DNA of 64,000 nt. Source: Sphingomonadaceae bacterium (GTDB taxonomy: Bacteria > Pseudomonadota > Alphaproteobacteria > Sphingomonadales > Sphingomonadaceae). Within the stretch, counting starts at the first letter, position 1. The number at the start of each line of letters is the position of its first letter. The position numbers and the translations under genes are program-made. This document shows, piece after piece, positions 1-64,000 of the stretch. The notes below the pieces were generated by a model. It did no database searches, was not told the origin of the DNA, and was given only the letters and a program-made list of their open reading frames with translations. The stretch covers positions 1 through 64,000 of the forward strand of contig CANHQT010000005.1 in the NCBI GenBank assembly GCA_947463325.1. Reading direction: 5' to 3'.

Positions 1-33
1 CACGGCCAAAATCAGCCCGACACATTTCTTCAC
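1..33 (-). CDS. 5' end of an unidentified exported protein (cut by window edge)
   Basis: A GTG start at 33 overlaps the stop of the upstream acetyltransferase gene (GTGA overlap) and is preceded by AGGAG at about 7 bases. The eleven visible codons read MKKCVGLILAV, which looks like the charged and hydrophobic beginning of a signal peptide. Only this much is in the window, so no function can be given. Translational coupling to the acetyltransferase is an inference from the overlap. Confidence 0.5.
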   Translation of the reverse strand, partial: MKKCVGLILAV

Positions 34-515
34 AACGCTTCTCCTGCCAACCGGCCTAACGCTGCCCCATCGACACGCATCACCGTCCATTCATCCATCA
101 TCCGCGCACCCAGCGCCTTGTAGAAACCGATCGCTGGTTCGTTCCAGTCGAGAACGCTCCATTCTAGACGCGCGCAATCGCGCTCGACGGCTAGCCGCGC
201 CAGTTCCGCCAGCAAAGCCGTGCCCAGCCCTGCCCCGCGCGCTTCCGGCCGGACAAACAGGTCTTCAAGATAGATGCCGGGTCGCCCCTCAAAGGTCGAG
301 AAATTGTGGAAGAAGAGCGCAAATCCTTGGGGCGCACCGTCGACCTCCCCGATGATGACCTCCGCATAGGGGCGCGGTCCGAACAGCTTTTCGCAAAGGA
401 CCGCCTCGTCAAAGCGGACCTCGTGGGCGAGTTTTTCATAGTCGGCGAGGGCGCGGATAAGCTCTGTGATGAGCGACAGGTCAGCGGGCGTTGCGGCACG
501 GATCGTTAGGGTCAT
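30..515 (-). CDS. GNAT family N-acetyltransferase
   Basis: This 161-residue protein belongs to the GNAT fold, which transfers an acetyl group from acetyl-CoA to an amine. The start YEDLFVRPEARGAG-like strand and loop is seen as YLEDLFVRPEARGAGLGTAL, holding the R/Q-x-x-G-x-G/A acetyl-CoA pyrophosphate loop, and the late NEPAIGFYKALGA segment is the usual GNAT strand 5/helix 4. The overall length and pattern resemble diamine/thialysine acetyltransferases, but the substrate cannot be read from sequence. I chose the ATG at 515 rather than an in-frame TTG nine bases earlier. The stop overlaps the start of the next gene, which runs out of the window. Confidence 0.88.
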   Translation of the reverse strand: MTLTIRAATPADLSLITELIRALADYEKLAHEVRFDEAVLCEKLFGPRPYAEVIIGEVDGAPQGFALFFHNFSTFEGRPGIYLEDLFVRPEARGAGLGTALLAELARLAVERDCARLEWSVLDWNEPAIGFYKALGARMMDEWTVMRVDGAALGRLAGEAL

Positions 516-765
516 GGCCGCCAAGCCATGCCATCCCCACCGCGCCAGTCAACCGATCGGCTCGTCGCTTTCCTGCACCGGATGGCCGGTTTGCTTCGCC
601 CTGAGGCGGAACGGCTCGGGCCACAGATGATTGCGCTTGCACAAGTATGACCAACGCGTCCGGCCACCCCGTCCATCATCAGCCCCGGCAATTGTCCGGT
701 CGGCGACGCGTGGGCGTCAGCGGTGCCTGCCCATCCATCTCTGCCAATGACCAGGAGATTATCCC

Positions 766-1641
766 ATGACGATGATGATCCGCACGCTCCTCTCCGGTTC
801 CGCGACCGCCGTTGCACTTGTCGGCGCCAGTCCGCTGCTGGCGCAGGAGGATGTTCCTGTCAGCCCGACCGTAACGGCTGAAATCGCCGCGCCGCCTGCC
901 GACCTCGCGGGCCTCGAACCAGGGCCCGAAATTGAGGGGACGATTACCGCGCGCCGTGGCGAACGGGTGCAAATCACCAGCCCCGGCGATGTTCGCACCC
1001 TCATTCTGGTCGGCGAAGGCACGGTGGTTCGCGCACGCGGCGGTTTCCTCGGACTCGACCGGCGCTCCTTTGATGCGGATTCGCTGGTCAACGGTTTGCC
1101 GGTCATGGTGGAAACCGTGCGTTGGGGGGATGCGCTCGTCGCGCGCCGCGTCAACGTCCGCAACACGGATCTGCGTACCGCAACCATGATCCGTGACGGA
1201 ACCGCACAGGGCTTTGCCGAACAGACCGCCGCGACTGAGGCGCTGCGCAGCCGTGTTGCCAATATCGATCAGTATAACATCCGCGGGACCACCAACGTCT
1301 ATTTCGACACCGGTCGCTATCAGCTGACACCGCAGGCTCAAGCCGAGCTCTGCAATGCCGCCGTGCAGGCGCAGGGCATCGACAATGCTCTGCTGCTGGT
1401 CGTGGGCTATACCGATGAGGTTGGCAGCGAGGAGTTCAATCAGGAATTGAGCGAGAAGCGTGCGGGCCGGGTGGTCAACCATCTCCAGCAGCGTTGCCGC
1501 TGGGCCCCCTATCGCATGTTGACGCCAACCGGCATGTCCGAATCCGACCCGGCAGCAGACAATTCAACCCCGGAAGGCCGCGCGCAGAACCGCCGCGTTT
1601 CGGTCAGCATCCTCGTCAGCAAGGCCGTTGACGGGATGTGA
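766..1641 (+). CDS. OmpA-family outer membrane/periplasmic protein with peptidoglycan-binding domain
   Basis: The 291-residue protein begins with a signal peptide ending near LLAQ (residue ~27). Residues ~50-150 form a small beta-rich domain that resembles DUF5666-type repeats (EGTITARRGERVQI). From about residue 180 comes a clear OmpA C-terminal domain: NVYFDTGRYQLTPQAQ, then VVGYTDEVGSEEFNQELSE and NRRVSVSIL, with the conserved Asp and Arg that hold meso-diaminopimelate of peptidoglycan. It probably tethers the envelope to the cell wall. AGGAG lies 8 bases before the ATG. The gene stands alone and converges on ispG. Confidence 0.88.
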   Translation: MTMMIRTLLSGSATAVALVGASPLLAQEDVPVSPTVTAEIAAPPADLAGLEPGPEIEGTITARRGERVQITSPGDVRTLILVGEGTVVRARGGFLGLDRRSFDADSLVNGLPVMVETVRWGDALVARRVNVRNTDLRTATMIRDGTAQGFAEQTAATEALRSRVANIDQYNIRGTTNVYFDTGRYQLTPQAQAELCNAAVQAQGIDNALLLVVGYTDEVGSEEFNQELSEKRAGRVVNHLQQRCRWAPYRMLTPTGMSESDPAADNSTPEGRAQNRRVSVSILVSKAVDGM

Positions 1642-1662
1642 CAGCCGAAGTCTGCGGGCCGT

Positions 1663-2802
1663 TTAGGCGGCCGCCTTGCCGTGGGTCACGTCCATGCTGA
1701 CCGCCCGGCCTGCGTCAATCTCGGCGGCCTTGGCTTCGACCAGGCGGACAATATGGCCGATCATGTCTTCGTCCTCGACATGATGGTCGGTGATGCCGGA
1801 CAGATAGACCATATGCTTGCCCGCGCCGCCACCGGTAATGCCGATGTCGGTTTCGCGCGCTTCCCCGGGGCCGTTGACGACGCAACCCAGCACGGAAAGC
1901 GACATTGGCGTGCGGATATGGGAGAGTGCCTCCTCGAGCCGCTCGACGGTGCGAATGACATCGAACCCCTGCCGCGCGCAGCTGGGGCAGGAAACGATGC
2001 GCACGCCGCGGGTCCTCAGACCCAGTGATTTCAGTATTTCGTATCCGACGCGCACTTCCTGCTCGGGTTCGGCAGACAGGCTGACGCGGATGGTGTCGCC
2101 GATACCGAACCACAAAAGGCTGCCGAGCCCGATCGCCGACTTTACTGTGCCGCCGATCAGGCCGCCGGCTTCGGTAATGCCGAGGTGCAGTGGGCAATCG
2201 ACCGCTTCGGCGAGCTGCTGATAAGCCGCAACGGCGAGGAACACGTCGCTCGCCTTCACCGCGACCTTATATTCGTGGAAATCATGGTCCTGCAGCAGCT
2301 TGATATGGTCCAGCGCGCTTTCGACCAGCGCTTCGGGGCAAGGCTCGCCATATTTTTCGAGCAGATCCTTTTCGAGGCTGCCAGCGTTGACGCCGATGCG
2401 GATGGCGCAGCCATTGGCCTTGGCCGCGCGGACAACCTCTGCGACGCGAGCGGCGCTGCCGATGTTGCCCGGGTTGATGCGCAGGCAGGCGGCACCCGCG
2501 TCCGCTGCTTCCAGCGCGCGCTTGTAGTGGAAATGGATGTCGGCAACGACCGGTACGGTCGCGGCGCGGGTGATCTGTTTGAAGGCCGCGGTTGCCTCCT
2601 CGGTCGGGCAGGACACGCGGATAATGTCGACGCCCGCTTCCTCGCAGCGACGGATCTGATCGACAGTCGCCTTCACATCCTCAGTGGGCGTGTTGGTCAT
2701 CGTCTGCACGGTGATCGGTGCATCGCCGCCCACAGGGACGTTGCCGACCATGATCTGGCGGCATTGCCGCCGGGTGATATCGCGCCAGGGACGGATGGAC
2801 AT
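1663..2802 (-). CDS. ispG: 4-hydroxy-3-methylbut-2-enyl diphosphate synthase (flavodoxin), IspG
   Basis: IspG converts MEcPP to HMBPP with a [4Fe-4S] cluster in the MEP isoprenoid pathway, which also feeds the carotenoid genes at 52.6-56.8 kb. The 379-residue product has the N-terminal TIM barrel ([24 protein letters not shown]-like [10 protein letters not shown]) and C-terminal cluster ligands in [12 protein letters not shown] and [11 protein letters not shown]. The reading frame is open much further upstream, but conservation starts at [13 protein letters not shown], so the ATG at 2802 is chosen. A TTGCAT-N18-TATAGA promoter lies upstream. Confidence 0.95.
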
Positions 2803-2836
2803 GGGGCCTCGTTCGGAAGGGGAAATAGCGATGCCG

Positions 2837-2866
2837 TCTATATCGGCTCCTGTTGCGCGCATGCAA
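2837..2866 (-). promoter_or_regulatory. Predicted ispG promoter with an overlapping dyad
   Basis: On the minus strand TTGCAT (2866-2861) and TATAGA (2842-2837) are separated by 18 bases and lie about 35 bases before the ispG ATG. The -35 box sits inside an inverted repeat TGTTGC-N6-GCAACA at 2851-2868, which could be an operator. Prediction from pattern only. Confidence 0.45.
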
Positions 2867-2905
2867 CATGAAGGGAGCTGATAATCGTTCGATGTGTTTT
2901 TTTCC

Positions 2906-2920
2906 TTGTGCGACGCACAA
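2906..2920. promoter_or_regulatory. Perfect 15-bp palindrome upstream of the TorF-like porin
   Basis: TTGTGCG-A-CGCACAA is an exact inverted repeat about 105 bases before the porin start and on the far side of the ispG promoter. Its size and symmetry suit a dimeric repressor or activator. Which regulator would bind is unknown. Confidence 0.35.
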
Positions 2921-3024
2921 TGCGTGTCCAGTTTGATCATCGACGCGAGCAGACTGCCCGACACAGAGGCAGCATTCGTGCGCAGGCGGGACGATACGCA
3001 ACAACCTTTTGAAGGGGTTAGAAT

Positions 3025-3765
3025 ATGCGCACGTCCATCAAGGGGCTGGTTGCCCTTGCTCTCCTGTCGGCAGCGACGCCTGCCTTTGCTCAGGATTCCA
3101 CCGAAGCTGATCCGCCCTCGGATGTAACCGTCACTGGCGGCGTTTCCGTGACTAGCGATTATCGATTCCGCGGCGTCAGCCTGTCGGGTGAAGATTTCGC
3201 GGTTCAGGGCACCGTCAACGTCAACCACTCGAGCGGCTTTTATGGCGGCATCTGGGGTTCGAACCTCGATGACACCGCGACCTTCGGTGAAATCGAGCTC
3301 GATCTGTATGCCGGCTACACCACGGAAATCGCACCGGGCACGACGGTCGACGTCGGCATGCTCTATTACTGGTATCCGGACGGTAGCGGGAACAGCGACT
3401 ATTTCGAGCCCTATGGCTCGATCAAGACGACTTTCGGCCCGGCAACGGCCAAGTTTGGCTTCGCTTACGCCTGGGATCAGTCGGCGCTCGGCAATGCCGA
3501 TAACATCTATCTCTACACCGATCTCGGTATCGGAATTCCCGATACGCCGGTCACGCTGACCGGCCACCTGGGCTATTCGGATGGCAGCCTCGCCTTCGGC
3601 GGCAGCTATTGGGATTGGTCAGTCGCGGCCGATGTGGCGCTGGGCAGCGGCATCACTGCCGGTGTCAAATATGTCGATACCGACCTTGATGATCTGACCG
3701 GCATTCCGGCTTCGGACACGCTGTATGACGCAACGGTGCTGTTCACCCTAGGCTTCAGCTTCTGA
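3025..3765 (+). CDS. TorF family putative porin
   Basis: The 246-residue protein has a signal peptide ending at AFAQ (residue ~23) followed by [20 protein letters not shown], the hallmark beginning of the TIGR02001/TorF (Gcw_chp) family of outer membrane beta barrels. Alternating strands continue to a terminal aromatic residue (LGFSF), the BAM recognition signal. It probably lets small molecules through the outer membrane; the substrate is unknown. GAAGGGG is placed 7-8 bases before the ATG. The gene stands alone, converging on the FMN oxidase gene. Confidence 0.88.
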
Positions 3766-3774
3766 TGCCCTCAC

Positions 3775-3811
3775 CAATCTGCGCTGGCGGGCTTAACGCC
3801 AGCGCAGATTG
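3775..3811. terminator. Bidirectional hairpin between convergent porin and FMN oxidase genes
   Basis: A perfect 15-bp inverted repeat (arms 3775-3789 and 3797-3811, 7-base loop) lies between the two convergent genes. Its right arm is made of the last codons of the FMN oxidase gene (NLRW). There is no T-run on either side, so it may act as an mRNA 3' stabiliser or as a factor-assisted terminator rather than a classical intrinsic terminator. Confidence 0.55.
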
Positions 3812-4941
3812 TCCCCGCTGAGATCGGCGATGCTGCGTGCGCCCATCAGCTTCATGCCGCGCACCAGCTCGGCTTCCAGCAGGCTTACGGCGCGCTCGAC
3901 ACCCGCCTGGCCGGCCGCCGCCAGCGCATAGAGATAGAGCCGCCCGCCCGAGCAAGCGGTTGCTCCCGCAGACAGCGCTTTGATCACATGTGTGCCCCGC
4001 GTGATCCCGCCATCGCAGATGATTTCAATCTGGCCGCCGACCGCATCGGCAATTTCCGCAATCGCATCGAATGGGGCCCGCCCGCCATCGAGCTGCCGTC
4101 CGCCATGGTTTGACACCATGATGGCTGTCGCGCCGATATCGACGGCGCGCCGCGCATCCTCCACCGCCATCACGCCTTTGAGGCAGAAGGGGCCATCCCA
4201 TTGCTTGCGGATCGCTTCGGCCCGTTTCCAGTCGAGGCTCTGGTCGAGCATGGTGGTGAAATAATCGGCGACCGATTTGGGTACGCTCGACCCTTCGGCA
4301 ACATGGGTGGCGAGGTTGGGCAGCGAAAATGGCTCGCGGAAGAGATAGTTGAGGCCCCAGCCGGGCTTGGCAGCATAGGACAGCGCATTGCGCGCCGTGA
4401 AGCGCGGCGGGGATGTGAATCCCGAGCGCAGACACCGTTCGCGGTTGCCGCCGACGATAGTGTCGACCGTTAGCGCCAGCGCGTCGAACTGAGCCGCCTT
4501 GCAGGCATCGATCATCGCCGCGTTCAGGCCCTCATCCTTGTGGACGTAGAGCTGGAACAGCTTGGGCGCACTCGTCATCGCGCCGACTTCCGCGATGGAT
4601 ACGGTCGCTAGGCTCGAGATGCCGGCATAGATGCCAAAGCGTTCCGCAGCCCGCACCACCGCCCGCTCGCCCTGCCAGTGGAACAGCCGCTGCAAGGCAG
4701 TGGGGGAAAGAAATAGAGGCATCGCCATCCGTCGGCCCATGACCGTCACGGACATGTCGACATTTTCGACGCCGGCCAGCACGCGCGGTACCAGATCGCA
4801 ATCGTCGAATGCCGCACGGTTGCGCCGCCGCGTGACCTCATCGTCGCCCGCCCCGTCGATGTAATCGAACACGGGCCATGGCAGCCGCCGCTTCGCCAGC
4901 GCGCGGAAATCATCGATATTGTGACAGTCGGTCAGACGCAT
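3793..4941 (-). CDS. FMN-dependent alpha-hydroxyacid oxidase/dehydrogenase (LldD-like)
   Basis: This 382-residue protein is an FMN TIM-barrel enzyme of the lactate dehydrogenase (LldD)/glycolate oxidase family, which oxidises L-2-hydroxyacids. Seen are the FMN-phosphate and catalytic segment VSNHGGRQLDGGRAPFDAI (catalytic His and substrate Arg), the C-terminal phosphate loop ICDGGITRGTHV, and the N-terminal VFDYIDGAGDDEVT. L-lactate is the likeliest substrate but mandelate or glycolate are possible. No lactate permease or regulator is adjacent. The start is set at MRLTDCHNIDDF, where family similarity begins; no good ribosome binding site precedes it. Confidence 0.87.
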   Translation of the reverse strand: MRLTDCHNIDDFRALAKRRLPWPVFDYIDGAGDDEVTRRRNRAAFDDCDLVPRVLAGVENVDMSVTVMGRRMAMPLFLSPTALQRLFHWQGERAVVRAAERFGIYAGISSLATVSIAEVGAMTSAPKLFQLYVHKDEGLNAAMIDACKAAQFDALALTVDTIVGGNRERCLRSGFTSPPRFTARNALSYAAKPGWGLNYLFREPFSLPNLATHVAEGSSVPKSVADYFTTMLDQSLDWKRAEAIRKQWDGPFCLKGVMAVEDARRAVDIGATAIMVSNHGGRQLDGGRAPFDAIAEIADAVGGQIEIICDGGITRGTHVIKALSAGATACSGGRLYLYALAAAGQAGVERAVSLLEAELVRGMKLMGARSIADLSGDNLRWR

Positions 4942-4985
4942 GGACGGCGGTGTAGCCGATGCATCGCCACCTGCAAGCGGCGGGT

Positions 4986-6251
4986 TCAGCCCAGCGCCGC
5001 CTGCTTTTCCTCTGCCAGCCGGTCCAGATCGGCGCGGCTCATCTTCTGTGCCGCGCTTTTCAGCTGTCCACAGGCGGCCATAATGTCGCGGCCGCGCGGT
5101 GTGCGCACCGGTGCGGATATGCCGGCTTCGAAAATGATGTCGGAAAAGCGCCGGATGCGTTCGGGCGAAGAACATTCATAGGGCGCGCCCGGCCAGGGGT
5201 TGAAGGGGATGAGGTTGACCTTGGCCGGGAGGCGGTGTGCGCGGATCAGGCGGACGAGCTCGCGGGCATCCTGGTCGCTGTCATTCTTGTCCTTCAGCAT
5301 CACATATTCAAAGGTGATGCGCCGCGCATTGTTCGCGCCTGGGTAAGCCGCGCACGCCTCGAGCAGTTGCTCGATCCCATATTTGCGATTGAGCGGGACG
5401 ATCTCGTCGCGCACTTCCTTGGTCACCGCGTGCAGCGAGACGGCAAGGTTGACGCCGATTTCCTCGCCCGCGCGCGCCATCATCGGCACCACGCCGGAGG
5501 TCGACAGGGTGATGCGCCGACGGGAGAGGCCGAGGCCATCACCGTCCATCACAATCTTCATCGCGCCTTTGACGCCGTCGAAATTGTAGAGCGGCTCTCC
5601 CATGCCCATCAGCACGATGTTGGTCAGCAGCCGTCCGTCCGGCGTGTACTGCGGCGCATCATCATCCTCGTCGTCCGCATCGGCGTGGGATGCCATGCTG
5701 CCCTTTGGCCATTCGCCAAGCGCGTCGCGCGCCAGCATCACCTGTCCGACGATCTCGCCCGGCGTCAGGTTCCGCACCAGCTTCATCGTGCCGGTGTGGC
5801 AGAAACGGCAGTTGAGCGTGCAGCCGACCTGGCTCGAAATGCAAAGCGTGCCCCGATCGGCATCGGGGATGAACACCATTTCGAATTCATGCCCATCAGC
5901 GGTGGAAAGCAGCCATTTGCGTGTGCCATCCTCTGATGTCTGCGCGGTAACGATATCCGGCCGTCCGATCACGAACCGTTCGGCGAGCCACGGCCGCATG
6001 GTCTTGGCGATGTCGGTCATCGCATCGAAATCGGTGACGCCGCGGTGGTACATCCAGTGCCACAGCTGCTTGGCGCGCAGCTTTGCCTGCTTGGTGTCCA
6101 TCCCCGCAGCCTCGAGCGCGGCGCGAATTGCCTCGCGCGGCAAGCCGATCAGGTCAGTGCGACCATCCGGACGCTGCGGCAAATCGCGTGCGACGGGAAC
6201 AGGATCGATGGTGCCGGCAATCGGCATCAGAGGCGTGGCAATGCTGGACAT
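4986..6251 (-). CDS. rlmN: Dual-specificity 23S rRNA/tRNA adenine-2 methyltransferase RlmN
   Basis: RlmN is a radical SAM enzyme that methylates C2 of A2503 in 23S rRNA and of A37 in some tRNAs. The 421-residue protein has the radical SAM cluster motif [14 protein letters not shown] near residue 142, the [10 protein letters not shown] loop, SLHA, and the C-terminal catalytic cysteine in [14 protein letters not shown]...MAACGQL. The N-terminus is somewhat long, and there is a roughly 20-residue acidic insertion ([11 protein letters not shown]). A TATAGG box ends only 8 bases before the ATG, so the mRNA may be leaderless. Confidence 0.95.
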
Positions 6252-6322
6252 GGGAGGTGCCTATAGTCGCAAACGCCCGACAATGCCATGCTGTGCCAAC
6301 GCTGTCAGTCCGGAGGATATTG

Positions 6323-6736
6323 ATGATCGACCGTCTGTTCACTGCCATCGCGTCGCACACAGCGGCGGCTGCGGGCCGCCCGCCCGCCTTTGTCATCGCC
6401 TGCGCCCTGATCCTGATCTGGATCCTCACCGGGCCGTTTTTCGATTACTCGGACACCTGGCAGCTGGTTATCAACACATCGACCACCATCATCACTTTCC
6501 TGATGGTGTTCGTCATCCAGAACAGCCAGAATCGCGATGCCGCGGCGCTGCAGGCGAAGCTCGACGAACTGATCCGCGTCTCACGCGATGCGCGCAACGA
6601 ATTCATCGGAATCGAGCATCTGACCGACGCTGAGGTGGAGGCGATCCGCGCGCATCTGGAACAGGATGTTGGTCAGGCGCAGCCCGCTCGTCATGCGCGG
6701 CATGCCAGTGTGCGGCGGTTACAGAAACGGCTCTAG
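6323..6736 (+). CDS. Low-affinity iron permease family membrane protein
   Basis: The 137-residue protein has two predicted membrane segments (FVIACALILIWILTG and TWQLVINTSTTIITFLMVF) followed by the conserved NSQNRDAAALQAKLDEL helix and FIGIEHLTDAEVEAIRAHLE. This is the bacterial Pfam Iron_permease pattern. The fungal relatives are linked to low-affinity iron uptake; the bacterial proteins are short and their role is not established. GGAGG lies 6 bases before the ATG. It converges with the next gene with a 4-base overlap. Confidence 0.8.
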   Translation: MIDRLFTAIASHTAAAAGRPPAFVIACALILIWILTGPFFDYSDTWQLVINTSTTIITFLMVFVIQNSQNRDAAALQAKLDELIRVSRDARNEFIGIEHLTDAEVEAIRAHLEQDVGQAQPARHARHASVRRLQKRL

Positions 6737-7197
6737 CTGCGGGCGCAGCCCAGCGCTGCTGCATCGATCGCCGTCGCCGTGCCCGTCAGGACCCAACGGC
6801 CCGACCAGCTTCCCGCAGTCGCCGTCATGCTGCGTTCGCCGCGCATCGCTGCGACGATCGCGGCATCCATCCGGGCATCGCGCGCCCACATTCCCCGTCC
6901 GCGCACCATCATCGTAAAGCGCCGGCTGCCGATGCTGAGTGTGCCCGTTCCCGGTGTCATCGCGCGCGGCAGGCGGATGTGCACCTGCGCGCGCACCCGT
7001 GCGGCTGGCCAGAAACCGACTGTGGCATAGCCGCCGTCGCCGCCTGTGGTTTCGGAGATGGCATAGCAACGGGGCGGGCTGTTCCCCGAGGCCGGATCGC
7101 GAAATGCCGCCCAGCCATCGAACACACCCAATGACTCGCGCGCGAGCGCCGGGCTCGCGGCCATCGCCAGCAGGATGGCGGCGGCCAAAATCCTCAT
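6733..7197 (-). CDS. Small secreted protein of unknown function (weakly IalB-like)
   Basis: The 154-residue product has a clear signal peptide (MRILAAAILLAMAASPALA) and a mature part with two cysteines, one in PPRCYAISE and one at the very end (LGCARS), which may form a disulfide. The layout GVFDGWAAFRDP...RCYAI followed by beta strands recalls invasion-associated locus B (IalB) proteins, but the similarity is weak. Its ATG overlaps the stop of the histidine phosphatase gene (ATGA), so the two are probably co-translated. Confidence 0.78.
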   Translation of the reverse strand: MRILAAAILLAMAASPALARESLGVFDGWAAFRDPASGNSPPRCYAISETTGGDGGYATVGFWPAARVRAQVHIRLPRAMTPGTGTLSIGSRRFTMMVRGRGMWARDARMDAAIVAAMRGERSMTATAGSWSGRWVLTGTATAIDAAALGCARS

Positions 7198-7823
7198 GGC
7201 AGCACCAATATCTGTTCCTCGACGCCCTGTTCGATGACCACCAGCGATCCTTGCGGCACCGGCCCGGCAACCGGGGTGCCGCATGAGGGATGCGCATTGC
7301 CATCACCGGTTAGCAACGCGCGCAGCACGACTGCTGTGACGCCATGGGTCACCACCAGCCTGTCATGATCACCGTCGAGAGAGTTGACCCAGCTTTCCAC
7401 GCGCTTGCGGACATCGGCATAGCTTTCGCCGCCGGGGGCGACGCGGGTGAACACCATATGCCGTTCCGAATAGATTGGCCCTTCCTCAGCGATAATCTCT
7501 TCGTAAAAGCGCCCGTCCCAGCCACCCATGCCGATTTCGACGAGCCGGTCGTCGGTGCGCGCACTATGCCAGTCACGCCCCAGATGCTCGCACAATATGG
7601 AGAGCGTTTGCAGTGTTCGGCCCGTGGGGGAAGCCCAAAGCTCGAGCTGGGTTGACGGATGGATGCGCTGCCCGAGCGCTCTACCCATGGCGTCGATTTG
7701 CCGGAATCCGTTGAGCGTGAACGGCGTATGCCCCAGCGCGCCCTGCATTCGCCGCGCTGCATTGAACACAGTTTCCCCATGCCGCGCGATGTAAATGCGT
7801 CCGCCGATCCGATGTGCTGTCAT
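7194..7823 (-). CDS. Histidine phosphatase (phosphoglycerate mutase-like) family protein
   Basis: The 209-residue protein carries the catalytic IARHGETVFN motif at residues ~12-20 and the second catalytic histidine in LVVTHGVTAVVLRALL near residue 160. GMGGWDGRFYEEI matches the region carrying the general acid (Glu) in broad-specificity phosphatases. The family includes phosphoglycerate mutases, fructose bisphosphatases and cobalamin phosphatases; the substrate here is unknown. It heads a two-gene unit with the small secreted protein downstream. Confidence 0.88.
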   Translation of the reverse strand: MTAHRIGGRIYIARHGETVFNAARRMQGALGHTPFTLNGFRQIDAMGRALGQRIHPSTQLELWASPTGRTLQTLSILCEHLGRDWHSARTDDRLVEIGMGGWDGRFYEEIIAEEGPIYSERHMVFTRVAPGGESYADVRKRVESWVNSLDGDHDRLVVTHGVTAVVLRALLTGDGNAHPSCGTPVAGPVPQGSLVVIEQGVEEQILVLP

Positions 7824-7974
7824 GCCCCGCCTTTGCTTGTGGCTGCACCGGTCCGCTTGCGACTCGCGAACAGCGCGTTAAGGATGGCTCTGCCACGGCA
7901 AGGGGGAATCGGCCAAGGGGGCGTTCTGCTCCCCGGCTGACCACAGGCCATCAGAGAAGAGAGCGATACAGGGC

Positions 7975-9090
7975 ATGCAGGCGAAGATCGAACGGGCGAC
8001 ATTGTTGCGGTGCCTGGGGCATATCCAGTCGGTCGTTGAACGCCGCAACACCATCCCAATCCTGTCGAATGTGCTGATCGAAGCGATCGGCAGCTCGGTC
8101 ATCCGGGTGATGGCGACGGACCTTGATATGCAGATCGTCGAAACGGTCGATGCCAAGGTGGAAACGTCGGGCGCGACGACGGTTTCGGCGCATCTTTTGT
8201 TCGAAATCGCCCGCAAACTGCCGGAAGGAAGCGAAGTCAGCCTTTCTGCGTCCAACGGCGAGATGCTGGTACGCGCCGGCCGCTACCAGTCGAAGTTGAA
8301 GACGCTGCCGCGCGATGATTTTCCGGTGATTGCTGAAGGCGATCTCCCGACCAGCTTCGAACTGGACGCCAAGGATATCGTGCGCATCATCGAAAAGACG
8401 CGCTTCGCAATCTCGACGGAAGAAACGCGCTATTATCTGAACGGCATTTTCCTGCATGTGACCGATGATGGTGACGGCCTGCTGCGCGCCGCGGCGACCG
8501 ACGGCCATCGGCTTGCACGCTACACGCTGCCGCGTCCGAGCGGTGCCGAATCGATGCCAGACGTGATTGTGCCGCGCAAATGTGTTGCCGAGTTGCACAA
8601 GCTGCTCGGTGAGGCTGGCGACGGACGGGTTCAGGTGGAACTTTCGCCCAGCAAGATCCGCTTCACTTTTGGCAGTGCGGTGCTGACCTCAAAGCTGATT
8701 GACGGCACATTCCCGGATTACAGCCGCGTGATCCCGACAGCGAATGACAAGCTGTTGCGTGTTGATCCGAAGAGCTTTGGCCAGGGCGTCGATCGTGTGG
8801 CCACCATCGCGACGGACAAGACCCGCGCAGTCAAAATGTCGCTGGATTCAGACAAGGTCACATTGTCCGTCACCAGTCCCGAAAACGGCACTGCTGCAGA
8901 AGAGGTGCCGGGTGATTATCGTGCTGATGCGATGGAAATCGGATTCAACGCCCGTTACCTCAAGGACATCATTGACCAGATCGATGGCGACAATGTCGAG
9001 CTGCATCTCGCCGATGCCTCGGCACCGACGCTGATCCGCGAGAGTGAGAAGTCACCGGCGCTTTACGTGCTGATGCCGATGCGGGTCTGA
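7975..9090 (+). CDS. dnaN: DNA polymerase III beta subunit (sliding clamp)
   Basis: The 371-residue protein is the ring-shaped processivity clamp of the replicase. All three clamp domains are present: the N-terminal ERATLLRCLGHIQSVVERRNTIPILSN-type start, the central TRYYLNGIFLHV and AAATDGHRLA segments, and the C-terminal YVLMPMRV that ends almost every DnaN. Unlike in many bacteria there is no dnaA before it nor recF or gyrB after it; it sits between a histidine phosphatase gene (divergent) and a sugar dehydrogenase gene (convergent). Confidence 0.97.
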   Translation: MQAKIERATLLRCLGHIQSVVERRNTIPILSNVLIEAIGSSVIRVMATDLDMQIVETVDAKVETSGATTVSAHLLFEIARKLPEGSEVSLSASNGEMLVRAGRYQSKLKTLPRDDFPVIAEGDLPTSFELDAKDIVRIIEKTRFAISTEETRYYLNGIFLHVTDDGDGLLRAAATDGHRLARYTLPRPSGAESMPDVIVPRKCVAELHKLLGEAGDGRVQVELSPSKIRFTFGSAVLTSKLIDGTFPDYSRVIPTANDKLLRVDPKSFGQGVDRVATIATDKTRAVKMSLDSDKVTLSVTSPENGTAAEEVPGDYRADAMEIGFNARYLKDIIDQIDGDNVELHLADASAPTLIRESEKSPALYVLMPMRV

Positions 9091-9144
9091 TCGGGTATCG
9101 CCGCTGTCCGATCCGGACGCGGCTCTCCCTCCGCAAACAGGACG

Positions 9145-10497
<1,353 letters not shown>

Positions 10498-10625
10498 GGT
10501 GCGAAACTAGGGCGCAGCGGCACTGCGCGCAATGGGGCGCGAAGGCTGATGGTGCATGATGGTCAACTGACTGTTTACCCATGTTTTTGAGGGGGCTGTC
10601 AGGGGTTGGCGATTATCAGGCGGCC

Positions 10626-10871
10626 ATGCACGATTCTACCAGCGCTGCGGCGCCCACCCCCTTCCTTGCCGGCCGCAGCATGGTTGAGGATGCCGCAAGC
10701 CTTGCCCGCGAGTTCGGCGATGACGCTCCCTACGCCGCCAGCCTGCGGGCTGCACGCAGCCGCGCGCGCGACAATGCGCTGGACTGGTGCCATTGGCGCG
10801 AGGTGGGCCGGCTGGTCGGCTGGCTTTCGGGCGAAGGCGTGGACGGAATCGATGCTGCGACCCGCCACTGA
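10626..10871 (+). CDS. Small conserved hypothetical protein
   Basis: An 81-residue acidic, alpha-helical protein without signal peptide or membrane segment. The segment FLAGRSMVEDAASLAREFGDDAPYAASLRAARSRARDNALDWCHWREV gives way to a short amphipathic tail. It resembles short uncharacterised proteins of sphingomonads; I assign no function. The ATG at 10626 is preferred to a longer in-frame start at 10581 because a TTGAGG-N18-GATTAT box pair ends just before it. It converges on the lipoprotein gene. Confidence 0.65.
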   Translation: MHDSTSAAAPTPFLAGRSMVEDAASLAREFGDDAPYAASLRAARSRARDNALDWCHWREVGRLVGWLSGEGVDGIDAATRH

Positions 10872-10893
10872 CAGCTGGCGATGATCGCGGGCG

Positions 10894-11643
10894 TCAGCGC
10901 CCGCCAGTCGCCACCAGATCGACGTCGACCATGCCGCCGGCCATCGGGCGGGCCATCACGACAAAGGCTTCCTCGCCCTTGGTGCCGCCGAGATAATGTT
11001 CGGTGCCGCGCAGCAGATGCTCGGCGGTAAAGCCGTTGCGTCGGGCCATGGTGTAATAGAAATCGAGCACAGCCTGCATTCCTGCGCGGCTCTGGAAATT
11101 GACGATGCGCACATTGCAGCGGCCGTTGGCAACGCCCGCCGCCTCGATCAGTGCGGCGCGCGGATAAACGGGGAATGCCGCCGGCAACCGGGTTGCCCAT
11201 TCCGATCCGTAGCGGACATCGGCCGCGCAGCTTGCTCCTGCTTGCTGACGGGCTAGGCCGCCGAGCGTCGCCGGACGCGGACCGGCGTCGCAATTACCCT
11301 GGCACTGTGCGGCAAAGTCGCCCGGCTCTGGTGCGCTAAGCATGCGGTTGGCGACCAGCCGGCGCGCTTCGGCCTGCGATTCGGCAGCGCTGCCACCGCG
11401 CATGGCGGGTACAGCGCCTTCTGCGGGCCGCGCACCTGCTGTCGCGCTGGCGCTATTCGACTGACCGGTCAGCTCCGGATCGACCATGATCGCGTCACCC
11501 AGCGCGCCTTTGACCGCCGTATCGCTGGAAGTCAGGCCATCATCCTGTTCGGATATCTGGGCGGGCTCGCCACCGCGGCATGCCCCGAGCGAAAGGCTCA
11601 TCAGCGCGGCGGCACCCGCCAGCATGATTGAACGAGGCGACAT
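10894..11643 (-). CDS. Lipoprotein of unknown function
   Basis: The 249-residue protein has a lipoprotein signal peptide with lipobox LSLGACRGG (Cys ~24). A low-complexity Ala/Ser/Gly linker spans about residues 30-110. The C-terminal ~130 residues form a folded domain with SEWATRLPAAFPVYPRAALIEAAG, NGRCNVRIVNF and VLDFYYTMARRNGF, containing four more cysteines (QCQGNC, GASCAAD, GRCNV). The domain seems to be a conserved sphingomonad type without known role. GGAG lies 8 bases before the ATG, which is preferred to a longer frame. Confidence 0.75.
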   Translation of the reverse strand: MSPRSIMLAGAAALMSLSLGACRGGEPAQISEQDDGLTSSDTAVKGALGDAIMVDPELTGQSNSASATAGARPAEGAVPAMRGGSAAESQAEARRLVANRMLSAPEPGDFAAQCQGNCDAGPRPATLGGLARQQAGASCAADVRYGSEWATRLPAAFPVYPRAALIEAAGVANGRCNVRIVNFQSRAGMQAVLDFYYTMARRNGFTAEHLLRGTEHYLGGTKGEEAFVVMARPMAGGMVDVDLVATGGR

Positions 11644-11778
11644 GGTTAATTCTCCGGCCATGCGGGGCACCATTTCCCCACGGATTTGCGCCATATTGCG
11701 GCGCGTCTGCGTTAACCGCAAGGCGGCAATCAGGGTTAAGCCGGTACTTGCCCTGTCCGCAAATGGGACGCCCGACGC

Positions 11779-11806
11779 TTGTTTCGGGTCGCGTGCCGAT
11801 TATGTT
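11779..11806 (+). promoter_or_regulatory. Predicted promoter giving a leaderless mRNA for the small membrane protein
   Basis: TTGTTT (11779-11784) and TATGTT (11801-11806) are separated by 16 bases. The -10 box ends 6 bases before the ATG at 11813, so transcription would begin at or next to the start codon. No Shine-Dalgarno is present. Confidence 0.45.
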
Positions 11807-11812
11807 CGCTGA

Positions 11813-12034
11813 ATGCTGAACATTGTATCACTGCTCATCGGTGTCGTTGCCCTGTTTCTGGGCATCTTCGCTTTCCTGCCCTTTCTGGGCTGGGCATATT
11901 GGCTAATCGTGCCGATGGCACTCGTCGGTTTGGCCTTCGGGCAGCTTTCCGATCGGCGCGCAGGACGCAACCTCAACCTGATCGTTATTGTCATCGGCCT
12001 GATCCGCCTGTCGATGGGCGGCGGCCTTATCTGA
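11813..12034 (+). CDS. Small two-helix membrane protein, unknown function
   Basis: A 73-residue protein made of two or three hydrophobic segments (NIVSLLIGVVALFLGIFAF, LIVPMALVGLAFGQLS and NLIVIVIGLIRL) separated by a short polar RRAGR loop. It should be an inner membrane protein. No family with known function is recognised. The gene converges on pyrC with 3 bases between stops. Confidence 0.72.
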   Translation: MLNIVSLLIGVVALFLGIFAFLPFLGWAYWLIVPMALVGLAFGQLSDRRAGRNLNLIVIVIGLIRLSMGGGLI

Positions 12035-12037
12035 TCA

Positions 12038-13084
12038 TCAGTCGGCCATGCGCCAGCGCAGCGTTTCGCCTGCGTGGAACAGCACGACCTGCGTTCCCGC
12101 TGCTTCGACCGATTCTGGTACGGGCTGATCGGCGCGCACCAGCGTAATCCGCTCTTCGTTGACCGGCAGCTTGTAGAAGGCCGGGCCGTGAAGGCTGGCA
12201 AAGCCTTCAAACTGGTCGATCGCGCCTTCTTCCTCGAACACGGTGAGATAGCTTTCGAGCGCATGGGCGGCGTTGAAAATGCCGGCGCAGCCGCAGGATG
12301 ATTCTTTCGATTCGACGCTATGGGGCGCACTGTCGGTGCCCAGGAAATATTTGGGGGAACCGCTCGTCGCCGCTTCGCGCAGCCGAAGCCGATGAAATTC
12401 CCGCTTCGCCACCGGCAAACAATAGGCATGGGGGCGGATGCCGCCGGCGAACATGGCGTTGCGGTTGATGTGCAGATGCTGGGGTGTGATCGTCGCAGCG
12501 ATGTTTGGCCCGGAATCGCGGACGAAATCCGCAGCCTCTGCCGTCGTGATATGCTCAAAGACGATGCGCAGATCGGGAAAATCCCGGACGACGCGGGTCA
12601 AGGTGCGCTCGATGAACACAGCCTCCCGGTCGAAGATATCGACATCATGGTCGGTGACCTCGCCGTGGATCAGCAAAGGCATGTCGATGACCTGCATCCG
12701 CTCCAGCACGCGATAGATGTTGGCGATGTCGGTGACGCCGTGCGCGCTCCCGGTGGTCGCATGCGCAGGATAAAGCTTTGCAGCAGTGAACACGCCTTCG
12801 CCATGCCCGCGCGCGATCTCGTCTGGATCGAGATTGTCGGTGAGGTAGCAGGTGATGAGCGGCATGAAGCTGATGCCATCCGGCACCGCCGCCAAAATGC
12901 GTTCCCGATAGGCCGCGCCTGCCGCTGCTGTTGTGACGGGCGGTGACAGGTTGGGCATCACAATCGCGCGCGCGAACTGACGCGCTGTATAGCCTGCTAC
13001 CGCCTCCAGCATTGCGCCGTCGCGGAGGTGAACATGCCAGTCATCGGGACGGCGGATCGTGATGCTATCGGGTGACAAAGCCAT
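12038..13084 (-). CDS. pyrC: Dihydroorotase PyrC
   Basis: PyrC closes N-carbamoyl-aspartate to dihydroorotate in pyrimidine synthesis. The 348-residue length and sequence match the E. coli-type (class II) enzyme: metal-binding DDWHVHLRDG at residue ~15, the carboxylated lysine in FTAAKLYPAHATT, and metal or substrate histidines in LLIHGEVTD, FEHITTAEA and ITPQHLHINRN; LGTDSAPH holds the catalytic Asp. The start codon physically overlaps that of a potential longer form of the divergent ygfZ-like gene. Confidence 0.95.
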   Translation of the reverse strand: MALSPDSITIRRPDDWHVHLRDGAMLEAVAGYTARQFARAIVMPNLSPPVTTAAAGAAYRERILAAVPDGISFMPLITCYLTDNLDPDEIARGHGEGVFTAAKLYPAHATTGSAHGVTDIANIYRVLERMQVIDMPLLIHGEVTDHDVDIFDREAVFIERTLTRVVRDFPDLRIVFEHITTAEAADFVRDSGPNIAATITPQHLHINRNAMFAGGIRPHAYCLPVAKREFHRLRLREAATSGSPKYFLGTDSAPHSVESKESSCGCAGIFNAAHALESYLTVFEEEGAIDQFEGFASLHGPAFYKLPVNEERITLVRADQPVPESVEAAGTQVVLFHAGETLRWRMAD

Positions 13085-13106
13085 GTCGCGCCCCTACCTC
13101 AGCGAT

Positions 13107-13817
13107 ATGCCTGCAACAACCCTTACTGATCGCGCTCTTATCCGCCTGTCTGGCGATGATGTGCGCGGCTTCCTGCAGGGCCTTGTCACCAATGATGTGT
13201 CCGGCGAACTCCCGGTCTGGGCAGCCCTGCTGACCGCGCAGGGCAAATGCCTGTTTGATTTTCTTGTCTGGGGCGATGGCGAAGATCTGCTGATCGATTG
13301 CGAGGCTGTGCGCGCTGAGTCGCTGATGAAACGGCTGACGCTGTATCGCTTGCGCCGTGCCATCGCGATTGTGCCCGAGCCTGCCCTTTGCGTGCATTGG
13401 GCAGCACAGGGTGACTCCGGGGTCGCTGACCCCCGCCTCCCGGCACTTGGCCGACGCTGGTTGGCGCCGGCAGGGGAGGGTTCGGCTGACGAGGCATGGC
13501 GCGCGCACCGGCTGTCGCTGGGGGTAGCCGAAGGCGCGGCGGAGCTGGGCGATGGCGAGATATTGTGGCTGGAATGCAATGCCGCGGAACTCAACGGCGT
13601 CAGCTTCACCAAGGGCTGCTACGTCGGGCAGGAAAATACAGCGCGCATGAACTGGCGGCAAAAGGTCAACCGCCGCATCGTCGTGCTGCCGCTGGTCGAT
13701 TTCGATCCAAAGCGGCAGATGGTCGGCTATCCCGCACTTGGCCTGACCGTTGAACATTGGCGCGTGGAGGATGTCCCGCCGCACGGCTGGCGCTCTTGGA
13801 TGGGTGACCGCAACTAG
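13107..13817 (+). CDS. YgfZ/GcvT-domain folate-binding protein (Fe-S cluster maintenance)
   Basis: The 236-residue protein has the YgfZ signature KGCYVGQENTARM near residue 170, whose cysteine is essential in E. coli YgfZ, plus the N-terminal LIRLSGDDVRGFLQGLVTNDV shared with GcvT. YgfZ binds tetrahydrofolate and supports certain Fe-S enzymes such as MiaB, and possibly the radical SAM enzymes RlmN and RimO encoded in this window. I chose MPATTLTDRALIRL; an ATG 24 bases earlier would overlap the pyrC start codon. Confidence 0.88.
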   Translation: MPATTLTDRALIRLSGDDVRGFLQGLVTNDVSGELPVWAALLTAQGKCLFDFLVWGDGEDLLIDCEAVRAESLMKRLTLYRLRRAIAIVPEPALCVHWAAQGDSGVADPRLPALGRRWLAPAGEGSADEAWRAHRLSLGVAEGAAELGDGEILWLECNAAELNGVSFTKGCYVGQENTARMNWRQKVNRRIVVLPLVDFDPKRQMVGYPALGLTVEHWRVEDVPPHGWRSWMGDRN

Positions 13818-13829
13818 CTGTGCCGTTCA

Positions 13830-13858
13830 TCGACAGGCCATCCGGCTTGCGATAGCTT
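13830..13858 (+). promoter_or_regulatory. Predicted promoter for the cysteine-containing secreted protein (leaderless type)
   Basis: TCGACA and TAGCTT are separated by 17 bases; the -10 box ends 7 bases before the ATG at 13866. No Shine-Dalgarno is seen, which suits a leaderless mRNA. Confidence 0.4.
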
Positions 13859-13865
13859 TCAGACC

Positions 13866-14852
13866 ATGTCGATCCTGCTTCTCGCCGCTCTTGCAACAGC
13901 GCCGGCCGATGCCGCGCCCGAATGCAATGCCGTCACCGCGCGGGCGGTCACATTTGCGGAGGCGGCAGCGGCCGGCAATGATGGCGAATGTGTCCGGATC
14001 GAAGGCGTGACCGTCGGCCGCCTGCTGCTAGAGGATGGTCGTGCCCGCTACCGGCTAGAGACCCGGGAGAATGACCCGTCGAGCACCGGTGCGGTTCTCG
14101 GCTTCTACGCACCCCGGGCGTTCGATCAGCCTACCCGCGTGCGCGTCACCGGGCGGCTTGGTAATTGCGAGGCGTGGCAGCGGGAGGTGGAAGCCGCCGA
14201 TCGCGTGCGGTCCGCTCAAGGCGAAGCTGTGATCACCATGCTTACCGGCTATTGCCATTATTTCAGGGGTCAGGTCATTCGCGCCGTCACGGTCGAGGAG
14301 CTTGGCCCGGCACAATTTGTCCGCCTGACGCGGACAAGTGCTGGCCCGGGCCTCGGTAATCTCGCACCTCTGGCCCAAGGCGACGTCCGGTCGCGGATGG
14401 AGGTTGCAGCTGTAAGTTTCTTGGGCGCAGTCACCCGCGGGGAACGCGAGCTGCTGACAAGCATGCACGGCGGTGGCGCTAATGGCCGTCGTTCCCGGCG
14501 CGATGTGGAGAGCTCCGTTGCGCTCATCCTCGACGCCGAAGACAGCCCCTTTGCCTCGCTTCGCGGCTATGACGGGGAAATCACGTTCGAACTTTTCGGC
14601 TGGAAGGAACCGCTGTGGGCCGATGCCGACTGGCGGCAGCAGGCTGCTCAGCGCGGTGAGGCGGACGCCATCGCCTGCTTCTCCGCCGCGCGCGATGCCG
14701 ATAGCCAGTGGCCGATCGATAGCAAGGATGCCGATAATTTTTCCGAGCGGCCCTATGCCTGCACGCGCATCCGGATCAGCGGAGAGGAGCTTGAGGCACC
14801 GGCCCGGTTCGATACCGAACAGGCACGCACCAGCGTGCCCGAACCGCGCTGA
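13866..14852 (+). CDS. Secreted protein of unknown function with six cysteines
   Basis: The 328-residue protein has a short signal peptide (MSILLLAALATAPADAA). The mature part has six cysteines, each in a distinct short motif (PEC, GEC, GNC, GYC, IACF, YACT), an even number suiting three disulfides in the periplasm. The first ~110 residues look like an OB-type beta barrel (CVRIEGVTVGRLLLEDGRARYRL, PTRVRVTGRLGNC). I do not recognise a family. The retropepsin-like protease gene follows 44 bases later on the same strand. Confidence 0.72.
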   Translation: MSILLLAALATAPADAAPECNAVTARAVTFAEAAAAGNDGECVRIEGVTVGRLLLEDGRARYRLETRENDPSSTGAVLGFYAPRAFDQPTRVRVTGRLGNCEAWQREVEAADRVRSAQGEAVITMLTGYCHYFRGQVIRAVTVEELGPAQFVRLTRTSAGPGLGNLAPLAQGDVRSRMEVAAVSFLGAVTRGERELLTSMHGGGANGRRSRRDVESSVALILDAEDSPFASLRGYDGEITFELFGWKEPLWADADWRQQAAQRGEADAIACFSAARDADSQWPIDSKDADNFSERPYACTRIRISGEELEAPARFDTEQARTSVPEPR

Positions 14853-14896
14853 GGGCCTTTACCGCTGACTAACCCTGGTCTGCCAAACTGCGCAGC

Positions 14897-15421
14897 ATGG
14901 TTGCACGCACACTCTTTTTGGTCACCGGTTCGGCATTCGGGCTGGCGCTGGTGACGTTGCAGCTGGCGGATAAGGTTGAAGAGAGCCCGTCCGCTGCCGC
15001 ACCTGTCATCGCCACGGTCGCGGATGTGCCGGTGCCAGCACCAACAGCGCCTGCCGGAAGTGCGCAGATCACGCGCCGCGCCGACGGCCATTTCCATGCC
15101 GATGTGCTGCTTAACGGCCAGCGCGTTGAGATGCTGGTTGATTCGGGCGCGAGCATGATCGTGCTTGATGAAGCGCTTGCCGCACGGCTCGGTATTCGTC
15201 CGCCAGAGGCTGCCTATACCGGAGAGGCGCGCACCGCCAATGGCTCTGCCCGCTTTGCGCCGGTCCGGCTGGCGAGCGTGCGCATCGGCGGGATCGAGCG
15301 GCGTGATGTGGCCGCAGGCGTGATGCGCGGCAATGGCTTGCCGGTGCCGCTGCTCGGCCAGTCCTTCCTCTCCACTATCGATAAAGTGACGATCAGCGGT
15401 GATCGCATGATCTTGGAATAG
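14897..15421 (+). CDS. Retropepsin-like clan AA aspartic protease
   Basis: The 174-residue protein has an N-terminal membrane anchor or signal (MVARTLFLVTGSAFGLALV), a Pro/Ala linker, and one retropepsin domain with the catalytic triad in MLVDSGASMIVLDE (Asp-Ser-Gly). LLGQSFLSTID near the end matches the second hydrophobic-Gly element of TIGR02281 proteases. One domain per chain implies an active homodimer, in the periplasm. Targets are unknown. Confidence 0.87.
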   Translation: MVARTLFLVTGSAFGLALVTLQLADKVEESPSAAAPVIATVADVPVPAPTAPAGSAQITRRADGHFHADVLLNGQRVEMLVDSGASMIVLDEALAARLGIRPPEAAYTGEARTANGSARFAPVRLASVRIGGIERRDVAAGVMRGNGLPVPLLGQSFLSTIDKVTISGDRMILE

Positions 15422-15465
15422 CCCACCGCTTGCAACGCGGTCCGGTTCGGGCCATCTCGATAGAC

Positions 15466-16131
15466 ATGACCCAGCCTGCCGAACCGCCGCTGCGCGCCGC
15501 TATCATTCCGGTGACCCCGCTGCAGCAGAACTGCACCCTCATCTGGTGCACAAAGACGATGCGTGGCGCCTTCACTGATCCGGGCGGAGATCTGCCGCGC
15601 TTGCGCGATGCCCTCGTCAAGACCGGGGTGACGCTGGAGAAAATCCTGATCACCCACGGTCATATCGATCATTGCGGAGAGGCCGGCATCCTCGCTCGCG
15701 AATATGGCGTGCCAATCGAAGGGCCGCATGAGGATGATCGTTTCTGGATTAGCCGGCTTGATGAGGATGGCCGGAAATATGGCGTCAACGGACAGGTGTT
15801 CGAACCCGACCGTTGGCTGGTGAATGGCGATCAGGTGACAGTCGGTGACCTCGTGCTCGACGTCATCCACTGCCCCGGGCACACGCCTGGCCATGTCGTA
15901 TTCCACCACGCGCCATCACGGTTCGCCATCGTCGGCGACGTGCTGTTCAAGGGATCAATTGGTCGCACCGACTTTCCGATGGGCAATCATGCCGATCTTA
16001 TCAATGCGATCACCACCCGGCTGTGGCCGCTTGGCGGGGAAACAGTGTTCGTGCCGGGTCATGGGCCCACCAGCAATTTTGCGCACGAACGCAAAACCAA
16101 TGCATTCGTCAGCGATTATGCGCTGAGCTGA
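15466..16131 (+). CDS. MBL-fold metallo-hydrolase (glyoxalase II/YcbL-like)
   Basis: The 221-residue protein has the metallo-beta-lactamase zinc motif ITHGHIDHCGE (H-x-H-x-D-H) near residue 63, then CPGHTPGHV, VGDVLFKGSIGRTDF and VPGHGPTSNFAHER, which supply the remaining metal ligands. Relatives hydrolyse thioesters such as S-lactoylglutathione. The start MTQPAEPP is preferred to an in-frame upstream start because family similarity begins at RAAIIPVTPLQQNC. Confidence 0.88.
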   Translation: MTQPAEPPLRAAIIPVTPLQQNCTLIWCTKTMRGAFTDPGGDLPRLRDALVKTGVTLEKILITHGHIDHCGEAGILAREYGVPIEGPHEDDRFWISRLDEDGRKYGVNGQVFEPDRWLVNGDQVTVGDLVLDVIHCPGHTPGHVVFHHAPSRFAIVGDVLFKGSIGRTDFPMGNHADLINAITTRLWPLGGETVFVPGHGPTSNFAHERKTNAFVSDYALS

Positions 16132-16141
16132 GGCAGATCGC

Positions 16142-16570
16142 TTAGGCGGCGATGCCGACGCTTGCCGGCAGGTCGCGTTCCTGCATCGCCGCATAGCCTG
16201 TGCTGATGGCAAGGCCCGCGAGGCCGAGCAGCAGCAACATGGTCATCAGCGTTCCGAACATCCGTGCCTTGCTGCCGCTGTCGGCATCCATGCCGATGCC
16301 GTGCGCGATGCGCCCGATGATGTAGAGCGCGGCGGCTATGGCCAGCCAGAGCGGCGGCGTGCCCGACAGTTCGAGCACCAGCACGAGGATCAGGGCGAGC
16401 GGGGTGTTCTCGGCGAAATTGAGATGGGCGCGCATCCGGCGTTGCAGCAGCACGCTGCCCCCATCGCCATGGCTGATCTTTTCAGCGGTTCGCACCTGGC
16501 CGCAACGAATGGCGAGCCAGAGGTTCACAAGGGCAGCGACGCCCGCAAAAATCAGCGTAATGGCCGGCAT
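16142..16570 (-). CDS. MAPEG family membrane protein
   Basis: The 142-residue protein has four predicted membrane helices. RMRAHLNFAENTPLALIL is the hallmark helix-2 motif of MAPEG proteins (R-x-x-x-N-x-x-E-x-x-P), which are related to microsomal glutathione S-transferases. Bacterial members may conjugate glutathione to hydrophobic toxins, but the substrate is unknown. It converges on the MBL hydrolase gene. Confidence 0.88.
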   Translation of the reverse strand: MPAITLIFAGVAALVNLWLAIRCGQVRTAEKISHGDGGSVLLQRRMRAHLNFAENTPLALILVLVLELSGTPPLWLAIAAALYIIGRIAHGIGMDADSGSKARMFGTLMTMLLLLGLAGLAISTGYAAMQERDLPASVGIAA

Positions 16571-16754
16571 AAGTGGATCCCCCCAATTGATGCTCCTTCA
16601 TGGATCAGCAGTCTCGCGCGCGCAACTGATATGCCGCGCATGGCCTTGCGCCGCGCGCCAAAATCGCTAAGGGGGCCGCTGCATCGGCTCCGAGGCGATT
16701 CCCCGATTGTCCGTTTCTGCTGCCCGCCGGATCGTCCAGCGGCACCCAGCAGAT

Positions 16755-16783
16755 TTGCCAATCGGCGGCGCAACCGGTAAGGG
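16755..16783 (+). promoter_or_regulatory. Predicted promoter for rpmF-plsX-fabH
   Basis: TTGCCA and TAAGGG with a 17-base spacer lie about 50 bases before the rpmF ATG. Pattern evidence only. Confidence 0.3.
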
Positions 16784-16832
16784 GCCGCGCTAGTTATTCC
16801 GTTCAGACAGTTTCGAGACAGGTACCCGAGTC

Positions 16833-17012
16833 ATGGCCGTCCCCAAGCGTAAAACCTCCCCGTCGAAGCGCGGCATGCGCCGCAGCCACGACGCGCTCTC
16901 GGTCGAGGCGTTCCAGGAATGCTCGAACTGCGGCGAACTGAAGCGCCCGCATCATGTTTGCCCCGCATGCGGCCATTACAACGGCCGCGAAGTGGTGATC
17001 AAACGCGACTGA
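16833..17012 (+). CDS. rpmF: 50S ribosomal protein L32
   Basis: The 59-residue protein begins [20 protein letters not shown], the L32 signature. It has the zinc-ribbon cysteines CSNC (30, 33) and CPAC (43, 46), so it is the zinc-binding C+ form. It is too short to stand out as an open frame but is unmistakable. It heads the conserved rpmF-plsX-fabH block, which links ribosome and membrane lipid production. Confidence 0.96.
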
Positions 17013-17046
17013 CCGGCGCGTTTTTGAAGAAAGGGGTGACCGGGGG

Positions 17047-18090
17047 GTGACCAGACCGCGAATCGCGATTGATGCGATGGGCGGTGATGTCGGTGTGCGC
17101 GTGATGGTGGCCGGCGCGGCCCTCGCCGCTGCTCGGCACCCGCACCTGACCTATCTGTTCGTCGGCGATCAGGAACGCATCGAGCGCGGGCTTGATGCGC
17201 ATCCAGAGCTGCGCAGCCGCAGCGAAATCATCCATACCGACCAGACCGTGTCTGGCGACGATAAACCGTCGCAGGCGCTGAGGAAGATGCGCGGCAGCTC
17301 AATGGGCCTCGCTATCGACGCGGTGAAGCAGGGCCTTGCTGGCGGTGCTGTCTCTTCCGGCAATACCGGCGCACTGATGGCCATGGCCAAGCTCGCGTTG
17401 CGGACGATGCCGGGCATCGACCGGCCGGCGCTCGCTGCTATGCTGCCGACACTCGGCGATAATGACGTGATCATGCTCGATCTCGGTGCCAATACCGAAT
17501 GTGATGCAAACAACCTTGTCCAGTTTGCACTGATGGGTGCCGCCTATGCGCGCACTGCACTGGGTGTCGAACGCCCGCGCGTCGGCCTGCTGAACATCGG
17601 CACAGAAGAAGGCAAGGGCACTGAAAGCGTGCGCGATGCCGCAGCGTTGCTGCGCGCGGCCGAAGGGCTACCGCTCGAATTCAAGGGCTATATCGAGGGT
17701 GACAAGCTCTCGCGCGGTGACGTCGATGTCGTCGTGCATGATGGCTTTTCGGGCAACATCGCACTCAAGACGATCGAAGGGACGGCGCGCTTCGTGACCG
17801 ATCTGCTGCGCCGCGCCTTTACCAGTTCGATCCGCTCCAAGGTCGGTTTCCTGATCTCGCGCCCGGCGACCGAGCTGCTTCGCCACCATCTCGATCCCAA
17901 CAATCATAATGGCGCGGTCTTCCTGGGCCTGAACGGCGTCGTGCTGAAAAGCCACGGCAGCGCTAATGACAAGGGTGTCGCCAATGCCATCCACGTCTGT
18001 GCCGAGCTGCTTGAAAAGGACATTGTCGGTCAGGTGCAGGCCGACCTTGCCGGGCTCAAGGCGACCGCGCCTGCAGCCGTGGCCAAATGA
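17047..18090 (+). CDS. plsX: Phosphate acyltransferase PlsX
   Basis: PlsX turns acyl-ACP into acyl-phosphate, the donor for PlsY in phospholipid synthesis. The 347-residue protein has [11 protein letters not shown] at the N-terminus, [32 protein letters not shown] and [13 protein letters not shown], all typical. It starts with GTG in a GGGG-rich stretch 34 bases after rpmF. Its last four bases overlap the fabH start (ATGA), implying translational coupling. Confidence 0.96.
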
Positions 18091-19052
18091 GACGGCATAG
18101 CGTCATCGCAGGAACAGGCAGCGCCCTTCCGGTGCGCTGCGTCACCAACGCCGAACTCGCTCAACGTGTCGATACCAGCGACGAATGGATCGTGGAGCGC
18201 ACCGGAATCCGCCAGCGGCATATCGCAGGGCAGGGTGAGACGACGGCGACACTCGCGGCTGACGCTGCGCGCGCCGCCATCAAGGCTTCCGGCCTTGCGC
18301 CGACGGACATCGGCCTGATCGTGCTGGCGACAGCGACGCCGGACAATACATTCCCCGCCACCGCGACCAAGGTGCAGGCGTTGCTCGGCATTCCCGATTG
18401 CATCGCTTTCGATGTGGCGGCGGTCTGTTCGGGCTTTCTCTATGCGCTCGGCGTAGCTGATTCGATGCTGCGGGTGGGTGCAGCGCGCCATGCATTGGTG
18501 ATCGGCGCCGAAACGATGAGCCGTATTCTCGACTGGGAGGATCGGTCCACCTGCGTTCTGTTCGGTGACGGGGCGGGCGCAGTCGTGCTGTCTGCCAGCG
18601 AAGCAGGCGATGGACGCGGCATTCTCGCCACGCAGCTTCATGCTGACGGCCGCCATGGCCCGATGCTCTACGTCGATGGTGGCCCATCGACGACGCAGAC
18701 CGTCGGCCATTTGCGGATGCAGGGGCGTGAGGTTTTCCGCCATGCGGTCACCAACCTGTCGGCGGTGATGGGTGAAGTGCTGGCTGAGGCCGGTCTCGAA
18801 CCGGGCGATATCGACTGGGTCGTGCCGCATCAGGCCAACGCACGGATCATCGACGCGACGGCGCGTAAGCTGGGCCTGCCGGCTGAACGGATCGTGCTGA
18901 CCGTTGATCGCCATGCCAACACTTCCGCTGCATCGGTGCCGCTCGCGCTCGATGAGGCTGTACGCGACGGGAGAATCCAGCGCGGCCAGCTTGTCGTGCT
19001 GGAGGCGATGGGCGGTGGCTTTACCTGGGGAGCATCGCTCGTCCGAATGTGA
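18087..19052 (+). CDS. fabH: Beta-ketoacyl-ACP synthase III FabH
   Basis: FabH condenses acetyl-CoA with malonyl-ACP to begin fatty acid synthesis. The 321-residue protein has the triad Cys in [12 protein letters not shown] (~112), His in [10 protein letters not shown] (~245) and Asn in [11 protein letters not shown] (~275), with [14 protein letters not shown] at the N-terminus. It overlaps plsX by 4 bases. Confidence 0.96.
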
Positions 19053-19080
19053 GCTCAGCTCCCAATCGGATGTATCAATC

Positions 19081-19109
19081 TTGCTTGGCGCTCAAGCACA
19101 GGTTAGCCT
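19081..19109 (+). promoter_or_regulatory. Predicted ihfA promoter
   Basis: TTGCTT and TAGCCT are separated by 17 bases in the 89-base gap after fabH. A transcript starting near 19117 would have a ~25-base leader containing GGAAGGA, a good ribosome binding site. This suggests that ihfA-merR can be transcribed separately from the upstream block. Confidence 0.4.
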
Positions 19110-19141
19110 GCTCCCGACAAACAATCGGAAGGACCAGACCG

Positions 19142-19435
19142 ATGCCGAACTCCACGCTCACGAGAGCCGAACTTGCCGAATCAATCACCCGTTCTGTTGG
19201 TCTGTCTCGCGCTGACTCGCTTCGCATGGTCGAATCGATGCTCGACGAGATGACTGACGCGCTCGAAAGGGGGGAGCAGGTTAAGCTGACAGGGTTCGGC
19301 ACCTTTACCCTGCGTGACAAGCGGGAACGCATCGGGCGTAATCCCAAGACTGGTGTCGAAGTGCCGATCACGCCGCGCCGCGTGCTGGGCTTCCGCGCGA
19401 GCCAGTCTGTTCGCGAACGGATCGCGCGAGGCTGA
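19142..19435 (+). CDS. ihfA: Integration host factor alpha subunit
   Basis: The 97-residue HU/IHF-family protein has [21 protein letters not shown]-like [15 protein letters not shown] and the beta-arm [17 protein letters not shown], with the conserved Pro that intercalates into bent DNA. Position after fabH and before a MerR gene is the conserved alphaproteobacterial place for ihfA. Its stop overlaps the next start (TGATG). Confidence 0.93.
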
Positions 19436-19815
19436 TGGTTGCGGCCAAGCAAGCTGGTGCATTGCGCACCATCGGCGAGCTGGCCGACGAAACTGGCATT
19501 GCCCAGCATGTGCTGCGCTACTGGGAACGCAATGTCCCGGCGCTAAAGCCGTTGCGACGCGCTGGCCGGCGCTATTACCGGCCAGAGGATGCCGCATTGG
19601 TGCGCCGGCTCCATCATCTTGTCTCGGTTGAAGGCTATACGCTGGAGGGTGCGGCGCGCGCGGTTCGCGGGTCCGGTCCCGCGCCTGAGCCCGCTGTCCC
19701 GTTAGCGGCAGCATCGATCATGCAGCCCGCCCCGCCCACTCAGGCCATAGCGCCGGCTGACTGGGATCGGCTTCGCACATTGCGCGACCGGCTGGCGGCA
19801 GCCCTAAACGCCTAA
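19435..19815 (+). CDS. MerR family transcriptional regulator
   Basis: The 126-residue protein has an N-terminal MerR winged helix (RTIGELADETGIAQHVLRYWERNVPALKPLRRAGRRYYR) at residues ~10-50. The C-terminal part is short and Pro/Ala-rich with a final helix (WDRLRTLRDRLAAAL) and no metal-binding cysteines. It belongs to the regulator type that always follows ihfA in these bacteria; its ligand is unknown. The stop overlaps the convergent SixA-like gene by 4 bases. Confidence 0.9.
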   Translation: MVAAKQAGALRTIGELADETGIAQHVLRYWERNVPALKPLRRAGRRYYRPEDAALVRRLHHLVSVEGYTLEGAARAVRGSGPAPEPAVPLAAASIMQPAPPTQAIAPADWDRLRTLRDRLAAALNA

Positions 19816-20357
19816 TCCTCGTCGGGGCCGAGCGCGGCGTCGAGATCGCGCGGTCGAACGAAACCGGTCAGCGCGGCACAACGCGAATCGACATCCGCCC
19901 AATGGTCCACAGCCAATGTCATGATCGCGAGTGCGGCGGTCGGATATTTGATCTCGATCTCATCGCGCAACGGCGAGCTGCCGTCATCGGGCACCAGATC
20001 GAGGATCAGATCCTCCATCCCCGGATTATGGCCTGACATCAGCACATGCGTTGCGCTGTCGGGCAGGTCGCGCAGACAGTCGATCAGTGTTGCCGATGAC
20101 GCCAGATAAATGCGCCGGTCCCAATGGGGTTCGATATCGTCGAGCCCTGCCGCGGGCTGGAACAGATCAAGCGTTTCTGTAACCCGCACTGCTGGCGACG
20201 CGAGGATGAAATCGACATCCATATCCAGCGTCTTGAAATGCCGACCAATCGTCTCTGATGCCTTGCGGCCGCGGGCGTTCAATGGCCGGTCGAAATCGCG
20301 CGCGACGGGGTCGTCCCATCCCGATTTCGCATGCCGCAGCAATGTCAGCCTTTTCAT
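19812..20357 (-). CDS. SixA-like histidine phosphatase
   Basis: The 181-residue protein has the phosphohistidine motif LLRHAKSGWDDP at the start and the second His in VLMSGHNPGMEDL (~110). The RHAKS form, short length and SGHNPG loop are typical of SixA-type phosphatases, which remove phosphate from phosphohistidine proteins. The target is unknown. It lies 45 bases downstream of the helicase gene on the same strand. Confidence 0.87.
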   Translation of the reverse strand: MKRLTLLRHAKSGWDDPVARDFDRPLNARGRKASETIGRHFKTLDMDVDFILASPAVRVTETLDLFQPAAGLDDIEPHWDRRIYLASSATLIDCLRDLPDSATHVLMSGHNPGMEDLILDLVPDDGSSPLRDEIEIKYPTAALAIMTLAVDHWADVDSRCAALTGFVRPRDLDAALGPDED

Positions 20358-20402
20358 CGCGCCCTTGTTTCCTTGTGGTCTCGAATCCGTCGTCCGGCCA
20401 CT

Positions 20403-23123
20403 CTAGTCGGTTACGTTGGCGGGGAAAGAGGCAGCGGGCTCCGGCCAAGGCTGCGCCACCCGTGTGACCGCTTCGGCCAGCGTCACGCGGCGCACCGGCG
20501 TTGCTGGCGGAAAGGCAGTCAGCAACCGGCTCGGAACGGCAGAGGACAAGAGCACGAACCGCCCCCGATCACCCGCGCGGCGGATCAGCCTGCCGAACGC
20601 CTGGGCAAGCCGCGTGCGCACCAGTTCATCGTCATAGGCATTGCCGCCGAACGCCATTCGCCGTGCAGAATGCAGCACGCCAGGTTTCACCCATGGCACC
20701 CCTTCCATCACCACGAGACGCAGCGATTCGCCGGGTACATCGACCCCATCGCGCAATGCATCGGTGCCGAGCAGCGACGCGCGCGGATCATCCCGGAACA
20801 TGTCAACCAGAGTGCCGGTATCGATGGGGTCGACATGCTGGGCATGGATGGGGAGGCCTGCCCGCGCGGCATGGTCGGCGATGCGGGCATGGACCGCCCG
20901 CAGCCGACGGATCGCGGTGAATAGCCCCAGCGTCCCGCCACCCGCTGCTGCAATCAGCCGGGCATAGGCGTCTGACAGGGCGGCAATGTCGCCGCGCTTC
21001 ACGTCGGTGACGATCAACACCTCGCTGTTTGCGGCATAGTCAAAGGGGCTCGCCGCGTGGAACTGCATCGGATCGACAGGCAGATGTGCTGCCCCGCTGC
21101 GACGTACAGCCCGGCCGGGATCACCGAGCGAGAGCGTAGCCGAGGTGACGAGCACACCATGCGCCCGAGACAAGACGGTCTCCGCAAGCGGCAATGTCGG
21201 GTCGAGCCAGCGGCGGTGGATACCGATGTCGACCTCGCGCCCCTCGATCCGGTCGAGTGCCAGCCAGTCAACGAACTGCGGTTCGGCAGGTCCGCCAATC
21301 CGTGCCGAAAGCGCTAGCCAGGCCGAGAGCGTTTCGCGCCGCCAGTTGAGGCTCGATATCGCGCCATCGATCCGCGCTCGTGCCGCAGCGTCGAGCCAGT
21401 CGGGGGGTTCGTCAATCAGCGCTTCGAGCCGCTGGCCCAGTAAGGTGAGCGGGCGCAGCAAAGCATCGAGCGCCACTGCCGCATCGCCTGCGGCATCGAC
21501 CAGCCGGCCGTCGGGTTCGGCCAGCTCCGCTTCGAGGCCATAGCCAGCGTCGCCATCCCGTCGGTCGGACGCGGCATCGCGGGCGTAAACCATCGCGCGC
21601 ACCGCTGCGAGCAACGCTTCGATCTGACCGGCCGGTGTGCCTTCCGCAATCCGTGTCAGCCAGCCATCAGCGGGCAGGGCAAGCGCGGCGATGCGCGCGG
21701 CTTCGATTGCTTCCGCTCCGCCTTCGTCATAGGAGGCGACATCCGCCAACCGCGCGGCGAGCCCGCGCCGCCGGCCGCGGGCTTTGCCCTCTGGGCCGAT
21801 GATCCAGCGCCTCAGCTCGATGGTTTCCGCACCGGTCAGGGCGACGCCGAACATGGCGTCTGCGGCATCATGCAGATGATGCCCTTCGTCGAAGATCATC
21901 CGCGTCGGTGCATGGTCGCCATCCCGCCCGCGCGCGGCATTGACCATCACCAGCGCATGGTTGGCGATGACGATGTCTGCCGCCTGCCCGGCCCGCGCCG
22001 ACCGTTCGATGAAGCAGCGCCGCCAGTGCGGGCAACCGGCATAGATGCATTCGCCGCGCCGGTCGGTGAGTGCGGTCTGGCCGGACCGGCGGAACAGCAT
22101 CGGCAGCCAGCCCGGCATGTCCCCGCCGATCATGTCGCCATCGCGGCTATAGGCCGCCCAGCGCGCCGCCAACCGGGCGAAAATCGCCGCCCTCCCGGCA
22201 AAGCCGCCTTGCAGAGCATCCTCCAGATTGAGGAGGCAGAGATAGTTTTCGCGCCCCTTGCGCACCGCGACCTTGGCACGGTGCATCGCTTCGTCAGGGT
22301 AAAGCCGCCGGGTTTCCCGCGCGAGCTGGCGCTGCAGATTCTTGGTGAAGGTGGAGATGTGGACGGTGCCGCCCGATCCGGCAATCCATTCGGCGGCAGG
22401 CGCGAGATAGGCAAATGTCTTGCCGATGCCTGTGCCGGCCTCCGCTAATAGCACTGCCGGTACGCCTCGCTTTTGCCGGGGCGCGAAGACAGCCGCTACC
22501 GCTTCGGCCATGGCCTGCTGGCCGGGGCGCAGTTCCGCACCTTCGCCAGTCAGGGCGGCAAGACGCGCGGCGGCCGCTTCGGATGAAACGGTAACAGCGC
22601 GTGGTTGCGGGCGCGGCGGCGCTTCCTCCCATTCAGGCAGGCGGGCAAACAGGCTGGGTTCGCCCTTGGCCGGTGCCTTCAGTCGCCGCAGCACCTCACC
22701 CGACCATGGCCAGCGGACCCGGCCCAGCCCTTGCGCCATGTCCCAGGCGCCCTCGCGTTCGGGCCAGTCGGTGCCCAGCGTCGCCAGCAGCTTGCCTGCG
22801 CAGGCGATGAGCAGGCGGGGGACGGCGGCATCACTGCCGTCTCCGGGGTCGATGCCCAGCGCAGCTGCGAGGCCGCGCGGCGTAGGCACCGCAAAGCGCG
22901 CGGGATGGACGAAGGCGAAGAGTTCGAGGAGGTCGAGCCCCGACAGGTCGGGATAGCCCAGCCGCTGTCCGACAATTGGTGCTCCGATCAGAATGACGGG
23001 TGTATCGGCTGCGATCCGCACCGCTTCGCCGCGCCCGATCGCACGCGTTTCCCCGCCTGCATCGGCCATCCACACGCCCGCGTGACTGGCATGGAGCGCC
23101 GGATAGGGCAGGTCGTTGCTCAC
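20403..23123 (-). CDS. DinG/XPD-type Fe-S ATP-dependent DNA helicase
   Basis: The 906-residue protein has Walker A AGTGIGKTFAYLAP near residue 228 and Walker B IFDEGHHLHDAADAMF near 410, giving DEGH in place of the usual DEAH. Between them lie four cysteines (YLCLLN near 294 and GECIYAGCPHWRRC near 356) positioned as the [4Fe-4S] domain of XPD/DinG helicases. The C-terminal motif VI is FGRLIRRAGDRGRFVLL. An N-terminal ~200-residue part precedes the helicase core. It probably unwinds damaged or structured DNA. I chose a GTG at 23123 over TTG six codons upstream. Confidence 0.9.
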   Translation of the reverse strand: MSNDLPYPALHASHAGVWMADAGGETRAIGRGEAVRIAADTPVILIGAPIVGQRLGYPDLSGLDLLELFAFVHPARFAVPTPRGLAAALGIDPGDGSDAAVPRLLIACAGKLLATLGTDWPEREGAWDMAQGLGRVRWPWSGEVLRRLKAPAKGEPSLFARLPEWEEAPPRPQPRAVTVSSEAAAARLAALTGEGAELRPGQQAMAEAVAAVFAPRQKRGVPAVLLAEAGTGIGKTFAYLAPAAEWIAGSGGTVHISTFTKNLQRQLARETRRLYPDEAMHRAKVAVRKGRENYLCLLNLEDALQGGFAGRAAIFARLAARWAAYSRDGDMIGGDMPGWLPMLFRRSGQTALTDRRGECIYAGCPHWRRCFIERSARAGQAADIVIANHALVMVNAARGRDGDHAPTRMIFDEGHHLHDAADAMFGVALTGAETIELRRWIIGPEGKARGRRRGLAARLADVASYDEGGAEAIEAARIAALALPADGWLTRIAEGTPAGQIEALLAAVRAMVYARDAASDRRDGDAGYGLEAELAEPDGRLVDAAGDAAVALDALLRPLTLLGQRLEALIDEPPDWLDAAARARIDGAISSLNWRRETLSAWLALSARIGGPAEPQFVDWLALDRIEGREVDIGIHRRWLDPTLPLAETVLSRAHGVLVTSATLSLGDPGRAVRRSGAAHLPVDPMQFHAASPFDYAANSEVLIVTDVKRGDIAALSDAYARLIAAAGGGTLGLFTAIRRLRAVHARIADHAARAGLPIHAQHVDPIDTGTLVDMFRDDPRASLLGTDALRDGVDVPGESLRLVVMEGVPWVKPGVLHSARRMAFGGNAYDDELVRTRLAQAFGRLIRRAGDRGRFVLLSSAVPSRLLTAFPPATPVRRVTLAEAVTRVAQPWPEPAASFPANVTD

Positions 23124-23213
23124 CGGCCGGGACCGGCGCAATAACAGGGCTTCAAAAGTCCGAGCATTTCAGCCACGGGGCGTAACCGCTTTTTTCCTCC
23201 GGACAAAGAACAA

Positions 23214-24818
23214 ATGGCAAACGATATCGATCCCGCCGCGCTCGCTGAGGCTGCTGCCCGCTCGAAGGCCTGGCCGTTCGAGGAAGCGCGCAAGATCGTG
23301 AAGCGCTGGCCGCAGGGGAAGCCGGCGGAGCTTGGCCCGGTGCTGTTCGAAACCGGCTATGGCCCCTCGGGCCTGCCGCACATCGGCACATTTCAGGAAG
23401 TGCTGCGCACGACCATGGTGCGCCATGCCTATCAGGCGCTGGTACCGGGCGCGGCGACGAGGCTGGTCGCATTCAGCGACGATATGGATGGCCTCAGGAA
23501 AGTGCCGGACAATGTGCCGAACGCGGATATGCTGCGGGAGCATCTCGGCAGGCCATTGACCGCCATTCCCGATCCCTTCGGCACGCATGACAGTTTCGCC
23601 GCGCACAACAATGCCATGCTGCGCGCTTTCCTCGATCGCTTCGGTTTCGATTACGAGTTTGTGAGCTCTACCGAGCAATATCGCTCAGGCGCGTTTGATG
23701 AGGCGCTGCGCAACGTGCTGCGCAACTATGAGGCAATCCAGGCCGTAATGCTGCCGACACTGCGTGCCGAGCGGGCGGCGACCTACTCCCCCGTTCTGCC
23801 GGTCAGCCCGGCCAGCGGTATCGTGCTGCAAGTGCCGATTGAGGTCATCGATGCTGAGGCCGGTCTCGTTCGCTTCAGCGATCCGACCGACGGCGACCGC
23901 ACGGTCGATCATTGCATCTTGTCGGGCGGCGCCAAGCTGCAGTGGAAGCCTGACTGGGGCATGCGCTGGGCGGCGCTGGGCGTCGATTATGAAATGTGCG
24001 GCAAGGATCTGACCGATAGCGTCACGCTCGGCGGCAAGATCGCGCAAATCCTCGGCGGCCGCCGGCCGGAGGGGATGATCTACGAGCTGTTCCTCGATGA
24101 AAATGGCGAGAAGATCTCGAAGTCGAAGGGCAATGGCCTCACCATCGAACAATGGCTGAGTTATGGCACGGAGGAGAGCCTCGCCTTTTACCTCTATCGC
24201 GAACCCAAGTCGGCAAAGTCGCTGCACCCCGGCGTCATCCCGCGCGCGGTGGATGAGTATGAGCAGTTCCGCGCCGCCTATGCCGGGCAGGATGTCGACA
24301 AGCGGCTCGGCAATGCCGTGCACCATATTCACAATGGCGCAGTGCCGGCGGATGGTCCGCCGGTCAGTTTCGGCTTGCTGCTGAATCTCGTCGGCGTGCT
24401 TGGTGGCGGCGCGACGGCGGAGCAGGTGTGGGCCTATCTCGGCAATTATGTGCCGGGGGCGAATGCGGCGAGCCATCCCGCACTCGATGCGCTCATTGGC
24501 CATGCGATTAGCTACAATCGCGATGTGGTTGCGCCCACGCTCCAGCGCCGCATCCCGACTGGCGCCGAAGCTGGAGCGCTCGCGGCGCTCGATGCGGCAC
24601 TCGCAACCTTGGGCGAAAGCGCCAGCGCGGAGGATATCCAGACCGCTGTTTACGAGATCGGCAAGGATGAGGCGCATGGCTTCGCGAGCTTGCGCGACTG
24701 GTTCAAGGCGCTCTACGAAATCCTGCTTGGGTCCGAACAAGGCCCGCGCATGGGCAGCTTCATCGCGCTATACGGTGTGGCCAACACGCGTGCGCTGATC
24801 GCGGAGGCGCTGGGATAG
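23214..24818 (+). CDS. lysK: Class I lysyl-tRNA synthetase
   Basis: The 534-residue protein charges tRNA-Lys. It is the class I (archaeal-type) enzyme with the HIGH-like GYGPSGLPHIGTFQEVLR near residue 45 and the KMSKS-like GEKISKSKGNGLT near residue 300, unlike the class II LysS of most bacteria. Class I LysRS is normal for alphaproteobacteria. DUF3291 follows 11 bases later. Confidence 0.95.
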   Translation: MANDIDPAALAEAAARSKAWPFEEARKIVKRWPQGKPAELGPVLFETGYGPSGLPHIGTFQEVLRTTMVRHAYQALVPGAATRLVAFSDDMDGLRKVPDNVPNADMLREHLGRPLTAIPDPFGTHDSFAAHNNAMLRAFLDRFGFDYEFVSSTEQYRSGAFDEALRNVLRNYEAIQAVMLPTLRAERAATYSPVLPVSPASGIVLQVPIEVIDAEAGLVRFSDPTDGDRTVDHCILSGGAKLQWKPDWGMRWAALGVDYEMCGKDLTDSVTLGGKIAQILGGRRPEGMIYELFLDENGEKISKSKGNGLTIEQWLSYGTEESLAFYLYREPKSAKSLHPGVIPRAVDEYEQFRAAYAGQDVDKRLGNAVHHIHNGAVPADGPPVSFGLLLNLVGVLGGGATAEQVWAYLGNYVPGANAASHPALDALIGHAISYNRDVVAPTLQRRIPTGAEAGALAALDAALATLGESASAEDIQTAVYEIGKDEAHGFASLRDWFKALYEILLGSEQGPRMGSFIALYGVANTRALIAEALG

Positions 24819-24829
24819 GGAGGTAATGT

Positions 24830-25318
24830 ATGACCGCATGGCATGTCGCACAGATCAACATCGCCCGCTTTACCTTGCCCAAGGATGATCCGGCCAACGC
24901 CGGCTTCATGACCGCGCTCGATCCGGTGAACGCGCGGGCCGACACCGCACCTGGCTTCGTCTGGCGGCTGATCGGCGATGGCAATGACGCGATTGCGATC
25001 GATGCTATCCCCGATGATCCCAATGTTGCGGTCAACATGTCGGTTTGGACCAGTATCGGGGCGCTGGCCGACTTCGTTTACCGCGACGCAGAGCATCTCG
25101 CGATCATGCGCCGCCGCCGCGAATGGCTGGATGTGATACGCGTCTATCAGGCGCTGTGGTGGGTGCCCGCTGGCCATGTGCCGACCGTGGCCGAAGGAAT
25201 GGAAAAGTTGGCGGAGCTGGAACGCAACGGCCCGACACCTGCAGCCTTCACCTTCAAGCAGCCGTTCGATGCACCGGACGGTACACCCGCCTTCCCCGTT
25301 CTCGACGAATGCGCCTGA
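24830..25318 (+). CDS. DUF3291 domain protein
   Basis: The 162-residue protein matches the DUF3291 pattern: WHVAQINIARFTLPKDDPANAGFM at the start, APGFVWRL, MSVWTSIGALADFVYRDAEHLAIMRRRREW and WWVPAGHVPTVAEGMEKL. The fold is thought to be ferredoxin-like (dabb/ABM type) and no reaction is known. GGGAGG precedes the ATG. It lies behind lysK in a likely two-gene unit. Confidence 0.87.
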   Translation: MTAWHVAQINIARFTLPKDDPANAGFMTALDPVNARADTAPGFVWRLIGDGNDAIAIDAIPDDPNVAVNMSVWTSIGALADFVYRDAEHLAIMRRRREWLDVIRVYQALWWVPAGHVPTVAEGMEKLAELERNGPTPAAFTFKQPFDAPDGTPAFPVLDECA

Positions 25319-25325
25319 CGCAGGC

Positions 25326-26357
25326 TTACGCCCGCACCACCTGCCGCATTACCTCGGCATAGCCGTCTGCCAGCGTCATTCGGTCCGCATGGCCGCGCTG
25401 GACGAGGAGGTCATGCACGCGGGACAGACGGTAACAGGGCACGCCCATGAACAGATGATGTTCGGCGTGGTAATTGACCCAATAGGGGGCGAGCAGCGCC
25501 CGCTCGGTCAGGCTGGCATGGGTCGTTCGCGCATGGCTGAACGGGTCACCCGGGCCGGTCGCGGTGCAGGCATGTTCGGCGATGTTGCGGATACGCAGCG
25601 CGAACTGGAATGTCGTTGCCAGCGCCACCAGCCACAGCAGGAATGGCGTCCAGCCGTATAGGGTCAGTGACAGGGCGAGCAGGATCGTCTGCACAAGAAG
25701 AAACCGGCCGACTGTGTGGGCAACGGCAATCGCGCCCGCCTCGCTGCCGTCTGGCGGGGCATTGAGCCCGGCTGCGCCCTGACGGTTGAACGGCGTGCCT
25801 GCCGCGCTGTCTTTGCCGCCCGATGCCATTGCGCCACCGCGCAGCATCGCGCCCACGCCGCGCCACGCCAGAACACATTGCGCGCTGCGTTGCTTCAGGA
25901 ATGTCTGGCCGGTCAGATCGCGCAGCACTTTGCGCATCAAGCTGGCACGGCTGGTGGGAAATGGCTTGGATAGGCCCAGGTCCGGATCCTCGGGCTGCTG
26001 GGTGAAACGGTGGTGGGTCAGGTGATAGGTGCGATAGCTTTGGAGGTCGCTGCCCACCGCCGCGCCGGTTGCCCATTCGCCGAGCCAGTTGTTGAAGCTG
26101 CGGTTCGGGTGGAGCAGCCCATGCGCACCTTCGTGCATCAGGATCGCAAGGCCCAACTGGCGACCGCCGATCAGGGCAATCGCCGGCAGCCATGCGATCC
26201 AGTGATCGACCCACAGGGCGGCCGCGATGATGAGGGCAACGCTGCCCCAGCCATGCAGGACGAGCCACCCCCCGCGCCAGCGCGACACACGCGTCAGCGC
26301 GCGCCATTCATCGGCGGCAAAGATGGTGCGCGGATCGACGGCGGCGACACTCGGCAT
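25326..26357 (-). CDS. Fatty acid desaturase family membrane protein
   Basis: The 343-residue membrane protein has three di-iron histidine boxes: HEGAHG (~75), HLTHHRF (~108) and HAEHHLF (~290), separated by pairs of hydrophobic helices. This is the membrane desaturase/hydroxylase superfamily; relatives act on acyl lipids, sphingolipids or carotenoids. There is a 40-residue polar insertion (~165-205). The ATG at 26357 is preferred to TTG two codons earlier. It follows the DUF885 gene by 35 bases. Confidence 0.88.
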   Translation of the reverse strand: MPSVAAVDPRTIFAADEWRALTRVSRWRGGWLVLHGWGSVALIIAAALWVDHWIAWLPAIALIGGRQLGLAILMHEGAHGLLHPNRSFNNWLGEWATGAAVGSDLQSYRTYHLTHHRFTQQPEDPDLGLSKPFPTSRASLMRKVLRDLTGQTFLKQRSAQCVLAWRGVGAMLRGGAMASGGKDSAAGTPFNRQGAAGLNAPPDGSEAGAIAVAHTVGRFLLVQTILLALSLTLYGWTPFLLWLVALATTFQFALRIRNIAEHACTATGPGDPFSHARTTHASLTERALLAPYWVNYHAEHHLFMGVPCYRLSRVHDLLVQRGHADRMTLADGYAEVMRQVVRA

Positions 26358-26392
26358 AGACAAAGCTTAGGCCGGGTGTCGCCGCGCCGCAA

Positions 26393-28258
26393 TCACCCCG
26401 CCGTCGCCAGCTTGTGCGTGATCCACTGGTCGATCTTCGCTTCAAGGATCGACAGCGGCAGAGAACCGGTCATCAGCACCTGTTCGTGGAACTCGCGAAT
26501 GTCGAACCGCGCGCCCAGCCGCTCTTCGGCATTGCGCCGCAGCCGCTGGATGGTGAGCGCGCCGATCTTATAGGCGAGCGCCTGGCTCGGGATGGCGATG
26601 TAGCGCTCGACTTCGGCGGTCGCGTCGGTGCGGCCCATATCGCTGTTGGCGAGCATATATTCGATCGCCTGATCGCGGGTCCAACCCTTGGCATGCAGGC
26701 CGGTGTCGACCACCAGTCGCATCGCGCGCAGCATTTCGTCACTCAATGTGCCGAAGCGCTGATAGGGGTCTTCATACAGGCCCATTTCATAGCCCAGCGT
26801 TTCGGCATAGAGCGCCCAGCCCTCGACATAGGCGGTGTTGCCGCCAAATCGCATGAACGGGGGCAGTCGATCATTTTCCTGCGCCAGGCTGATCTGGAAA
26901 TGGTGCCCCGGTGCGCCTTCGTGGAGATAAAGGGTGGTGATCCCGGGCGTGGTGCGGCTGGGAAGGTCATAGGCGTTGAAATAGAAAATGCCGGGCCGCG
27001 ATCCGTCCGGCGTGCCCGGTTGATAGCTGCCGCCCGCTTCGAACCGCTCGCGGAACGGTTCATAGGGGCGGATTTCCAGCGGTGCGCGCGGCAGCGTGGA
27101 GAAAAAGCGCCCGATCACCCCGTCAACGCGGCGCCCCATTTCATAATAGCGCTCGGTCAGCGCCTCGCGCGTGTCCACCTTGAACTGCGGGTCGGTACGC
27201 AGGTGGTTGAAGAATTCGGCAAGCGTGCCGTTGAAGCCGACTTCGGTCCTGATCTGCTCCATGTCTGCCCGGACGCGGGCGACCTCGCTGAGGCCGAGTT
27301 CATGGATTTCGTCGGGTGTCATGGGCAGCGTGGTGCTCTGCGCAACCAGCAGGCGGTAAAGCTGTTCGCCCCCGCGCATGTGCATGAGGCCGACGCCTTC
27401 GCGTGCGACGGGCAGATATTCGTCGCGCAGGAAATCGCGCAGACGCGTCAGCGCGGGGAAGACTTCGTTGGTCAGCGATGCGCGCAGTTTGGCGGTCTGT
27501 TCGGCCTTCTGTGCATCGGTGAGGCCATCCGGGAAGCGCGTGGCAGGCCCGCAATAGGGCGATTCTTCGAGCGGCTGTGCAAGCTGGGTGTCGAGCTGAC
27601 TGATGACATTGGTGATCGTCAGCCGCGTCTCGACGACGCCCGATGCCATGCCTTCGCGGAACCGTCCGATTGACCGGTCGATCAGCGTCGCGAACTGAGT
27701 GTGGCGCTTCAGATTATTCTCATAATCGTCAACCGAACGGAACGGTGCGCCGCCCTGACCACTCGCGAAATTGGGGTAGAAAGTGTGGACGCCGAAGAAA
27801 TGGTTGATCGGGCGGACGGTCGTCAGCGCGAGGATTTCGGGCTGGAGTCCGCGCAGCGTATCGCGCTGCTGGTATTGGAACACATCATAGGCGAGCTGAT
27901 CGGTGGGATCGAGCGCGGCCCGGTCAATCTGCGCCAGCCGGGCCAGCTCCTCTTCCGCCGCCGCGCGTTCGGCCGCGAAATAGGCATCGGTGATATTGTC
28001 GCCCAGCTGGTCCGCATAGCGCATGTCCCCCCGGAACAGCGCGAACAGCGGATTGCGGCGCAGCTGGCCTTCGTCGCTGTCGCGGAACAGTTGCCACAAG
28101 GCAGCACGCGCCGGATTTTCCTCCGCTGCCGGGGCGGCCGCGGGGGCAGGCGTGGCTGGGGCTTGTGTATGCGCAGTGGCTGCGGTCCCCGAAAGACCGA
28201 GGGGAAGAGCGCAGCCCATCAGCAGGGTGGCGCGCAGCAGCAAAGAACGACTCGTCAT
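26393..28258 (-). CDS. Exported DUF885 metallopeptidase-like protein
   Basis: The 621-residue protein has a signal peptide, a Pro/Ala linker and a DUF885 domain. The signature LYLHEGAPGHHFQISLAQEN near residue 443 contains HEGxPGHH, which resembles a zinc peptidase motif, and AYVEGWALYAETLG supplies a likely third ligand region. The family is thought to contain periplasmic carboxypeptidase-like hydrolases. The ribosome binding site is buried in a perfect hairpin at 28262-28290, so translation may be controlled. Confidence 0.88.
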   Translation of the reverse strand: MTSRSLLLRATLLMGCALPLGLSGTAATAHTQAPATPAPAAAPAAEENPARAALWQLFRDSDEGQLRRNPLFALFRGDMRYADQLGDNITDAYFAAERAAAEEELARLAQIDRAALDPTDQLAYDVFQYQQRDTLRGLQPEILALTTVRPINHFFGVHTFYPNFASGQGGAPFRSVDDYENNLKRHTQFATLIDRSIGRFREGMASGVVETRLTITNVISQLDTQLAQPLEESPYCGPATRFPDGLTDAQKAEQTAKLRASLTNEVFPALTRLRDFLRDEYLPVAREGVGLMHMRGGEQLYRLLVAQSTTLPMTPDEIHELGLSEVARVRADMEQIRTEVGFNGTLAEFFNHLRTDPQFKVDTREALTERYYEMGRRVDGVIGRFFSTLPRAPLEIRPYEPFRERFEAGGSYQPGTPDGSRPGIFYFNAYDLPSRTTPGITTLYLHEGAPGHHFQISLAQENDRLPPFMRFGGNTAYVEGWALYAETLGYEMGLYEDPYQRFGTLSDEMLRAMRLVVDTGLHAKGWTRDQAIEYMLANSDMGRTDATAEVERYIAIPSQALAYKIGALTIQRLRRNAEERLGARFDIREFHEQVLMTGSLPLSILEAKIDQWITHKLATAG

Positions 28259-28261
28259 GAA

Positions 28262-28290
28262 AACTCTCCCGTGAGGATGACGGGAGAGTT
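28262..28290 (-). promoter_or_regulatory. Hairpin masking the ribosome binding site of the DUF885 gene
   Basis: AACTCTCCCGT and ACGGGAGAGTT form a perfect 11-bp stem with a 7-base loop directly before the DUF885 start. The 3' arm contains GGGAG, the only Shine-Dalgarno candidate, followed by AGTTTTC and ATG. The stem with TTTT also resembles an intrinsic terminator for the amidohydrolase gene upstream. Confidence 0.65.
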
Positions 28291-28376
28291 AGTCGAGTAA
28301 GTCACCTTGCACAAGCGTCAAGCATACCTGACAGCACTGGTGGCGTGTCGGGCTAGAGCCGTTCTCCTGGCAGCCC

Positions 28377-29717
28377 TTATTGTGGCACCGCGCGCCCGCG
28401 CACCATCACCCAGCGCACTGCTTCCAGCGTGCTGACATCGCTCAGAGGGTCGCCATCGACGGCGATGATGTCCGCCGAATAACCCACCGCGATACGACCG
28501 ATTTCATTTTCCATTCCCAGCGCCCGCGCTGCGACAGTGGTCGCGCTTGCCACCGCTTCGCGCGGGGTCATGCCGGCGTCGGTCAGCAGGCGGAACTCCT
28601 GCGCATTAAGGCCGTGTGGAAACACGCCTGCATCGGTGCCGAATGCCACCGGCACCCCGAACCGCCGGGCGAGGCGGACATTGTTGCCAAGGACTTCCAG
28701 TGTCTCGCGGATCTTCGCTTCGACCGTGGGGGTGTAAATGCCCCGACCCAGGCCATCGCGCACGCCGGTCAATGCGCGCAGCGTCGGGACGAGGTAGGTC
28801 CCGCGTGAGGCCATCGCCCGTGCCGCTGCCTCGTCCATGAAGGTGCCATGGTCGATGGTGGCGATGCCGGCCTCAGCCGCTTCCTGGATACCGCGCGCGC
28901 CATGGGCATGCGCCATCACACGCAAGCCCAACCGCTGAGCGGTGCTGGCGATGGAAGCCATTTCCTCCGGCGTGAAATGCGCTTCGAGGCCACGACCCTG
29001 CTGTGACAGGACGCCGCCGGTGGCTGTGATCTTGATCACGTCGCTGCCTGCTGCCGATGCTTGCCGCACGCGCAGCGCGCATTCGACTGGCCCGGTGCAG
29101 GCAAAGCCGGTCGGCAGCGCTTCCAGCACTTCCCGGCGGAAACCGGTGATGTCGCCATGCCCGCCGACAATCGACAGCGCCGGCCCGGCTGCGACAATGC
29201 GCGGCCCCGGCACGACCCCCGCGGCCGTCGCGCGGCGCAGCACGAACGCAGTCTCGCGCGCTGAACCTGCTTCTCGTACAGTGGTGAAACCGGCACGCAC
29301 GGTGCGCTCGGCATTGCGCACACCGATGATCACGCCCCATTCGTCGGGATCGACTGCCTCGCGCCAGAATTCGCCGGAAGGATCGCCGGTCAGGTGGACA
29401 TGCATGTCGATGAGGCCCGGCATCACTGTGCGGGTGGACATGTCGACGACGGTCGCCCCTTCCGGCGCGGGCTGAATGCCCTGCGCGATGGCGCTGATCC
29501 GCCCGTCGGTCACAGTGATGGTCGCAGGGCCGCTGATGCCGGTCGCGGCGTCGGCGATCAGGCGCCCCGCATGAATCACGGTGACTGTAGGTCCAGTGGT
29601 GCCTTGCGCCGCCATGTCCGGCGCGGCCATGCCCAGCATATTGTCATGCGCAATGCTGGCTGCCGGCATGATTAGGGCCGATGCTGCGAGCAGCGCGGCG
29701 GCGATGGTGCGTGTCAT
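28377..29717 (-). CDS. Exported amidohydrolase (Xaa-Pro/imidazolonepropionase-like)
   Basis: The 446-residue protein has a signal peptide (to ~SIAHD) and an amidohydrolase TIM barrel: metal motif MPGLIDMHVHL near residue 83, MAHAHGARGI and IDHGTF, and the catalytic Asp in AFGTDAG. Members of this exported group hydrolyse dipeptides with C-terminal Arg/Lys or other amides. Together with the next gene downstream, DUF885, it suggests periplasmic peptide breakdown. The ATG at 29717 is preferred to longer frames because the signal peptide starts there. Confidence 0.88.
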   Translation of the reverse strand: MTRTIAAALLAASALIMPAASIAHDNMLGMAAPDMAAQGTTGPTVTVIHAGRLIADAATGISGPATITVTDGRISAIAQGIQPAPEGATVVDMSTRTVMPGLIDMHVHLTGDPSGEFWREAVDPDEWGVIIGVRNAERTVRAGFTTVREAGSARETAFVLRRATAAGVVPGPRIVAAGPALSIVGGHGDITGFRREVLEALPTGFACTGPVECALRVRQASAAGSDVIKITATGGVLSQQGRGLEAHFTPEEMASIASTAQRLGLRVMAHAHGARGIQEAAEAGIATIDHGTFMDEAAARAMASRGTYLVPTLRALTGVRDGLGRGIYTPTVEAKIRETLEVLGNNVRLARRFGVPVAFGTDAGVFPHGLNAQEFRLLTDAGMTPREAVASATTVAARALGMENEIGRIAVGYSADIIAVDGDPLSDVSTLEAVRWVMVRGRAVPQ

Positions 29718-29782
29718 GGCTGATGTTCCCTCCTGGTCGTTGGCGGGAACTTTGCGGCGATGACCTCTTTGGCGCAAGCATC

Positions 29783-29818
29783 AAAACAGTGGGGCGGAAA
29801 GCCTCTGCTTCCCGCCCC
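29783..29818 (-). terminator. Intrinsic terminator of the RcnB-like gene
   Basis: On the minus strand a 12-bp stem (one A-C mismatch) with a 4-base loop, arms 29818-29807 and 29802-29791, is followed within 4 bases by TTTT (29786-29783). It lies 22 bases after the stop of the RcnB-like gene. Confidence 0.65.
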
Positions 29819-29839
29819 GCCTGCCCTTGCCTGTTGATC

Positions 29840-31000
29840 TTACCAGAAGAAGTTGTTGATCACATCGACCACTTCGCCCGACCGGACATCGACCAGCAGC
29901 GCATCGTCGTAATAGCGCACCCAGCGATAGGGGCCCCACACATCGGGCAGGCGATAGGTCCATGGGTCGTGGATCCAGTAGCGTTCGCTGTAGAACAGCG
30001 GCCATAGGGAAAAGCCGATATTCAAGCGGCGATAGCGCCAGTCACGATAGGGTGAATGATAGCGGCCAAGCCGAAACACGTCGCTGTACCGCTGGCGGTG
30101 AGACCACCAGTCAAAGCGGCGGTCATTGCGCCAGCGATTGTCCCACCGCCGGGCGATCCGGTTGTCATAGCGGTCGCGCCGGTCCCACACGTCATAGTGG
30201 TCGCGGTCGTAGCGACGGTCGATCCGGCCATTGCGGTTGCGGTCCCACCGCCGGTCGAGGTTGCCGTCACGGTTGCGATCCCACCGCCGGTCAAGGTCGC
30301 CGTCACGGTTGCGATCCCAACGCCGGTCTACCCGGCCGTTGCGGTTTTCGTCCCAGCGGCGGTCGACACGGTTGTCATCGTTTCTGTCCCAGCGCCGGTC
30401 ATCGTAGCGCGGGTCAATCGGCGGAGAGGATCGGCGCGCATCGCGAATGATCCGCTCGCCGAATTCGCCATCGCGCCGCCGCTCTTCCCGCACAGCTTCA
30501 CCGGCATCGCTGCGGCGATCCTGCCAGCGCGCCCCATCGCTGCCGTCGCGACGGCGGTCCCATCGCGGACCCTCGGCGCCATCGCGCCGGTCCTGCCATC
30601 GCGGGCCCTCACCGCTGTCGCGGCGATTATCCCATCGTGGGGCCTCGCTGCTGTCACGGCGGTCCTGCCAGCGCGGTGCGGCATCAGGCATGCGGATGGC
30701 TTCACCGGTGCGGCCACCCCAGCCGCGGCCCTCGCGGGGCGGACGTGCTTCACCGCCGCCTCGCCGCTCGCCGCGGCGCTGGAAGCTCGGCGAATCGTCC
30801 ACTGTCTCGACGCGTTCGGGCTGCGGCGCGCGCGACCGGGGCAGATCGACTCTGCGAACGGGGCGGATCACTGGCTCGCCGCTTGGCTCTGGTGCGTCGC
30901 GAATGATGTCTTCGCTCAAATCCTGCGCGAGTGCAGGGGCGATCGGGGTCAATGCCGTTGCCGCCACCAGCAACATACCAACCAGTCGGATAGGCTTCAT
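29840..31000 (-). CDS. RcnB family protein with two blocks of 12-residue repeats
   Basis: The 386-residue protein has a signal peptide ending at ALAQ (~26). Residues 109-168 are five consecutive 12-residue repeats of the form PRWQDRRDGAEG. Residues 202-273 are six 12-residue repeats of the form RRWDRNRDGDLD, whose D-x-N-x-D-G-x-L-D resembles an EF-hand calcium loop. The final ~70 residues (GPYRWVRYYDDALLVDVRSGEVVDVI) are an RcnB domain, a periplasmic domain linked to nickel/cobalt homeostasis in E. coli. The protein is extremely rich in Arg, Asp and Trp. GGAGG lies 8 bases before the ATG. Confidence 0.87.
   Translation of the reverse strand: MKPIRLVGMLLVAATALTPIAPALAQDLSEDIIRDAPEPSGEPVIRPVRRVDLPRSRAPQPERVETVDDSPSFQRRGERRGGGEARPPREGRGWGGRTGEAIRMPDAAPRWQDRRDSSEAPRWDNRRDSGEGPRWQDRRDGAEGPRWDRRRDGSDGARWQDRRSDAGEAVREERRRDGEFGERIIRDARRSSPPIDPRYDDRRWDRNDDNRVDRRWDENRNGRVDRRWDRNRDGDLDRRWDRNRDGNLDRRWDRNRNGRIDRRYDRDHYDVWDRRDRYDNRIARRWDNRWRNDRRFDWWSHRQRYSDVFRLGRYHSPYRDWRYRRLNIGFSLWPLFYSERYWIHDPWTYRLPDVWGPYRWVRYYDDALLVDVRSGEVVDVINNFFW
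30182..30397 (-). repeat. Six 36-bp repeats coding EF-hand-like 12-mers
   Basis: The DNA for residues 202-273 of the RcnB-like protein repeats with a 36-base period. The middle copies are nearly identical; the first and last have diverged. It reads RRWDRNRDGDLD with small changes. Confidence 0.85.
30497..30676 (-). repeat. Five 36-bp repeats coding PRW-type 12-mers
   Basis: Residues 109-168 of the RcnB-like protein are five tandem 12-mers (PRWQDRRD plus four small/acidic residues). The period of 36 bases is the same as in the second block, but the sequence differs, so the two blocks expanded separately. Confidence 0.85.
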
Positions 31001-31133
31001 GTCTTTCCTCCGGACCAGTCGGCGATTCGCGCGAGGAACGCGCCTGTCCGCCGGTCTTATTGGGTCCGGATAGGGAGACGAAGCTGAGTGGTGGCTGAAT
31101 GACAAGGAACGGCGTTGTTCAGCCGGCGTGAAT

Positions 31134-32066
31134 TCAAATCCTCAGGCCTGCTGTCTCTTCGAGCCCCGCCATCAGGTTGAGATTGTGCACGCATGCGCCG
31201 CCAGCGCCCTTGCCGAGATTGTCGAGCATGGCGATCAACCGGATCTGCTGTCCGTCAGGTGAGCTGAACAGATCGATGCGCAGCCGGTCGTCTGGGTCGG
31301 CATGGCTGCGCAGCAGGATTTCGCCATCCGCGCCAAGTCCGCCGACCGATACCAGCGGCGATCCTGCGAAATGCTCGGTCCAGGCGCTGACCAGCTCCTC
31401 TGCTGGCGCGATGCTCGTGCCCGTGCGCTGCAGCGGCACTTCCACCACCATCCCGCGATAGGCGGGCACAACGGCAGGCGCGAACAGCGGCGCAATGGCC
31501 AGACCCGCATGGCGCTGCATTTCCGGCACATGCTTGTGGTTGAGGGAAAGCGCATAGCCGCGCCAGGCGATGTCGCGCTCTTTTTCCGCGAAACGCGCGA
31601 TCAACGCTTTGCCGCCGCCTGAATATCCGGACACGGCATTGCACGTCAGCGGCAGATCTGCGGGGATCAGTCCGCGCTGCACCAACGGTGCGATCAGCGC
31701 GAGAAAACCGGTGGGGTAACAGCCGGGATTGCTGACCCGCGCGGACTGCGCAATGGCATCGCGCTGCTGCGGGGCAAGCTCGGAAAATCCATAGGCCCAG
31801 CCATCAGCTGTGCGATGCGCGGTTGATGCGTCGATCAGCCGCACCCGGCTTCCTTCGGCCAGCGTCGCCGCCTCGCGCGCGGCATCGTCGGGCAGGCACA
31901 GGATGGCAAAATCGCTGTCGCGCAGTGCTTCGGCGCGTGCGGCGGGGTCTTTGCGGCGCGCCTCGTCCAGCGCCACCACGCTGACATCGCTCCGTGCCGA
32001 AAGCCGCTCGGCAATATCTAGGCCGGTTGTTCCTACCGCGCCGTCAATGAAAACGCTGATGGTCAT
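31134..32066 (-). CDS. argC: N-acetyl-gamma-glutamyl-phosphate reductase (short form)
   Basis: ArgC reduces N-acetylglutamyl phosphate to the semialdehyde in arginine synthesis. The 310-residue protein is the shorter type 2 enzyme: VFIDGAVGTTGLDI (NADP loop), catalytic Cys in SNPGCYPTGFL near residue 117, and YSGGGKALI. Its ATG overlaps the stop of the SH3-protein gene (TGATG). Confidence 0.93.
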   Translation of the reverse strand: MTISVFIDGAVGTTGLDIAERLSARSDVSVVALDEARRKDPAARAEALRDSDFAILCLPDDAAREAATLAEGSRVRLIDASTAHRTADGWAYGFSELAPQQRDAIAQSARVSNPGCYPTGFLALIAPLVQRGLIPADLPLTCNAVSGYSGGGKALIARFAEKERDIAWRGYALSLNHKHVPEMQRHAGLAIAPLFAPAVVPAYRGMVVEVPLQRTGTSIAPAEELVSAWTEHFAGSPLVSVGGLGADGEILLRSHADPDDRLRIDLFSSPDGQQIRLIAMLDNLGKGAGGACVHNLNLMAGLEETAGLRI

Positions 32067-32437
32067 CAGCTGCTCGGAGCGAGGGCCGATGCCTCGACAT
32101 AGCCGACGAGATGGTCGGACAGGCGATAGCCCCAGGCCCAGCCCCCGGTCACGTCGAGCATTGCAAAGCTCTCCCCGCCCTTCAACGTGGCGCGGATGGC
32201 TTCCCCGCCAGCCTGCTCGAACAAGGGCGCATCGTGCACCACTTGCCGGATCGCAGGCTCGGCATAATGCGGCGCGAAATGATGTTCGGCCTCGGCGACA
32301 TCGGCGAGGTCAGGGCGAATGGCCTGCCGCGCCGGGTCAAAGGGTCGCGAAGGTCCGGCAAGGCTGAAACGGACAGGGCGGTCAGCCTGTACGGGCGCGC
32401 CCGGATGCTTCGCCGAGAAGCTGGTTGAACTGTTCAA
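32066..32437 (-). CDS. Small SH3-domain protein
   Basis: The 123-residue protein has FDPARQAIRPDLADVAEAEHHFAPHYAEP and ends in GGESFAMLDVTGGWAWGYRLSDHLVGYVEASAL, the SH3 fold that precedes the peptidase domain in sphingomonad C40 (NlpC/P60) peptidases. Here only the SH3 part exists. No ATG or GTG is available; a TTG at 32437 lies within the 3' end of the MarR gene, with GGGGG 10 bases before it. The start is therefore uncertain. It is coupled to argC. Confidence 0.7.
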   Translation of the reverse strand: MNSSTSFSAKHPGAPVQADRPVRFSLAGPSRPFDPARQAIRPDLADVAEAEHHFAPHYAEPAIRQVVHDAPLFEQAGGEAIRATLKGGESFAMLDVTGGWAWGYRLSDHLVGYVEASALAPSS

Positions 32438-32711
32438 GAAACTTTGCCCCCGCGCTCGTCATCTCGACGAAGATGTTGCGGCCGTCATTGCGGTCGCGCT
32501 TGCGCTCCAGATAGCCGAGAGCGGCCAGCTTGTTCAAGGCGCGGGTGACAACAGGCTTCGAAACCTCAAGGCGTTGGGCCAGACCACGCACCGTGTGTGG
32601 GCCCGGGACGAGTGCGACAGTCAGCAGCATGGCCATCTGCCGGTTGGTCAGATCCGGCAAATCCGACCGGACGATGGAGGTGAGGCAGTCCATCCAGGCT
32701 GCACTGTTCAT
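32382..32711 (-). CDS. MarR family transcriptional regulator
   Basis: The 109-residue protein has the MarR winged helix: TNRQMAMLLTVALVPGPHTVRGLAQRLEVSKPVVTRALNKL then LGYLERKRDRNDGRNIFVEMT. It is on the short side for MarR, with reduced dimerisation helices. It overlaps the SH3-protein gene by 56 bases. A perfect 7-bp hairpin at 32744-32761 in its upstream region could be an operator. Confidence 0.85.
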   Translation of the reverse strand: MNSAAWMDCLTSIVRSDLPDLTNRQMAMLLTVALVPGPHTVRGLAQRLEVSKPVVTRALNKLAALGYLERKRDRNDGRNIFVEMTSAGAKFLEQFNQLLGEASGRARTG

Positions 32712-32743
32712 GGTATTCGACCTTTGCACTGGCACGCACGGTT

Positions 32744-32761
32744 AGCCGCAAGCCTGCGGCT
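32744..32761. promoter_or_regulatory. Inverted repeat upstream of the MarR gene
   Basis: AGCCGCA-AGCC-TGCGGCT, a perfect 7-bp inverted repeat about 33 bases before the marR start. It may be the autoregulatory operator or the end of the M17 peptidase transcript. Confidence 0.3.
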
Positions 32762-32851
32762 CCTGCCGACTCAAACGCCAATGTTTCAGTCCGGTTTCAT
32801 TGCCAGCTCAAAATTGTTGTGCGCCCCCAACTATTTGGCGCCATTATCCGA

Positions 32852-34246
32852 TCAGGAACGGCGATAGCGCATCTCCAGCATCCGCCAGGCGGCGCGCAGC
32901 CCCAATGCTGCACCACCCTTCGCGCGCCCCGGCTTGGCCGTCGGTCGCCAGGCAAATGTATCGAAATGCGCCCAAGGCGTATCTGCGGGGACAAAGCGGC
33001 GCAGGAACAGCGCCGCAGTGATCGAACCGGCAAAGCCGCCAGCGGGCGAATTGGTGATGTCCGCTGCGTCGGATTTCAGCATTTCATCATACCCATCCCA
33101 CAGCGGCAGCCGCCATAGGGGATCGTCGCGCTCGCTACCGCCGGTGATCAGCTCCCCTGCCAGCGCCTCGTCATTGGCGAACAGTGCAGGAAGGTCCGGG
33201 CCCAATGCAACTCGCGCCGCGCCGGTCAGCGTCGCGAAATCGATCATCAGCTCCGGCTTTTCCTCGATGGCACGGGTGATGGCATCGGCCAGAATTAGCC
33301 GCCCCTCGGCATCGGTATTGTCGATCTCGACCGTCAGCCCCTTGCGGCTGGCAATGATGTCGCCGGGACGCATGGCTTCGCCGGAGATGCTGTTCTCGAC
33401 AGCGGGAATGAGCAGGTGGAGCCGGACCGGCAAGCCCGTTTCCATCACCAGCCGGGCGAGCGCGATGGCATGTGCAGCGCCACCCATGTCTTTCTTCATG
33501 AGCGCCATGCCCGCCGCCGGCTTGATGTCGAGACCGCCGCTGTCGAAAGTGACACCCTTTCCGATGATGGCCAGGCGTGGATGCTCCTCGCGTCCCCAGA
33601 CGAGCTCGATCAACCGCGCGGCCCGATCGCGCGGTGCTGCTCTTCCGACCGCGTGGATCAAGGGATAGCCCTGCTCCAGCGCATCGCCCTTGACCACCTC
33701 GACATGGCCGCCGTGGGCCTTGCCCAGCGCGTGAACAATGCGGTCGAGATCGGCCGGGCCCATGTCCGCAGCGGGCGTGTTGACCAGATCGCGGACCTCG
33801 CACACCGCCCGTGCCTCGGCGATGCTTGCGGCGATGCGTGCAGGCTCGCCGGACAGGAGGGTGCGGATACCCTCGGGTTCGCCGGATTTCTTGTATCGGG
33901 TGAAGCGGTGCTGTGCGGTCAGCCAGCCGAACATCGCCGGCCCCGGCTCGTCCGATGCAAGGCGGTAGGTGCCCGGCGGCAATGTTGCGGCCAGCTTGGC
34001 AAGGCACCAGCTCGACAGGCTGGCGCTATTGGCGACCACCGTCACCACTGACCAGTCGTCCGCGGCGTCGCCCGGCAGGATGGCGTGGGCATAGCCCTCT
34101 GGCTTCAGCCCTTGTGCCGCAGCGGCGGTGCGCGCCCGTTCCGGCTGGCTCTTCAACCAGCTTTCGTAACCGGCCTTGTCGGTGACGTGGATGGTGCGGG
34201 CGGGCTGGCCTTGGTCGGGCTGCAGCATCTGGGAAAAATCGGTCAT
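32852..34246 (-). CDS. Leucyl aminopeptidase family (M17) protein
   Basis: The 464-residue protein is an M17 two-zinc aminopeptidase. The C-terminal catalytic domain has IGKGVTFDSGGLDIKPAAGMALMKKDMGGAA (zinc ligands Lys and Asp) near residue 240 and NTDAEGRLILAD near 315, the M17 signature. It cleaves N-terminal residues from peptides in the cytoplasm. The ATG at 34246 is chosen where similarity begins. Confidence 0.92.
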   Translation of the reverse strand: MTDFSQMLQPDQGQPARTIHVTDKAGYESWLKSQPERARTAAAAQGLKPEGYAHAILPGDAADDWSVVTVVANSASLSSWCLAKLAATLPPGTYRLASDEPGPAMFGWLTAQHRFTRYKKSGEPEGIRTLLSGEPARIAASIAEARAVCEVRDLVNTPAADMGPADLDRIVHALGKAHGGHVEVVKGDALEQGYPLIHAVGRAAPRDRAARLIELVWGREEHPRLAIIGKGVTFDSGGLDIKPAAGMALMKKDMGGAAHAIALARLVMETGLPVRLHLLIPAVENSISGEAMRPGDIIASRKGLTVEIDNTDAEGRLILADAITRAIEEKPELMIDFATLTGAARVALGPDLPALFANDEALAGELITGGSERDDPLWRLPLWDGYDEMLKSDAADITNSPAGGFAGSITAALFLRRFVPADTPWAHFDTFAWRPTAKPGRAKGGAALGLRAAWRMLEMRYRRS

Positions 34247-34296
34247 CGATGGCGATGTAGGCAATTGCGGGCGGCCTTGCCACCCCGTGTCAGGGC

Positions 34297-34325
34297 TTGG
34301 CGCGGACATGGGCTGGCTCTAGACG
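34297..34325 (+). promoter_or_regulatory. Predicted promoter, leaderless type, for the small membrane protein
   Basis: TTGGCG and TAGACG are separated by 17 bases; the -10 box ends 8 bases before the ATG at 34334. No Shine-Dalgarno is visible. Confidence 0.45.
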
Positions 34326-34333
34326 GTCGGTCC

Positions 34334-34687
34334 ATGACAATCCTGCGCGTCTTTACGATCCTTATTGCCCTCCTGCTTGCGGTGAGCGAGGGCGCACGCT
34401 GGTGGGGTGATCCGCAGATGGTTCCGCTGGCGTTCGACGAATGGTTGCTCGCTGCCGCCCTTGCTTGGGCTGCATGGGCCGCGCCGCGACGCGGGCCTTG
34501 GCCGCTCGCGCTGGCATGGACCTTGGTTAGCGGCTGGGTGCTCGCGCTGCTCGTGCCGACGCTCGATCACCTGCTGTTCGGCGAACCGAAAGCAAGCGCG
34601 ACCTTCTACGCCATCATGCTCGGCGCGATGCAGGCGGTTGCGCTCGGCGCCACTGTGGCTGCACTGCGCCTGGCGCGCCGGAGCTGA
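34334..34687 (+). CDS. Small membrane protein of unknown function
   Basis: The 117-residue protein has four hydrophobic segments (ILRVFTILIALLLAV, DEWLLAAALAWAAWAA, LALAWTLVSGWVLALLV and IMLGAMQAVALGATVAAL). It is an inner membrane protein with no family I can name. It stands between the M17 gene (divergent) and the monooxygenase gene (convergent, 3 bases apart). Confidence 0.7.
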   Translation: MTILRVFTILIALLLAVSEGARWWGDPQMVPLAFDEWLLAAALAWAAWAAPRRGPWPLALAWTLVSGWVLALLVPTLDHLLFGEPKASATFYAIMLGAMQAVALGATVAALRLARRS

Positions 34688-34690
34688 TCC

Positions 34691-36232
34691 TTATTCCGCT
34701 GCCATTGGCAGCGGTGCCAGCTCGACATGGCTGTTCTGGTGCACCGTCAGCGTTCCCGCCTTGGCAAAGCGCAGCACACTATCGGCCACCGGCCCATGCA
34801 ACAGCATATGCTTGTCGTGCAGATAATCCTGATTGAGCCGCCACGGGTCCTTGAGGCCGTTCTGCGGCAGATAGGCCAGCGCCCGCTGGACATAGCCTGA
34901 GGAAAAATCGAACACGACCTCGGCGGCCTTGGCCTCCTTGTCGCTCAGTTCGGGCAGCGCGATATCCTCTCCAGTGTCGCGCATGTGGTTGAGCACCCGA
35001 CAGGTAAACGTCGACACGATATCTGCCTTCAGCGTCCAGCTGGCGTTGAGGTAACCGAACACGATGGACAGGTTCGGCACGTTGGAGAACATCATCCCCT
35101 TATAGTAGAAATGCCGGTGCCAATCGATCGGTTCGCCATCGACGCTCACCTTCACCTTGCCCGCAACCGCAAGCTTCAGGCCGGTGGCGGTGATGATCAC
35201 GTCCGCCTCGATATGGCGCCCTGACTTCAGAACGATGCCATTCTTGTCGAACCGCTCGATATGGTCGGTGACGATGCTGGCCCGTCCCTCGCGCATGGCG
35301 ACGAACAGGTCGCTGTCCGGCACCAGGCACAGTCGCTGTTCCCAGGGATTGTAAGGCGGCGTGAAATCCGCCTCGTTCATCTGTGGCCCGAGCTCGTCCC
35401 GGATCTTGTCCAGCAGGAATTCGCCGACCTTTTCCGGCTTCTTGCGCGCACGCTTGAATCCGATGTTCTGCAGGTGAACATTCTTGAACCGCGTGATCTT
35501 GTAGGCGGTTTCTTCGCTGAAGATGCGGCGCAGGAAATTGGCGACCCTGTCCTCGGCCGGGCGGATGAAATACCAGGTCGGGGTGCGCTGCAGCATCGTT
35601 ACATGCGCGGCAGTGTCGGCCATGTTGGGCACCAGTGTAACGGCGGTCGCGCCGGATCCGATCACCACCACCTTCTTGCCGGCATAGTCCAGATCGGCTG
35701 GCCAGAATTGCGGGTGGACGATCCGGCCCTTGAACTTGTCCTGCCCCGCAAAGCCGGGGTCATACCCCTCGTCATAATCATAATAGCCTGCGCCCATGTA
35801 GAGCCAGCGGGCGCGCAGCGTCTCTCTCTTGCCGCCGTCCTTCTCGACCTCGACTGTCCACAGTGCGTCAGCGGATGACCAGCTGGCGCTGATCACCTTG
35901 TGGTTGAAACGGATGTGACGGCGCACGTCGCGCTCGTCCGCGATGCGGTTGAGATAGGCGAGGATATTGGGCCCGTCGGCAATAGCCTTCTGCTCGCGCC
36001 AGGGTTCGAACACATAGCCCAGCGTGTGCATGTCGCTGTCCGAACGGATGCCCGGATAGCGGAACAGATCCCACGTCCCGCCGAGGTCCGCCCGCCGTTC
36101 GAGCAGCATGAAGCTGCGGTCAGGGCAGTCCTTCTGCATGTGCACGGCCATGCCGATGCCGGAAATGCCGGCCCCGACGATGATCACATCGACATCCGGT
36201 GCGCCCCGGATCGTGCCTGCTGCTGCTCCCAT
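34691..36232 (-). CDS. Flavin-containing monooxygenase, Baeyer-Villiger type
   Basis: The 513-residue protein has two nucleotide loops: FAD (VIIVGAGISGIGMAVH) and NADPH (VVVIGSGATAVTLVP), with the Baeyer-Villiger fingerprint FKGRIVHPQFWP between them (F-x-G-x-x-x-H-x-x-x-W/P). GGTWDLFRYPGIRSDSDMHTLGY is the flavin loop. It resembles EthA-type monooxygenases that oxidise ketones, sulfides or thioamides. The substrate is unknown. Confidence 0.9.
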   Translation of the reverse strand: MGAAAGTIRGAPDVDVIIVGAGISGIGMAVHMQKDCPDRSFMLLERRADLGGTWDLFRYPGIRSDSDMHTLGYVFEPWREQKAIADGPNILAYLNRIADERDVRRHIRFNHKVISASWSSADALWTVEVEKDGGKRETLRARWLYMGAGYYDYDEGYDPGFAGQDKFKGRIVHPQFWPADLDYAGKKVVVIGSGATAVTLVPNMADTAAHVTMLQRTPTWYFIRPAEDRVANFLRRIFSEETAYKITRFKNVHLQNIGFKRARKKPEKVGEFLLDKIRDELGPQMNEADFTPPYNPWEQRLCLVPDSDLFVAMREGRASIVTDHIERFDKNGIVLKSGRHIEADVIITATGLKLAVAGKVKVSVDGEPIDWHRHFYYKGMMFSNVPNLSIVFGYLNASWTLKADIVSTFTCRVLNHMRDTGEDIALPELSDKEAKAAEVVFDFSSGYVQRALAYLPQNGLKDPWRLNQDYLHDKHMLLHGPVADSVLRFAKAGTLTVHQNSHVELAPLPMAAE

Positions 36233-36306
36233 GCCTCGATTCTCCCAGTGCGGCTTTTCGCGCTCTTGATCCGGAGCTTATCGACAGGGTTGTAAATTGC
36301 AACGGG

Positions 36307-36804
36307 TTGCGAGACGGCCAACGTTCATCAAAATGTCACACATGTGTCACAAATCCGCAATGTCAGCGTAACCTCTTCATTCGGACCATCACCATTCGCC
36401 AAATTGCTGCCTTGCCATACCGCCTCGATACTGACGGTAATCCCCAGTCGCTGGTCATTTTGCTTGTCACCTCGCGCGATACGGGCCGGTGGGTGCTGCC
36501 CAAAGGCAATGTCAAACGGCAGGAGGATCCGCGCACCGCTGCGCTGCGCGAAGCGGCAGAGGAAGCGGGCGTGTGGGGTGTCGTCGCAGCGAAGCCGATC
36601 GGCGATTATCGCTACGCCAAGCGCCATGATGACGGCACGAGCACAAGCATGACGGTCTCGGTTTGGCCGATGCGGGTTGATGCTGTGGGCGATGACTGGC
36701 CCGAAGGCGATGTCCGCACCCGCGCCTGGTTCTCCCCCGCAGACGCCGCAATGGCAGTCGACGAAAAATCGCTGAAAAAATTGCTGCTGCGGTTCCGCGC
36801 TTAG
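36307..36804 (+). CDS. NUDIX hydrolase (start uncertain)
   Basis: The NUDIX box is recognised in GRWVLPKGNVKRQEDPRTAALREAAEEAGVWG (G-x5-E-x7-R-E-x2-E-E-x-G-like, the first Glu being in the QED segment). Relatives act on diphosphoinositol polyphosphates or nucleoside diphosphates. Similarity begins only at IRQIAALPYRLD. No ATG or GTG precedes this; the TTG at 36307 is the first usual start but a dyad at 36334-36351 would then lie in the gene. An ATT at 36379 (141 residues) is an alternative. It converges with rimO. Confidence 0.85.
   Translation: MRDGQRSSKCHTCVTNPQCQRNLFIRTITIRQIAALPYRLDTDGNPQSLVILLVTSRDTGRWVLPKGNVKRQEDPRTAALREAAEEAGVWGVVAAKPIGDYRYAKRHDDGTSTSMTVSVWPMRVDAVGDDWPEGDVRTRAWFSPADAAMAVDEKSLKKLLLRFRA
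36334..36351. promoter_or_regulatory. 18-bp dyad between monooxygenase and NUDIX genes
   Basis: TGTCACACA-TGTGTCACA is symmetric except for one base pair. It also contains two direct TGTCACA copies spaced one helical turn apart. Candidate operator for the monooxygenase gene, whose start lies 102 bases away. Confidence 0.4.
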
Positions 36805-36808
36805 GGCG

Positions 36809-38191
36809 TCAGCCCGCGATCACCCCGTAGAGATCATGCTCGTCGGCGTCCTCGACGGTGACGCTGACGATCGCGCCTGGCGCCAGCCCCTCGGGCACGT
36901 CGCGCAAATAGACGTGGCCGTCTATCTCCGGCGCGTCGGCTTCGCTGCGGCCGGTGGCACCGATGCTGCCATCCTCGTCTGCCTCGCCGACCTCGTCGAT
37001 GATGACCGGAATGGTGCGCCCAACCTTGGCGGCAAGCTTGGCGGCGCTGATCGCTGCGGTCTTGGCCATCAGCCTTTGATAGCGCTCTTCCTTGACCTCT
37101 TCGGGCACCGGATTGTCGAGCGCATTGGCAGCCGCGCCCTCGACCGGTTCGAAGCGGAAGCCACCGACGCGGTCGAGCTGGGCTTCGTCCAGCCAGTCGA
37201 GCAGATAGTCGAAATCAGCGTCGGTCTCTCCGGGGAAGCCGACGACGAAGGATGAGCGGACGGCAATATCCGGGCAGATGCTGCGCCATTCGCGCAGCCG
37301 CTCGAGCACGCGCGCCTCGTTCGCCGGGCGGCGCATCCGTTTCAGGACCGACGGCGCGGCATGCTGGAACGGGATGTCGAGATAGGGAGTCAGCAGTCCC
37401 TCGGCCATCAGCGGGATCACCGCGTCAACATGCGGATAGGGATAGACATAATGGAGCCGCACCCAAGGCGCTGCACCCTCGGGGGTCCGCAACTGGCCGA
37501 GTTCGCGCGCCAGATCGGTCATGTGCGCGCGAACTTCGCGGCCCTGCCAGTTCCGCACCTCATGGCGGGTATCGACGCCATAGGCCGATGTGTCCTGGCT
37601 GATGACCAGCAGTTCGCGCGTGCCTGCCGCGACCAGCTTTTCCGCCTCGCGCAGCACCGCATCGATGCGGCGGCTGGCGAGCTTTCCGCGCAAGGCGGGG
37701 ATGATGCAGAACGAACAGCTGTGGTTGCAGCCCTCGGAAATCTTGAGATAGCTGTAATGCCGCGGGGTTAGTTTCAGCCCGCCCTCGTCCGGCTGGGGGA
37801 TGAGGTCGATATAGGGCCCCATCGAAGGGGGTGCGGCCTCATGCACCGCACTCACCACATCCTCATATTGGGCAGCGCCGGTGATCGCGAGCACTTCGGG
37901 GAAGCGCGCCCGGATGACTTCGGCTTCCTTGCCCATGCATCCGGTGACGATGACCCGGCCATTTTCGGCAATCGCCTCGCCGATCGCCTCGAGGCTCTCT
38001 TCCTTGGCGCTGTCGAGGAAGCCGCAGGTGTTGACCAACACGACGTCCGCACCGGCATAGTCGGGCGACATAGCATAGCCGTCGGCGCGCAGGCGCGTGA
38101 GGATGCGTTCGCTGTCGACCAGCGCCTTGGGGCAGCCGAGGCTGACCATGCCCACCTTGCGGGGGGCGGGGAGTGAGATGGTATCGGTCAT
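36809..38191 (-). CDS. rimO: Ribosomal protein S12 methylthiotransferase RimO
   Basis: RimO adds a methylthio group to Asp of ribosomal protein S12. The 460-residue protein has the N-terminal UPF0004 domain with three cysteines ([37 protein letters not shown]), the radical SAM motif [13 protein letters not shown] near residue 150, and a C-terminal TRAM domain. The SLGCPKxxVDSE signature separates it from MiaB. The ATG at 38191 is chosen where similarity begins. Confidence 0.95.
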
Positions 38192-38407
38192 GGGACGGGC
38201 GGGCGCATAGCGACATTCGCGCGCCGAGTCACGCCCCGGTCGGCAGATCCTATCCGCGCACGATTTCGACAATCCTGTCGCCTGCATGGATCGACCGGCT
38301 TTTCTCATCCCACAGGCCGTGCCGATGTCGGCGAATGCCTGTCCGCTCCCCCGCATGCCAACCGGCGGCGCTTGACAGAGCGGCGCGGGCTGGTTTGAAA
38401 GCAAGAT

Positions 38408-38680
38408 ATGACCAGCCTCTACGACCGCATCTTCCTCGCCCATCCGCGCAGCATCGATGAAAGCTATCTCGAACACGCGCGGACCGCGTTCGGCTTCGGC
38501 TGGCGCATGGCAACGGGCGGGCTCGCCTGCATGATCCATGCCGTGGTTCCGGCACTGTTCAAGGATACCGCGAGCCGCACCGTCGGCGGGCTGGAGCGGA
38601 CCATGCGCGAACGCGCCGCCAACCGTCGCCCTGCGCCGGGACATGCGATGGCCGACCATGAATTTGCCTGGGTGATTTAA
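38408..38680 (+). CDS. DUF6356 family protein
   Basis: The 90-residue protein begins [62 protein letters not shown] in type, the pattern of short sphingomonad proteins with one membrane-associated helix and the conserved HAVVP-LF-TAS segment. Function is unknown. A TTGACA box lies 17 bases before TTGAAA, which itself ends 7 bases before the ATG. It overlaps the convergent LytM gene by 4 bases. Confidence 0.78.
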
Positions 38681-39897
38681 CGGGCGGGCAACTGCCGCAA
38701 CGGATCAACCGGTCGCCGGTTCTGGCGCAACTCAAAATGAAGCTGCGGTTCACGCACCTGCCCGCTTTCGCCGGCAGTGGCGATGATCGCCCCGCTTTCC
38801 ACGACATCACCATTGCGCACTGCCACCCGGTCAAGATGGCCATAGGCGCTGATCCAGCCGCCGCTATGCTCGATCAGGATAAGCCCGCCGAGCAGCGGCA
38901 CATCCGTCCCCGCATAAGCGATGCGCCCGCCTGCCGCTGCGCGCACGGGTGCACCCCGGCTCGCGGCGATTTTTATGCCGTCATTCACCCGACCCCCGCC
39001 AGCCGGGCCAAAACGTTGCAGCACCCGCCCGTCGAGCGGCCAGACAAAGCGGGTCGCTCCTGCCACCGTCGGCGCGGTTGCCGGCGGGGGTGTCGGCCGC
39101 GTCGCCGGTGCGGTTGCCGTTGTAGCCGGTGGGCGCGCAGGCGGCGGGGCCGGTGCGGTCACTGGTGGGGCTACCGCTGGGGCCGAACCGGTCATGATGT
39201 CGTCAATATCGAGCGTGAAGGCGGCGGCTGATTCCTCGGGTGTCATCGGCCTCACAGAGCCGGCCGGCAACCGCAGCCTTTGGCCGACACGCAGGATATA
39301 AGGCTCGACCAGACCATTTTCGGCGATCAGCGCCGACCATGCCACGCCATAGGCACGGGCAATGGCGATCCCGGTCTCGCCGGCGTTCACCTCATGATAC
39401 CGGCCACCGGGAATGGCGAGGCGTTGGCCCGGGCGCAGCACAAAAGGTGCGCTCAGGCTGTTCGCTGCGGCAATGGACTCCGATCCCGCGCCGGTCCGAT
39501 TTCCGATGCCGCGCAGCGTATCGCCCGGCTGCACGATATAGTCGCGGGCTTCCACCTGCCGTGCATTGCGGCGGACGGTGGGGAGCGGCATTGCCGCTGG
39601 CAGCGGCCGCAACTCTATGCCGGCCAGCAGATTATCGGGCGCGTTTTCAGCCACAGTCCGCGAAGGCGCAGGCGCAGGCGCTGGCGCTGGCGCGGGTGTG
39701 CGTCTGGGCGACGCCGCGGGCGAAGGCGCAGCCGCAGGCGATGGCACGGATGAGCGCACGGGTGCTGCCGAAGGTGGCGGCGGAGCCGGCTGGGTAAGCG
39801 TGCGACCGAACAGGTCCGTTCCCGGCGGGCGCGGGCTGACGCACCCCGCCAACGCGACAGCCAGCACCAAGGTCACAGCTGCGTTCCTAGTCCCCAT
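38677..39897 (-). CDS. NlpD-like lipoprotein: LysM repeats plus degenerate LytM (M23) domain
   Basis: The 406-residue protein has a lipobox LAGC, a long Pro/Ala linker, two LysM modules ([17 protein letters not shown] and [17 protein letters not shown]) and a C-terminal M23 domain. The first zinc site (H-x-x-x-D) is replaced by VNDGIK, while YGHL and LHFEL remain. Loss of the ligands suggests that it does not cut peptidoglycan but activates amidases, as E. coli NlpD does. It is the third gene after serS and surE. Confidence 0.88.
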
Positions 39898-39961
39898 GCA
39901 CTGCTTACTGCCCCAAATGAGGGGATGGCGCCAGAGGGCGCTGCGCCGATTTGGAACGGGG

Positions 39962-40738
39962 TCAATCCGGAATGAGATGTTTCAGCCGGTCGGCGATCCG
40001 GCCCAGCGAGTGCGGGTGGGTCAGGTCAACCTGCAGCGGGGTGACGCTGATGTAGCCATCACCGATGGCTTCCAGATCCGTGTCATGCCCCGGTGTTTGC
40101 TCGATGCCGTGCAGGCCAAACCAATAATAGGGGTAACCGCGCGGATCAGTCCCCTTGACGATGCTGCCCCGGCCATAATCGTGAAAGCCTTGCCGCACGA
40201 CGCGCACACCCTTGACCGCCTCGGCGGCCAGCGCGGGGAAGTTGATGTTGATCAGCGTGCGTTCGGCAAACTCCATGTCGATCAGCGGCGCGATCACCTT
40301 CGCGCCCCATGCTTCGGCGGCGGCAAAGGGCACTGTGTCGCCCATGCCTTCGCGGGCATAAACCTGGCTCAGCGCGATCGAGCGCACCCCGGCGAGCGTC
40401 CCTTCGATCGCGGCGGAGACTGTGCCCGAATAGGTCACATCATCGCCCAGATTGGCGCCGCGATTGACGCCGGAAAGGATGAGATCGGGCGGCCCGTCCA
40501 TCAGCACGCCCAGCGCCATCATCACCGCATCGGTTGGTGTCCCGCTTACGGAAAAGCGCTTGGCCCCATGCTCGCGCACGCGCACCGGGCGGGACAGCGT
40601 CAGCGAATGGCCAGCGCCTGATTGTTCCTCGGCCGGCGCGCATACCCACACATCGTCAGACAGCTGGGCCGCAATCGCTTCGAGCACGGCAAGGCCGGGC
40701 GCGTGGTAACCATCATCATTGGAAAGCAGGATACGCAT
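39962..40738 (-). CDS. surE: 5'/3'-nucleotidase SurE
   Basis: The 258-residue protein removes phosphate from nucleoside 5'- and 3'-monophosphates. LLSNDDGYHAPGL at the N-terminus supplies the two metal Asp residues and ILSGVNRGANLGDDVTYSGT near residue 90 supplies the Asn and Ser. AAGGACC precedes the ATG. It lies between serS and the NlpD-like gene; no pcm gene is present between them. Confidence 0.95.
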   Translation of the reverse strand: MRILLSNDDGYHAPGLAVLEAIAAQLSDDVWVCAPAEEQSGAGHSLTLSRPVRVREHGAKRFSVSGTPTDAVMMALGVLMDGPPDLILSGVNRGANLGDDVTYSGTVSAAIEGTLAGVRSIALSQVYAREGMGDTVPFAAAEAWGAKVIAPLIDMEFAERTLININFPALAAEAVKGVRVVRQGFHDYGRGSIVKGTDPRGYPYYWFGLHGIEQTPGHDTDLEAIGDGYISVTPLQVDLTHPHSLGRIADRLKHLIPD

Positions 40739-40747
40739 TCTTGGTCC

Positions 40748-42022
40748 TTAGCTCGGAACCAGCCGGTCGATACCGCCCATATATGGCACCAGTGCTGCAG
40801 GCAGGATGACGCTGCCATCTTCCTGCTGCCCATTCTCCAGCACCGCGACCAGCGTCCGCCCGACTGCAAGGCCGGATCCGTTGAGCGTGTGGACGAAGCG
40901 GGTGCCCTTCTCGCCTTCGGGGCGGTAGCGCGCGTCCATGCGCCGCGCTTGGAAATCGCCGCAGTTGGAGCAGGAACTTATCTCACGATAGGCCCCCTGG
41001 CCGGGCAGCCATACTTCGAGGTCATAGGTCTTGCGCGCGGCAAAGCCCATGTCCCCGGCACACAGCAGCATGCGCCGATACGGGAGTTTGAGCGCCTCCA
41101 GCACAGCTTCGGCGGCCAGCGTTTTGCGCTCCAGCTCGGCGTCGCTTTCTTCCGGAGCGACAATCGAGACCAGCTCGACCTTCCAGAACTGGTGCTGGCG
41201 GATGTAGCCGCGCGTGTCGCGCCCCGCCGCCCCGGCTTCGGAGCGGAAACAGGGGGTGAGCGCGGTCATGCGGATCGGCAGCTCGCTTGGCCCGAGGATC
41301 GTTTCGCGCACCGCATTGGTCAGGCTCATTTCGGAGGTGGAGATAAGCCAGCGGCCATCTGTGGTCTGGAACAGATCGTCCTTGAATTTCGGCAGCTGAG
41401 TGGTGCCATAGGCCGCGTCGTCGCGGACCAGCAGCGGGGTCGCGCATTCGGTGTAGCCGGCCGCCACCTGCATATCGACCATCAGTTGGCCGAGCGCGCG
41501 TTCCAGCCGCGCTATCTGGCCTCGCAGGAAAGCAAAGCGCGCGCCGGACATTCTCGCCGCCGTCTCGAAATCGAGGCCCAGCGCCGGCGCGAAATCGGCA
41601 TGTTCCTTCGGCGCAAAGGCAAAGTCGCGCGGGCTTCCCCAGCGCTTCACCTCGACATTGCCTGCCTCATCCTCACCCTCCGGCACATCAGCCGCGGGGA
41701 TGTTGGGGAGGGCGGATAGGATGTCGCGGATCGCTGATCCGCTCGCATCGGCCTCATGCTCCAGTTCAGGCAGCCGCTGTTTCAGTTCGCTGACTTCGGC
41801 CATCAGCGCTGCTGCCGCCGCCTCGTCGCGCGCCGCCTTGGCCGCGCCGATCGCCTTGGATGCTTCGTTGCGCCGTGCCTGCGCGGTTTGCGCCTCGGTC
41901 ATCAGCGCACGATGCCGGGTATCGAGGTCGAGGATGGCTGCGGCCTGCGGTTCCAGCCCACGGCGGGCAAGGCCGGCGTCGAAAGCGGCAGGGTCGTCGC
42001 GGATCAGGCGGATATCATGCAT
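40748..42022 (-). CDS. serS: Seryl-tRNA synthetase
   Basis: The 424-residue class II enzyme charges tRNA-Ser. It has the N-terminal coiled-coil arm (~30-100, [24 protein letters not shown]), motif 2 ([24 protein letters not shown]) and motif 3 ([16 protein letters not shown]). The ATG at 42022 is chosen over a longer frame since [18 protein letters not shown] is the family start. Confidence 0.96.
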
Positions 42023-42086
42023 GGCGGCGGCGCTATCCCTGCCCTCGGGTATGCGCAAGCCCTTATGGCTGCACGGCCCGACACAG

Positions 42087-42118
42087 AAAAAGGGCGGCCA
42101 TCCCCCGATGGCCGCCCT
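42087..42118 (-). terminator. Intrinsic terminator of the Ser/Gly-rich protein gene
   Basis: On the minus strand AGGGCGGCCATC-N4-GATGGCCGCCCT is a perfect 12-bp GC-rich stem followed by TTTTT (one T in the stem). It lies 36 bases after the stop codon and before serS, so it separates the two transcripts. Confidence 0.85.
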
Positions 42119-42153
42119 CGTCCGTGCCAGTGGAGTGGCCGGAGATAGGCTTG

Positions 42154-43548
42154 TCAGGCGGCGTCGCGCTCCTGCGATCCATCCTTGCCCTTGGCGAACT
42201 TGCGCCGGGCGACCAGCGCGGCCGCCGCTGCACCGAACAGCAGCATCATCGGCGGGGCCGGCACATCGTGCGGGCCACCCGAAGAACCGCCGCTCGAAGA
42301 GGAGGACGAGCTGCTCGAAGAAGAGGAGCTGCTGCTCGACGACGAGGAGGAAGACGAGCTGGCACCCGAAGAGGTGCTGGTCGAACCGAAGCTCGATGAC
42401 CCGCCCGACGATGAGGACGAAGACGAAGACGAGCTGGAGCTGCTTGACGACGACGAGGATGAGCTACCGCCCGAGGATGAGCTACCGCCCGAGGAGGAGC
42501 TGCCACCCGAAGATGAGCTGCCGCCCGACGATGAGCCGCCGCCCGACGATGAGCCGCCGCCCGAGGAGGTGCTGGTCGAACCAAAGCTCGATGAACCGCC
42601 ATAGCTGGATGAGCCACCCGAACCACCGCTCGAACCGCCGCTCGATGAGGAGCTTGACGACGAGGAGCTGGAAGAACTGCTGCTGCTCGACGACGAGGAA
42701 GAGGAAGAGCTGCTGACTCCCGATGAGGTCGAAACGCCGCCGGTTGAGGTGCTCACGCCGGATGATGTGCTGACGCCGCCTGTCGATGTGGACACACCCG
42801 AGGAGGTGGAAACGCCGCCGGTTGAGGTGCTGACCCCACCCGTGGATGTCGAGACACCTCCAGTCGAGCTGCTCACACCCCCGGTGGATGTCGAGACACC
42901 CCCGGTCGAACTGGTCGAGCTGATCCCGCCGGTGGAGGTGGATACCCCGCCTGAGGTGCTCGATGAGGTCGAGCTCACGCCGCCTGAGGTCGAGCTCACG
43001 CCCCCGGTCGAGGTCGAGCTGCCGCCGGACGTCGAGCTGACGCCGCCGGTCGAGGTTGAGCTGCCGCCTGAACCGCCGCTCGATGTCGAGGTCGATCCGG
43101 TCGAGGTCGAAGAGATGATGATGCTGCCGCTCGAACCGCCGCCACCGCCGCCGCCAAAGAAGCCGCCGAAAAATCCGCCGCCGAACCCGCCACCGAAACC
43201 GCCGCCGCCGATGATGATCGGTGCGCCACCGCTTCCACCAGCCCATTCGCCCTGCGGGCCGGGACGATAGAAGGCTGCCGGCTGGGTGATCACGGTCGGC
43301 TGGCCGGGGATGATCGTGCGGCGTGTCACCACCCGCCGAACGCGCTGGACGCTGCGGGCGCGGGTCGCGGCAACACGGCGCGGCTGGACTGTGCGCTGGA
43401 CGACGCGAGCGCGCATCTTGGGTGCGGTGCGCACCTGCTGCACTTCTGCGCGGGCCGGAGCCTGCGAGATCTGTACGGCACCGCCGCCGATTAGCGCGCC
43501 GCCGCAAGTGCAAGCGCAGAGTTTTGCCAGGGCCATCCGAACGGACAT
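42154..43548 (-). CDS. Ser/Gly-rich surface-type protein with sorting-signal-like C-terminus
   Basis: The 464-residue protein has an N-terminal signal-like segment, an Arg-rich stretch (~35-80, [20 protein letters not shown]), a Gly-rich stretch (~115-140) and then ~290 residues of Ser/Gly/Thr repeats such as [15 protein letters not shown] and long Ser runs. The C-terminus is [11 protein letters not shown] plus a hydrophobic helix and ARRKF, i.e. the three-part layout of PEP-CTERM sorting signals, though with a 13-residue tail. It may be an exported, glycosylated or cell-surface protein. No exosortase gene is in the window. It stands alone with its own terminator. Confidence 0.8.
42274..43206 (-). 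repeat. Low-complexity Gly/Ser/Thr coding repeats
   Basis: Short in-frame repeats coding G, S and T fill most of the gene: Gly-rich first, then STGGV units of about 6-8 residues, then (S)n-GG. The serine codons are varied (TCG, AGC, TCC), so this is protein-level rather than simple DNA slippage repeat. Confidence 0.8.
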
Positions 43549-43875
43549 GATTGCTTTCCTGTCTTCCCCCGGGCTCAGCCCAGAATGCTACATGACGGTC
43601 GTCAATAGGTAGACAACCGGCCGATTTCGGCTTTGTGTCCCTATGCTCGACATGGATGCAATCGCTTTAACCATGCGCGGCTTATCAAATTGTGTCGTTC
43701 CGTCCCAATCTGGCGCGCGCGGTGCCTGACTGTGCCAATTCAAGACGGATTCGGCCTGTCGTCGGCCGGTTTCATGGAAGCGTGCTGGCGCTTGCGAGCA
43801 TCTTTGCCTCTGCTATAGGCGCGCAACCCGAGGGCAGCATTCTGTCCCGGTGCCAGTTTCGGGAGCGAGTCTTTC
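43549..43875. other. 327-base divergent intergenic region
   Basis: This gap separates the Ser/Gly-rich gene (minus) from dksA (plus). It holds the dksA promoter near its right end. The left part has GTTGTCTACCTATTGACGAC, possible promoter material for the Ser/Gly-rich gene. No RNA gene or conserved small protein is evident. Confidence 0.6.
43792..43819 (+). promoter_or_regulatory. Predicted dksA promoter
   Basis: TTGCGA and TATAGG with a 16-base spacer, the latter in GCTATAGGCGC, a very common alphaproteobacterial -10 context. It leaves a ~50-base leader with GGGAGCGAG before the ATG. Confidence 0.5.
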
Positions 43876-44358
43876 ATGTCGTCCTCCAACTCCGCCGGCT
43901 CTGACCCGCATGTTGATCGCGGGGTGCTTGACGGTCCATCACCTCATGCTGTGAGCGGCGACGGCTATGTTCCGAGCGATGCCGAAGAGTTCATGAACCC
44001 GCGCCAGCAGGCCTTCTTTCGCAAATTGTTGCTGGACTGGAAAAAGGGCATCGTTGCGGAATCGGAGACAACGCTCGCCAGTTTGCAGGATGGCCCGCTG
44101 CGCGAACCCGACCTTACCGACCGTGCATCGAGCGAAACCGACTGGGCGATCGAACTGCGTACCCGTGACCGTCAGCGCAAGCTGATCGCCAAAATCGATG
44201 CCGCCCTGCGCCGCATTGATGAGGGCGAGTATGGCTATTGCGAGGTAACCGGTGAGCCGATTTCGCTCGGACGCCTGATCGCTCGCCCGATCGCGACGAT
44301 GACGCTTGAGGCCCAGGAACGCCACGAGCGCAACGAGCGCATTTCCCGCGACGATTGA
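43876..44358 (+). CDS. dksA: DksA family RNA polymerase-binding regulator (one-cysteine type)
   Basis: The 160-residue protein has the DksA coiled coil with the acidic tip (TDRASSETDWAIELRTRDRQRKLI) and the globular end YGYCEVTGEPISLGRLIARPIATMTLEAQERHER. Of the four zinc cysteines only the first remains (C, T, T, A), as is normal for alphaproteobacterial DksA. DksA acts with ppGpp to retune transcription in starvation. Confidence 0.92.
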   Translation: MSSSNSAGSDPHVDRGVLDGPSPHAVSGDGYVPSDAEEFMNPRQQAFFRKLLLDWKKGIVAESETTLASLQDGPLREPDLTDRASSETDWAIELRTRDRQRKLIAKIDAALRRIDEGEYGYCEVTGEPISLGRLIARPIATMTLEAQERHERNERISRDD

Positions 44359-44397
44359 GTTCCGTTTTAATAAAGCCGCAAGTCTCGCCGTCTAAAC

Positions 44398-44419
44398 CGT
44401 TACGCCAAATGGCGTGACG
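44398..44419. promoter_or_regulatory. 22-bp inverted repeat before the PilZ gene
   Basis: CGTTACGCCA-AA-TGGCGTGACG has 10-base half sites with one mismatch. It ends 17 bases before the ATG of the PilZ gene. The 2-base centre fits a protein operator better than an RNA hairpin. Confidence 0.4.
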
Positions 44420-44436
44420 ATGGAGAGTCTGGGCGG

Positions 44437-44838
44437 ATGACGGATTGGGCACAATGGAGTGCAGACACTGACTCGGTGGCGCTGCGCGGCGCCAAGCGCG
44501 ATAACCTGTTCCTCAAGGGCACAGTGACTTGCCAGCGCACCGGGCATGCCTTTGATGTGATTGTTCGCAACCTTTCAGCCGGTGGCCTGCTGGCGGACAG
44601 TGACCAGCTGCCCCAGGTCGGAGATGTGCTTCTGATCGCGCTGCGCAATGTCGGCAATGTACCGGGCCGCGTCGTTTGGGTGCGCGAAGGCCGTTTCGGC
44701 ATGGCGTTCGACATGACGATCGATCCGGTAGCCGCACGGCAGCCAGTGGCCGTCAAGACACAGCGAAAGCCGGCTGCCCCGCCACCACCGCCCCGCGGCG
44801 GCACCTATGCCTTGAGATTGCCGCGCAAGCTGCGCTGA
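44437..44838 (+). CDS. PilZ domain protein (c-di-GMP binding)
   Basis: The 133-residue protein is a single PilZ domain. RGAKR (R-x-x-x-R) and NLSAGG (N/D-x-S-x-x-G) are the cyclic di-GMP contacts and both are intact. VGDVLLIALRNVGNVPGRVVWVREGRFGMAF is the rest of the barrel. A Pro-rich tail ends in basic residues. It is likely a c-di-GMP receptor controlling surface behaviour; no partner lies nearby. Confidence 0.9.
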   Translation: MTDWAQWSADTDSVALRGAKRDNLFLKGTVTCQRTGHAFDVIVRNLSAGGLLADSDQLPQVGDVLLIALRNVGNVPGRVVWVREGRFGMAFDMTIDPVAARQPVAVKTQRKPAAPPPPPRGGTYALRLPRKLR

Positions 44839-44862
44839 GGCTGGCGCTGGCAGGCGGAGGGA

Positions 44863-45036
44863 TCAGGCTGCGGCCAGACTGTCCTTGATCCTGAGCTTGG
44901 TTTTCTTCAGTTGCGCGATGATCGCGTTATCGGGATGGGGACGGGCGTTTTCCTGAGCAATCCGAGCTTCGATTTCGGCGTGTCGCGCCGCCAGTGCGAT
45001 CTCGTGGGCGGTGCGGGCGGTTGCCTGATTGCTCAT
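44863..45036 (-). CDS. YdcH family (DUF465) small protein
   Basis: A 57-residue charged helical protein: RHAEIEARIAQENARPHPDNAIIAQLKKTKLRIKDSL is the DUF465 helical hairpin. AAGGAG sits 9 bases before the ATG at 45036, which fixes the start; the longer open frame is a shadow. The role of YdcH proteins is unknown. A second family member is encoded divergently at 45245. Confidence 0.87.
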   Translation of the reverse strand: MSNQATARTAHEIALAARHAEIEARIAQENARPHPDNAIIAQLKKTKLRIKDSLAAA

Positions 45037-45209
45037 CGACACATCTCCTTTGCAGTCCCGACCATAGCCTGCGCCGACTCGGACGACAGGCAGCGGTCGC
45101 ATCGAGTGAACCATTGAATCGCGACCCTGTCGCCTGTTTTGATGGTCAATGGGACGTAAGCTATTTCTGCTGCGACAAGCTGCATTGCGCGCCTGTCGAC
45201 CGCTGCCTC

Positions 45210-45237
45210 TTGCGTCATTCCGGCCGGTGATTAGCAT
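45210..45237 (+). promoter_or_regulatory. Predicted promoter, leaderless type, for the second DUF465 gene
   Basis: TTGCGT and TAGCAT are separated by 16 bases and the -10 box ends 7 bases before the ATG at 45245. No Shine-Dalgarno is seen. Confidence 0.4.
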
Positions 45238-45244
45238 CGCCATC

Positions 45245-45442
45245 ATGACCCGCGACGAACTCCTCCGCCGCCTCGAAATCTTGCGCGTGGAACATCGCGA
45301 TCTCGACAGCGCCATCCATGCACTGGCCGACACTGCTGTGCCCGACCAGTTGGCGATGGCCCGTCTCAAAAAGCGCAAGTTGAAGCTCAAGGACGAGATT
45401 GCCTGGATCGAGGACCAGCTGGTCCCCGACATTATTGCCTAA
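45245..45442 (+). CDS. YdcH family (DUF465) small protein
   Basis: A 65-residue helical protein: LEILRVEHRDLDSAIHALADTAVPDQLAMARLKKRKLKLKDEIAWIEDQL gives the DUF465 pattern (LKKRKLKLKDEI). The start MTRDELLRR is preferred to a longer in-frame ATG because it is where family similarity begins and where the promoter boxes lie. It may be co-transcribed with rcdA downstream. Confidence 0.87.
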   Translation: MTRDELLRRLEILRVEHRDLDSAIHALADTAVPDQLAMARLKKRKLKLKDEIAWIEDQLVPDIIA

Positions 45443-45573
45443 CCATCCGCACCATATCGAGACATTGCCGCTTCGAACGCGGTGGGAAACGCGCCCCAGC
45501 CGTGCCAATCCGCGATGAGCGTCGGGCAGCTGTTCGTGCAGCCTGATGCCAGTCGCGGTCTGGGAGCGGGCGT

Positions 45574-46119
45574 GTGGGATCAAGGGCAGATATTGCAGCG
45601 CGACTGATCAGCCCGCGACTGATTGATTCGCTTTATGCCGAAGCCCTGCTGCTCGCAGACGAAGCCCGCGACTGGTTTGATCGGGCTCGCCATGGCGATG
45701 CACGGGCCGATGACGATGCAACCGTGCCGTCGGGCCAGCATGGTGAGGATGTCCTCGCCACCTGGTCCGGTCGCTTTGACCCCGCACTCAGGATCGCTTT
45801 GTCATGCGAATCGCTGCGGCTGACCACGCGACTGATGCACATCATTGCATGGCTGCTGCTGCAGCGTGCCGCACATGCCCGGGAAATAGCGGTCGATGTC
45901 GCATTGGCAGATCGCAATCGGCTCGGTGCTTCACCCGCATATGATGCCGAACTGTGCGCCTGTTTTCCTGATGGCGCACAGAAATTGGTGCACGCCAGCC
46001 TCCATCTTTACGAACGGGTGCGCAGCGCCGAGCTGCACTGGCGTGGCGAAGCCGCGATGGGGGCCGCCCCCCCTGCCGTGCACGCGATGCTGGCGGATTT
46101 GGAAACGCGGATCTGCTGA
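45574..46119 (+). CDS. rcdA: Regulator of CtrA degradation RcdA (DUF1465)
   Basis: The 181-residue helical protein has ESLRLTTRLMHIIAWLLLQRA, the most conserved helix of DUF1465/RcdA, plus SLYAEALLLADEARDWFD and LHLYERVRSAELHW. In Caulobacter, RcdA helps deliver the cell-cycle regulator CtrA to ClpXP. GTG is the start. The presence of the gene suggests a CtrA-type cell cycle. Confidence 0.88.
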   Translation: MGSRADIAARLISPRLIDSLYAEALLLADEARDWFDRARHGDARADDDATVPSGQHGEDVLATWSGRFDPALRIALSCESLRLTTRLMHIIAWLLLQRAAHAREIAVDVALADRNRLGASPAYDAELCACFPDGAQKLVHASLHLYERVRSAELHWRGEAAMGAAPPAVHAMLADLETRIC

Positions 46120-46239
46120 CTTTCCGGCAGGGACCTGCGCCTCTATGCCGAGTGGATGCTTGCGCGCCGCGACTTTTTCCTGAAACAGGCGTTGCATAGG
46201 CCAAGGGTCGCGTCGGCGACAATCAACAAAGCGGACGGC

Positions 46240-48408
46240 GTGACGCTGCGACAGATAGCTATTGCCAGTTTACGCGCTTCCACGGCGGCGGCGTTGATTG
46301 CTTGCGCGCCGGTCGCGCTGGCGCAGACTGTGCCCGAGGATCTGGAAAACCTGCCCCCGCTCGATCCGATCGCGGAGGGTGAACTCCCGCCTGCCGAAAC
46401 GGTTGAAACGGATGCCGGGACTTTCCCGTCGGCTGCCGAGCCTTGGGAGGTTGAATGGCCCGAACTGGACGGCACCCTTAATCCGCTGCCCCAGCTCCCG
46501 CCGGTGGTCGCTGATGCTGATGAAGCACCGCTGTTCCCCTTGGAAAATGGCAGTGAGCAATTGGCCGACGCCAATGGTGCGGTGCCCCTGCCTGTTGAAG
46601 GCAATCTGGTCGCGGCGGGAGATGCCGCACAGCCCGCTTTGGCGCCGGTCGCTGAGGAACTGCGCTACTCGGTCGTGCTGGAAGGCTTCGGCGGCATTGC
46701 CGATGCGCTGTTCGAGACGCGGTTCGATGGCCTCTCTGTTTTGCGTGCAGGCGATGATGATCCCGCCAATGGCGCCCAGATCAACCGCCGCATTGCAGAG
46801 GATAGCGCTCTGCTCGACCGCATGTTGCGTAACGAAGGCTATTATGACGCGACACTGACCAATGAGGTCCGGCGCGATGGCAACCGGCTGCTCATCGTCT
46901 TCGTCGTGCAGCCGGGGCCGCGCTATACCTATGCGTCCGTCAGGCTCGAAGGGCTCGATACTACCGGCGCGGATGAAGCGGCTCGGCTGACGCCTTTCTA
47001 TGCCAGTCCCCCGGGTGATCCGATTGCCGCGGGTGATCCGATCATCGCCGATGCCATCATCGCCGGGCAGGCTACGCTTCAGGCGGCGCTGCGCGACACC
47101 GGATATCCGTTCGCCGAAAGCGGCGAGGAACTGGTGACGGTCGATCATGACACGCGCCAGGGTGTGCTCGAACAGGATGTGACTCCCGGCCCGCGCCTGC
47201 GCTTCGGCAGCGTTCTTGCTGACGATGACGGCCTGCTCGGTGCAAGGCACATCCAGCGCATTGCCCGCTTCCGTCCAGGCCAGTGGTATAGCGCGTCTGA
47301 CGTGGAGGATTTGCGCCGCGCGCTCATCGCCACCGGGCTCATCGCCTCGGTCGAAATTGAACCGCAGGCCAATGCCGATGGCGAGACCGTCGATGTCGGC
47401 GTCAGCCTCGCGCCGGCACCGCCGCGGACGATTGCCGGGCTGGTCGGTTTTTCGAGCGGTCAGGGCATTCGGGCAGAAGTCAGCTGGGAACATCGCAACC
47501 TGTTTCCGCCGGAAGGGGCACTGATCCTGCGCGCCGTCGCGGGCACGCGTGAACAGCTCGTCAGCGTCACCTTCCGTCGCAACAATTTCATGCACCGTGA
47601 TCGCGTGCTGACGGTGCAGGCGTTGGCCAGCAATATCGATAGTGACGCGTTCGAAGCGCGCACCATCTTCCTCCAAGGACGGCTCGAACGGGCCTCCACG
47701 CTCATTTTCCAAAAGGAATGGAGCTGGGCGGTCGGGGCGGAAATCATCGGCACTGATGAACTGGCTTTTGTGCCTGCGCGCAATGCGGATTTGCGCCGCC
47801 GCTATGTCATCGGCGGTGTTTCGGGCCTGATTGCCTGGGATCGCTCGGATGATCTGCTCGATCCGACACGCGGTTTCCGCCTCACTGGCCGGGTGATGCC
47901 CGAAGTATCGTTCAACAGCGGCACCTTTGCCTATGTCCGAACCCAGTTTGACGCGACTGGCTATCTGCCGCTGGGTGATCGGGCCGTGCTCGCCGGGCGG
48001 TTGCGGCTTGGCGCTATCTCCGGGGCGGACCGAGACGATATTGCCCCATCACGGCGTTTTTACGCCGGCGGCGGCGGATCGGTACGTGGCTATGGTTTTC
48101 AGGCCATCGGCCCGCGCAGTTTCGATAATGATCCCGTTGGGGGTACCGGCCTGTTCGAAGTCGCTGTCGAAGCACGCATCAAGGCGTTCGGCGATTTTTC
48201 GATCGTGCCCTTCGTCGACGCCGGCAACGTCTATACCTCCAACGTGCCGAGCCTGTCCGACATTGGCGATTTGCGCGTCGGTGCCGGCATCGGCGTGCGT
48301 TATGCGACCAATTTCGGCCCGATCCGGGTCGATGTCGGCACCCCGCTCAATCCGCGCCGCGGGGATAGCCGTATCGGGGTTTATGTCAGCCTGGGTCAGG
48401 CCTTCTGA
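46240..48408 (+). CDS. tamA: TamA: Omp85-family outer membrane translocation protein
   Basis: The 722-residue protein has a signal peptide (LRQIAIASLRASTAAALIACAPVALAQ), an acidic linker (~30-130), POTRA domains and a C-terminal 16-strand Omp85 barrel with ARRFYAGGGGSVRGYGFQ (the conserved L6 V/I-R-G-F/Y loop) and a final aromatic residue. It works with TamB in moving proteins or lipids to the outer membrane. I chose GTG at 46240 because it starts the signal peptide; an ATG at 46156 gives 28 extra residues. The stop overlaps the tamB start. Confidence 0.92.
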   Translation: MTLRQIAIASLRASTAAALIACAPVALAQTVPEDLENLPPLDPIAEGELPPAETVETDAGTFPSAAEPWEVEWPELDGTLNPLPQLPPVVADADEAPLFPLENGSEQLADANGAVPLPVEGNLVAAGDAAQPALAPVAEELRYSVVLEGFGGIADALFETRFDGLSVLRAGDDDPANGAQINRRIAEDSALLDRMLRNEGYYDATLTNEVRRDGNRLLIVFVVQPGPRYTYASVRLEGLDTTGADEAARLTPFYASPPGDPIAAGDPIIADAIIAGQATLQAALRDTGYPFAESGEELVTVDHDTRQGVLEQDVTPGPRLRFGSVLADDDGLLGARHIQRIARFRPGQWYSASDVEDLRRALIATGLIASVEIEPQANADGETVDVGVSLAPAPPRTIAGLVGFSSGQGIRAEVSWEHRNLFPPEGALILRAVAGTREQLVSVTFRRNNFMHRDRVLTVQALASNIDSDAFEARTIFLQGRLERASTLIFQKEWSWAVGAEIIGTDELAFVPARNADLRRRYVIGGVSGLIAWDRSDDLLDPTRGFRLTGRVMPEVSFNSGTFAYVRTQFDATGYLPLGDRAVLAGRLRLGAISGADRDDIAPSRRFYAGGGGSVRGYGFQAIGPRSFDNDPVGGTGLFEVAVEARIKAFGDFSIVPFVDAGNVYTSNVPSLSDIGDLRVGAGIGVRYATNFGPIRVDVGTPLNPRRGDSRIGVYVSLGQAF

Positions 48409-51400
48409 TGGCGGACAGCGGACAGACGGACCTTGCCCCCGCGCCCACCCCGCGCCGGGGCCGCGTCTGGCGTTGGCTGGGCGGCACATTTGCCGCGCTG
48501 CTTCTGCTGTTGATTGGTGCGGGTCTGCTGCTCGATAGCGGAGCCGGGCGTCGTTTCTTGGCGGATCAGATCGCGACGCTCTCACCGGACAGCGGGCTCA
48601 AGATCCGCATCGGCCGCATCGAAGGGTCGATCTACGGCAATGCTGTGCTGCGCGATGTGCGGCTCTCTGATCCCGAGGGCGAATTTCTGCGCGTGGCGGA
48701 AGCTCGGCTGGATTGGCAGCCGTTCGACTTTGTTTTCCGAAACCGGTTGTCGATCGATTCACTGGTCATTCCGCGCGCCACACTGGCGCGTCTGCCCGAA
48801 CTGCGGGAAACCGATCCCGACGCACCGATCCTGCCCGATTTCGACATCCTGCTCGATGATCTGCGGGTCGAACGCCTGACGCTCGGCCGCGCTATCTCCG
48901 GTGAAACCCGTGTCGCCACTGTGCGCGGGCGCGCGGACATCCGCACTGGCACTGCGGATATCGATTTGGATGCTCGCCTGATCGATGGCGGGGATCGCAT
49001 CACGCTTGATCTGGTGGCCTCTCCCGATCGCGGGGCATTTGATATCGATGCTGATCTGGTTGCACCAAAAGGCGGTGTTATCGCGGCGCTGGCCGGGCTG
49101 GACAGCGGCGTCACCGGCATCGTGCGCGGCAGCGGCAATTGGCAGAATTGGCAGGGCGCGCTGATTGCCGATGCCGGCGGCGGCGCGCTGGCCCGGCTGC
49201 GGCTGACCGCGCGCGACGGGCTTTACGGCATGACCGGGCGTGTGCGCCCCGGACTGGTGCTCGATGGCCTCATCGATCGGCTCGCGCCGCAGGGCATCGC
49301 CATCGATGCGTCAGGCCGGTTTGAAGGCCGCCGCTGGGACGGCCGCTTCGATGCGGTGGGGGAAGGTCTGCAGATCGGCACCACAGGGGCGCTCGATCTT
49401 GCCAACAATCGTTTCTCAGGGTTCCGCGTTGATGCCTGGCTGCGCCGGCCGGCCGCGCTGCTTGACGGGACGGACGGGCAGAATGTCCGCTTCGCCGCGC
49501 GGCTTGATGGTGGCTTTGCAGAGCCCCGTTTCGAATATCGGTTGAGCGCGCCTTGGCTGTCCTTCGGCAACACCCGCTTGTCCGGTATCGAAGCGCGTGG
49601 CGACGGGATCGCGGGTGGGGCAATCGCCCGTTTGCCGCTTCGCCTCACGGTCGAACGCATCACCGGTCTTGGCGAGTTCGCAGACGGCATTGTCCGCAAC
49701 CTCCGCGCGGAAGGTCTGCTGCAATGGCAGGATGGCGCGCTCACCTCCGATCTCATCCGGCTGCGGTCGGACGGGCTGGATGGTCGCGTCGCTCTCACCG
49801 CCGACTTTGGAACGGGCGATTATCTGGTTGGCTTCGATGGCGCGTTGCCGGGGCTGGAGGTAGGCGGGCTGGGCCGCGTCGATCTGGTGACGGATATCGA
49901 AGCGCGCCGCCGCGCTGATGGCAATGTCGCCATTACCGGCACGGCGCGTGCCGCGATGCAGCGGTTCGACAATGGCTTCCTTCGTACCCTCGCGGGCGGG
50001 CTGCCGACTCTCACCACCACGCTCGTGATCGGTTCCGACGGGGTGCTACGCTTCACCAACATTCGCCTTGATGCGCCACTGCTGACGCTGGCGGGTGAAG
50101 GGGAGCGCCGCTCCGATGGCACCTTCCGCTTCACTGCGCGCGGCGAGCACGGCGACTATGGGCCGGTCACACTCATTCTCGATGGGCCGATCGGGCGGCC
50201 ACATGTTGATCTCCGCTTCGCCAGTCCACTGCCTGCGGCCGGCCTCGCTGATGTCGATCTCCAGCTGCGGCCCGATGCCTCCGGCTTTGCCTTCTCAGCA
50301 CGTGGGGGATCGACCCTTGGTCTGTTCGAGGCCGAAGGGCGCATCCTCCTGCCCCCGGGCGGATCCGCCGTGCTGGATATTGCGCGATTGAGCGTGGGCG
50401 GCACCGTGGCGCGCGGCCGGCTGGCCGTCGTCGCTGGCGGCCTTGCCGGACGCCTCTCGATTGCCGGTGGCGGGCTTGACGGCGATGTCGCCTTGTCGAT
50501 GGCCGACGGCGTGCAGCGCATCGTACTCGCGCTCACTGCGCGCGATGCCAACTTTGCCGGGCCACCGCCGATTGCCATTCGCCGCGGCCAGTTGCGGGCG
50601 ACTATCCTGCTCGATCCGGCAGGGACTGACATTGACGCCACGTTCGAAGGATCGGGCATCCGTCGCGGCACGCTCACCATCGTGCGGATGGCCGGCACCG
50701 CCCGGGTGACCGACGGGCGCGGGACCGTGCGTGGCACGATGGCGGGGACACGTGGCCGCGGTTTTGAACTCGCCTTTGCGGCAGCCATCTCGCCTGACCG
50801 TTATCGTATCGGCGCATCGGGCACATTGGCGCGTCAGCCGATCCGGCTGGTACGCGAAGCCGTGATCCGGCGCGAAGAGGATGGCTGGCGGCTCGACCCT
50901 GCCGAACTGGCCTTTGCCGGCGGGCGCGTCCGCCTGTCAGGGGAATTTGGCAGCGGCGTTACCGTTTTTGATGTCGGCCTTGATGGTCTTCCGCTGTCGT
51001 TGCTCGACATTGTCGATCCCACACTTGGCCTCGGCGGCCGGGCGAGCGGGACGCTTAGCTATCGTGAGGCAGCCGGCTTGCCCACCGGGCGTGCCCAACT
51101 GCGCCTCCGCGATTTCAGCCGCGTCGGCCTGACCGATAGCGGCGGCTCGCTTGATATCGCGCTCAACGGGGCGTTGGAACCGGGCAGCGCGGCGCTGCGT
51201 GCAGTGATCGGTCAGGGCGGCCGGACCATCGGCCGGGTGCAGGGGCGCGTCACGCCGCTGGGTGGCGGTGATGATCTCATCGCGCGGGTGGTCAACGCCC
51301 CGCTCACAGCCAACCTGCGCTATAATGGAGAGGCAGGGACATTGTGGCGCCTGACCGGCATTGAAACGCTGGCGCTGTCGGGGCCGGTCGCGGTCAGCGC

Positions 51401-52583
51401 CGATGCCGGGGGCACGCTCGCTGATCCGCGCATTCGCGGTTCCCTGCGTGCCAATGGCGTGCGGTTCGAAAGTTTCCAGACCGGCACCGTTGTGACCAAT
51501 GCCAGCGCTGTCGGTCGTTTTGATGGTGCGCGCCTGCAATTGCGCAACATCGCCGGTGAAACGCCGGGCGGCGGCCGCGTGACGGGGGAGGGTGATTTCG
51601 ATCTGTCCGCTGCGGACGGCTTCGGCATGGACTTGCGCCTACGGGCAACGAATGCGCTGCTGCTGGCGCGTGATGACATCACGGCGCGTGTCACAGGCCC
51701 GGCGCGTCTGTTCAGTACCGGCAATGGCGGCGTCATCAGTGGCAATTTCACCATCGACCAAGGCCGCTTCCGCTTGGGTCGCGCGACATCGGCAGAGGCG
51801 CTGCCGGTGATCAATGTCGTCGAACTCAATGTGCCGGGGGATCGGGCGCCCCCTGTGGCGAGCGCCGCGACACGTTGGCGAATTGATGTCCGGGCGCGGG
51901 CACGCAACAATTTTACTGTCACTGGCCTTGGCCTCGAAAGCGAATGGTCTGCTGATGTTGCCGTCACTGGCCCGCTCGACACTTTCGGCATCGCCGGCAC
52001 CGCCCGGCTGGTGCGCGGCGACTATAATTTTGCCGGTCGCCGGTTCGAACTGGAAAGCGGCACCATCCGCTTCACCGGTGCGACCATCGATCCGGTGCTA
52101 GATATTGTGGCGGTGGATGACATCGCCGGTATCGACGCGCAAATCCGCGTGCGCGGTACGGGCCTCAGGCCGGAAATCACTTTCGCCTCCACGCCTGCCC
52201 TGCCGGAGGATGAACTGCTGTCGCGCATTCTCTTCGGCAGCTCGATCACAGACATTTCGGTGACAGAGGCGGCCCAGCTCGGCATCGCCCTTGCCAGCCT
52301 GCGCAGCGGCGGCGACGGGCTCGATCCGATCAACGCCATCCGCCGCGCAACCGGGCTTGATCGCCTGCGCATCCTGCCCGCCAACACCGAAATCGGTTCA
52401 GGCACCAGCGTTGCTGCCGGAAAATACATCACCCGCCGTGTGTTCGTGGAGATCATCACGGACGGGCAAGGCTATAGCGCGACCCGCGCCGAATATCAGG
52501 TGACCCGCTGGCTCGCGATCCTTGCCGCCATCTCGACCCTGAATGATGAGAGCATCAACGTGCGCGTTAAGCGCGATTATTGA
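48408..52583 (+). CDS. tamB: TamB translocation/assembly module protein
   Basis: The 1391-residue protein has an N-terminal membrane anchor (WLGGTFAALLLLLIGAGLLL), ~1,000 residues of repetitive beta strands forming a long hydrophobic groove (AsmA-like), and the C-terminal DUF490 domain with LPEDELLSRILFGSSITDISVTEAAQLG and GKYITRRVFVEIITDGQG. It bridges the periplasm from the inner membrane to TamA and is believed to carry lipids. It overlaps tamA by 1 base, a standard coupled pair. Confidence 0.95.
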   Translation: MADSGQTDLAPAPTPRRGRVWRWLGGTFAALLLLLIGAGLLLDSGAGRRFLADQIATLSPDSGLKIRIGRIEGSIYGNAVLRDVRLSDPEGEFLRVAEARLDWQPFDFVFRNRLSIDSLVIPRATLARLPELRETDPDAPILPDFDILLDDLRVERLTLGRAISGETRVATVRGRADIRTGTADIDLDARLIDGGDRITLDLVASPDRGAFDIDADLVAPKGGVIAALAGLDSGVTGIVRGSGNWQNWQGALIADAGGGALARLRLTARDGLYGMTGRVRPGLVLDGLIDRLAPQGIAIDASGRFEGRRWDGRFDAVGEGLQIGTTGALDLANNRFSGFRVDAWLRRPAALLDGTDGQNVRFAARLDGGFAEPRFEYRLSAPWLSFGNTRLSGIEARGDGIAGGAIARLPLRLTVERITGLGEFADGIVRNLRAEGLLQWQDGALTSDLIRLRSDGLDGRVALTADFGTGDYLVGFDGALPGLEVGGLGRVDLVTDIEARRRADGNVAITGTARAAMQRFDNGFLRTLAGGLPTLTTTLVIGSDGVLRFTNIRLDAPLLTLAGEGERRSDGTFRFTARGEHGDYGPVTLILDGPIGRPHVDLRFASPLPAAGLADVDLQLRPDASGFAFSARGGSTLGLFEAEGRILLPPGGSAVLDIARLSVGGTVARGRLAVVAGGLAGRLSIAGGGLDGDVALSMADGVQRIVLALTARDANFAGPPPIAIRRGQLRATILLDPAGTDIDATFEGSGIRRGTLTIVRMAGTARVTDGRGTVRGTMAGTRGRGFELAFAAAISPDRYRIGASGTLARQPIRLVREAVIRREEDGWRLDPAELAFAGGRVRLSGEFGSGVTVFDVGLDGLPLSLLDIVDPTLGLGGRASGTLSYREAAGLPTGRAQLRLRDFSRVGLTDSGGSLDIALNGALEPGSAALRAVIGQGGRTIGRVQGRVTPLGGGDDLIARVVNAPLTANLRYNGEAGTLWRLTGIETLALSGPVAVSADAGGTLADPRIRGSLRANGVRFESFQTGTVVTNASAVGRFDGARLQLRNIAGETPGGGRVTGEGDFDLSAADGFGMDLRLRATNALLLARDDITARVTGPARLFSTGNGGVISGNFTIDQGRFRLGRATSAEALPVINVVELNVPGDRAPPVASAATRWRIDVRARARNNFTVTGLGLESEWSADVAVTGPLDTFGIAGTARLVRGDYNFAGRRFELESGTIRFTGATIDPVLDIVAVDDIAGIDAQIRVRGTGLRPEITFASTPALPEDELLSRILFGSSITDISVTEAAQLGIALASLRSGGDGLDPINAIRRATGLDRLRILPANTEIGSGTSVAAGKYITRRVFVEIITDGQGYSATRAEYQVTRWLAILAAISTLNDESINVRVKRDY

Positions 52584-52628
52584 CGCAGGCTTCGACAGCC
52601 GTTGCCAGAGCGGCTAAGGCGGCGGTCA

Positions 52629-53789
52629 ATGTCTCCCCCGGACCTTCCCAACCAGCCCGATCTGCTGATCGTCGGCGGCGGCCTTGCCGGCGCGTTGACC
52701 GCGCTCGCCTTTGCGAAGCTCAGGCCGGAGGTGAAGGTTGAATTGATCGACGGCGGGGACAGTTTCGGCGGCAATCATGTCTGGTCCTTGTTCGCCAGCG
52801 ATCTTTCAGCGGAAGGTCGCGATCTGATCGAACCGCTCGTTGAGGCGCGCTGGCCGGCCTATGACATCGCCTTTCCACGTCGCCGTCGTACGATTGCGAC
52901 GCCCTATGCCAGCCTCACCAGCGAACGGCTCGATGCGGAGCTTCGCCGCATGCTGGGGGATCGCGCGCGTACCGGCATCGTGGTTGAAAACGTCGATCCG
53001 CATGGCGCCCGGCTCGCCGGCGGCGATCGTATCGAAAGCACCCACGCCATCGATGCACGGGGGCCGGGGCGCGAAGTGGCCGGCTATGATTGCGGCTGGC
53101 AGAAATTCGTTGGGCAGGAACTGCAGCTTGCAGCACCCCATGGCCTCACCCGCCCGATCGTGATGGACGCAACCGTCGATCAGATTGACGGTTACCGCTT
53201 CATCTATGTCCTGCCTTTTGGCCCCGACCGGCTATTTGTCGAAGACACCTATTACAGCGATGATCCGGCTATTGACCGGGAAGCTATCGCCGCGCGCATC
53301 GCCGATTATGCCCATATGAAGGGCTGGGACGTCACCGGCATCGGGCGGGAGGAACAAGGCTGCATCCCGGTTGTCATCGGCGGTGACTTCGATGCGCTGT
53401 GGCCGGCTGATGATGCTGTCGGCCGTGTAGGTGTGCGCGCTGGTCTGTTTCACCCGACCACGGGCTATTCGCTGCCTCATGCAGTCGAAACAGCGCTCGC
53501 GCTTGCCCGTGCCTGGCCGCTGGATGACCCCGCTGCCTTTCTGCGCCAGCGCGCGGCACGCGTCTGGGCACGTGGCGGCTTTTACCGGATGCTCGATACA
53601 ATGCTGTTCCGCGCGGCAAAGCCGCACGAACGCTACCGTGTGCTCCAGCATTTCTACCGTCTGCCGCGTCCGCTGGTTGAACGTTTTTATGCCGGAAAAT
53701 CAACTTGGGTGGACCGAATGAAGGTATTGTCGGGCCGCCCGCCCATCCCCATAGCCGTTGCCATGCGGGCTTTGGCAGGAAGAAAATGA
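52629..53789 (+). CDS. crtY: Lycopene beta-cyclase CrtY
   Basis: CrtY closes the ends of lycopene to give beta-carotene. The 386-residue protein has DLLIVGGGLAGALTALAF (FAD loop) and NHVWSLFASDLS near residue 45, YRFIYVLPFGPDRLFVEDTYYSD and GLFHPTTGYSLPHAV, all specific to CrtY-type cyclases. First gene of the carotenoid run; a weak TTCGAC/TAAGGC box pair ends 8 bases before the ATG. Its stop overlaps crtI (ATGA). Confidence 0.95.
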   Translation: MSPPDLPNQPDLLIVGGGLAGALTALAFAKLRPEVKVELIDGGDSFGGNHVWSLFASDLSAEGRDLIEPLVEARWPAYDIAFPRRRRTIATPYASLTSERLDAELRRMLGDRARTGIVVENVDPHGARLAGGDRIESTHAIDARGPGREVAGYDCGWQKFVGQELQLAAPHGLTRPIVMDATVDQIDGYRFIYVLPFGPDRLFVEDTYYSDDPAIDREAIAARIADYAHMKGWDVTGIGREEQGCIPVVIGGDFDALWPADDAVGRVGVRAGLFHPTTGYSLPHAVETALALARAWPLDDPAAFLRQRAARVWARGGFYRMLDTMLFRAAKPHERYRVLQHFYRLPRPLVERFYAGKSTWVDRMKVLSGRPPIPIAVAMRALAGRK

Positions 53790-55270
53790 GCAAGACAGCA
53801 ATCGTCATCGGTGCCGGTTTCGGCGGCCTCGCGCTCGCCATTCGGCTGCAGAGCGCGGGGATTTCGACCACCATCGTCGAAGGGCGGGATAAGCCCGGCG
53901 GTCGTGGCTATCATTGGAAACGCGAAGGCTTCACCTTTGATGCCGGCCCCACCGTTATCACCGATCCCGATTGCCTGCGTGAATTGTGGGGGCTTTCGGG
54001 CTCGGACATGGCGCAGGATGTGGAGCTCATGCCGGTCCAGCCCTTCTACCGGCTGACCTGGCCCGACGGGTCGGAGCTTGATTACACCAACGATATGGAT
54101 GTCCTCATGGCGGGCATCTCCCGCTTCCGGCCTGAGGATGCCGAAGGCTACGCCAAGTTCCTCGAATACAGCGCCGGCGTGTTCGAAGAAGGCTATGTGA
54201 AGCTGGGCCACGTGCCCTTCCTCGACTTTGCCTCGATGCTGAAGGCTGCGCCCGCGCTTGCCCGCTATCAGGCATGGCGCAGCGTCTATTCGATCGTCTC
54301 TTCCTATGTGAAGGATGAACGGCTGCGTCAGGCCTTCAGCTTCCACACACTGCTCGTCGGCGGGGATCCGACCAAGACCAGCAGCATCTATGCCCTCATC
54401 CACAAGCTCGAAAAGGATGGCGGCGTGTGGTTTGCTCGCGGCGGCACCAACGCGCTGATCGCGGGGATGGTGCGCCATTTTGAGCGGCTGGGCGGAACAT
54501 TGCGGCTTGATGATCCGGTGACGGAAATCGTCACCAATGGTGATCGTGCTACTGGCGTCGTAACCCGCTCGGGCTGGCGGGCCGATGCCGATGCTGTCGC
54601 GACCAATGCCGACATCATGCACAGCTACCGTGATCTTCTGTCGGGCAACGCGCGCGGGAAAAAGGCGGCGAAGAGCCTTGCGCGCAAGCGTTTCTCGCCC
54701 TCGCTGTTCGTCGCCCACTTCGGGCTCAAGGGCGATTTCCCGCATATCGCGCACCACAGCATCCTGTTCGGGCCGCGTTATCAGGGCCTGCTCGCCGACA
54801 TTTATGACAATGGCGTGCTGCCGGAGGATTTCTCGCTCTATCTCCACCACCCCAGCGCCACCGATCCCGGCATGGCCCCGCCGGGCCACGCCAGCTTCTA
54901 TGCGCTCGCGCCGGTCGCCCACATGGGCAAGCTGCCGATCGACTGGGCGGTCGAAGGGCCGAAGTTCGAAAAGCGCATTCTCGATGTGGTGGGTGAACGC
55001 TGCAACATTCCCGACATCCATGAACGGGTCGTGGTGAAATTCCACTATACGCCGGCCGACTTCGGCCATGATCTCAATGCCCACCTAGGTAGCGCCTTCA
55101 GCCTGGAGCCGGTGCTCTGGCAGAGTGCTTTCTTCCGCACCCACAACCGCGATGATGTGATCGGCAATCTCTATTTTGTCGGCGCAGGCACGCATCCGGG
55201 CGCAGGCATTCCGGGTGTGGTGGGCAGCGCCAAGGCGACGGCAGGCCTGATGATCGACGATCTGGCTTAA
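53786..55270 (+). CDS. crtI: Phytoene desaturase CrtI
   Basis: CrtI performs the desaturations that turn phytoene into lycopene. The 494-residue protein has AIVIGAGFGGLALAIRLQ (FAD) at the start, GYHWKREGFTFDAGPTVITDP and the C-terminal LYFVGAGTHPGAGIPGVVGSA signature. It overlaps crtY by 4 bases. Confidence 0.96.
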   Translation: MSKTAIVIGAGFGGLALAIRLQSAGISTTIVEGRDKPGGRGYHWKREGFTFDAGPTVITDPDCLRELWGLSGSDMAQDVELMPVQPFYRLTWPDGSELDYTNDMDVLMAGISRFRPEDAEGYAKFLEYSAGVFEEGYVKLGHVPFLDFASMLKAAPALARYQAWRSVYSIVSSYVKDERLRQAFSFHTLLVGGDPTKTSSIYALIHKLEKDGGVWFARGGTNALIAGMVRHFERLGGTLRLDDPVTEIVTNGDRATGVVTRSGWRADADAVATNADIMHSYRDLLSGNARGKKAAKSLARKRFSPSLFVAHFGLKGDFPHIAHHSILFGPRYQGLLADIYDNGVLPEDFSLYLHHPSATDPGMAPPGHASFYALAPVAHMGKLPIDWAVEGPKFEKRILDVVGERCNIPDIHERVVVKFHYTPADFGHDLNAHLGSAFSLEPVLWQSAFFRTHNRDDVIGNLYFVGAGTHPGAGIPGVVGSAKATAGLMIDDLA

Positions 55271-55318
55271 CAGCCTCCCCCCTCGACTTCGCTCGGTACG
55301 AACGGCATGGGGGAAAGG

Positions 55319-55900
55319 ATGAAACGTCTCGCCATCTACTGCGGCTCAGCCACCCCGGCTGATCCGATCTATGTTGAAACCGCCACCGCCGTCGGCACAG
55401 CACTCGCCGGTCGCGGTATCGGCGTCGTCTATGGCGGCGGGCGGCTCGGCCTGATGGGTGCGGTCGCGGATGCCGCGCTGGCCGCTGGCGGCGAAGTCAT
55501 CGGCATCATTCCGGAGGCGCTGGTCGGCGCGGAGGTTGCGCATCGCGGCTGCACGGAGCTGCACGTCGTCCCCGGCATGCATGAGAGAAAGCGGCTGTTC
55601 ACCGATCTCTCGGATGGCTTTGTGACCCTTCCCGGCGGTGTCGGCACCATGGACGAGCTGTGGGAAGCGATCAGCTGGGCCCAGCTTGGCTATCATGAAA
55701 AGCCGGTGGGCCTGCTCAATGTCGGCGGTTTTTATGACCATCTTGTCGCCTTCAACCGCCACATGGCAGAGGTCGGCTTCGTCCGTGCCGCGCATCAGGG
55801 CATCATGATCGTGCGCGATGATCTTGATGATCTGCTCGGCGCGATGGCTGCCTATGTCCCGCACAAGACCATCTTTGCGATGAAGGCGGAGGATTTGTGA
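55319..55900 (+). CDS. LOG family (TIGR00730) cytokinin-type phosphoribohydrolase
   Basis: The 193-residue protein has IYCGSATPADPIYVETA, VYGGGRLGLMGAVADAAL and the catalytic loop LPGGVGTMDELWE. Such proteins release a base from nucleoside 5'-monophosphates, e.g. isopentenyl-AMP, and in bacteria may act on AMP-type substrates (PpnN-like). GGGGGAAAGG precedes the ATG. Its stop overlaps the crtB start (GTGA), so it is part of the carotenoid operon. Confidence 0.9.
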   Translation: MKRLAIYCGSATPADPIYVETATAVGTALAGRGIGVVYGGGRLGLMGAVADAALAAGGEVIGIIPEALVGAEVAHRGCTELHVVPGMHERKRLFTDLSDGFVTLPGGVGTMDELWEAISWAQLGYHEKPVGLLNVGGFYDHLVAFNRHMAEVGFVRAAHQGIMIVRDDLDDLLGAMAAYVPHKTIFAMKAEDL

Positions 55901-56841
55901 GCTTGGCCAGCCGCAATGATCTGGTCGCTTTTGCCAGCGCCAGCATTGCGCGTGGCTCGAAAAGCTTCGGTGCGGCGAGCAAGCTGTTCGATACCCGCAC
56001 CCGCGAGCGCGCCTGGCTGCTCTACGCCTGGTGCCGCGCCTGCGATGACATTGCCGATGGTCAGGATCATGGCGGCGCGATGCACCCCACCGATGCCGAG
56101 GCGCTGGAACGCGCAGCCCGCATCCGCACCCTCACCGATCTTGCCTTTGCCGGGCAAGAAACCGGGGAGCCGGCGTTCGATTGCCTTGCCGTCCTCAACG
56201 CCGAATGCCCCATTCCGCGCCGCTTTGCCGATGCCCTGATCGAAGGGTTTGATCGCGATGCTGCCGGCTGGCGCCCGCGTTCGGAGGCGGATCTGTTCAG
56301 CTATTGCTGGAATGTCGCCGGTGCTGTCGGCTGCATGATGGCGGTGGTGATGGGGGTTGATCCGGAGGATGAGGACACGCTCGATCGCGCCTGTGATCTC
56401 GGCCTTGCTTTCCAGCTTGCCAACATTGCGCGTGACGTGGCGGAGGATGCCGCCGCTGACCGCTGCTATCTGCCGATGGAATGGTTGGTGGAAATGGACA
56501 TTCCGCCCGGCCAGCACATGCACCCTGCCTATCGTTCGCGCCTCGCGGTGATGGCGAAATGGCTGGCGGAATTTGTCGATCTTCATGAGGCGTCCGCCCG
56601 CATCGGCGCTGCGCGCCTGCCGTTCCGCGCACGCTGGGCAGTCTTGTCTGCTTCCGGCATCTATGGCGCGATTGCGGATAAGGTGCGCGAAGGCACCGAC
56701 CATGCCTGGGACCATCGCGTCACGACATCGCGCTCGGAAAAGCTTGGCTTTGTCGCGGCCGCACTCGCCCGCAGCATCGTGCCCGAACGGCCTTCGCACG
56801 CCGCCCTGACCCGCGAAGGGCTGTGGACGCGGCCGCGCTGA
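55897..56841 (+). CDS. crtB: Phytoene synthase CrtB
   Basis: CrtB joins two GGPP molecules into phytoene, the first carotenoid. The 314-residue protein has the two Asp-rich motifs AWCRACDDIADG (~45-56) and NIARDVAEDAAADRCYLP (~172-189), which bind the diphosphates via Mg. The GTG start overlaps the LOG stop. With crtY and crtI it should yield beta-carotene; no ketolase or hydroxylase gene is in the window. Confidence 0.95.
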   Translation: MSLASRNDLVAFASASIARGSKSFGAASKLFDTRTRERAWLLYAWCRACDDIADGQDHGGAMHPTDAEALERAARIRTLTDLAFAGQETGEPAFDCLAVLNAECPIPRRFADALIEGFDRDAAGWRPRSEADLFSYCWNVAGAVGCMMAVVMGVDPEDEDTLDRACDLGLAFQLANIARDVAEDAAADRCYLPMEWLVEMDIPPGQHMHPAYRSRLAVMAKWLAEFVDLHEASARIGAARLPFRARWAVLSASGIYGAIADKVREGTDHAWDHRVTTSRSEKLGFVAAALARSIVPERPSHAALTREGLWTRPR

Positions 56842-56891
56842 TCCGCTGTCGCCCCCGCCCCAAACCAGACACGACTGACCAAGGCCTCGCC

Positions 56892-57455
56892 ATGAACCTG
56901 CTCGAACTGGTTGCCGTGACCTTGGGCGTCGCCAACATCGCCCTGCTGATCCGGCGGAGCATCTGGAACTACCCGTTCGGCATCGCGATGGTGCTCCTCT
57001 ATTTCGAGATATTCCGCGAAGCGCGCCTCTATTCGGACATGGTGCTCCAGCTCTTCTTCGTCGTCGTTCAGGCGTGGGGATGGTGGCAATGGGCGCGGGC
57101 AGGCGGCCTCTCCGGCCCGGTCGCGGTCGAAAGGCAGGGCGCGCGCGAACGCTGGCTGTGGCCGCTCGGCGCGCTGCTGGCGACGCTCGTCTGGGGTACG
57201 GTGATGCACCGTTTCACCGATGCTGCCGCGCCCTGGTGGGATGCGGCTGTCGCCATGTTCAGCATTGGCGCGCAGATCCTGCTCGCCCGGCGCAAGCTCG
57301 AAAACTGGGTGTGGTGGATCGGCGTCAACATCATCGCCATCGGCCTATACTGGAGCCGTGATCTCCAGCTGACCGCCGGCCTCTACGCCCTCTTCCTCAT
57401 CATGTGCATCATCGGCTTGCGCGAATGGCGCGAAGCGGAGAAAGCGGCGGCATGA
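56892..57455 (+). CDS. pnuC: Nicotinamide riboside transporter PnuC
   Basis: The 187-residue membrane protein has the PnuC layout: FGIAMVLLYFEIFREARLYSDMVLQLFFVVVQAWGWWQW (Q-x-x-x-x-x-x-G-W-x-x-W) and WVWWIGVNIIAIGLYWSRDLQLTAGLYALFL, about seven helices. PnuC allows nicotinamide riboside to diffuse into the cell. It overlaps the NadR-like kinase gene, which traps the substrate by phosphorylation. Confidence 0.92.
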   Translation: MNLLELVAVTLGVANIALLIRRSIWNYPFGIAMVLLYFEIFREARLYSDMVLQLFFVVVQAWGWWQWARAGGLSGPVAVERQGARERWLWPLGALLATLVWGTVMHRFTDAAAPWWDAAVAMFSIGAQILLARRKLENWVWWIGVNIIAIGLYWSRDLQLTAGLYALFLIMCIIGLREWREAEKAAA

Positions 57456-58009
57456 TGGCCCATCGCGCTCCGCGCCTGATCTGCATCGCCGGGGCAGAAA
57501 GCACCGGCAAGAGCTGGCTCGCCCAGCGCCTTGCCGATCATCTCGGCTGCACGGCGGTGCGCGAATATGGCCGGGATTATTGCCTCGCCCATGGCAATGC
57601 GGTGTCGATGGACGAACTGGTCCACATCGGCCGCGAGCAGGAACGGCTTATTGCCGAGGCAATGGCCGCCGCCGCGCGCGCCGGTGATGCCTATGTCATT
57701 GCCGATACCGATGCGTTGGTGACAGCGGTGTGGGCGGACATGATGTACGGCTGGCGTGACCCCTGGTTTGCAGGTGATCGGATCGTTGCCGACTGTCATC
57801 TCGTCACTGCCAATGACATCGCCTGGGAACGTGATGCTATCCGCGTTTATGGCGCGGATGATGACCGGCAGCGCTTCCGCACCCTCCTGTTGGCCGAGAT
57901 CGCGGCGCGCGGAGGCCATGCCATGGACATCAACGGCGAAGGCCCCGTCCGCTTCGCCAATGCCCTTGCCGCGATCCAGCGGTTGGAGCCCGCCTCAAGC
58001 TCGTGCTGA
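57452..58009 (+). CDS. NadR-type nicotinamide riboside kinase
   Basis: The 185-residue P-loop protein has CIAGAESTGKSWLAQRL at the start, VREYGRDYCLAHG near residue 35 and AYVIADTDALVT. It equals the C-terminal kinase half of E. coli NadR, without regulatory helix-turn-helix or adenylyltransferase domains. It phosphorylates nicotinamide riboside to NMN. The ATGA overlap with pnuC couples uptake and trapping. Confidence 0.9.
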   Translation: MMAHRAPRLICIAGAESTGKSWLAQRLADHLGCTAVREYGRDYCLAHGNAVSMDELVHIGREQERLIAEAMAAAARAGDAYVIADTDALVTAVWADMMYGWRDPWFAGDRIVADCHLVTANDIAWERDAIRVYGADDDRQRFRTLLLAEIAARGGHAMDINGEGPVRFANALAAIQRLEPASSSC

Positions 58010-58034
58010 CACGGGCCGTTGACGCTGCTAACGG
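58006..58034 (+). promoter_or_regulatory. Predicted lepA promoter (leaderless type)
   Basis: CTGACA and TAACGG are separated by 17 bases and the -10 box ends 6 bases before the lepA ATG at 58041. There is no Shine-Dalgarno. Confidence 0.4.
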
Positions 58035-58040
58035 CGCGCC

Positions 58041-59858
58041 ATGACCGACTTGTCCCGCATCCGCAATTTCTCGATCATCGCGCATATTGATCATGGCAAA
58101 TCCACGCTCGCCGACCGTCTGATCCAGCAGACCGGTGGCCTCACCGCGCGCGAGATGACGAGCCAAGTGCTCGACAATATGGATATTGAGAAGGAACGCG
58201 GCATCACCATCAAGGCGCAGACCGTGCGCCTTTCCTACACCGCCAATGATGGCGAAACCTATCAGCTCAACCTGATGGATACGCCCGGCCACGTCGACTT
58301 CGCTTATGAAGTCAGCCGCAGCCTCGCCGCCTGCGAAGGCGCGCTGCTCGTCGTCGATGCGGCGCAAGGGGTGGAGGCGCAAACGCTCGCCAACGTCTAT
58401 CAGTCGATCGAGCATGACCATGAGATTGTGCCGGTCATCAATAAGATCGATCTGCCTGCGGCGGATGTAGACAAGGTGAAGGCGGAGATAGAGGACATCA
58501 TCGGCCTGCCCGCTGATGACGCGGTGCTTGCCAGCGCCAAGTCCGGCATCGGCATTGCCGAAACGCTCGAAGCCATCGTCACCCGTATCCCCCCGCCAAA
58601 GGGTGACCGCGAAGCACCGCTCACCGCCATGCTCGTCGATAGCTGGTATGATCCCTATCTCGGCGTCGTCATCCTCGTCCGGGTGATCAATGGCGTCATC
58701 AAAAAGGGTCAGCAGATCAAATTCATGCAGGCGGGCACCACCCACCTGATTGACCGTGTCGGCTGCATGACACCCAAGATCGAGCATCTGCCCGAACTGG
58801 GGCCGGGCGAAATCGGCTTCATCACCGCGCAGATCAAGGATGTCGCGCAGGCCCGCGTCGGTGACACCATCACCGATGCAAAGCGGCCCGCCGCCGCTCC
58901 TCTGCCGGGGTTCAAGGAAGTGCAGCCGGTCGTTTTCTGCGGCCTGTTCCCCACCGACGCCGCCGATTTTGAAAAGCTGCGTGAAAGCATCAGCAAACTG
59001 CGCCTGAATGACGCCAGCTTCTCGTTCGAGATGGAAAGCTCGGCCGCATTGGGCTTCGGCTTCCGCTGCGGTTTCCTCGGCCTCCTGCACCTCGAAATCA
59101 TTCAGGAGCGGCTGACCCGCGAATATGATCTCGATCTCATCACCACCGCGCCGTCGGTGGTGTACAAGCTCAAGCTGGGCAAGACCAAGAATGAGGACGC
59201 CCGCGACCTCGAACTGCATAACCCGGCCGACATGCCCGATCCGGTGCGCATCCTGGAGATTGAGGAGCCGTGGATCGAGGCGACCATCTATTGCCCCGAC
59301 GAATATCTCGGCTCGATCCTGAAACTGTGTCAGGACCGGCGCGGCATCCAGAAACAGCTGACCTATGTCGGCGGCCGGGCGCAGGTCGTCTATGAACTGC
59401 CGCTCAACGAAGTGGTGTTCGATTTCTACGACCGTCTGAAATCCATCAGCCGGGGCTATGCCAGCTTCGATTACCACCAGATCGGCCACCGCCCGGGCGA
59501 CCTTGTGAAGATGAGCATCCTCGTCAACAACGAACCGGTCGATGCCCTGTCCATGATTGTCCACCGTGGCAGCGCCGAAAGCCGCGGTCGCGGCATGTGC
59601 GAACGGCTCAAGGATCTGATCCCCCGCCACCTCTTCAAAATCCCGGTCCAGGCCGCGATCGGCGGCAAGGTGATCGCCCGCGAAACCATCGCCGCCATGC
59701 GCAAGGATGTGACCGCCAAATGCTATGGCGGGGACATCACCCGAAAGAAAAAGCTCCTCGAAAAGCAGAAAGAGGGCAAAAAGAAGATGCGCGAATACGG
59801 CAGCGTCCAAATCCCGCAGGAAGCCTTCATCGCCGCGCTCAGGATGGGGGAGGAGTGA
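58041..59858 (+). CDS. lepA: Elongation factor 4 (LepA) GTPase
   Basis: LepA is a ribosome-associated GTPase acting in initiation or back-translocation. The 605-residue protein has all GTPase motifs ([44 protein letters not shown]), EF-G-like domains, and the LepA-specific C-terminus with [25 protein letters not shown]. Length is standard. The stop overlaps the thioesterase start. Confidence 0.97.
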
Positions 59859-60295
59859 TGGCGGACGCACCCAACCCCATTCCCCCGTCCGACCTTTCCG
59901 AAACGCTTGGCCTTGTGCGGGTGGTGGAGATGGACCCGGCCGGGCGGGCGCGGATCGAGTATCGGGCGGGCGCGCACATGTGCCATTCGGGCGGGGTGGT
60001 GCAGGGCGGGTTCGTCACCGGCTGGATCGATGCGGCGATGGCGCATGCCGCGATCGCCATGGCGGGGCCGGATGTCGTTCCCATGTCGCTGGAACTCAAG
60101 GTCAGTTTCTTTGCGCCCGCCCGCCCCGGCGTGCTGACAGCAGAGGCTTGGGTTGAAAAGCGCGGCCGCTCGACCTGCTTTTTCGAAGGTCGCCTGCTCG
60201 ACGCGGAGGGACGCATACTCGCCAAGGCGAGCTCGACGCTGATGCTCGCGGATCGTGCGCGGGTGGAAAGCGCATCGGCCGCCGCGCGGGGATGA
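59858..60295 (+). CDS. PaaI family hotdog thioesterase
   Basis: The 145-residue hotdog-fold protein has CHSGGVVQGGFVTGWIDAAMAHAA (the helical segment with the catalytic region) and MSLELKVSFFAPARPGVLTAEAWVEKRGRS. Such enzymes hydrolyse acyl-CoA thioesters. TGATG overlap with lepA couples translation, though there is no obvious functional link to LepA. Confidence 0.87.
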   Translation: MADAPNPIPPSDLSETLGLVRVVEMDPAGRARIEYRAGAHMCHSGGVVQGGFVTGWIDAAMAHAAIAMAGPDVVPMSLELKVSFFAPARPGVLTAEAWVEKRGRSTCFFEGRLLDAEGRILAKASSTLMLADRARVESASAAARG

Positions 60296-60401
60296 CGCAT
60301 GCGGTCGCGCGTCGCTTGACCGGCACTGCATTTGCGAACAGTCCTGCAACGGCCCATCGCCATGCACCAGCATGGCCTTGCACCAGAGAGGGAGTAGCCG
60401 A

Positions 60402-61184
60402 ATGACCCGCCCGACTTATGATTTCAGCGGCAAGAATGTGTTCGTCTTCGGCGGCACCAGCGGAATCAACCTCGGCATTGCGCATGGTTTTGCGCGCGCC
60501 GGCGCCAACCTTTCGGTCGCCAGCCGCAATCCGGACAAGGTCGCCGCGGCGAAGGATGCATTGAGCCACACCCACCCGGCACTCGGCTTCGCGCTCGACG
60601 TGCGGGATTGGGATGCGGTGAAGGCTGCGGTCGACGCGCATGTTGCGGAACGCGGCAGCATCGACATCCTCATTTCCGGTGCTGCCGGCAATTTCCCGGC
60701 GCCCGCCACCGCGATCAGTTCCAAGGGTTTTCGTACCGTCACGGATATCGACACGCTCGGCACCTGGCACGTCATGCGCGCCGCTTATGATGCACTCACC
60801 AAACCGGGCGCGAGCATCATCAACATTTCCGCAGCCCAAGCCTGGATCGCCATGCCGCTGCAGGTGCATGTGTGCGCCGCCAAGGCCGGGGTCGACATGA
60901 TCACCCGCTGCCTCGCGATGGAATGGGGGCGTGATGGCATCCGCATCAATTCGGTCGCGCCCGGCCCGATCGCGGGGACAGAAGGGATGGCCCGCCTCGC
61001 TCCCACGCCGGAGGCCGAAGCGCGCGTCAACGCCGGCGTTCCGTTGGGCCGCATGGGCACGGTGGACGAGATTGCCGACGCCTGCATGTTCCTCTCCAGC
61101 GATGCCGCGCGCTACATTTCGGGCGCGGTCATCCCCGTTGACGGCGGCTCGACCGCCGGCCGGATGCTTTCAGGGCTCAGCTGA
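60402..61184 (+). CDS. DECR2-like SDR reductase (2,4-dienoyl-CoA reductase type)
   Basis: The 260-residue SDR has the NAD(P) loop FVFGGTSGINLGIA and a C-terminal signature INSVAPGPIAGTEGMARL. It lacks the YxxxK of classical SDRs: the equivalent is LQVHVCAAKAG. ILISGAAGNF and TVTDIDTLGTW, together with the missing Tyr, match peroxisomal 2,4-dienoyl-CoA reductases. It is followed by an overlapping MaoC hydratase, suggesting acyl-CoA metabolism. GAGGGAG precedes the ATG. Confidence 0.87.
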   Translation: MTRPTYDFSGKNVFVFGGTSGINLGIAHGFARAGANLSVASRNPDKVAAAKDALSHTHPALGFALDVRDWDAVKAAVDAHVAERGSIDILISGAAGNFPAPATAISSKGFRTVTDIDTLGTWHVMRAAYDALTKPGASIINISAAQAWIAMPLQVHVCAAKAGVDMITRCLAMEWGRDGIRINSVAPGPIAGTEGMARLAPTPEAEARVNAGVPLGRMGTVDEIADACMFLSSDAARYISGAVIPVDGGSTAGRMLSGLS

Positions 61185-61633
61185 TGGCCGGGCGCTTTTT
61201 CGATGACTGGACGGTGGGTGACCGGATCGAGCATGAGATCCGCCGCACCGTGACGGAGACGGACAATCTCCTCTTCTCGGTGATGACCCACAATCCCCAG
61301 CCGTTGCACATCGATGCGGAGGCCGCACGGGATAGCGAGTTCGGCCAGATCCTCGTCAACGGCACTTATACTTTCGCGCTGATGGTCGGCCTCTCGGTCG
61401 GCGATACCACGCTCGGCACGCTCGTCGCCAATCTGGGCTATGACAGGCTGGTGATGCCCAAGCCGGTGTTTATCGGCGATACGATGCGCGCGACGAGCGA
61501 GGTGATCGCGCTCAAGGAATCACAGTCCCGCCCGAACGCCGGGATCGTCACCTTCCGCCACGAACTGATCAACCAGCGCGGCGAAACCGTCTGCGCCTGC
61601 GAACGCTCCGCGCTGGTAAAGCGGCGGGCCTAA
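61184..61633 (+). CDS. MaoC family (R)-hydratase
   Basis: The 149-residue hotdog protein has FFDDWTVGDRI and FSVMTHNPQPLHIDAEAA, the hydratase-2 motif with catalytic Asn/His area, then FGQILVNGTYTFALMVGL. Members hydrate enoyl-CoA to 3-hydroxyacyl-CoA or act on branched dicarboxylyl-CoA (mesaconyl-CoA hydratase-like). It overlaps the reductase gene by 1 base. Confidence 0.88.
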   Translation: MAGRFFDDWTVGDRIEHEIRRTVTETDNLLFSVMTHNPQPLHIDAEAARDSEFGQILVNGTYTFALMVGLSVGDTTLGTLVANLGYDRLVMPKPVFIGDTMRATSEVIALKESQSRPNAGIVTFRHELINQRGETVCACERSALVKRRA

Positions 61634-61642
61634 CAGTCTGGC

Positions 61643-62188
61643 TTAGCGCCGGGCGGCGCGCAGCCGCTGCACGGCCGCCAGCGTTTCGCGGACATGGTCA
61701 TTGGGGTTCATGTCGTCATGGACATGGGCGATACGCCCGTCGGTTCCGATGACATAGCTGGTCCGCCGGCTCATCCCTTCGCGCAGCACCACATCATATT
61801 GCGCGATCAGATTGCTGCTCGCCGAAGCCATGGGGAAAGCGCCGCGGCATTCCTGCGTCGAAAAACGCTCCAGCGTATCGACGTCATCCATCGATATGCC
61901 GATCACCGTCGCGCCCGCTGCTCGGAACTGGGGTATCGCCTCGGCAAAGGCGCGGCTTTCGATGGTGCAGCCGGACGTGAAGGCACGCGGAAAGAAATAG
62001 ATCACCACCGGTCCGCGCCGCAGCAGCCGGTCGAGCGAGACGGTGAGGCGGCGTCCGCCTTGCGCTGCGGGCAGGGTGAATGTCGGCGCGCGGGCGCCCT
62101 GTTCCAGCGCCGCCAGTGCCGGCGCGGCGGGCATTCCCGCCAGCGATAGCGCGGATATGGCAAGGGCGGCGGCAAAGATCGGACGCAT
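61643..62188 (-). CDS. Exported peroxiredoxin (AhpC/TSA, BCP-like)
   Basis: The 181-residue protein has a signal peptide (to ~PALA), then LEQGARAPTFTLPAAQGG, VVIYFFPRAFTSGCTIESRAF with peroxidatic Cys in TSGC, and a second Cys in TQECRGAFPM that could resolve it. It would reduce peroxides in the periplasm. The start at 62188 is chosen because the signal peptide begins there. It lies 79 bases downstream of cysH. Confidence 0.88.
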   Translation of the reverse strand: MRPIFAAALAISALSLAGMPAAPALAALEQGARAPTFTLPAAQGGRRLTVSLDRLLRRGPVVIYFFPRAFTSGCTIESRAFAEAIPQFRAAGATVIGISMDDVDTLERFSTQECRGAFPMASASSNLIAQYDVVLREGMSRRTSYVIGTDGRIAHVHDDMNPNDHVRETLAAVQRLRAARR

Positions 62189-62267
62189 GACAGGACCCCT
62201 CCTCAAGAGCAGCTTGGCCCATAGCGCATCACGGCCACCTTGTCGAAGCGCCGCCTCGTGCAGAGGG

Positions 62268-63056
62268 TCAGAATACCGGTTCTTCGCCCGGCCCCGGCGG
62301 CATGGTCTTGACCTCGCCATGCAGGCCGCACTCGGTCTTGTCCCAGCCACGCCAGCGCCCGGCTCGCGGGTCTTCGCCCGGCTGCACCTTGGATGTGCAG
62401 GGCGCGCAGCCGATGGAAGGATAGCCTTGTGCCACCAGTGGATGCGGCGGCAGCGCGCGCGCATCCATGTGCGCGGCAATGTCCGCCACCGTCCAGCGCG
62501 CCAGCGGATTGACCTTGATCCGGCCGGTCGCGTTCTCCAGCTCGAACATCGGCAGGTTGGCCCGGGTGGATGACTGAAAGGCCTTGCGGCCGGAAATTGT
62601 CGCGTCAAACGGCGCAAGCGCAGCTTCCAGCGGGCGCACTTTGCGCAGGTCGCAGCAGCCGTCAGGATCGAATGACCAGCGCAGCCCCTTGTCGTCGCGC
62701 GCGGCAATTTCGCCCGCGTCGGGATGCAGGGTGACGAGGTTGGTTAGGCCCAGCCGTTCGATCAGAAGGTCGCGATAGGCCAGCGTTTCCGGGAAATGCT
62801 TGCCGGTATCGAGGAAGAATATGGCGGCAGCCGGATCGACCCCTGCCACCAGATCGAGCAGGACCGCACTCTCTGCACCGAAGGAGGAAACGAGCGCGAC
62901 GTCACCGGCGATCTTCTCACACAACACTGCCTTCAACAGCTCGGCAGTATCGGCGCCACGGTAGAAATTGTTGAGGCGGATGATGTCGTGCGCGCCCGCC
63001 CGCGGGCCAATGCTGATGCGGTCGCGGGTCCGGCTCTCGCGCGTCTTAACCGCCAT
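62268..63056 (-). CDS. cysH: Adenylyl-sulfate (APS)/PAPS reductase CysH
   Basis: The 262-residue protein reduces activated sulfate to sulfite. VSSFGAESAVLLDLVA (PP loop), DGCCDLRKVRPLE and GCAPCTSKV are seen; the CC...CxxC set marks the [4Fe-4S]-containing group that mostly uses APS, and the final ECGLHG has the catalytic Cys. It overlaps the DUF934 gene by 11 bases in a cysI-DUF934-cysH unit. Confidence 0.93.
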   Translation of the reverse strand: MAVKTRESRTRDRISIGPRAGAHDIIRLNNFYRGADTAELLKAVLCEKIAGDVALVSSFGAESAVLLDLVAGVDPAAAIFFLDTGKHFPETLAYRDLLIERLGLTNLVTLHPDAGEIAARDDKGLRWSFDPDGCCDLRKVRPLEAALAPFDATISGRKAFQSSTRANLPMFELENATGRIKVNPLARWTVADIAAHMDARALPPHPLVAQGYPSIGCAPCTSKVQPGEDPRAGRWRGWDKTECGLHGEVKTMPPGPGEEPVF

Positions 63057-63471
63057 GGCGCAGCTTCCACACCGGCACCGCGCCATCGGCGGCGGGCTGG
63101 TAGACATGGGCAAAACGCTCCAGCGCCCGCTCCACTGCCGCCATATCGAGCGGCCGTGCGGGCGCGAAACTGTCAAACCCGCAGCGGCGCATAAAGCCGA
63201 TCTGGTCGACCAGTACGTCGCCCTCGGCGCGCAGTTCGCCGGCATAGCCCGCTTCGCGCAGGATGCGTGCGGAGGAATAACCGCGTCCGTCCCGGAACTT
63301 GGGGAAGGCGATTTCGATCAGCGCGATGCGATCGAGATGCGGCAGCAACGCACGCGGCTCGTCATCCGGCTCAAGCCGGACAGCGGTCGCGTTTGACTGG
63401 TCGAGGAAGGCATCGAGCGTCACCGCCGGCTGCTCGGGTGCCTCATCGGTGCGGAAACGCAGCTCAACCAT
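63046..63471 (-). CDS. DUF934 protein of sulfate assimilation operon
   Basis: The 141-residue protein has VRLEPDDEP, IALIEIAFPKFRDGRGYSSARILRE and GDVLVDQIGFMRRCGFDSF, which is the DUF934 pattern. It is almost always encoded between sulfite reductase and CysH in proteobacteria and may assist electron supply, but its role is not proven. It overlaps both neighbours. Confidence 0.9.
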   Translation of the reverse strand: MVELRFRTDEAPEQPAVTLDAFLDQSNATAVRLEPDDEPRALLPHLDRIALIEIAFPKFRDGRGYSSARILREAGYAGELRAEGDVLVDQIGFMRRCGFDSFAPARPLDMAAVERALERFAHVYQPAADGAVPVWKLRHGG

Positions 63472-64000
63472 AGACTGCCTCCTTGAACGGCTCCATGCCG
63501 ACGCGGCGATAGGTGTCGAGGAAACGCTCGCCATCGCTTCTCAGCGTCCGGTACCGTTCGACCACTTTCTCGACGGCATCGACCACGCCATCCTCGTCAA
63601 AGCCCGGACCCATGATCTTGCCCAGGCTCGCATCTTCCGCGCCCGATCCGCCGAGCAGTAGCTGGTAATTTTCAGTGCCCTTCCGGTCGACGCCGAGGAT
63701 GCCGATATGGCCCGCATGATGGTGGCCGCAGGCGTTGATGCAGCCCGATATCTTGAGCTTCAGTTCCCCGATGTCGCGCTGCCGCTCCGCATCGGCAAAG
63801 CGCTGCGCGATCTTCTGCGCGACCGGAATCGACCGGGCATTGGCAAGGCTGCAATAATCGAGACCCGGGCAGGCGATGATGTCGCTGACCAGATCGATGT
63901 TCGCATCCGCCAGCTCCGCTGCCACCAGCGCGTCGTAAATCGCCGGCAGGTCACTTTCCGCGACATGCGGCAGCACGATATTCTGGCTGTGCGTGACGCG
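63464..64000 (-). CDS. cysI: Sulfite (nitrite/sulfite) reductase hemoprotein, C-terminal part
   Basis: This is the 3' end of a gene whose start is beyond the window. The ~178 visible residues have IACPGLDYCSLANARSIP and KISGCINACGHHHAGHIGILG, which together supply the four cysteines (C-x5-C, C-x3-C) for the [4Fe-4S]-siroheme centre. It would reduce sulfite to sulfide. The stop overlaps DUF934 by 8 bases; the operon order is cysI-DUF934-cysH. Confidence 0.92.
   Translation of the reverse strand, partial: RVTHSQNIVLPHVAESDLPAIYDALVAAELADANIDLVSDIIACPGLDYCSLANARSIPVAQKIAQRFADAERQRDIGELKLKISGCINACGHHHAGHIGILGVDRKGTENYQLLLGGSGAEDASLGKIMGPGFDEDGVVDAVEKVVERYRTLRSDGERFLDTYRRVGMEPFKEAVYG

Follow-up and report, generated by a model that had tools for sequence, protein, structure and literature searches.

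The window analysed here, a 64,000-nucleotide stretch of a Sphingomonadaceae genome, encodes an RcnB-type protein in which two blocks of 12-residue repeats lie ahead of the C-terminal domain, the second with the aspartate spacing of a calcium-binding EF-hand loop (Table 1). The question raised by this locus is whether such a chain of loops is a metal-binding device, as the initial annotation had proposed in describing a periplasmic cation sink, or a by-product of repeat slippage in a tract rich in arginine and aspartate.

The RcnB domain named in that annotation was recovered well over the curated Pfam cut-off (41.4 bits against 25.9, E 1.3e-10), the only PF11776 match in the 2.29-Mb assembly. 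The RcnB-like protein looks exported, and its residues 27-386 are composed of 24.4% arginine and 6.4% tryptophan. In an NCBIfam search the window protein fell in no family, while CigR was weakly matched by 13 of 28 family members (best E 0.008); a PDB sequence search with the window protein gave no match at E up to 1. ORFs antisense to the repeats were attributed to the periodic, GC-rich codons there.

Table 1. Positions of the RcnB-type gene, the parts of its product and the adjoining features in the window.
Feature	Coordinates	Strand	Remarks
RcnB-type protein CDS	29840..31000	minus	386 aa; ATG at 31000, stop 29840-29842
Putative Sec-type signal peptide	30926..31000	minus	residues 1-25 (...APALA/QD, cleavage at the slash); by inspection
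Repeat block 1	30500..30679	minus	residues 108-167; five 12-mers of APRWQDRRDSSE type, without loop grammar
Repeat block 2	30209..30388	minus	residues 205-264; five adjoining EF-hand-like 12-residue loops
Degenerate sixth unit of block 2	30173..30208	minus	residues 265-276
RcnB domain PF11776	29864..29998	minus	residues 335-379; profile match
Intrinsic-terminator-like hairpin	29791..29818	minus	12 pairs, 9 G-C, just past the stop codon; consensus scan
Amidohydrolase (Amidohydro_1), downstream neighbour	28377..29717	minus	putatively exported (inspection)
DUF885 protein gene, next neighbour	26393..28258	minus

Both repeat blocks, with the 36-base period first reported for them, were confirmed by Tandem Repeats Finder (30216-30400 and 30512-30676) and by self-identity at a lag of 12 residues, which was 0.55 in block 1, 0.69 in block 2 and 0.10 in residues 277-386. 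The repeats had been called exact, a description that holds for the length of the units and not for their sequence. Similarly, all six 12-mers of block 2 (residues 202-273) had been assigned to the loop type; five match D.N.[DN][GN].[ILV]DRR[WY], with regular loops beginning at residues 205, 217, 229, 241 and 253, and the sixth (RRYDRDHYDVWD) is degenerate. The D-x-N-x-D-G-x-L-D spacing given for them stands as a loop pattern with the correction that position 5 is either residue, D in three and N in two of the five window loops, and 192 D and 185 N among 379 motif-selected units from 68 proteins. When residues 201-285 were shuffled 20,000 times, one loop core appeared in 182 shuffles and two in none, compared with the five observed. 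Block 1 is an arginine-rich repeat without the loop pattern. It was considered as a second functional array and rejected, since it has no counterpart in 27 aligned orthologues, which carry other arginine- and glutamine-rich sequence in its place; the suggestion that the two blocks belong to one device was dropped for the same reason.

The consensus of the 379 units was D-R-N-R-[DN]-[GN]-x-[VLI]-D-R-[RQ]-[WY], in which D1 and D9 are invariant because the units were selected by the motif itself. A motif-independent alignment comprised 72 distinct proteins of 78 from the genus, the window protein and array-less proteins included (L113, L163, L165 and L166, short or unreadable, and two duplicates were dropped). 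Conservation in this alignment was 399/420 for D1, 398/414 for N/D3, 389/407 for D/N5, 376/401 for G/N6 and 387/404 for D9 (each 94-96%), with V/I/L/M/T at position 8 in 357/400 (89%), whereas R4 (274/409, 67%) and R7 (187/400, 47%) drifted. Judged from sequence, this retention of positions 1, 3, 5, 6, 8 and 9 beside variable positions 4 and 7 matches what EF-hands show, where ligand, turn and core residues are held and exposed ones vary. R10 (363/409, 89%), R/Q11 (406/417) and W/Y/F12 (395/417, 95%) are nearly as conserved as the ligands, though EF-hand chemistry needs none of them. Net charge averages +1.1 per unit, which is unusual for a Ca2+ site, and position 12 holds Asp in 11 of the 379 and Glu in none. 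In EF-hands the residue preceding Asp1 is often Phe, and this Phe was visible in the alignment of the array profile with PDB sequences; the usual EF-hand Glu at position 12 is displaced in the array because the aromatic residue there doubles as the residue before Asp1 of the next loop. Exact 12-residue steps joined 294 of 311 consecutive units, and copy number varied from two to eight units per protein, the variation that an orthologue alignment had been expected to reveal. Some seven-loop forms (L045, L062, L073 and similar proteins) contain a 15-residue step between two loops, which accounts for 11 of the 311 steps.

Comparison with Pfam profiles placed the resemblance to EF-hands in the loop alone. 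The array follows the EF-hand loop consensus D-x-[DN]-x-[DN]-G-x-[ILV] and shares with EF-hand_1, EF-hand_5 and EF-hand_6 the ligand positions (1, 3, 5 and 9), the turn (6) and the hydrophobic position (8), as well as the aromatic before Asp1. It differs in having neither Glu (or, in general, Asp) at position 12 nor flanking E and F helices, for which there is no room because the next loop begins after 12 residues, so that the loops are fused without spacers. The cut-out array of orthologue L006 scored 29.2 bits with EF-hand_6 (cut-off 25) and 28.4 with EF-hand_5 (cut-off 25.9), and its best-matching stretches spanned loop positions only; the cut-out window array reached 22.1 bits, just under the Pfam EF-hand cut-off. 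Eight shuffled arrays, four of which keep the 12-residue period with positions permuted inside the unit, gave no match to any EF-hand model (0/8), and three of them matched unrelated families under cut-off. Among whole proteins searched at E up to 10 (28 members, 11 families matched, with filters that drop most matches above 0.1), three EF-hand models were each matched by 26-28 of the 28, with a best E of 2.7e-5; the best EF-hand match of the entire window protein was 8.4 bits (E 2.1). The array profile found five matches in PDB sequences, all of them neuronal calcium-binding (EF-hand) proteins, at E values of 0.54-0.81 that are not significant. Block 2 does resemble EF-hand loops strung head to tail without helices, as initially described, and many orthologues conserve this likeness.

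In 27 six-loop proteins, the array had a dN/dS of ∼0.13, as against 0.26 for the C-terminal 110 residues; the set was chosen for complete six-loop arrays, which biases the ratio low. Nucleotide identity in the same proteins was 0.817 for the same copy across species and 0.698 for different copies within one protein; since cross-species identity is the higher, the copies are old and not merely homogenised. Unit 1 of the window array resembles copy 5 of six-loop orthologues and units 3 and 4 resemble copy 4, with units 2 and 5 less clear, a changed order that suggests common descent with reshuffling.

A match to the window protein was present in 86 of 148 relatives searched and, with its own genome counted, in 79 of 80 genomes of the genus. 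The match in G030 spans residues 256-385 only, like those of shorter paralogues, and was left out of the comparison. Of the 77 genus loci compared, the window's own genome aside, 62 encode at least three loops, three encode one or two, and 12 had none scored. These 12 are nine readable loop-less proteins and three that are unreadable or broken: L163 is masked or truncated, L165 has a readable frame that misses the region, and in L166 the frame is broken but holds loops. The array is also present in orthologues from Sphingorhabdus and Parasphingorhabdus. Searches of sampled genomes with the array profile returned 18 of 296 in the order, from 4 of 79 genera (threshold 1e-5, own genome counted), one of 385 in the class, which is the window itself (threshold 1e-4), and four of 398 in the phylum (threshold 1e-4, own genome counted). 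Six loci from three other genera in the order search are orthologues of the window protein, and in these samples the arrays found by profile occur only in such orthologues, in one branch of the Sphingomonadales; the sole other match, L187 in a distant member of the phylum (E 5e-5), looks like a conventional EF-hand protein.

Within this distribution the array is not universal. Among the matches listed, orthologues of Novosphingobium and erythrobacter type have arginine-rich linkers without loops. The nearest relatives of the window protein (L068/L112 and L069/L113) and a further species (L114) likewise lack loops and retain an arginine-rich linker, in which shorter R/W/D/N repeats replace them. 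Where the array is missing or reduced, other short linker repeats were seen, such as WDRNDR in L112 and DRNDNRRY in L161 and L162. The linker tract appears to change its unit length as if by slippage. A domain tree (101 columns, many open forks) placed the window and three array-less species near array-less genera; a neighbour-gene tree (midpoint-rooted, quick search) placed the window and its array-less sisters among array-bearing lineages. Loss is the favoured, if tentative, reading of the array's absence from the sister species, and the array is dispensable for the existence of the protein whether or not the sisters lost it. The orthologues answer the initial annotation's own check in two ways: the repeats are absent in part of the family, and the Asp positions are conserved where the array exists. 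Because many relatives keep the loop-defining positions but some lack the chain, the EF-loop chain probably serves a weak and accessory purpose, in metal binding or in structure.

The same data allow a different reading, in which only the composition of the arginine/aspartate/aromatic tract matters. The EF-loop look would then be a by-product of slippage in a tract rich in D, N, G and R, with no metal involved, a possibility that deserves to be taken seriously even though we lean against it; the tract might, with similarly restrained confidence, serve in binding polyanions (envelope glycolipids or cell-wall polymers) or in self-association. Consistent with this, arginine content stays at 11-29% and pI at 9.9-11.7 in the 29 readable orthologues with one loop or no array, the shorter repeats stand in for loops in close relatives, conservation at R10 and W/Y12 comes close to that of the ligand positions, and the net charge of the array is positive. 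Against composition alone speak the restriction of positions 3, 5, 6 and 8 to N/D, D/N, G/N and aliphatic or Thr, with drift at 4 and 7, and the loss of the EF-hand match in all four within-unit position permutations. Only one of 29 array-less linkers holds a single loop core, a weak argument against it that is partly circular, because holding fewer than two loop units was the criterion by which the linkers were chosen.

Structure prediction had little bearing on the loops. AlphaFold2 gave the array a pLDDT of ∼30, both for the window array with its domain and for a six-loop orthologue, values that carry no weight on either side of the question of a fold. The RcnB domain reached 72-84 over model residues 131-190 in the top model of the window construct, the remaining four models averaging 36-39, and only 52-60 in the six-loop orthologue. 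The nearest Foldseek matches of the window-domain model were 2l1s (E 6.4e-3) and CigR 4ew5 (E 1.6e-2), with none at or below 0.001. Together with the C-terminal PF11776 match, these likenesses relate the protein to the RcnB family and the CigR fold, from which it differs in its long arginine-rich linker with EF-like loops and in having no NicO partner found.

Thrombospondin type 3 repeats are short Asp-rich Ca2+ loops in series, also free of helices, and dockerin loops have a helix and Asp at position 12. The initial annotation had likened the array to both. A Ca2+-dependent rigid rod of the thrombospondin type 3 kind, spacing the RcnB/CigR domain from a surface or a partner, would suit the strict 12-residue spacing and the head-to-tail loops, arranged as in a calcium wire. 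We nevertheless consider such a rod quite unlikely: TSP3 was not among the 11 families matched by the 28 members at E up to 10, where most matches above 0.1 are filtered out, copy number changes freely, and AlphaFold2 gave no confident structure. The array further departs from thrombospondin type 3 in its aromatic residue at position 12, its arginines and its want of cysteines. With dockerin type I it has the D-x-N-x-D-G loop wording in common; the Dockerin_1 profile was matched by one of the 28 members, at E 3.4, and the array falls outside that family. Both likenesses survive as analogy only.

The array also has in common with Excalibur-like motifs of disordered proteins an EF-loop-like Asp spacing without flanking helices. 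It lies outside the Excalibur class, given as DxDxDGxxCE in the part of the source available (PMC8391695), as it has neither the Cys (0/379 units) nor the Glu at position 12. According to the same partial text, disordered EF-loop-like motifs bind Ca2+ at about 100 uM and their compaction changes (PMC8391695). Sites of the form Dx[DN]xDG are described, in the accessible portion of a second study, as occurring preferentially in proteins that are periplasmic, surface-located or secreted, and as able to originate by slippage in Asp-rich tracts (PMC3123361). Our literature search found nothing joining RcnB with EF-hand, Sphingopyxis or CigR, and the literature searched on RcnB and DxDxDG motifs, available in part, yielded no report of this array.

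Sites for nickel and cobalt usually use His and Cys. It is very improbable that the protein is, as had been proposed, a periplasmic RcnAB-like nickel/cobalt homeostasis protein with a metal sink: its PF11776 match over cut-off and its signal peptide, found by inspection, fit such a role, but NicO-family (RcnA-type) exporters gave no match in its own genome (E. coli control positive) and are rare in the genus (5/80 genomes, against 79/80 for the protein itself), which leaves the RcnA-RcnB reading without support here. In addition, His occurs in 7 and Cys in none of the 379 loop units, and close relatives have no array.

The genes next to the locus were surveyed in named relatives, the best 80 of 553 candidates, with Sphingopyxis, Sphingorhabdus and Parasphingorhabdus among them. 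The amidohydrolase was found in 43 of the 80 loci, mostly 130-300 bases downstream, and the DUF885 gene in 30, in some without the amidohydrolase; some of these loci end too early to tell. Both genes are frequent neighbours of the rcnB-like gene in Sphingopyxis/Sphingorhabdus loci. Co-transcription with the amidohydrolase is less likely because a terminator-like hairpin follows the stop codon, the consensus scan having found two in the region against 1.1 expected. Elsewhere in the window, a 464-aa protein (42154-43548, minus strand) consists largely of Ser/Gly/Thr repeats (STSTGGVSS...), with several tandem repeats reported over its gene and a PEP-CTERM-like C-terminus (18.0 bits, just under the cut-off of 20.7).

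The observation from which this analysis started is thus confirmed, and its interpretation partly supported. An obligatory cation sink is at odds with the positive charge of the mean unit, the missing ligand at position 12 and the array-less closest relatives. The explanation we propose, which to us stands about evenly between right and wrong, is that the array consists of Ca2+-type loops of weak affinity, which bring order to a polycationic linker in the envelope and form an accessory addition to an RcnB/CigR-fold protein. The protein looks exported and combines a conserved C-terminal RcnB/CigR-fold domain with a fast-changing, slippage-prone linker rich in arginine and aromatic residues. Part of this linker is, in the lineage of Sphingopyxis, Sphingorhabdus and Parasphingorhabdus, a head-to-tail array of about 3-8 EF-hand-type loops, each keeping the EF-hand side-chain ligands 1, 3, 5 and 9, turn 6 and hydrophobic 8, with the site of EF-hand Glu12 taken by the aromatic that precedes Asp1 of the next loop. 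We infer that the loops are most likely weak binders of Ca2+, or of a comparable hard cation, within the envelope, and that binding may compact or stiffen the polycationic linker. As a feature missing in some species, the array would be accessory, and neither a nickel/cobalt regulator nor an essential metal store.

Precedents exist for both steps of this proposal, the slippage origin (PMC3123361) and the weak Ca2+ binding (PMC8391695), to the extent of the text available for each. An envelope role would also be compatible with a distant case in Acinetobacter, where, according to the abstract of a 2026 report, rcnB loss was linked to membrane integrity and colistin susceptibility (PMC13371490). 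A bolder version of the proposal, which we think doubtful, is that the array represents a new calcium-loop architecture: EF-hand loops would overlap at an exact 12-residue period, Asp1 of the next loop would replace the missing twelfth ligand, and the result would be a shared-carboxylate cation wire wrapped in arginines, through which cations would turn a polycationic envelope linker from loose to ordered and back.

Should the loops bind cations, the array would offer a minimal, naturally occurring case of EF loops in series without helices. Its origin and loss can be traced among close species, with the array-less sisters as ready-made controls. The array would then show Ca2+ loops arising inside slippage-prone linkers, as is proposed for Dx[DN]xDG sites in the portion of that study available (PMC3123361), and the variable portion of an envelope family that is widespread yet poorly understood would gain a function. 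If the loops bind no cations, the locus would serve as a warning on reading EF-hand grammar in Asp/Arg-rich repeats.
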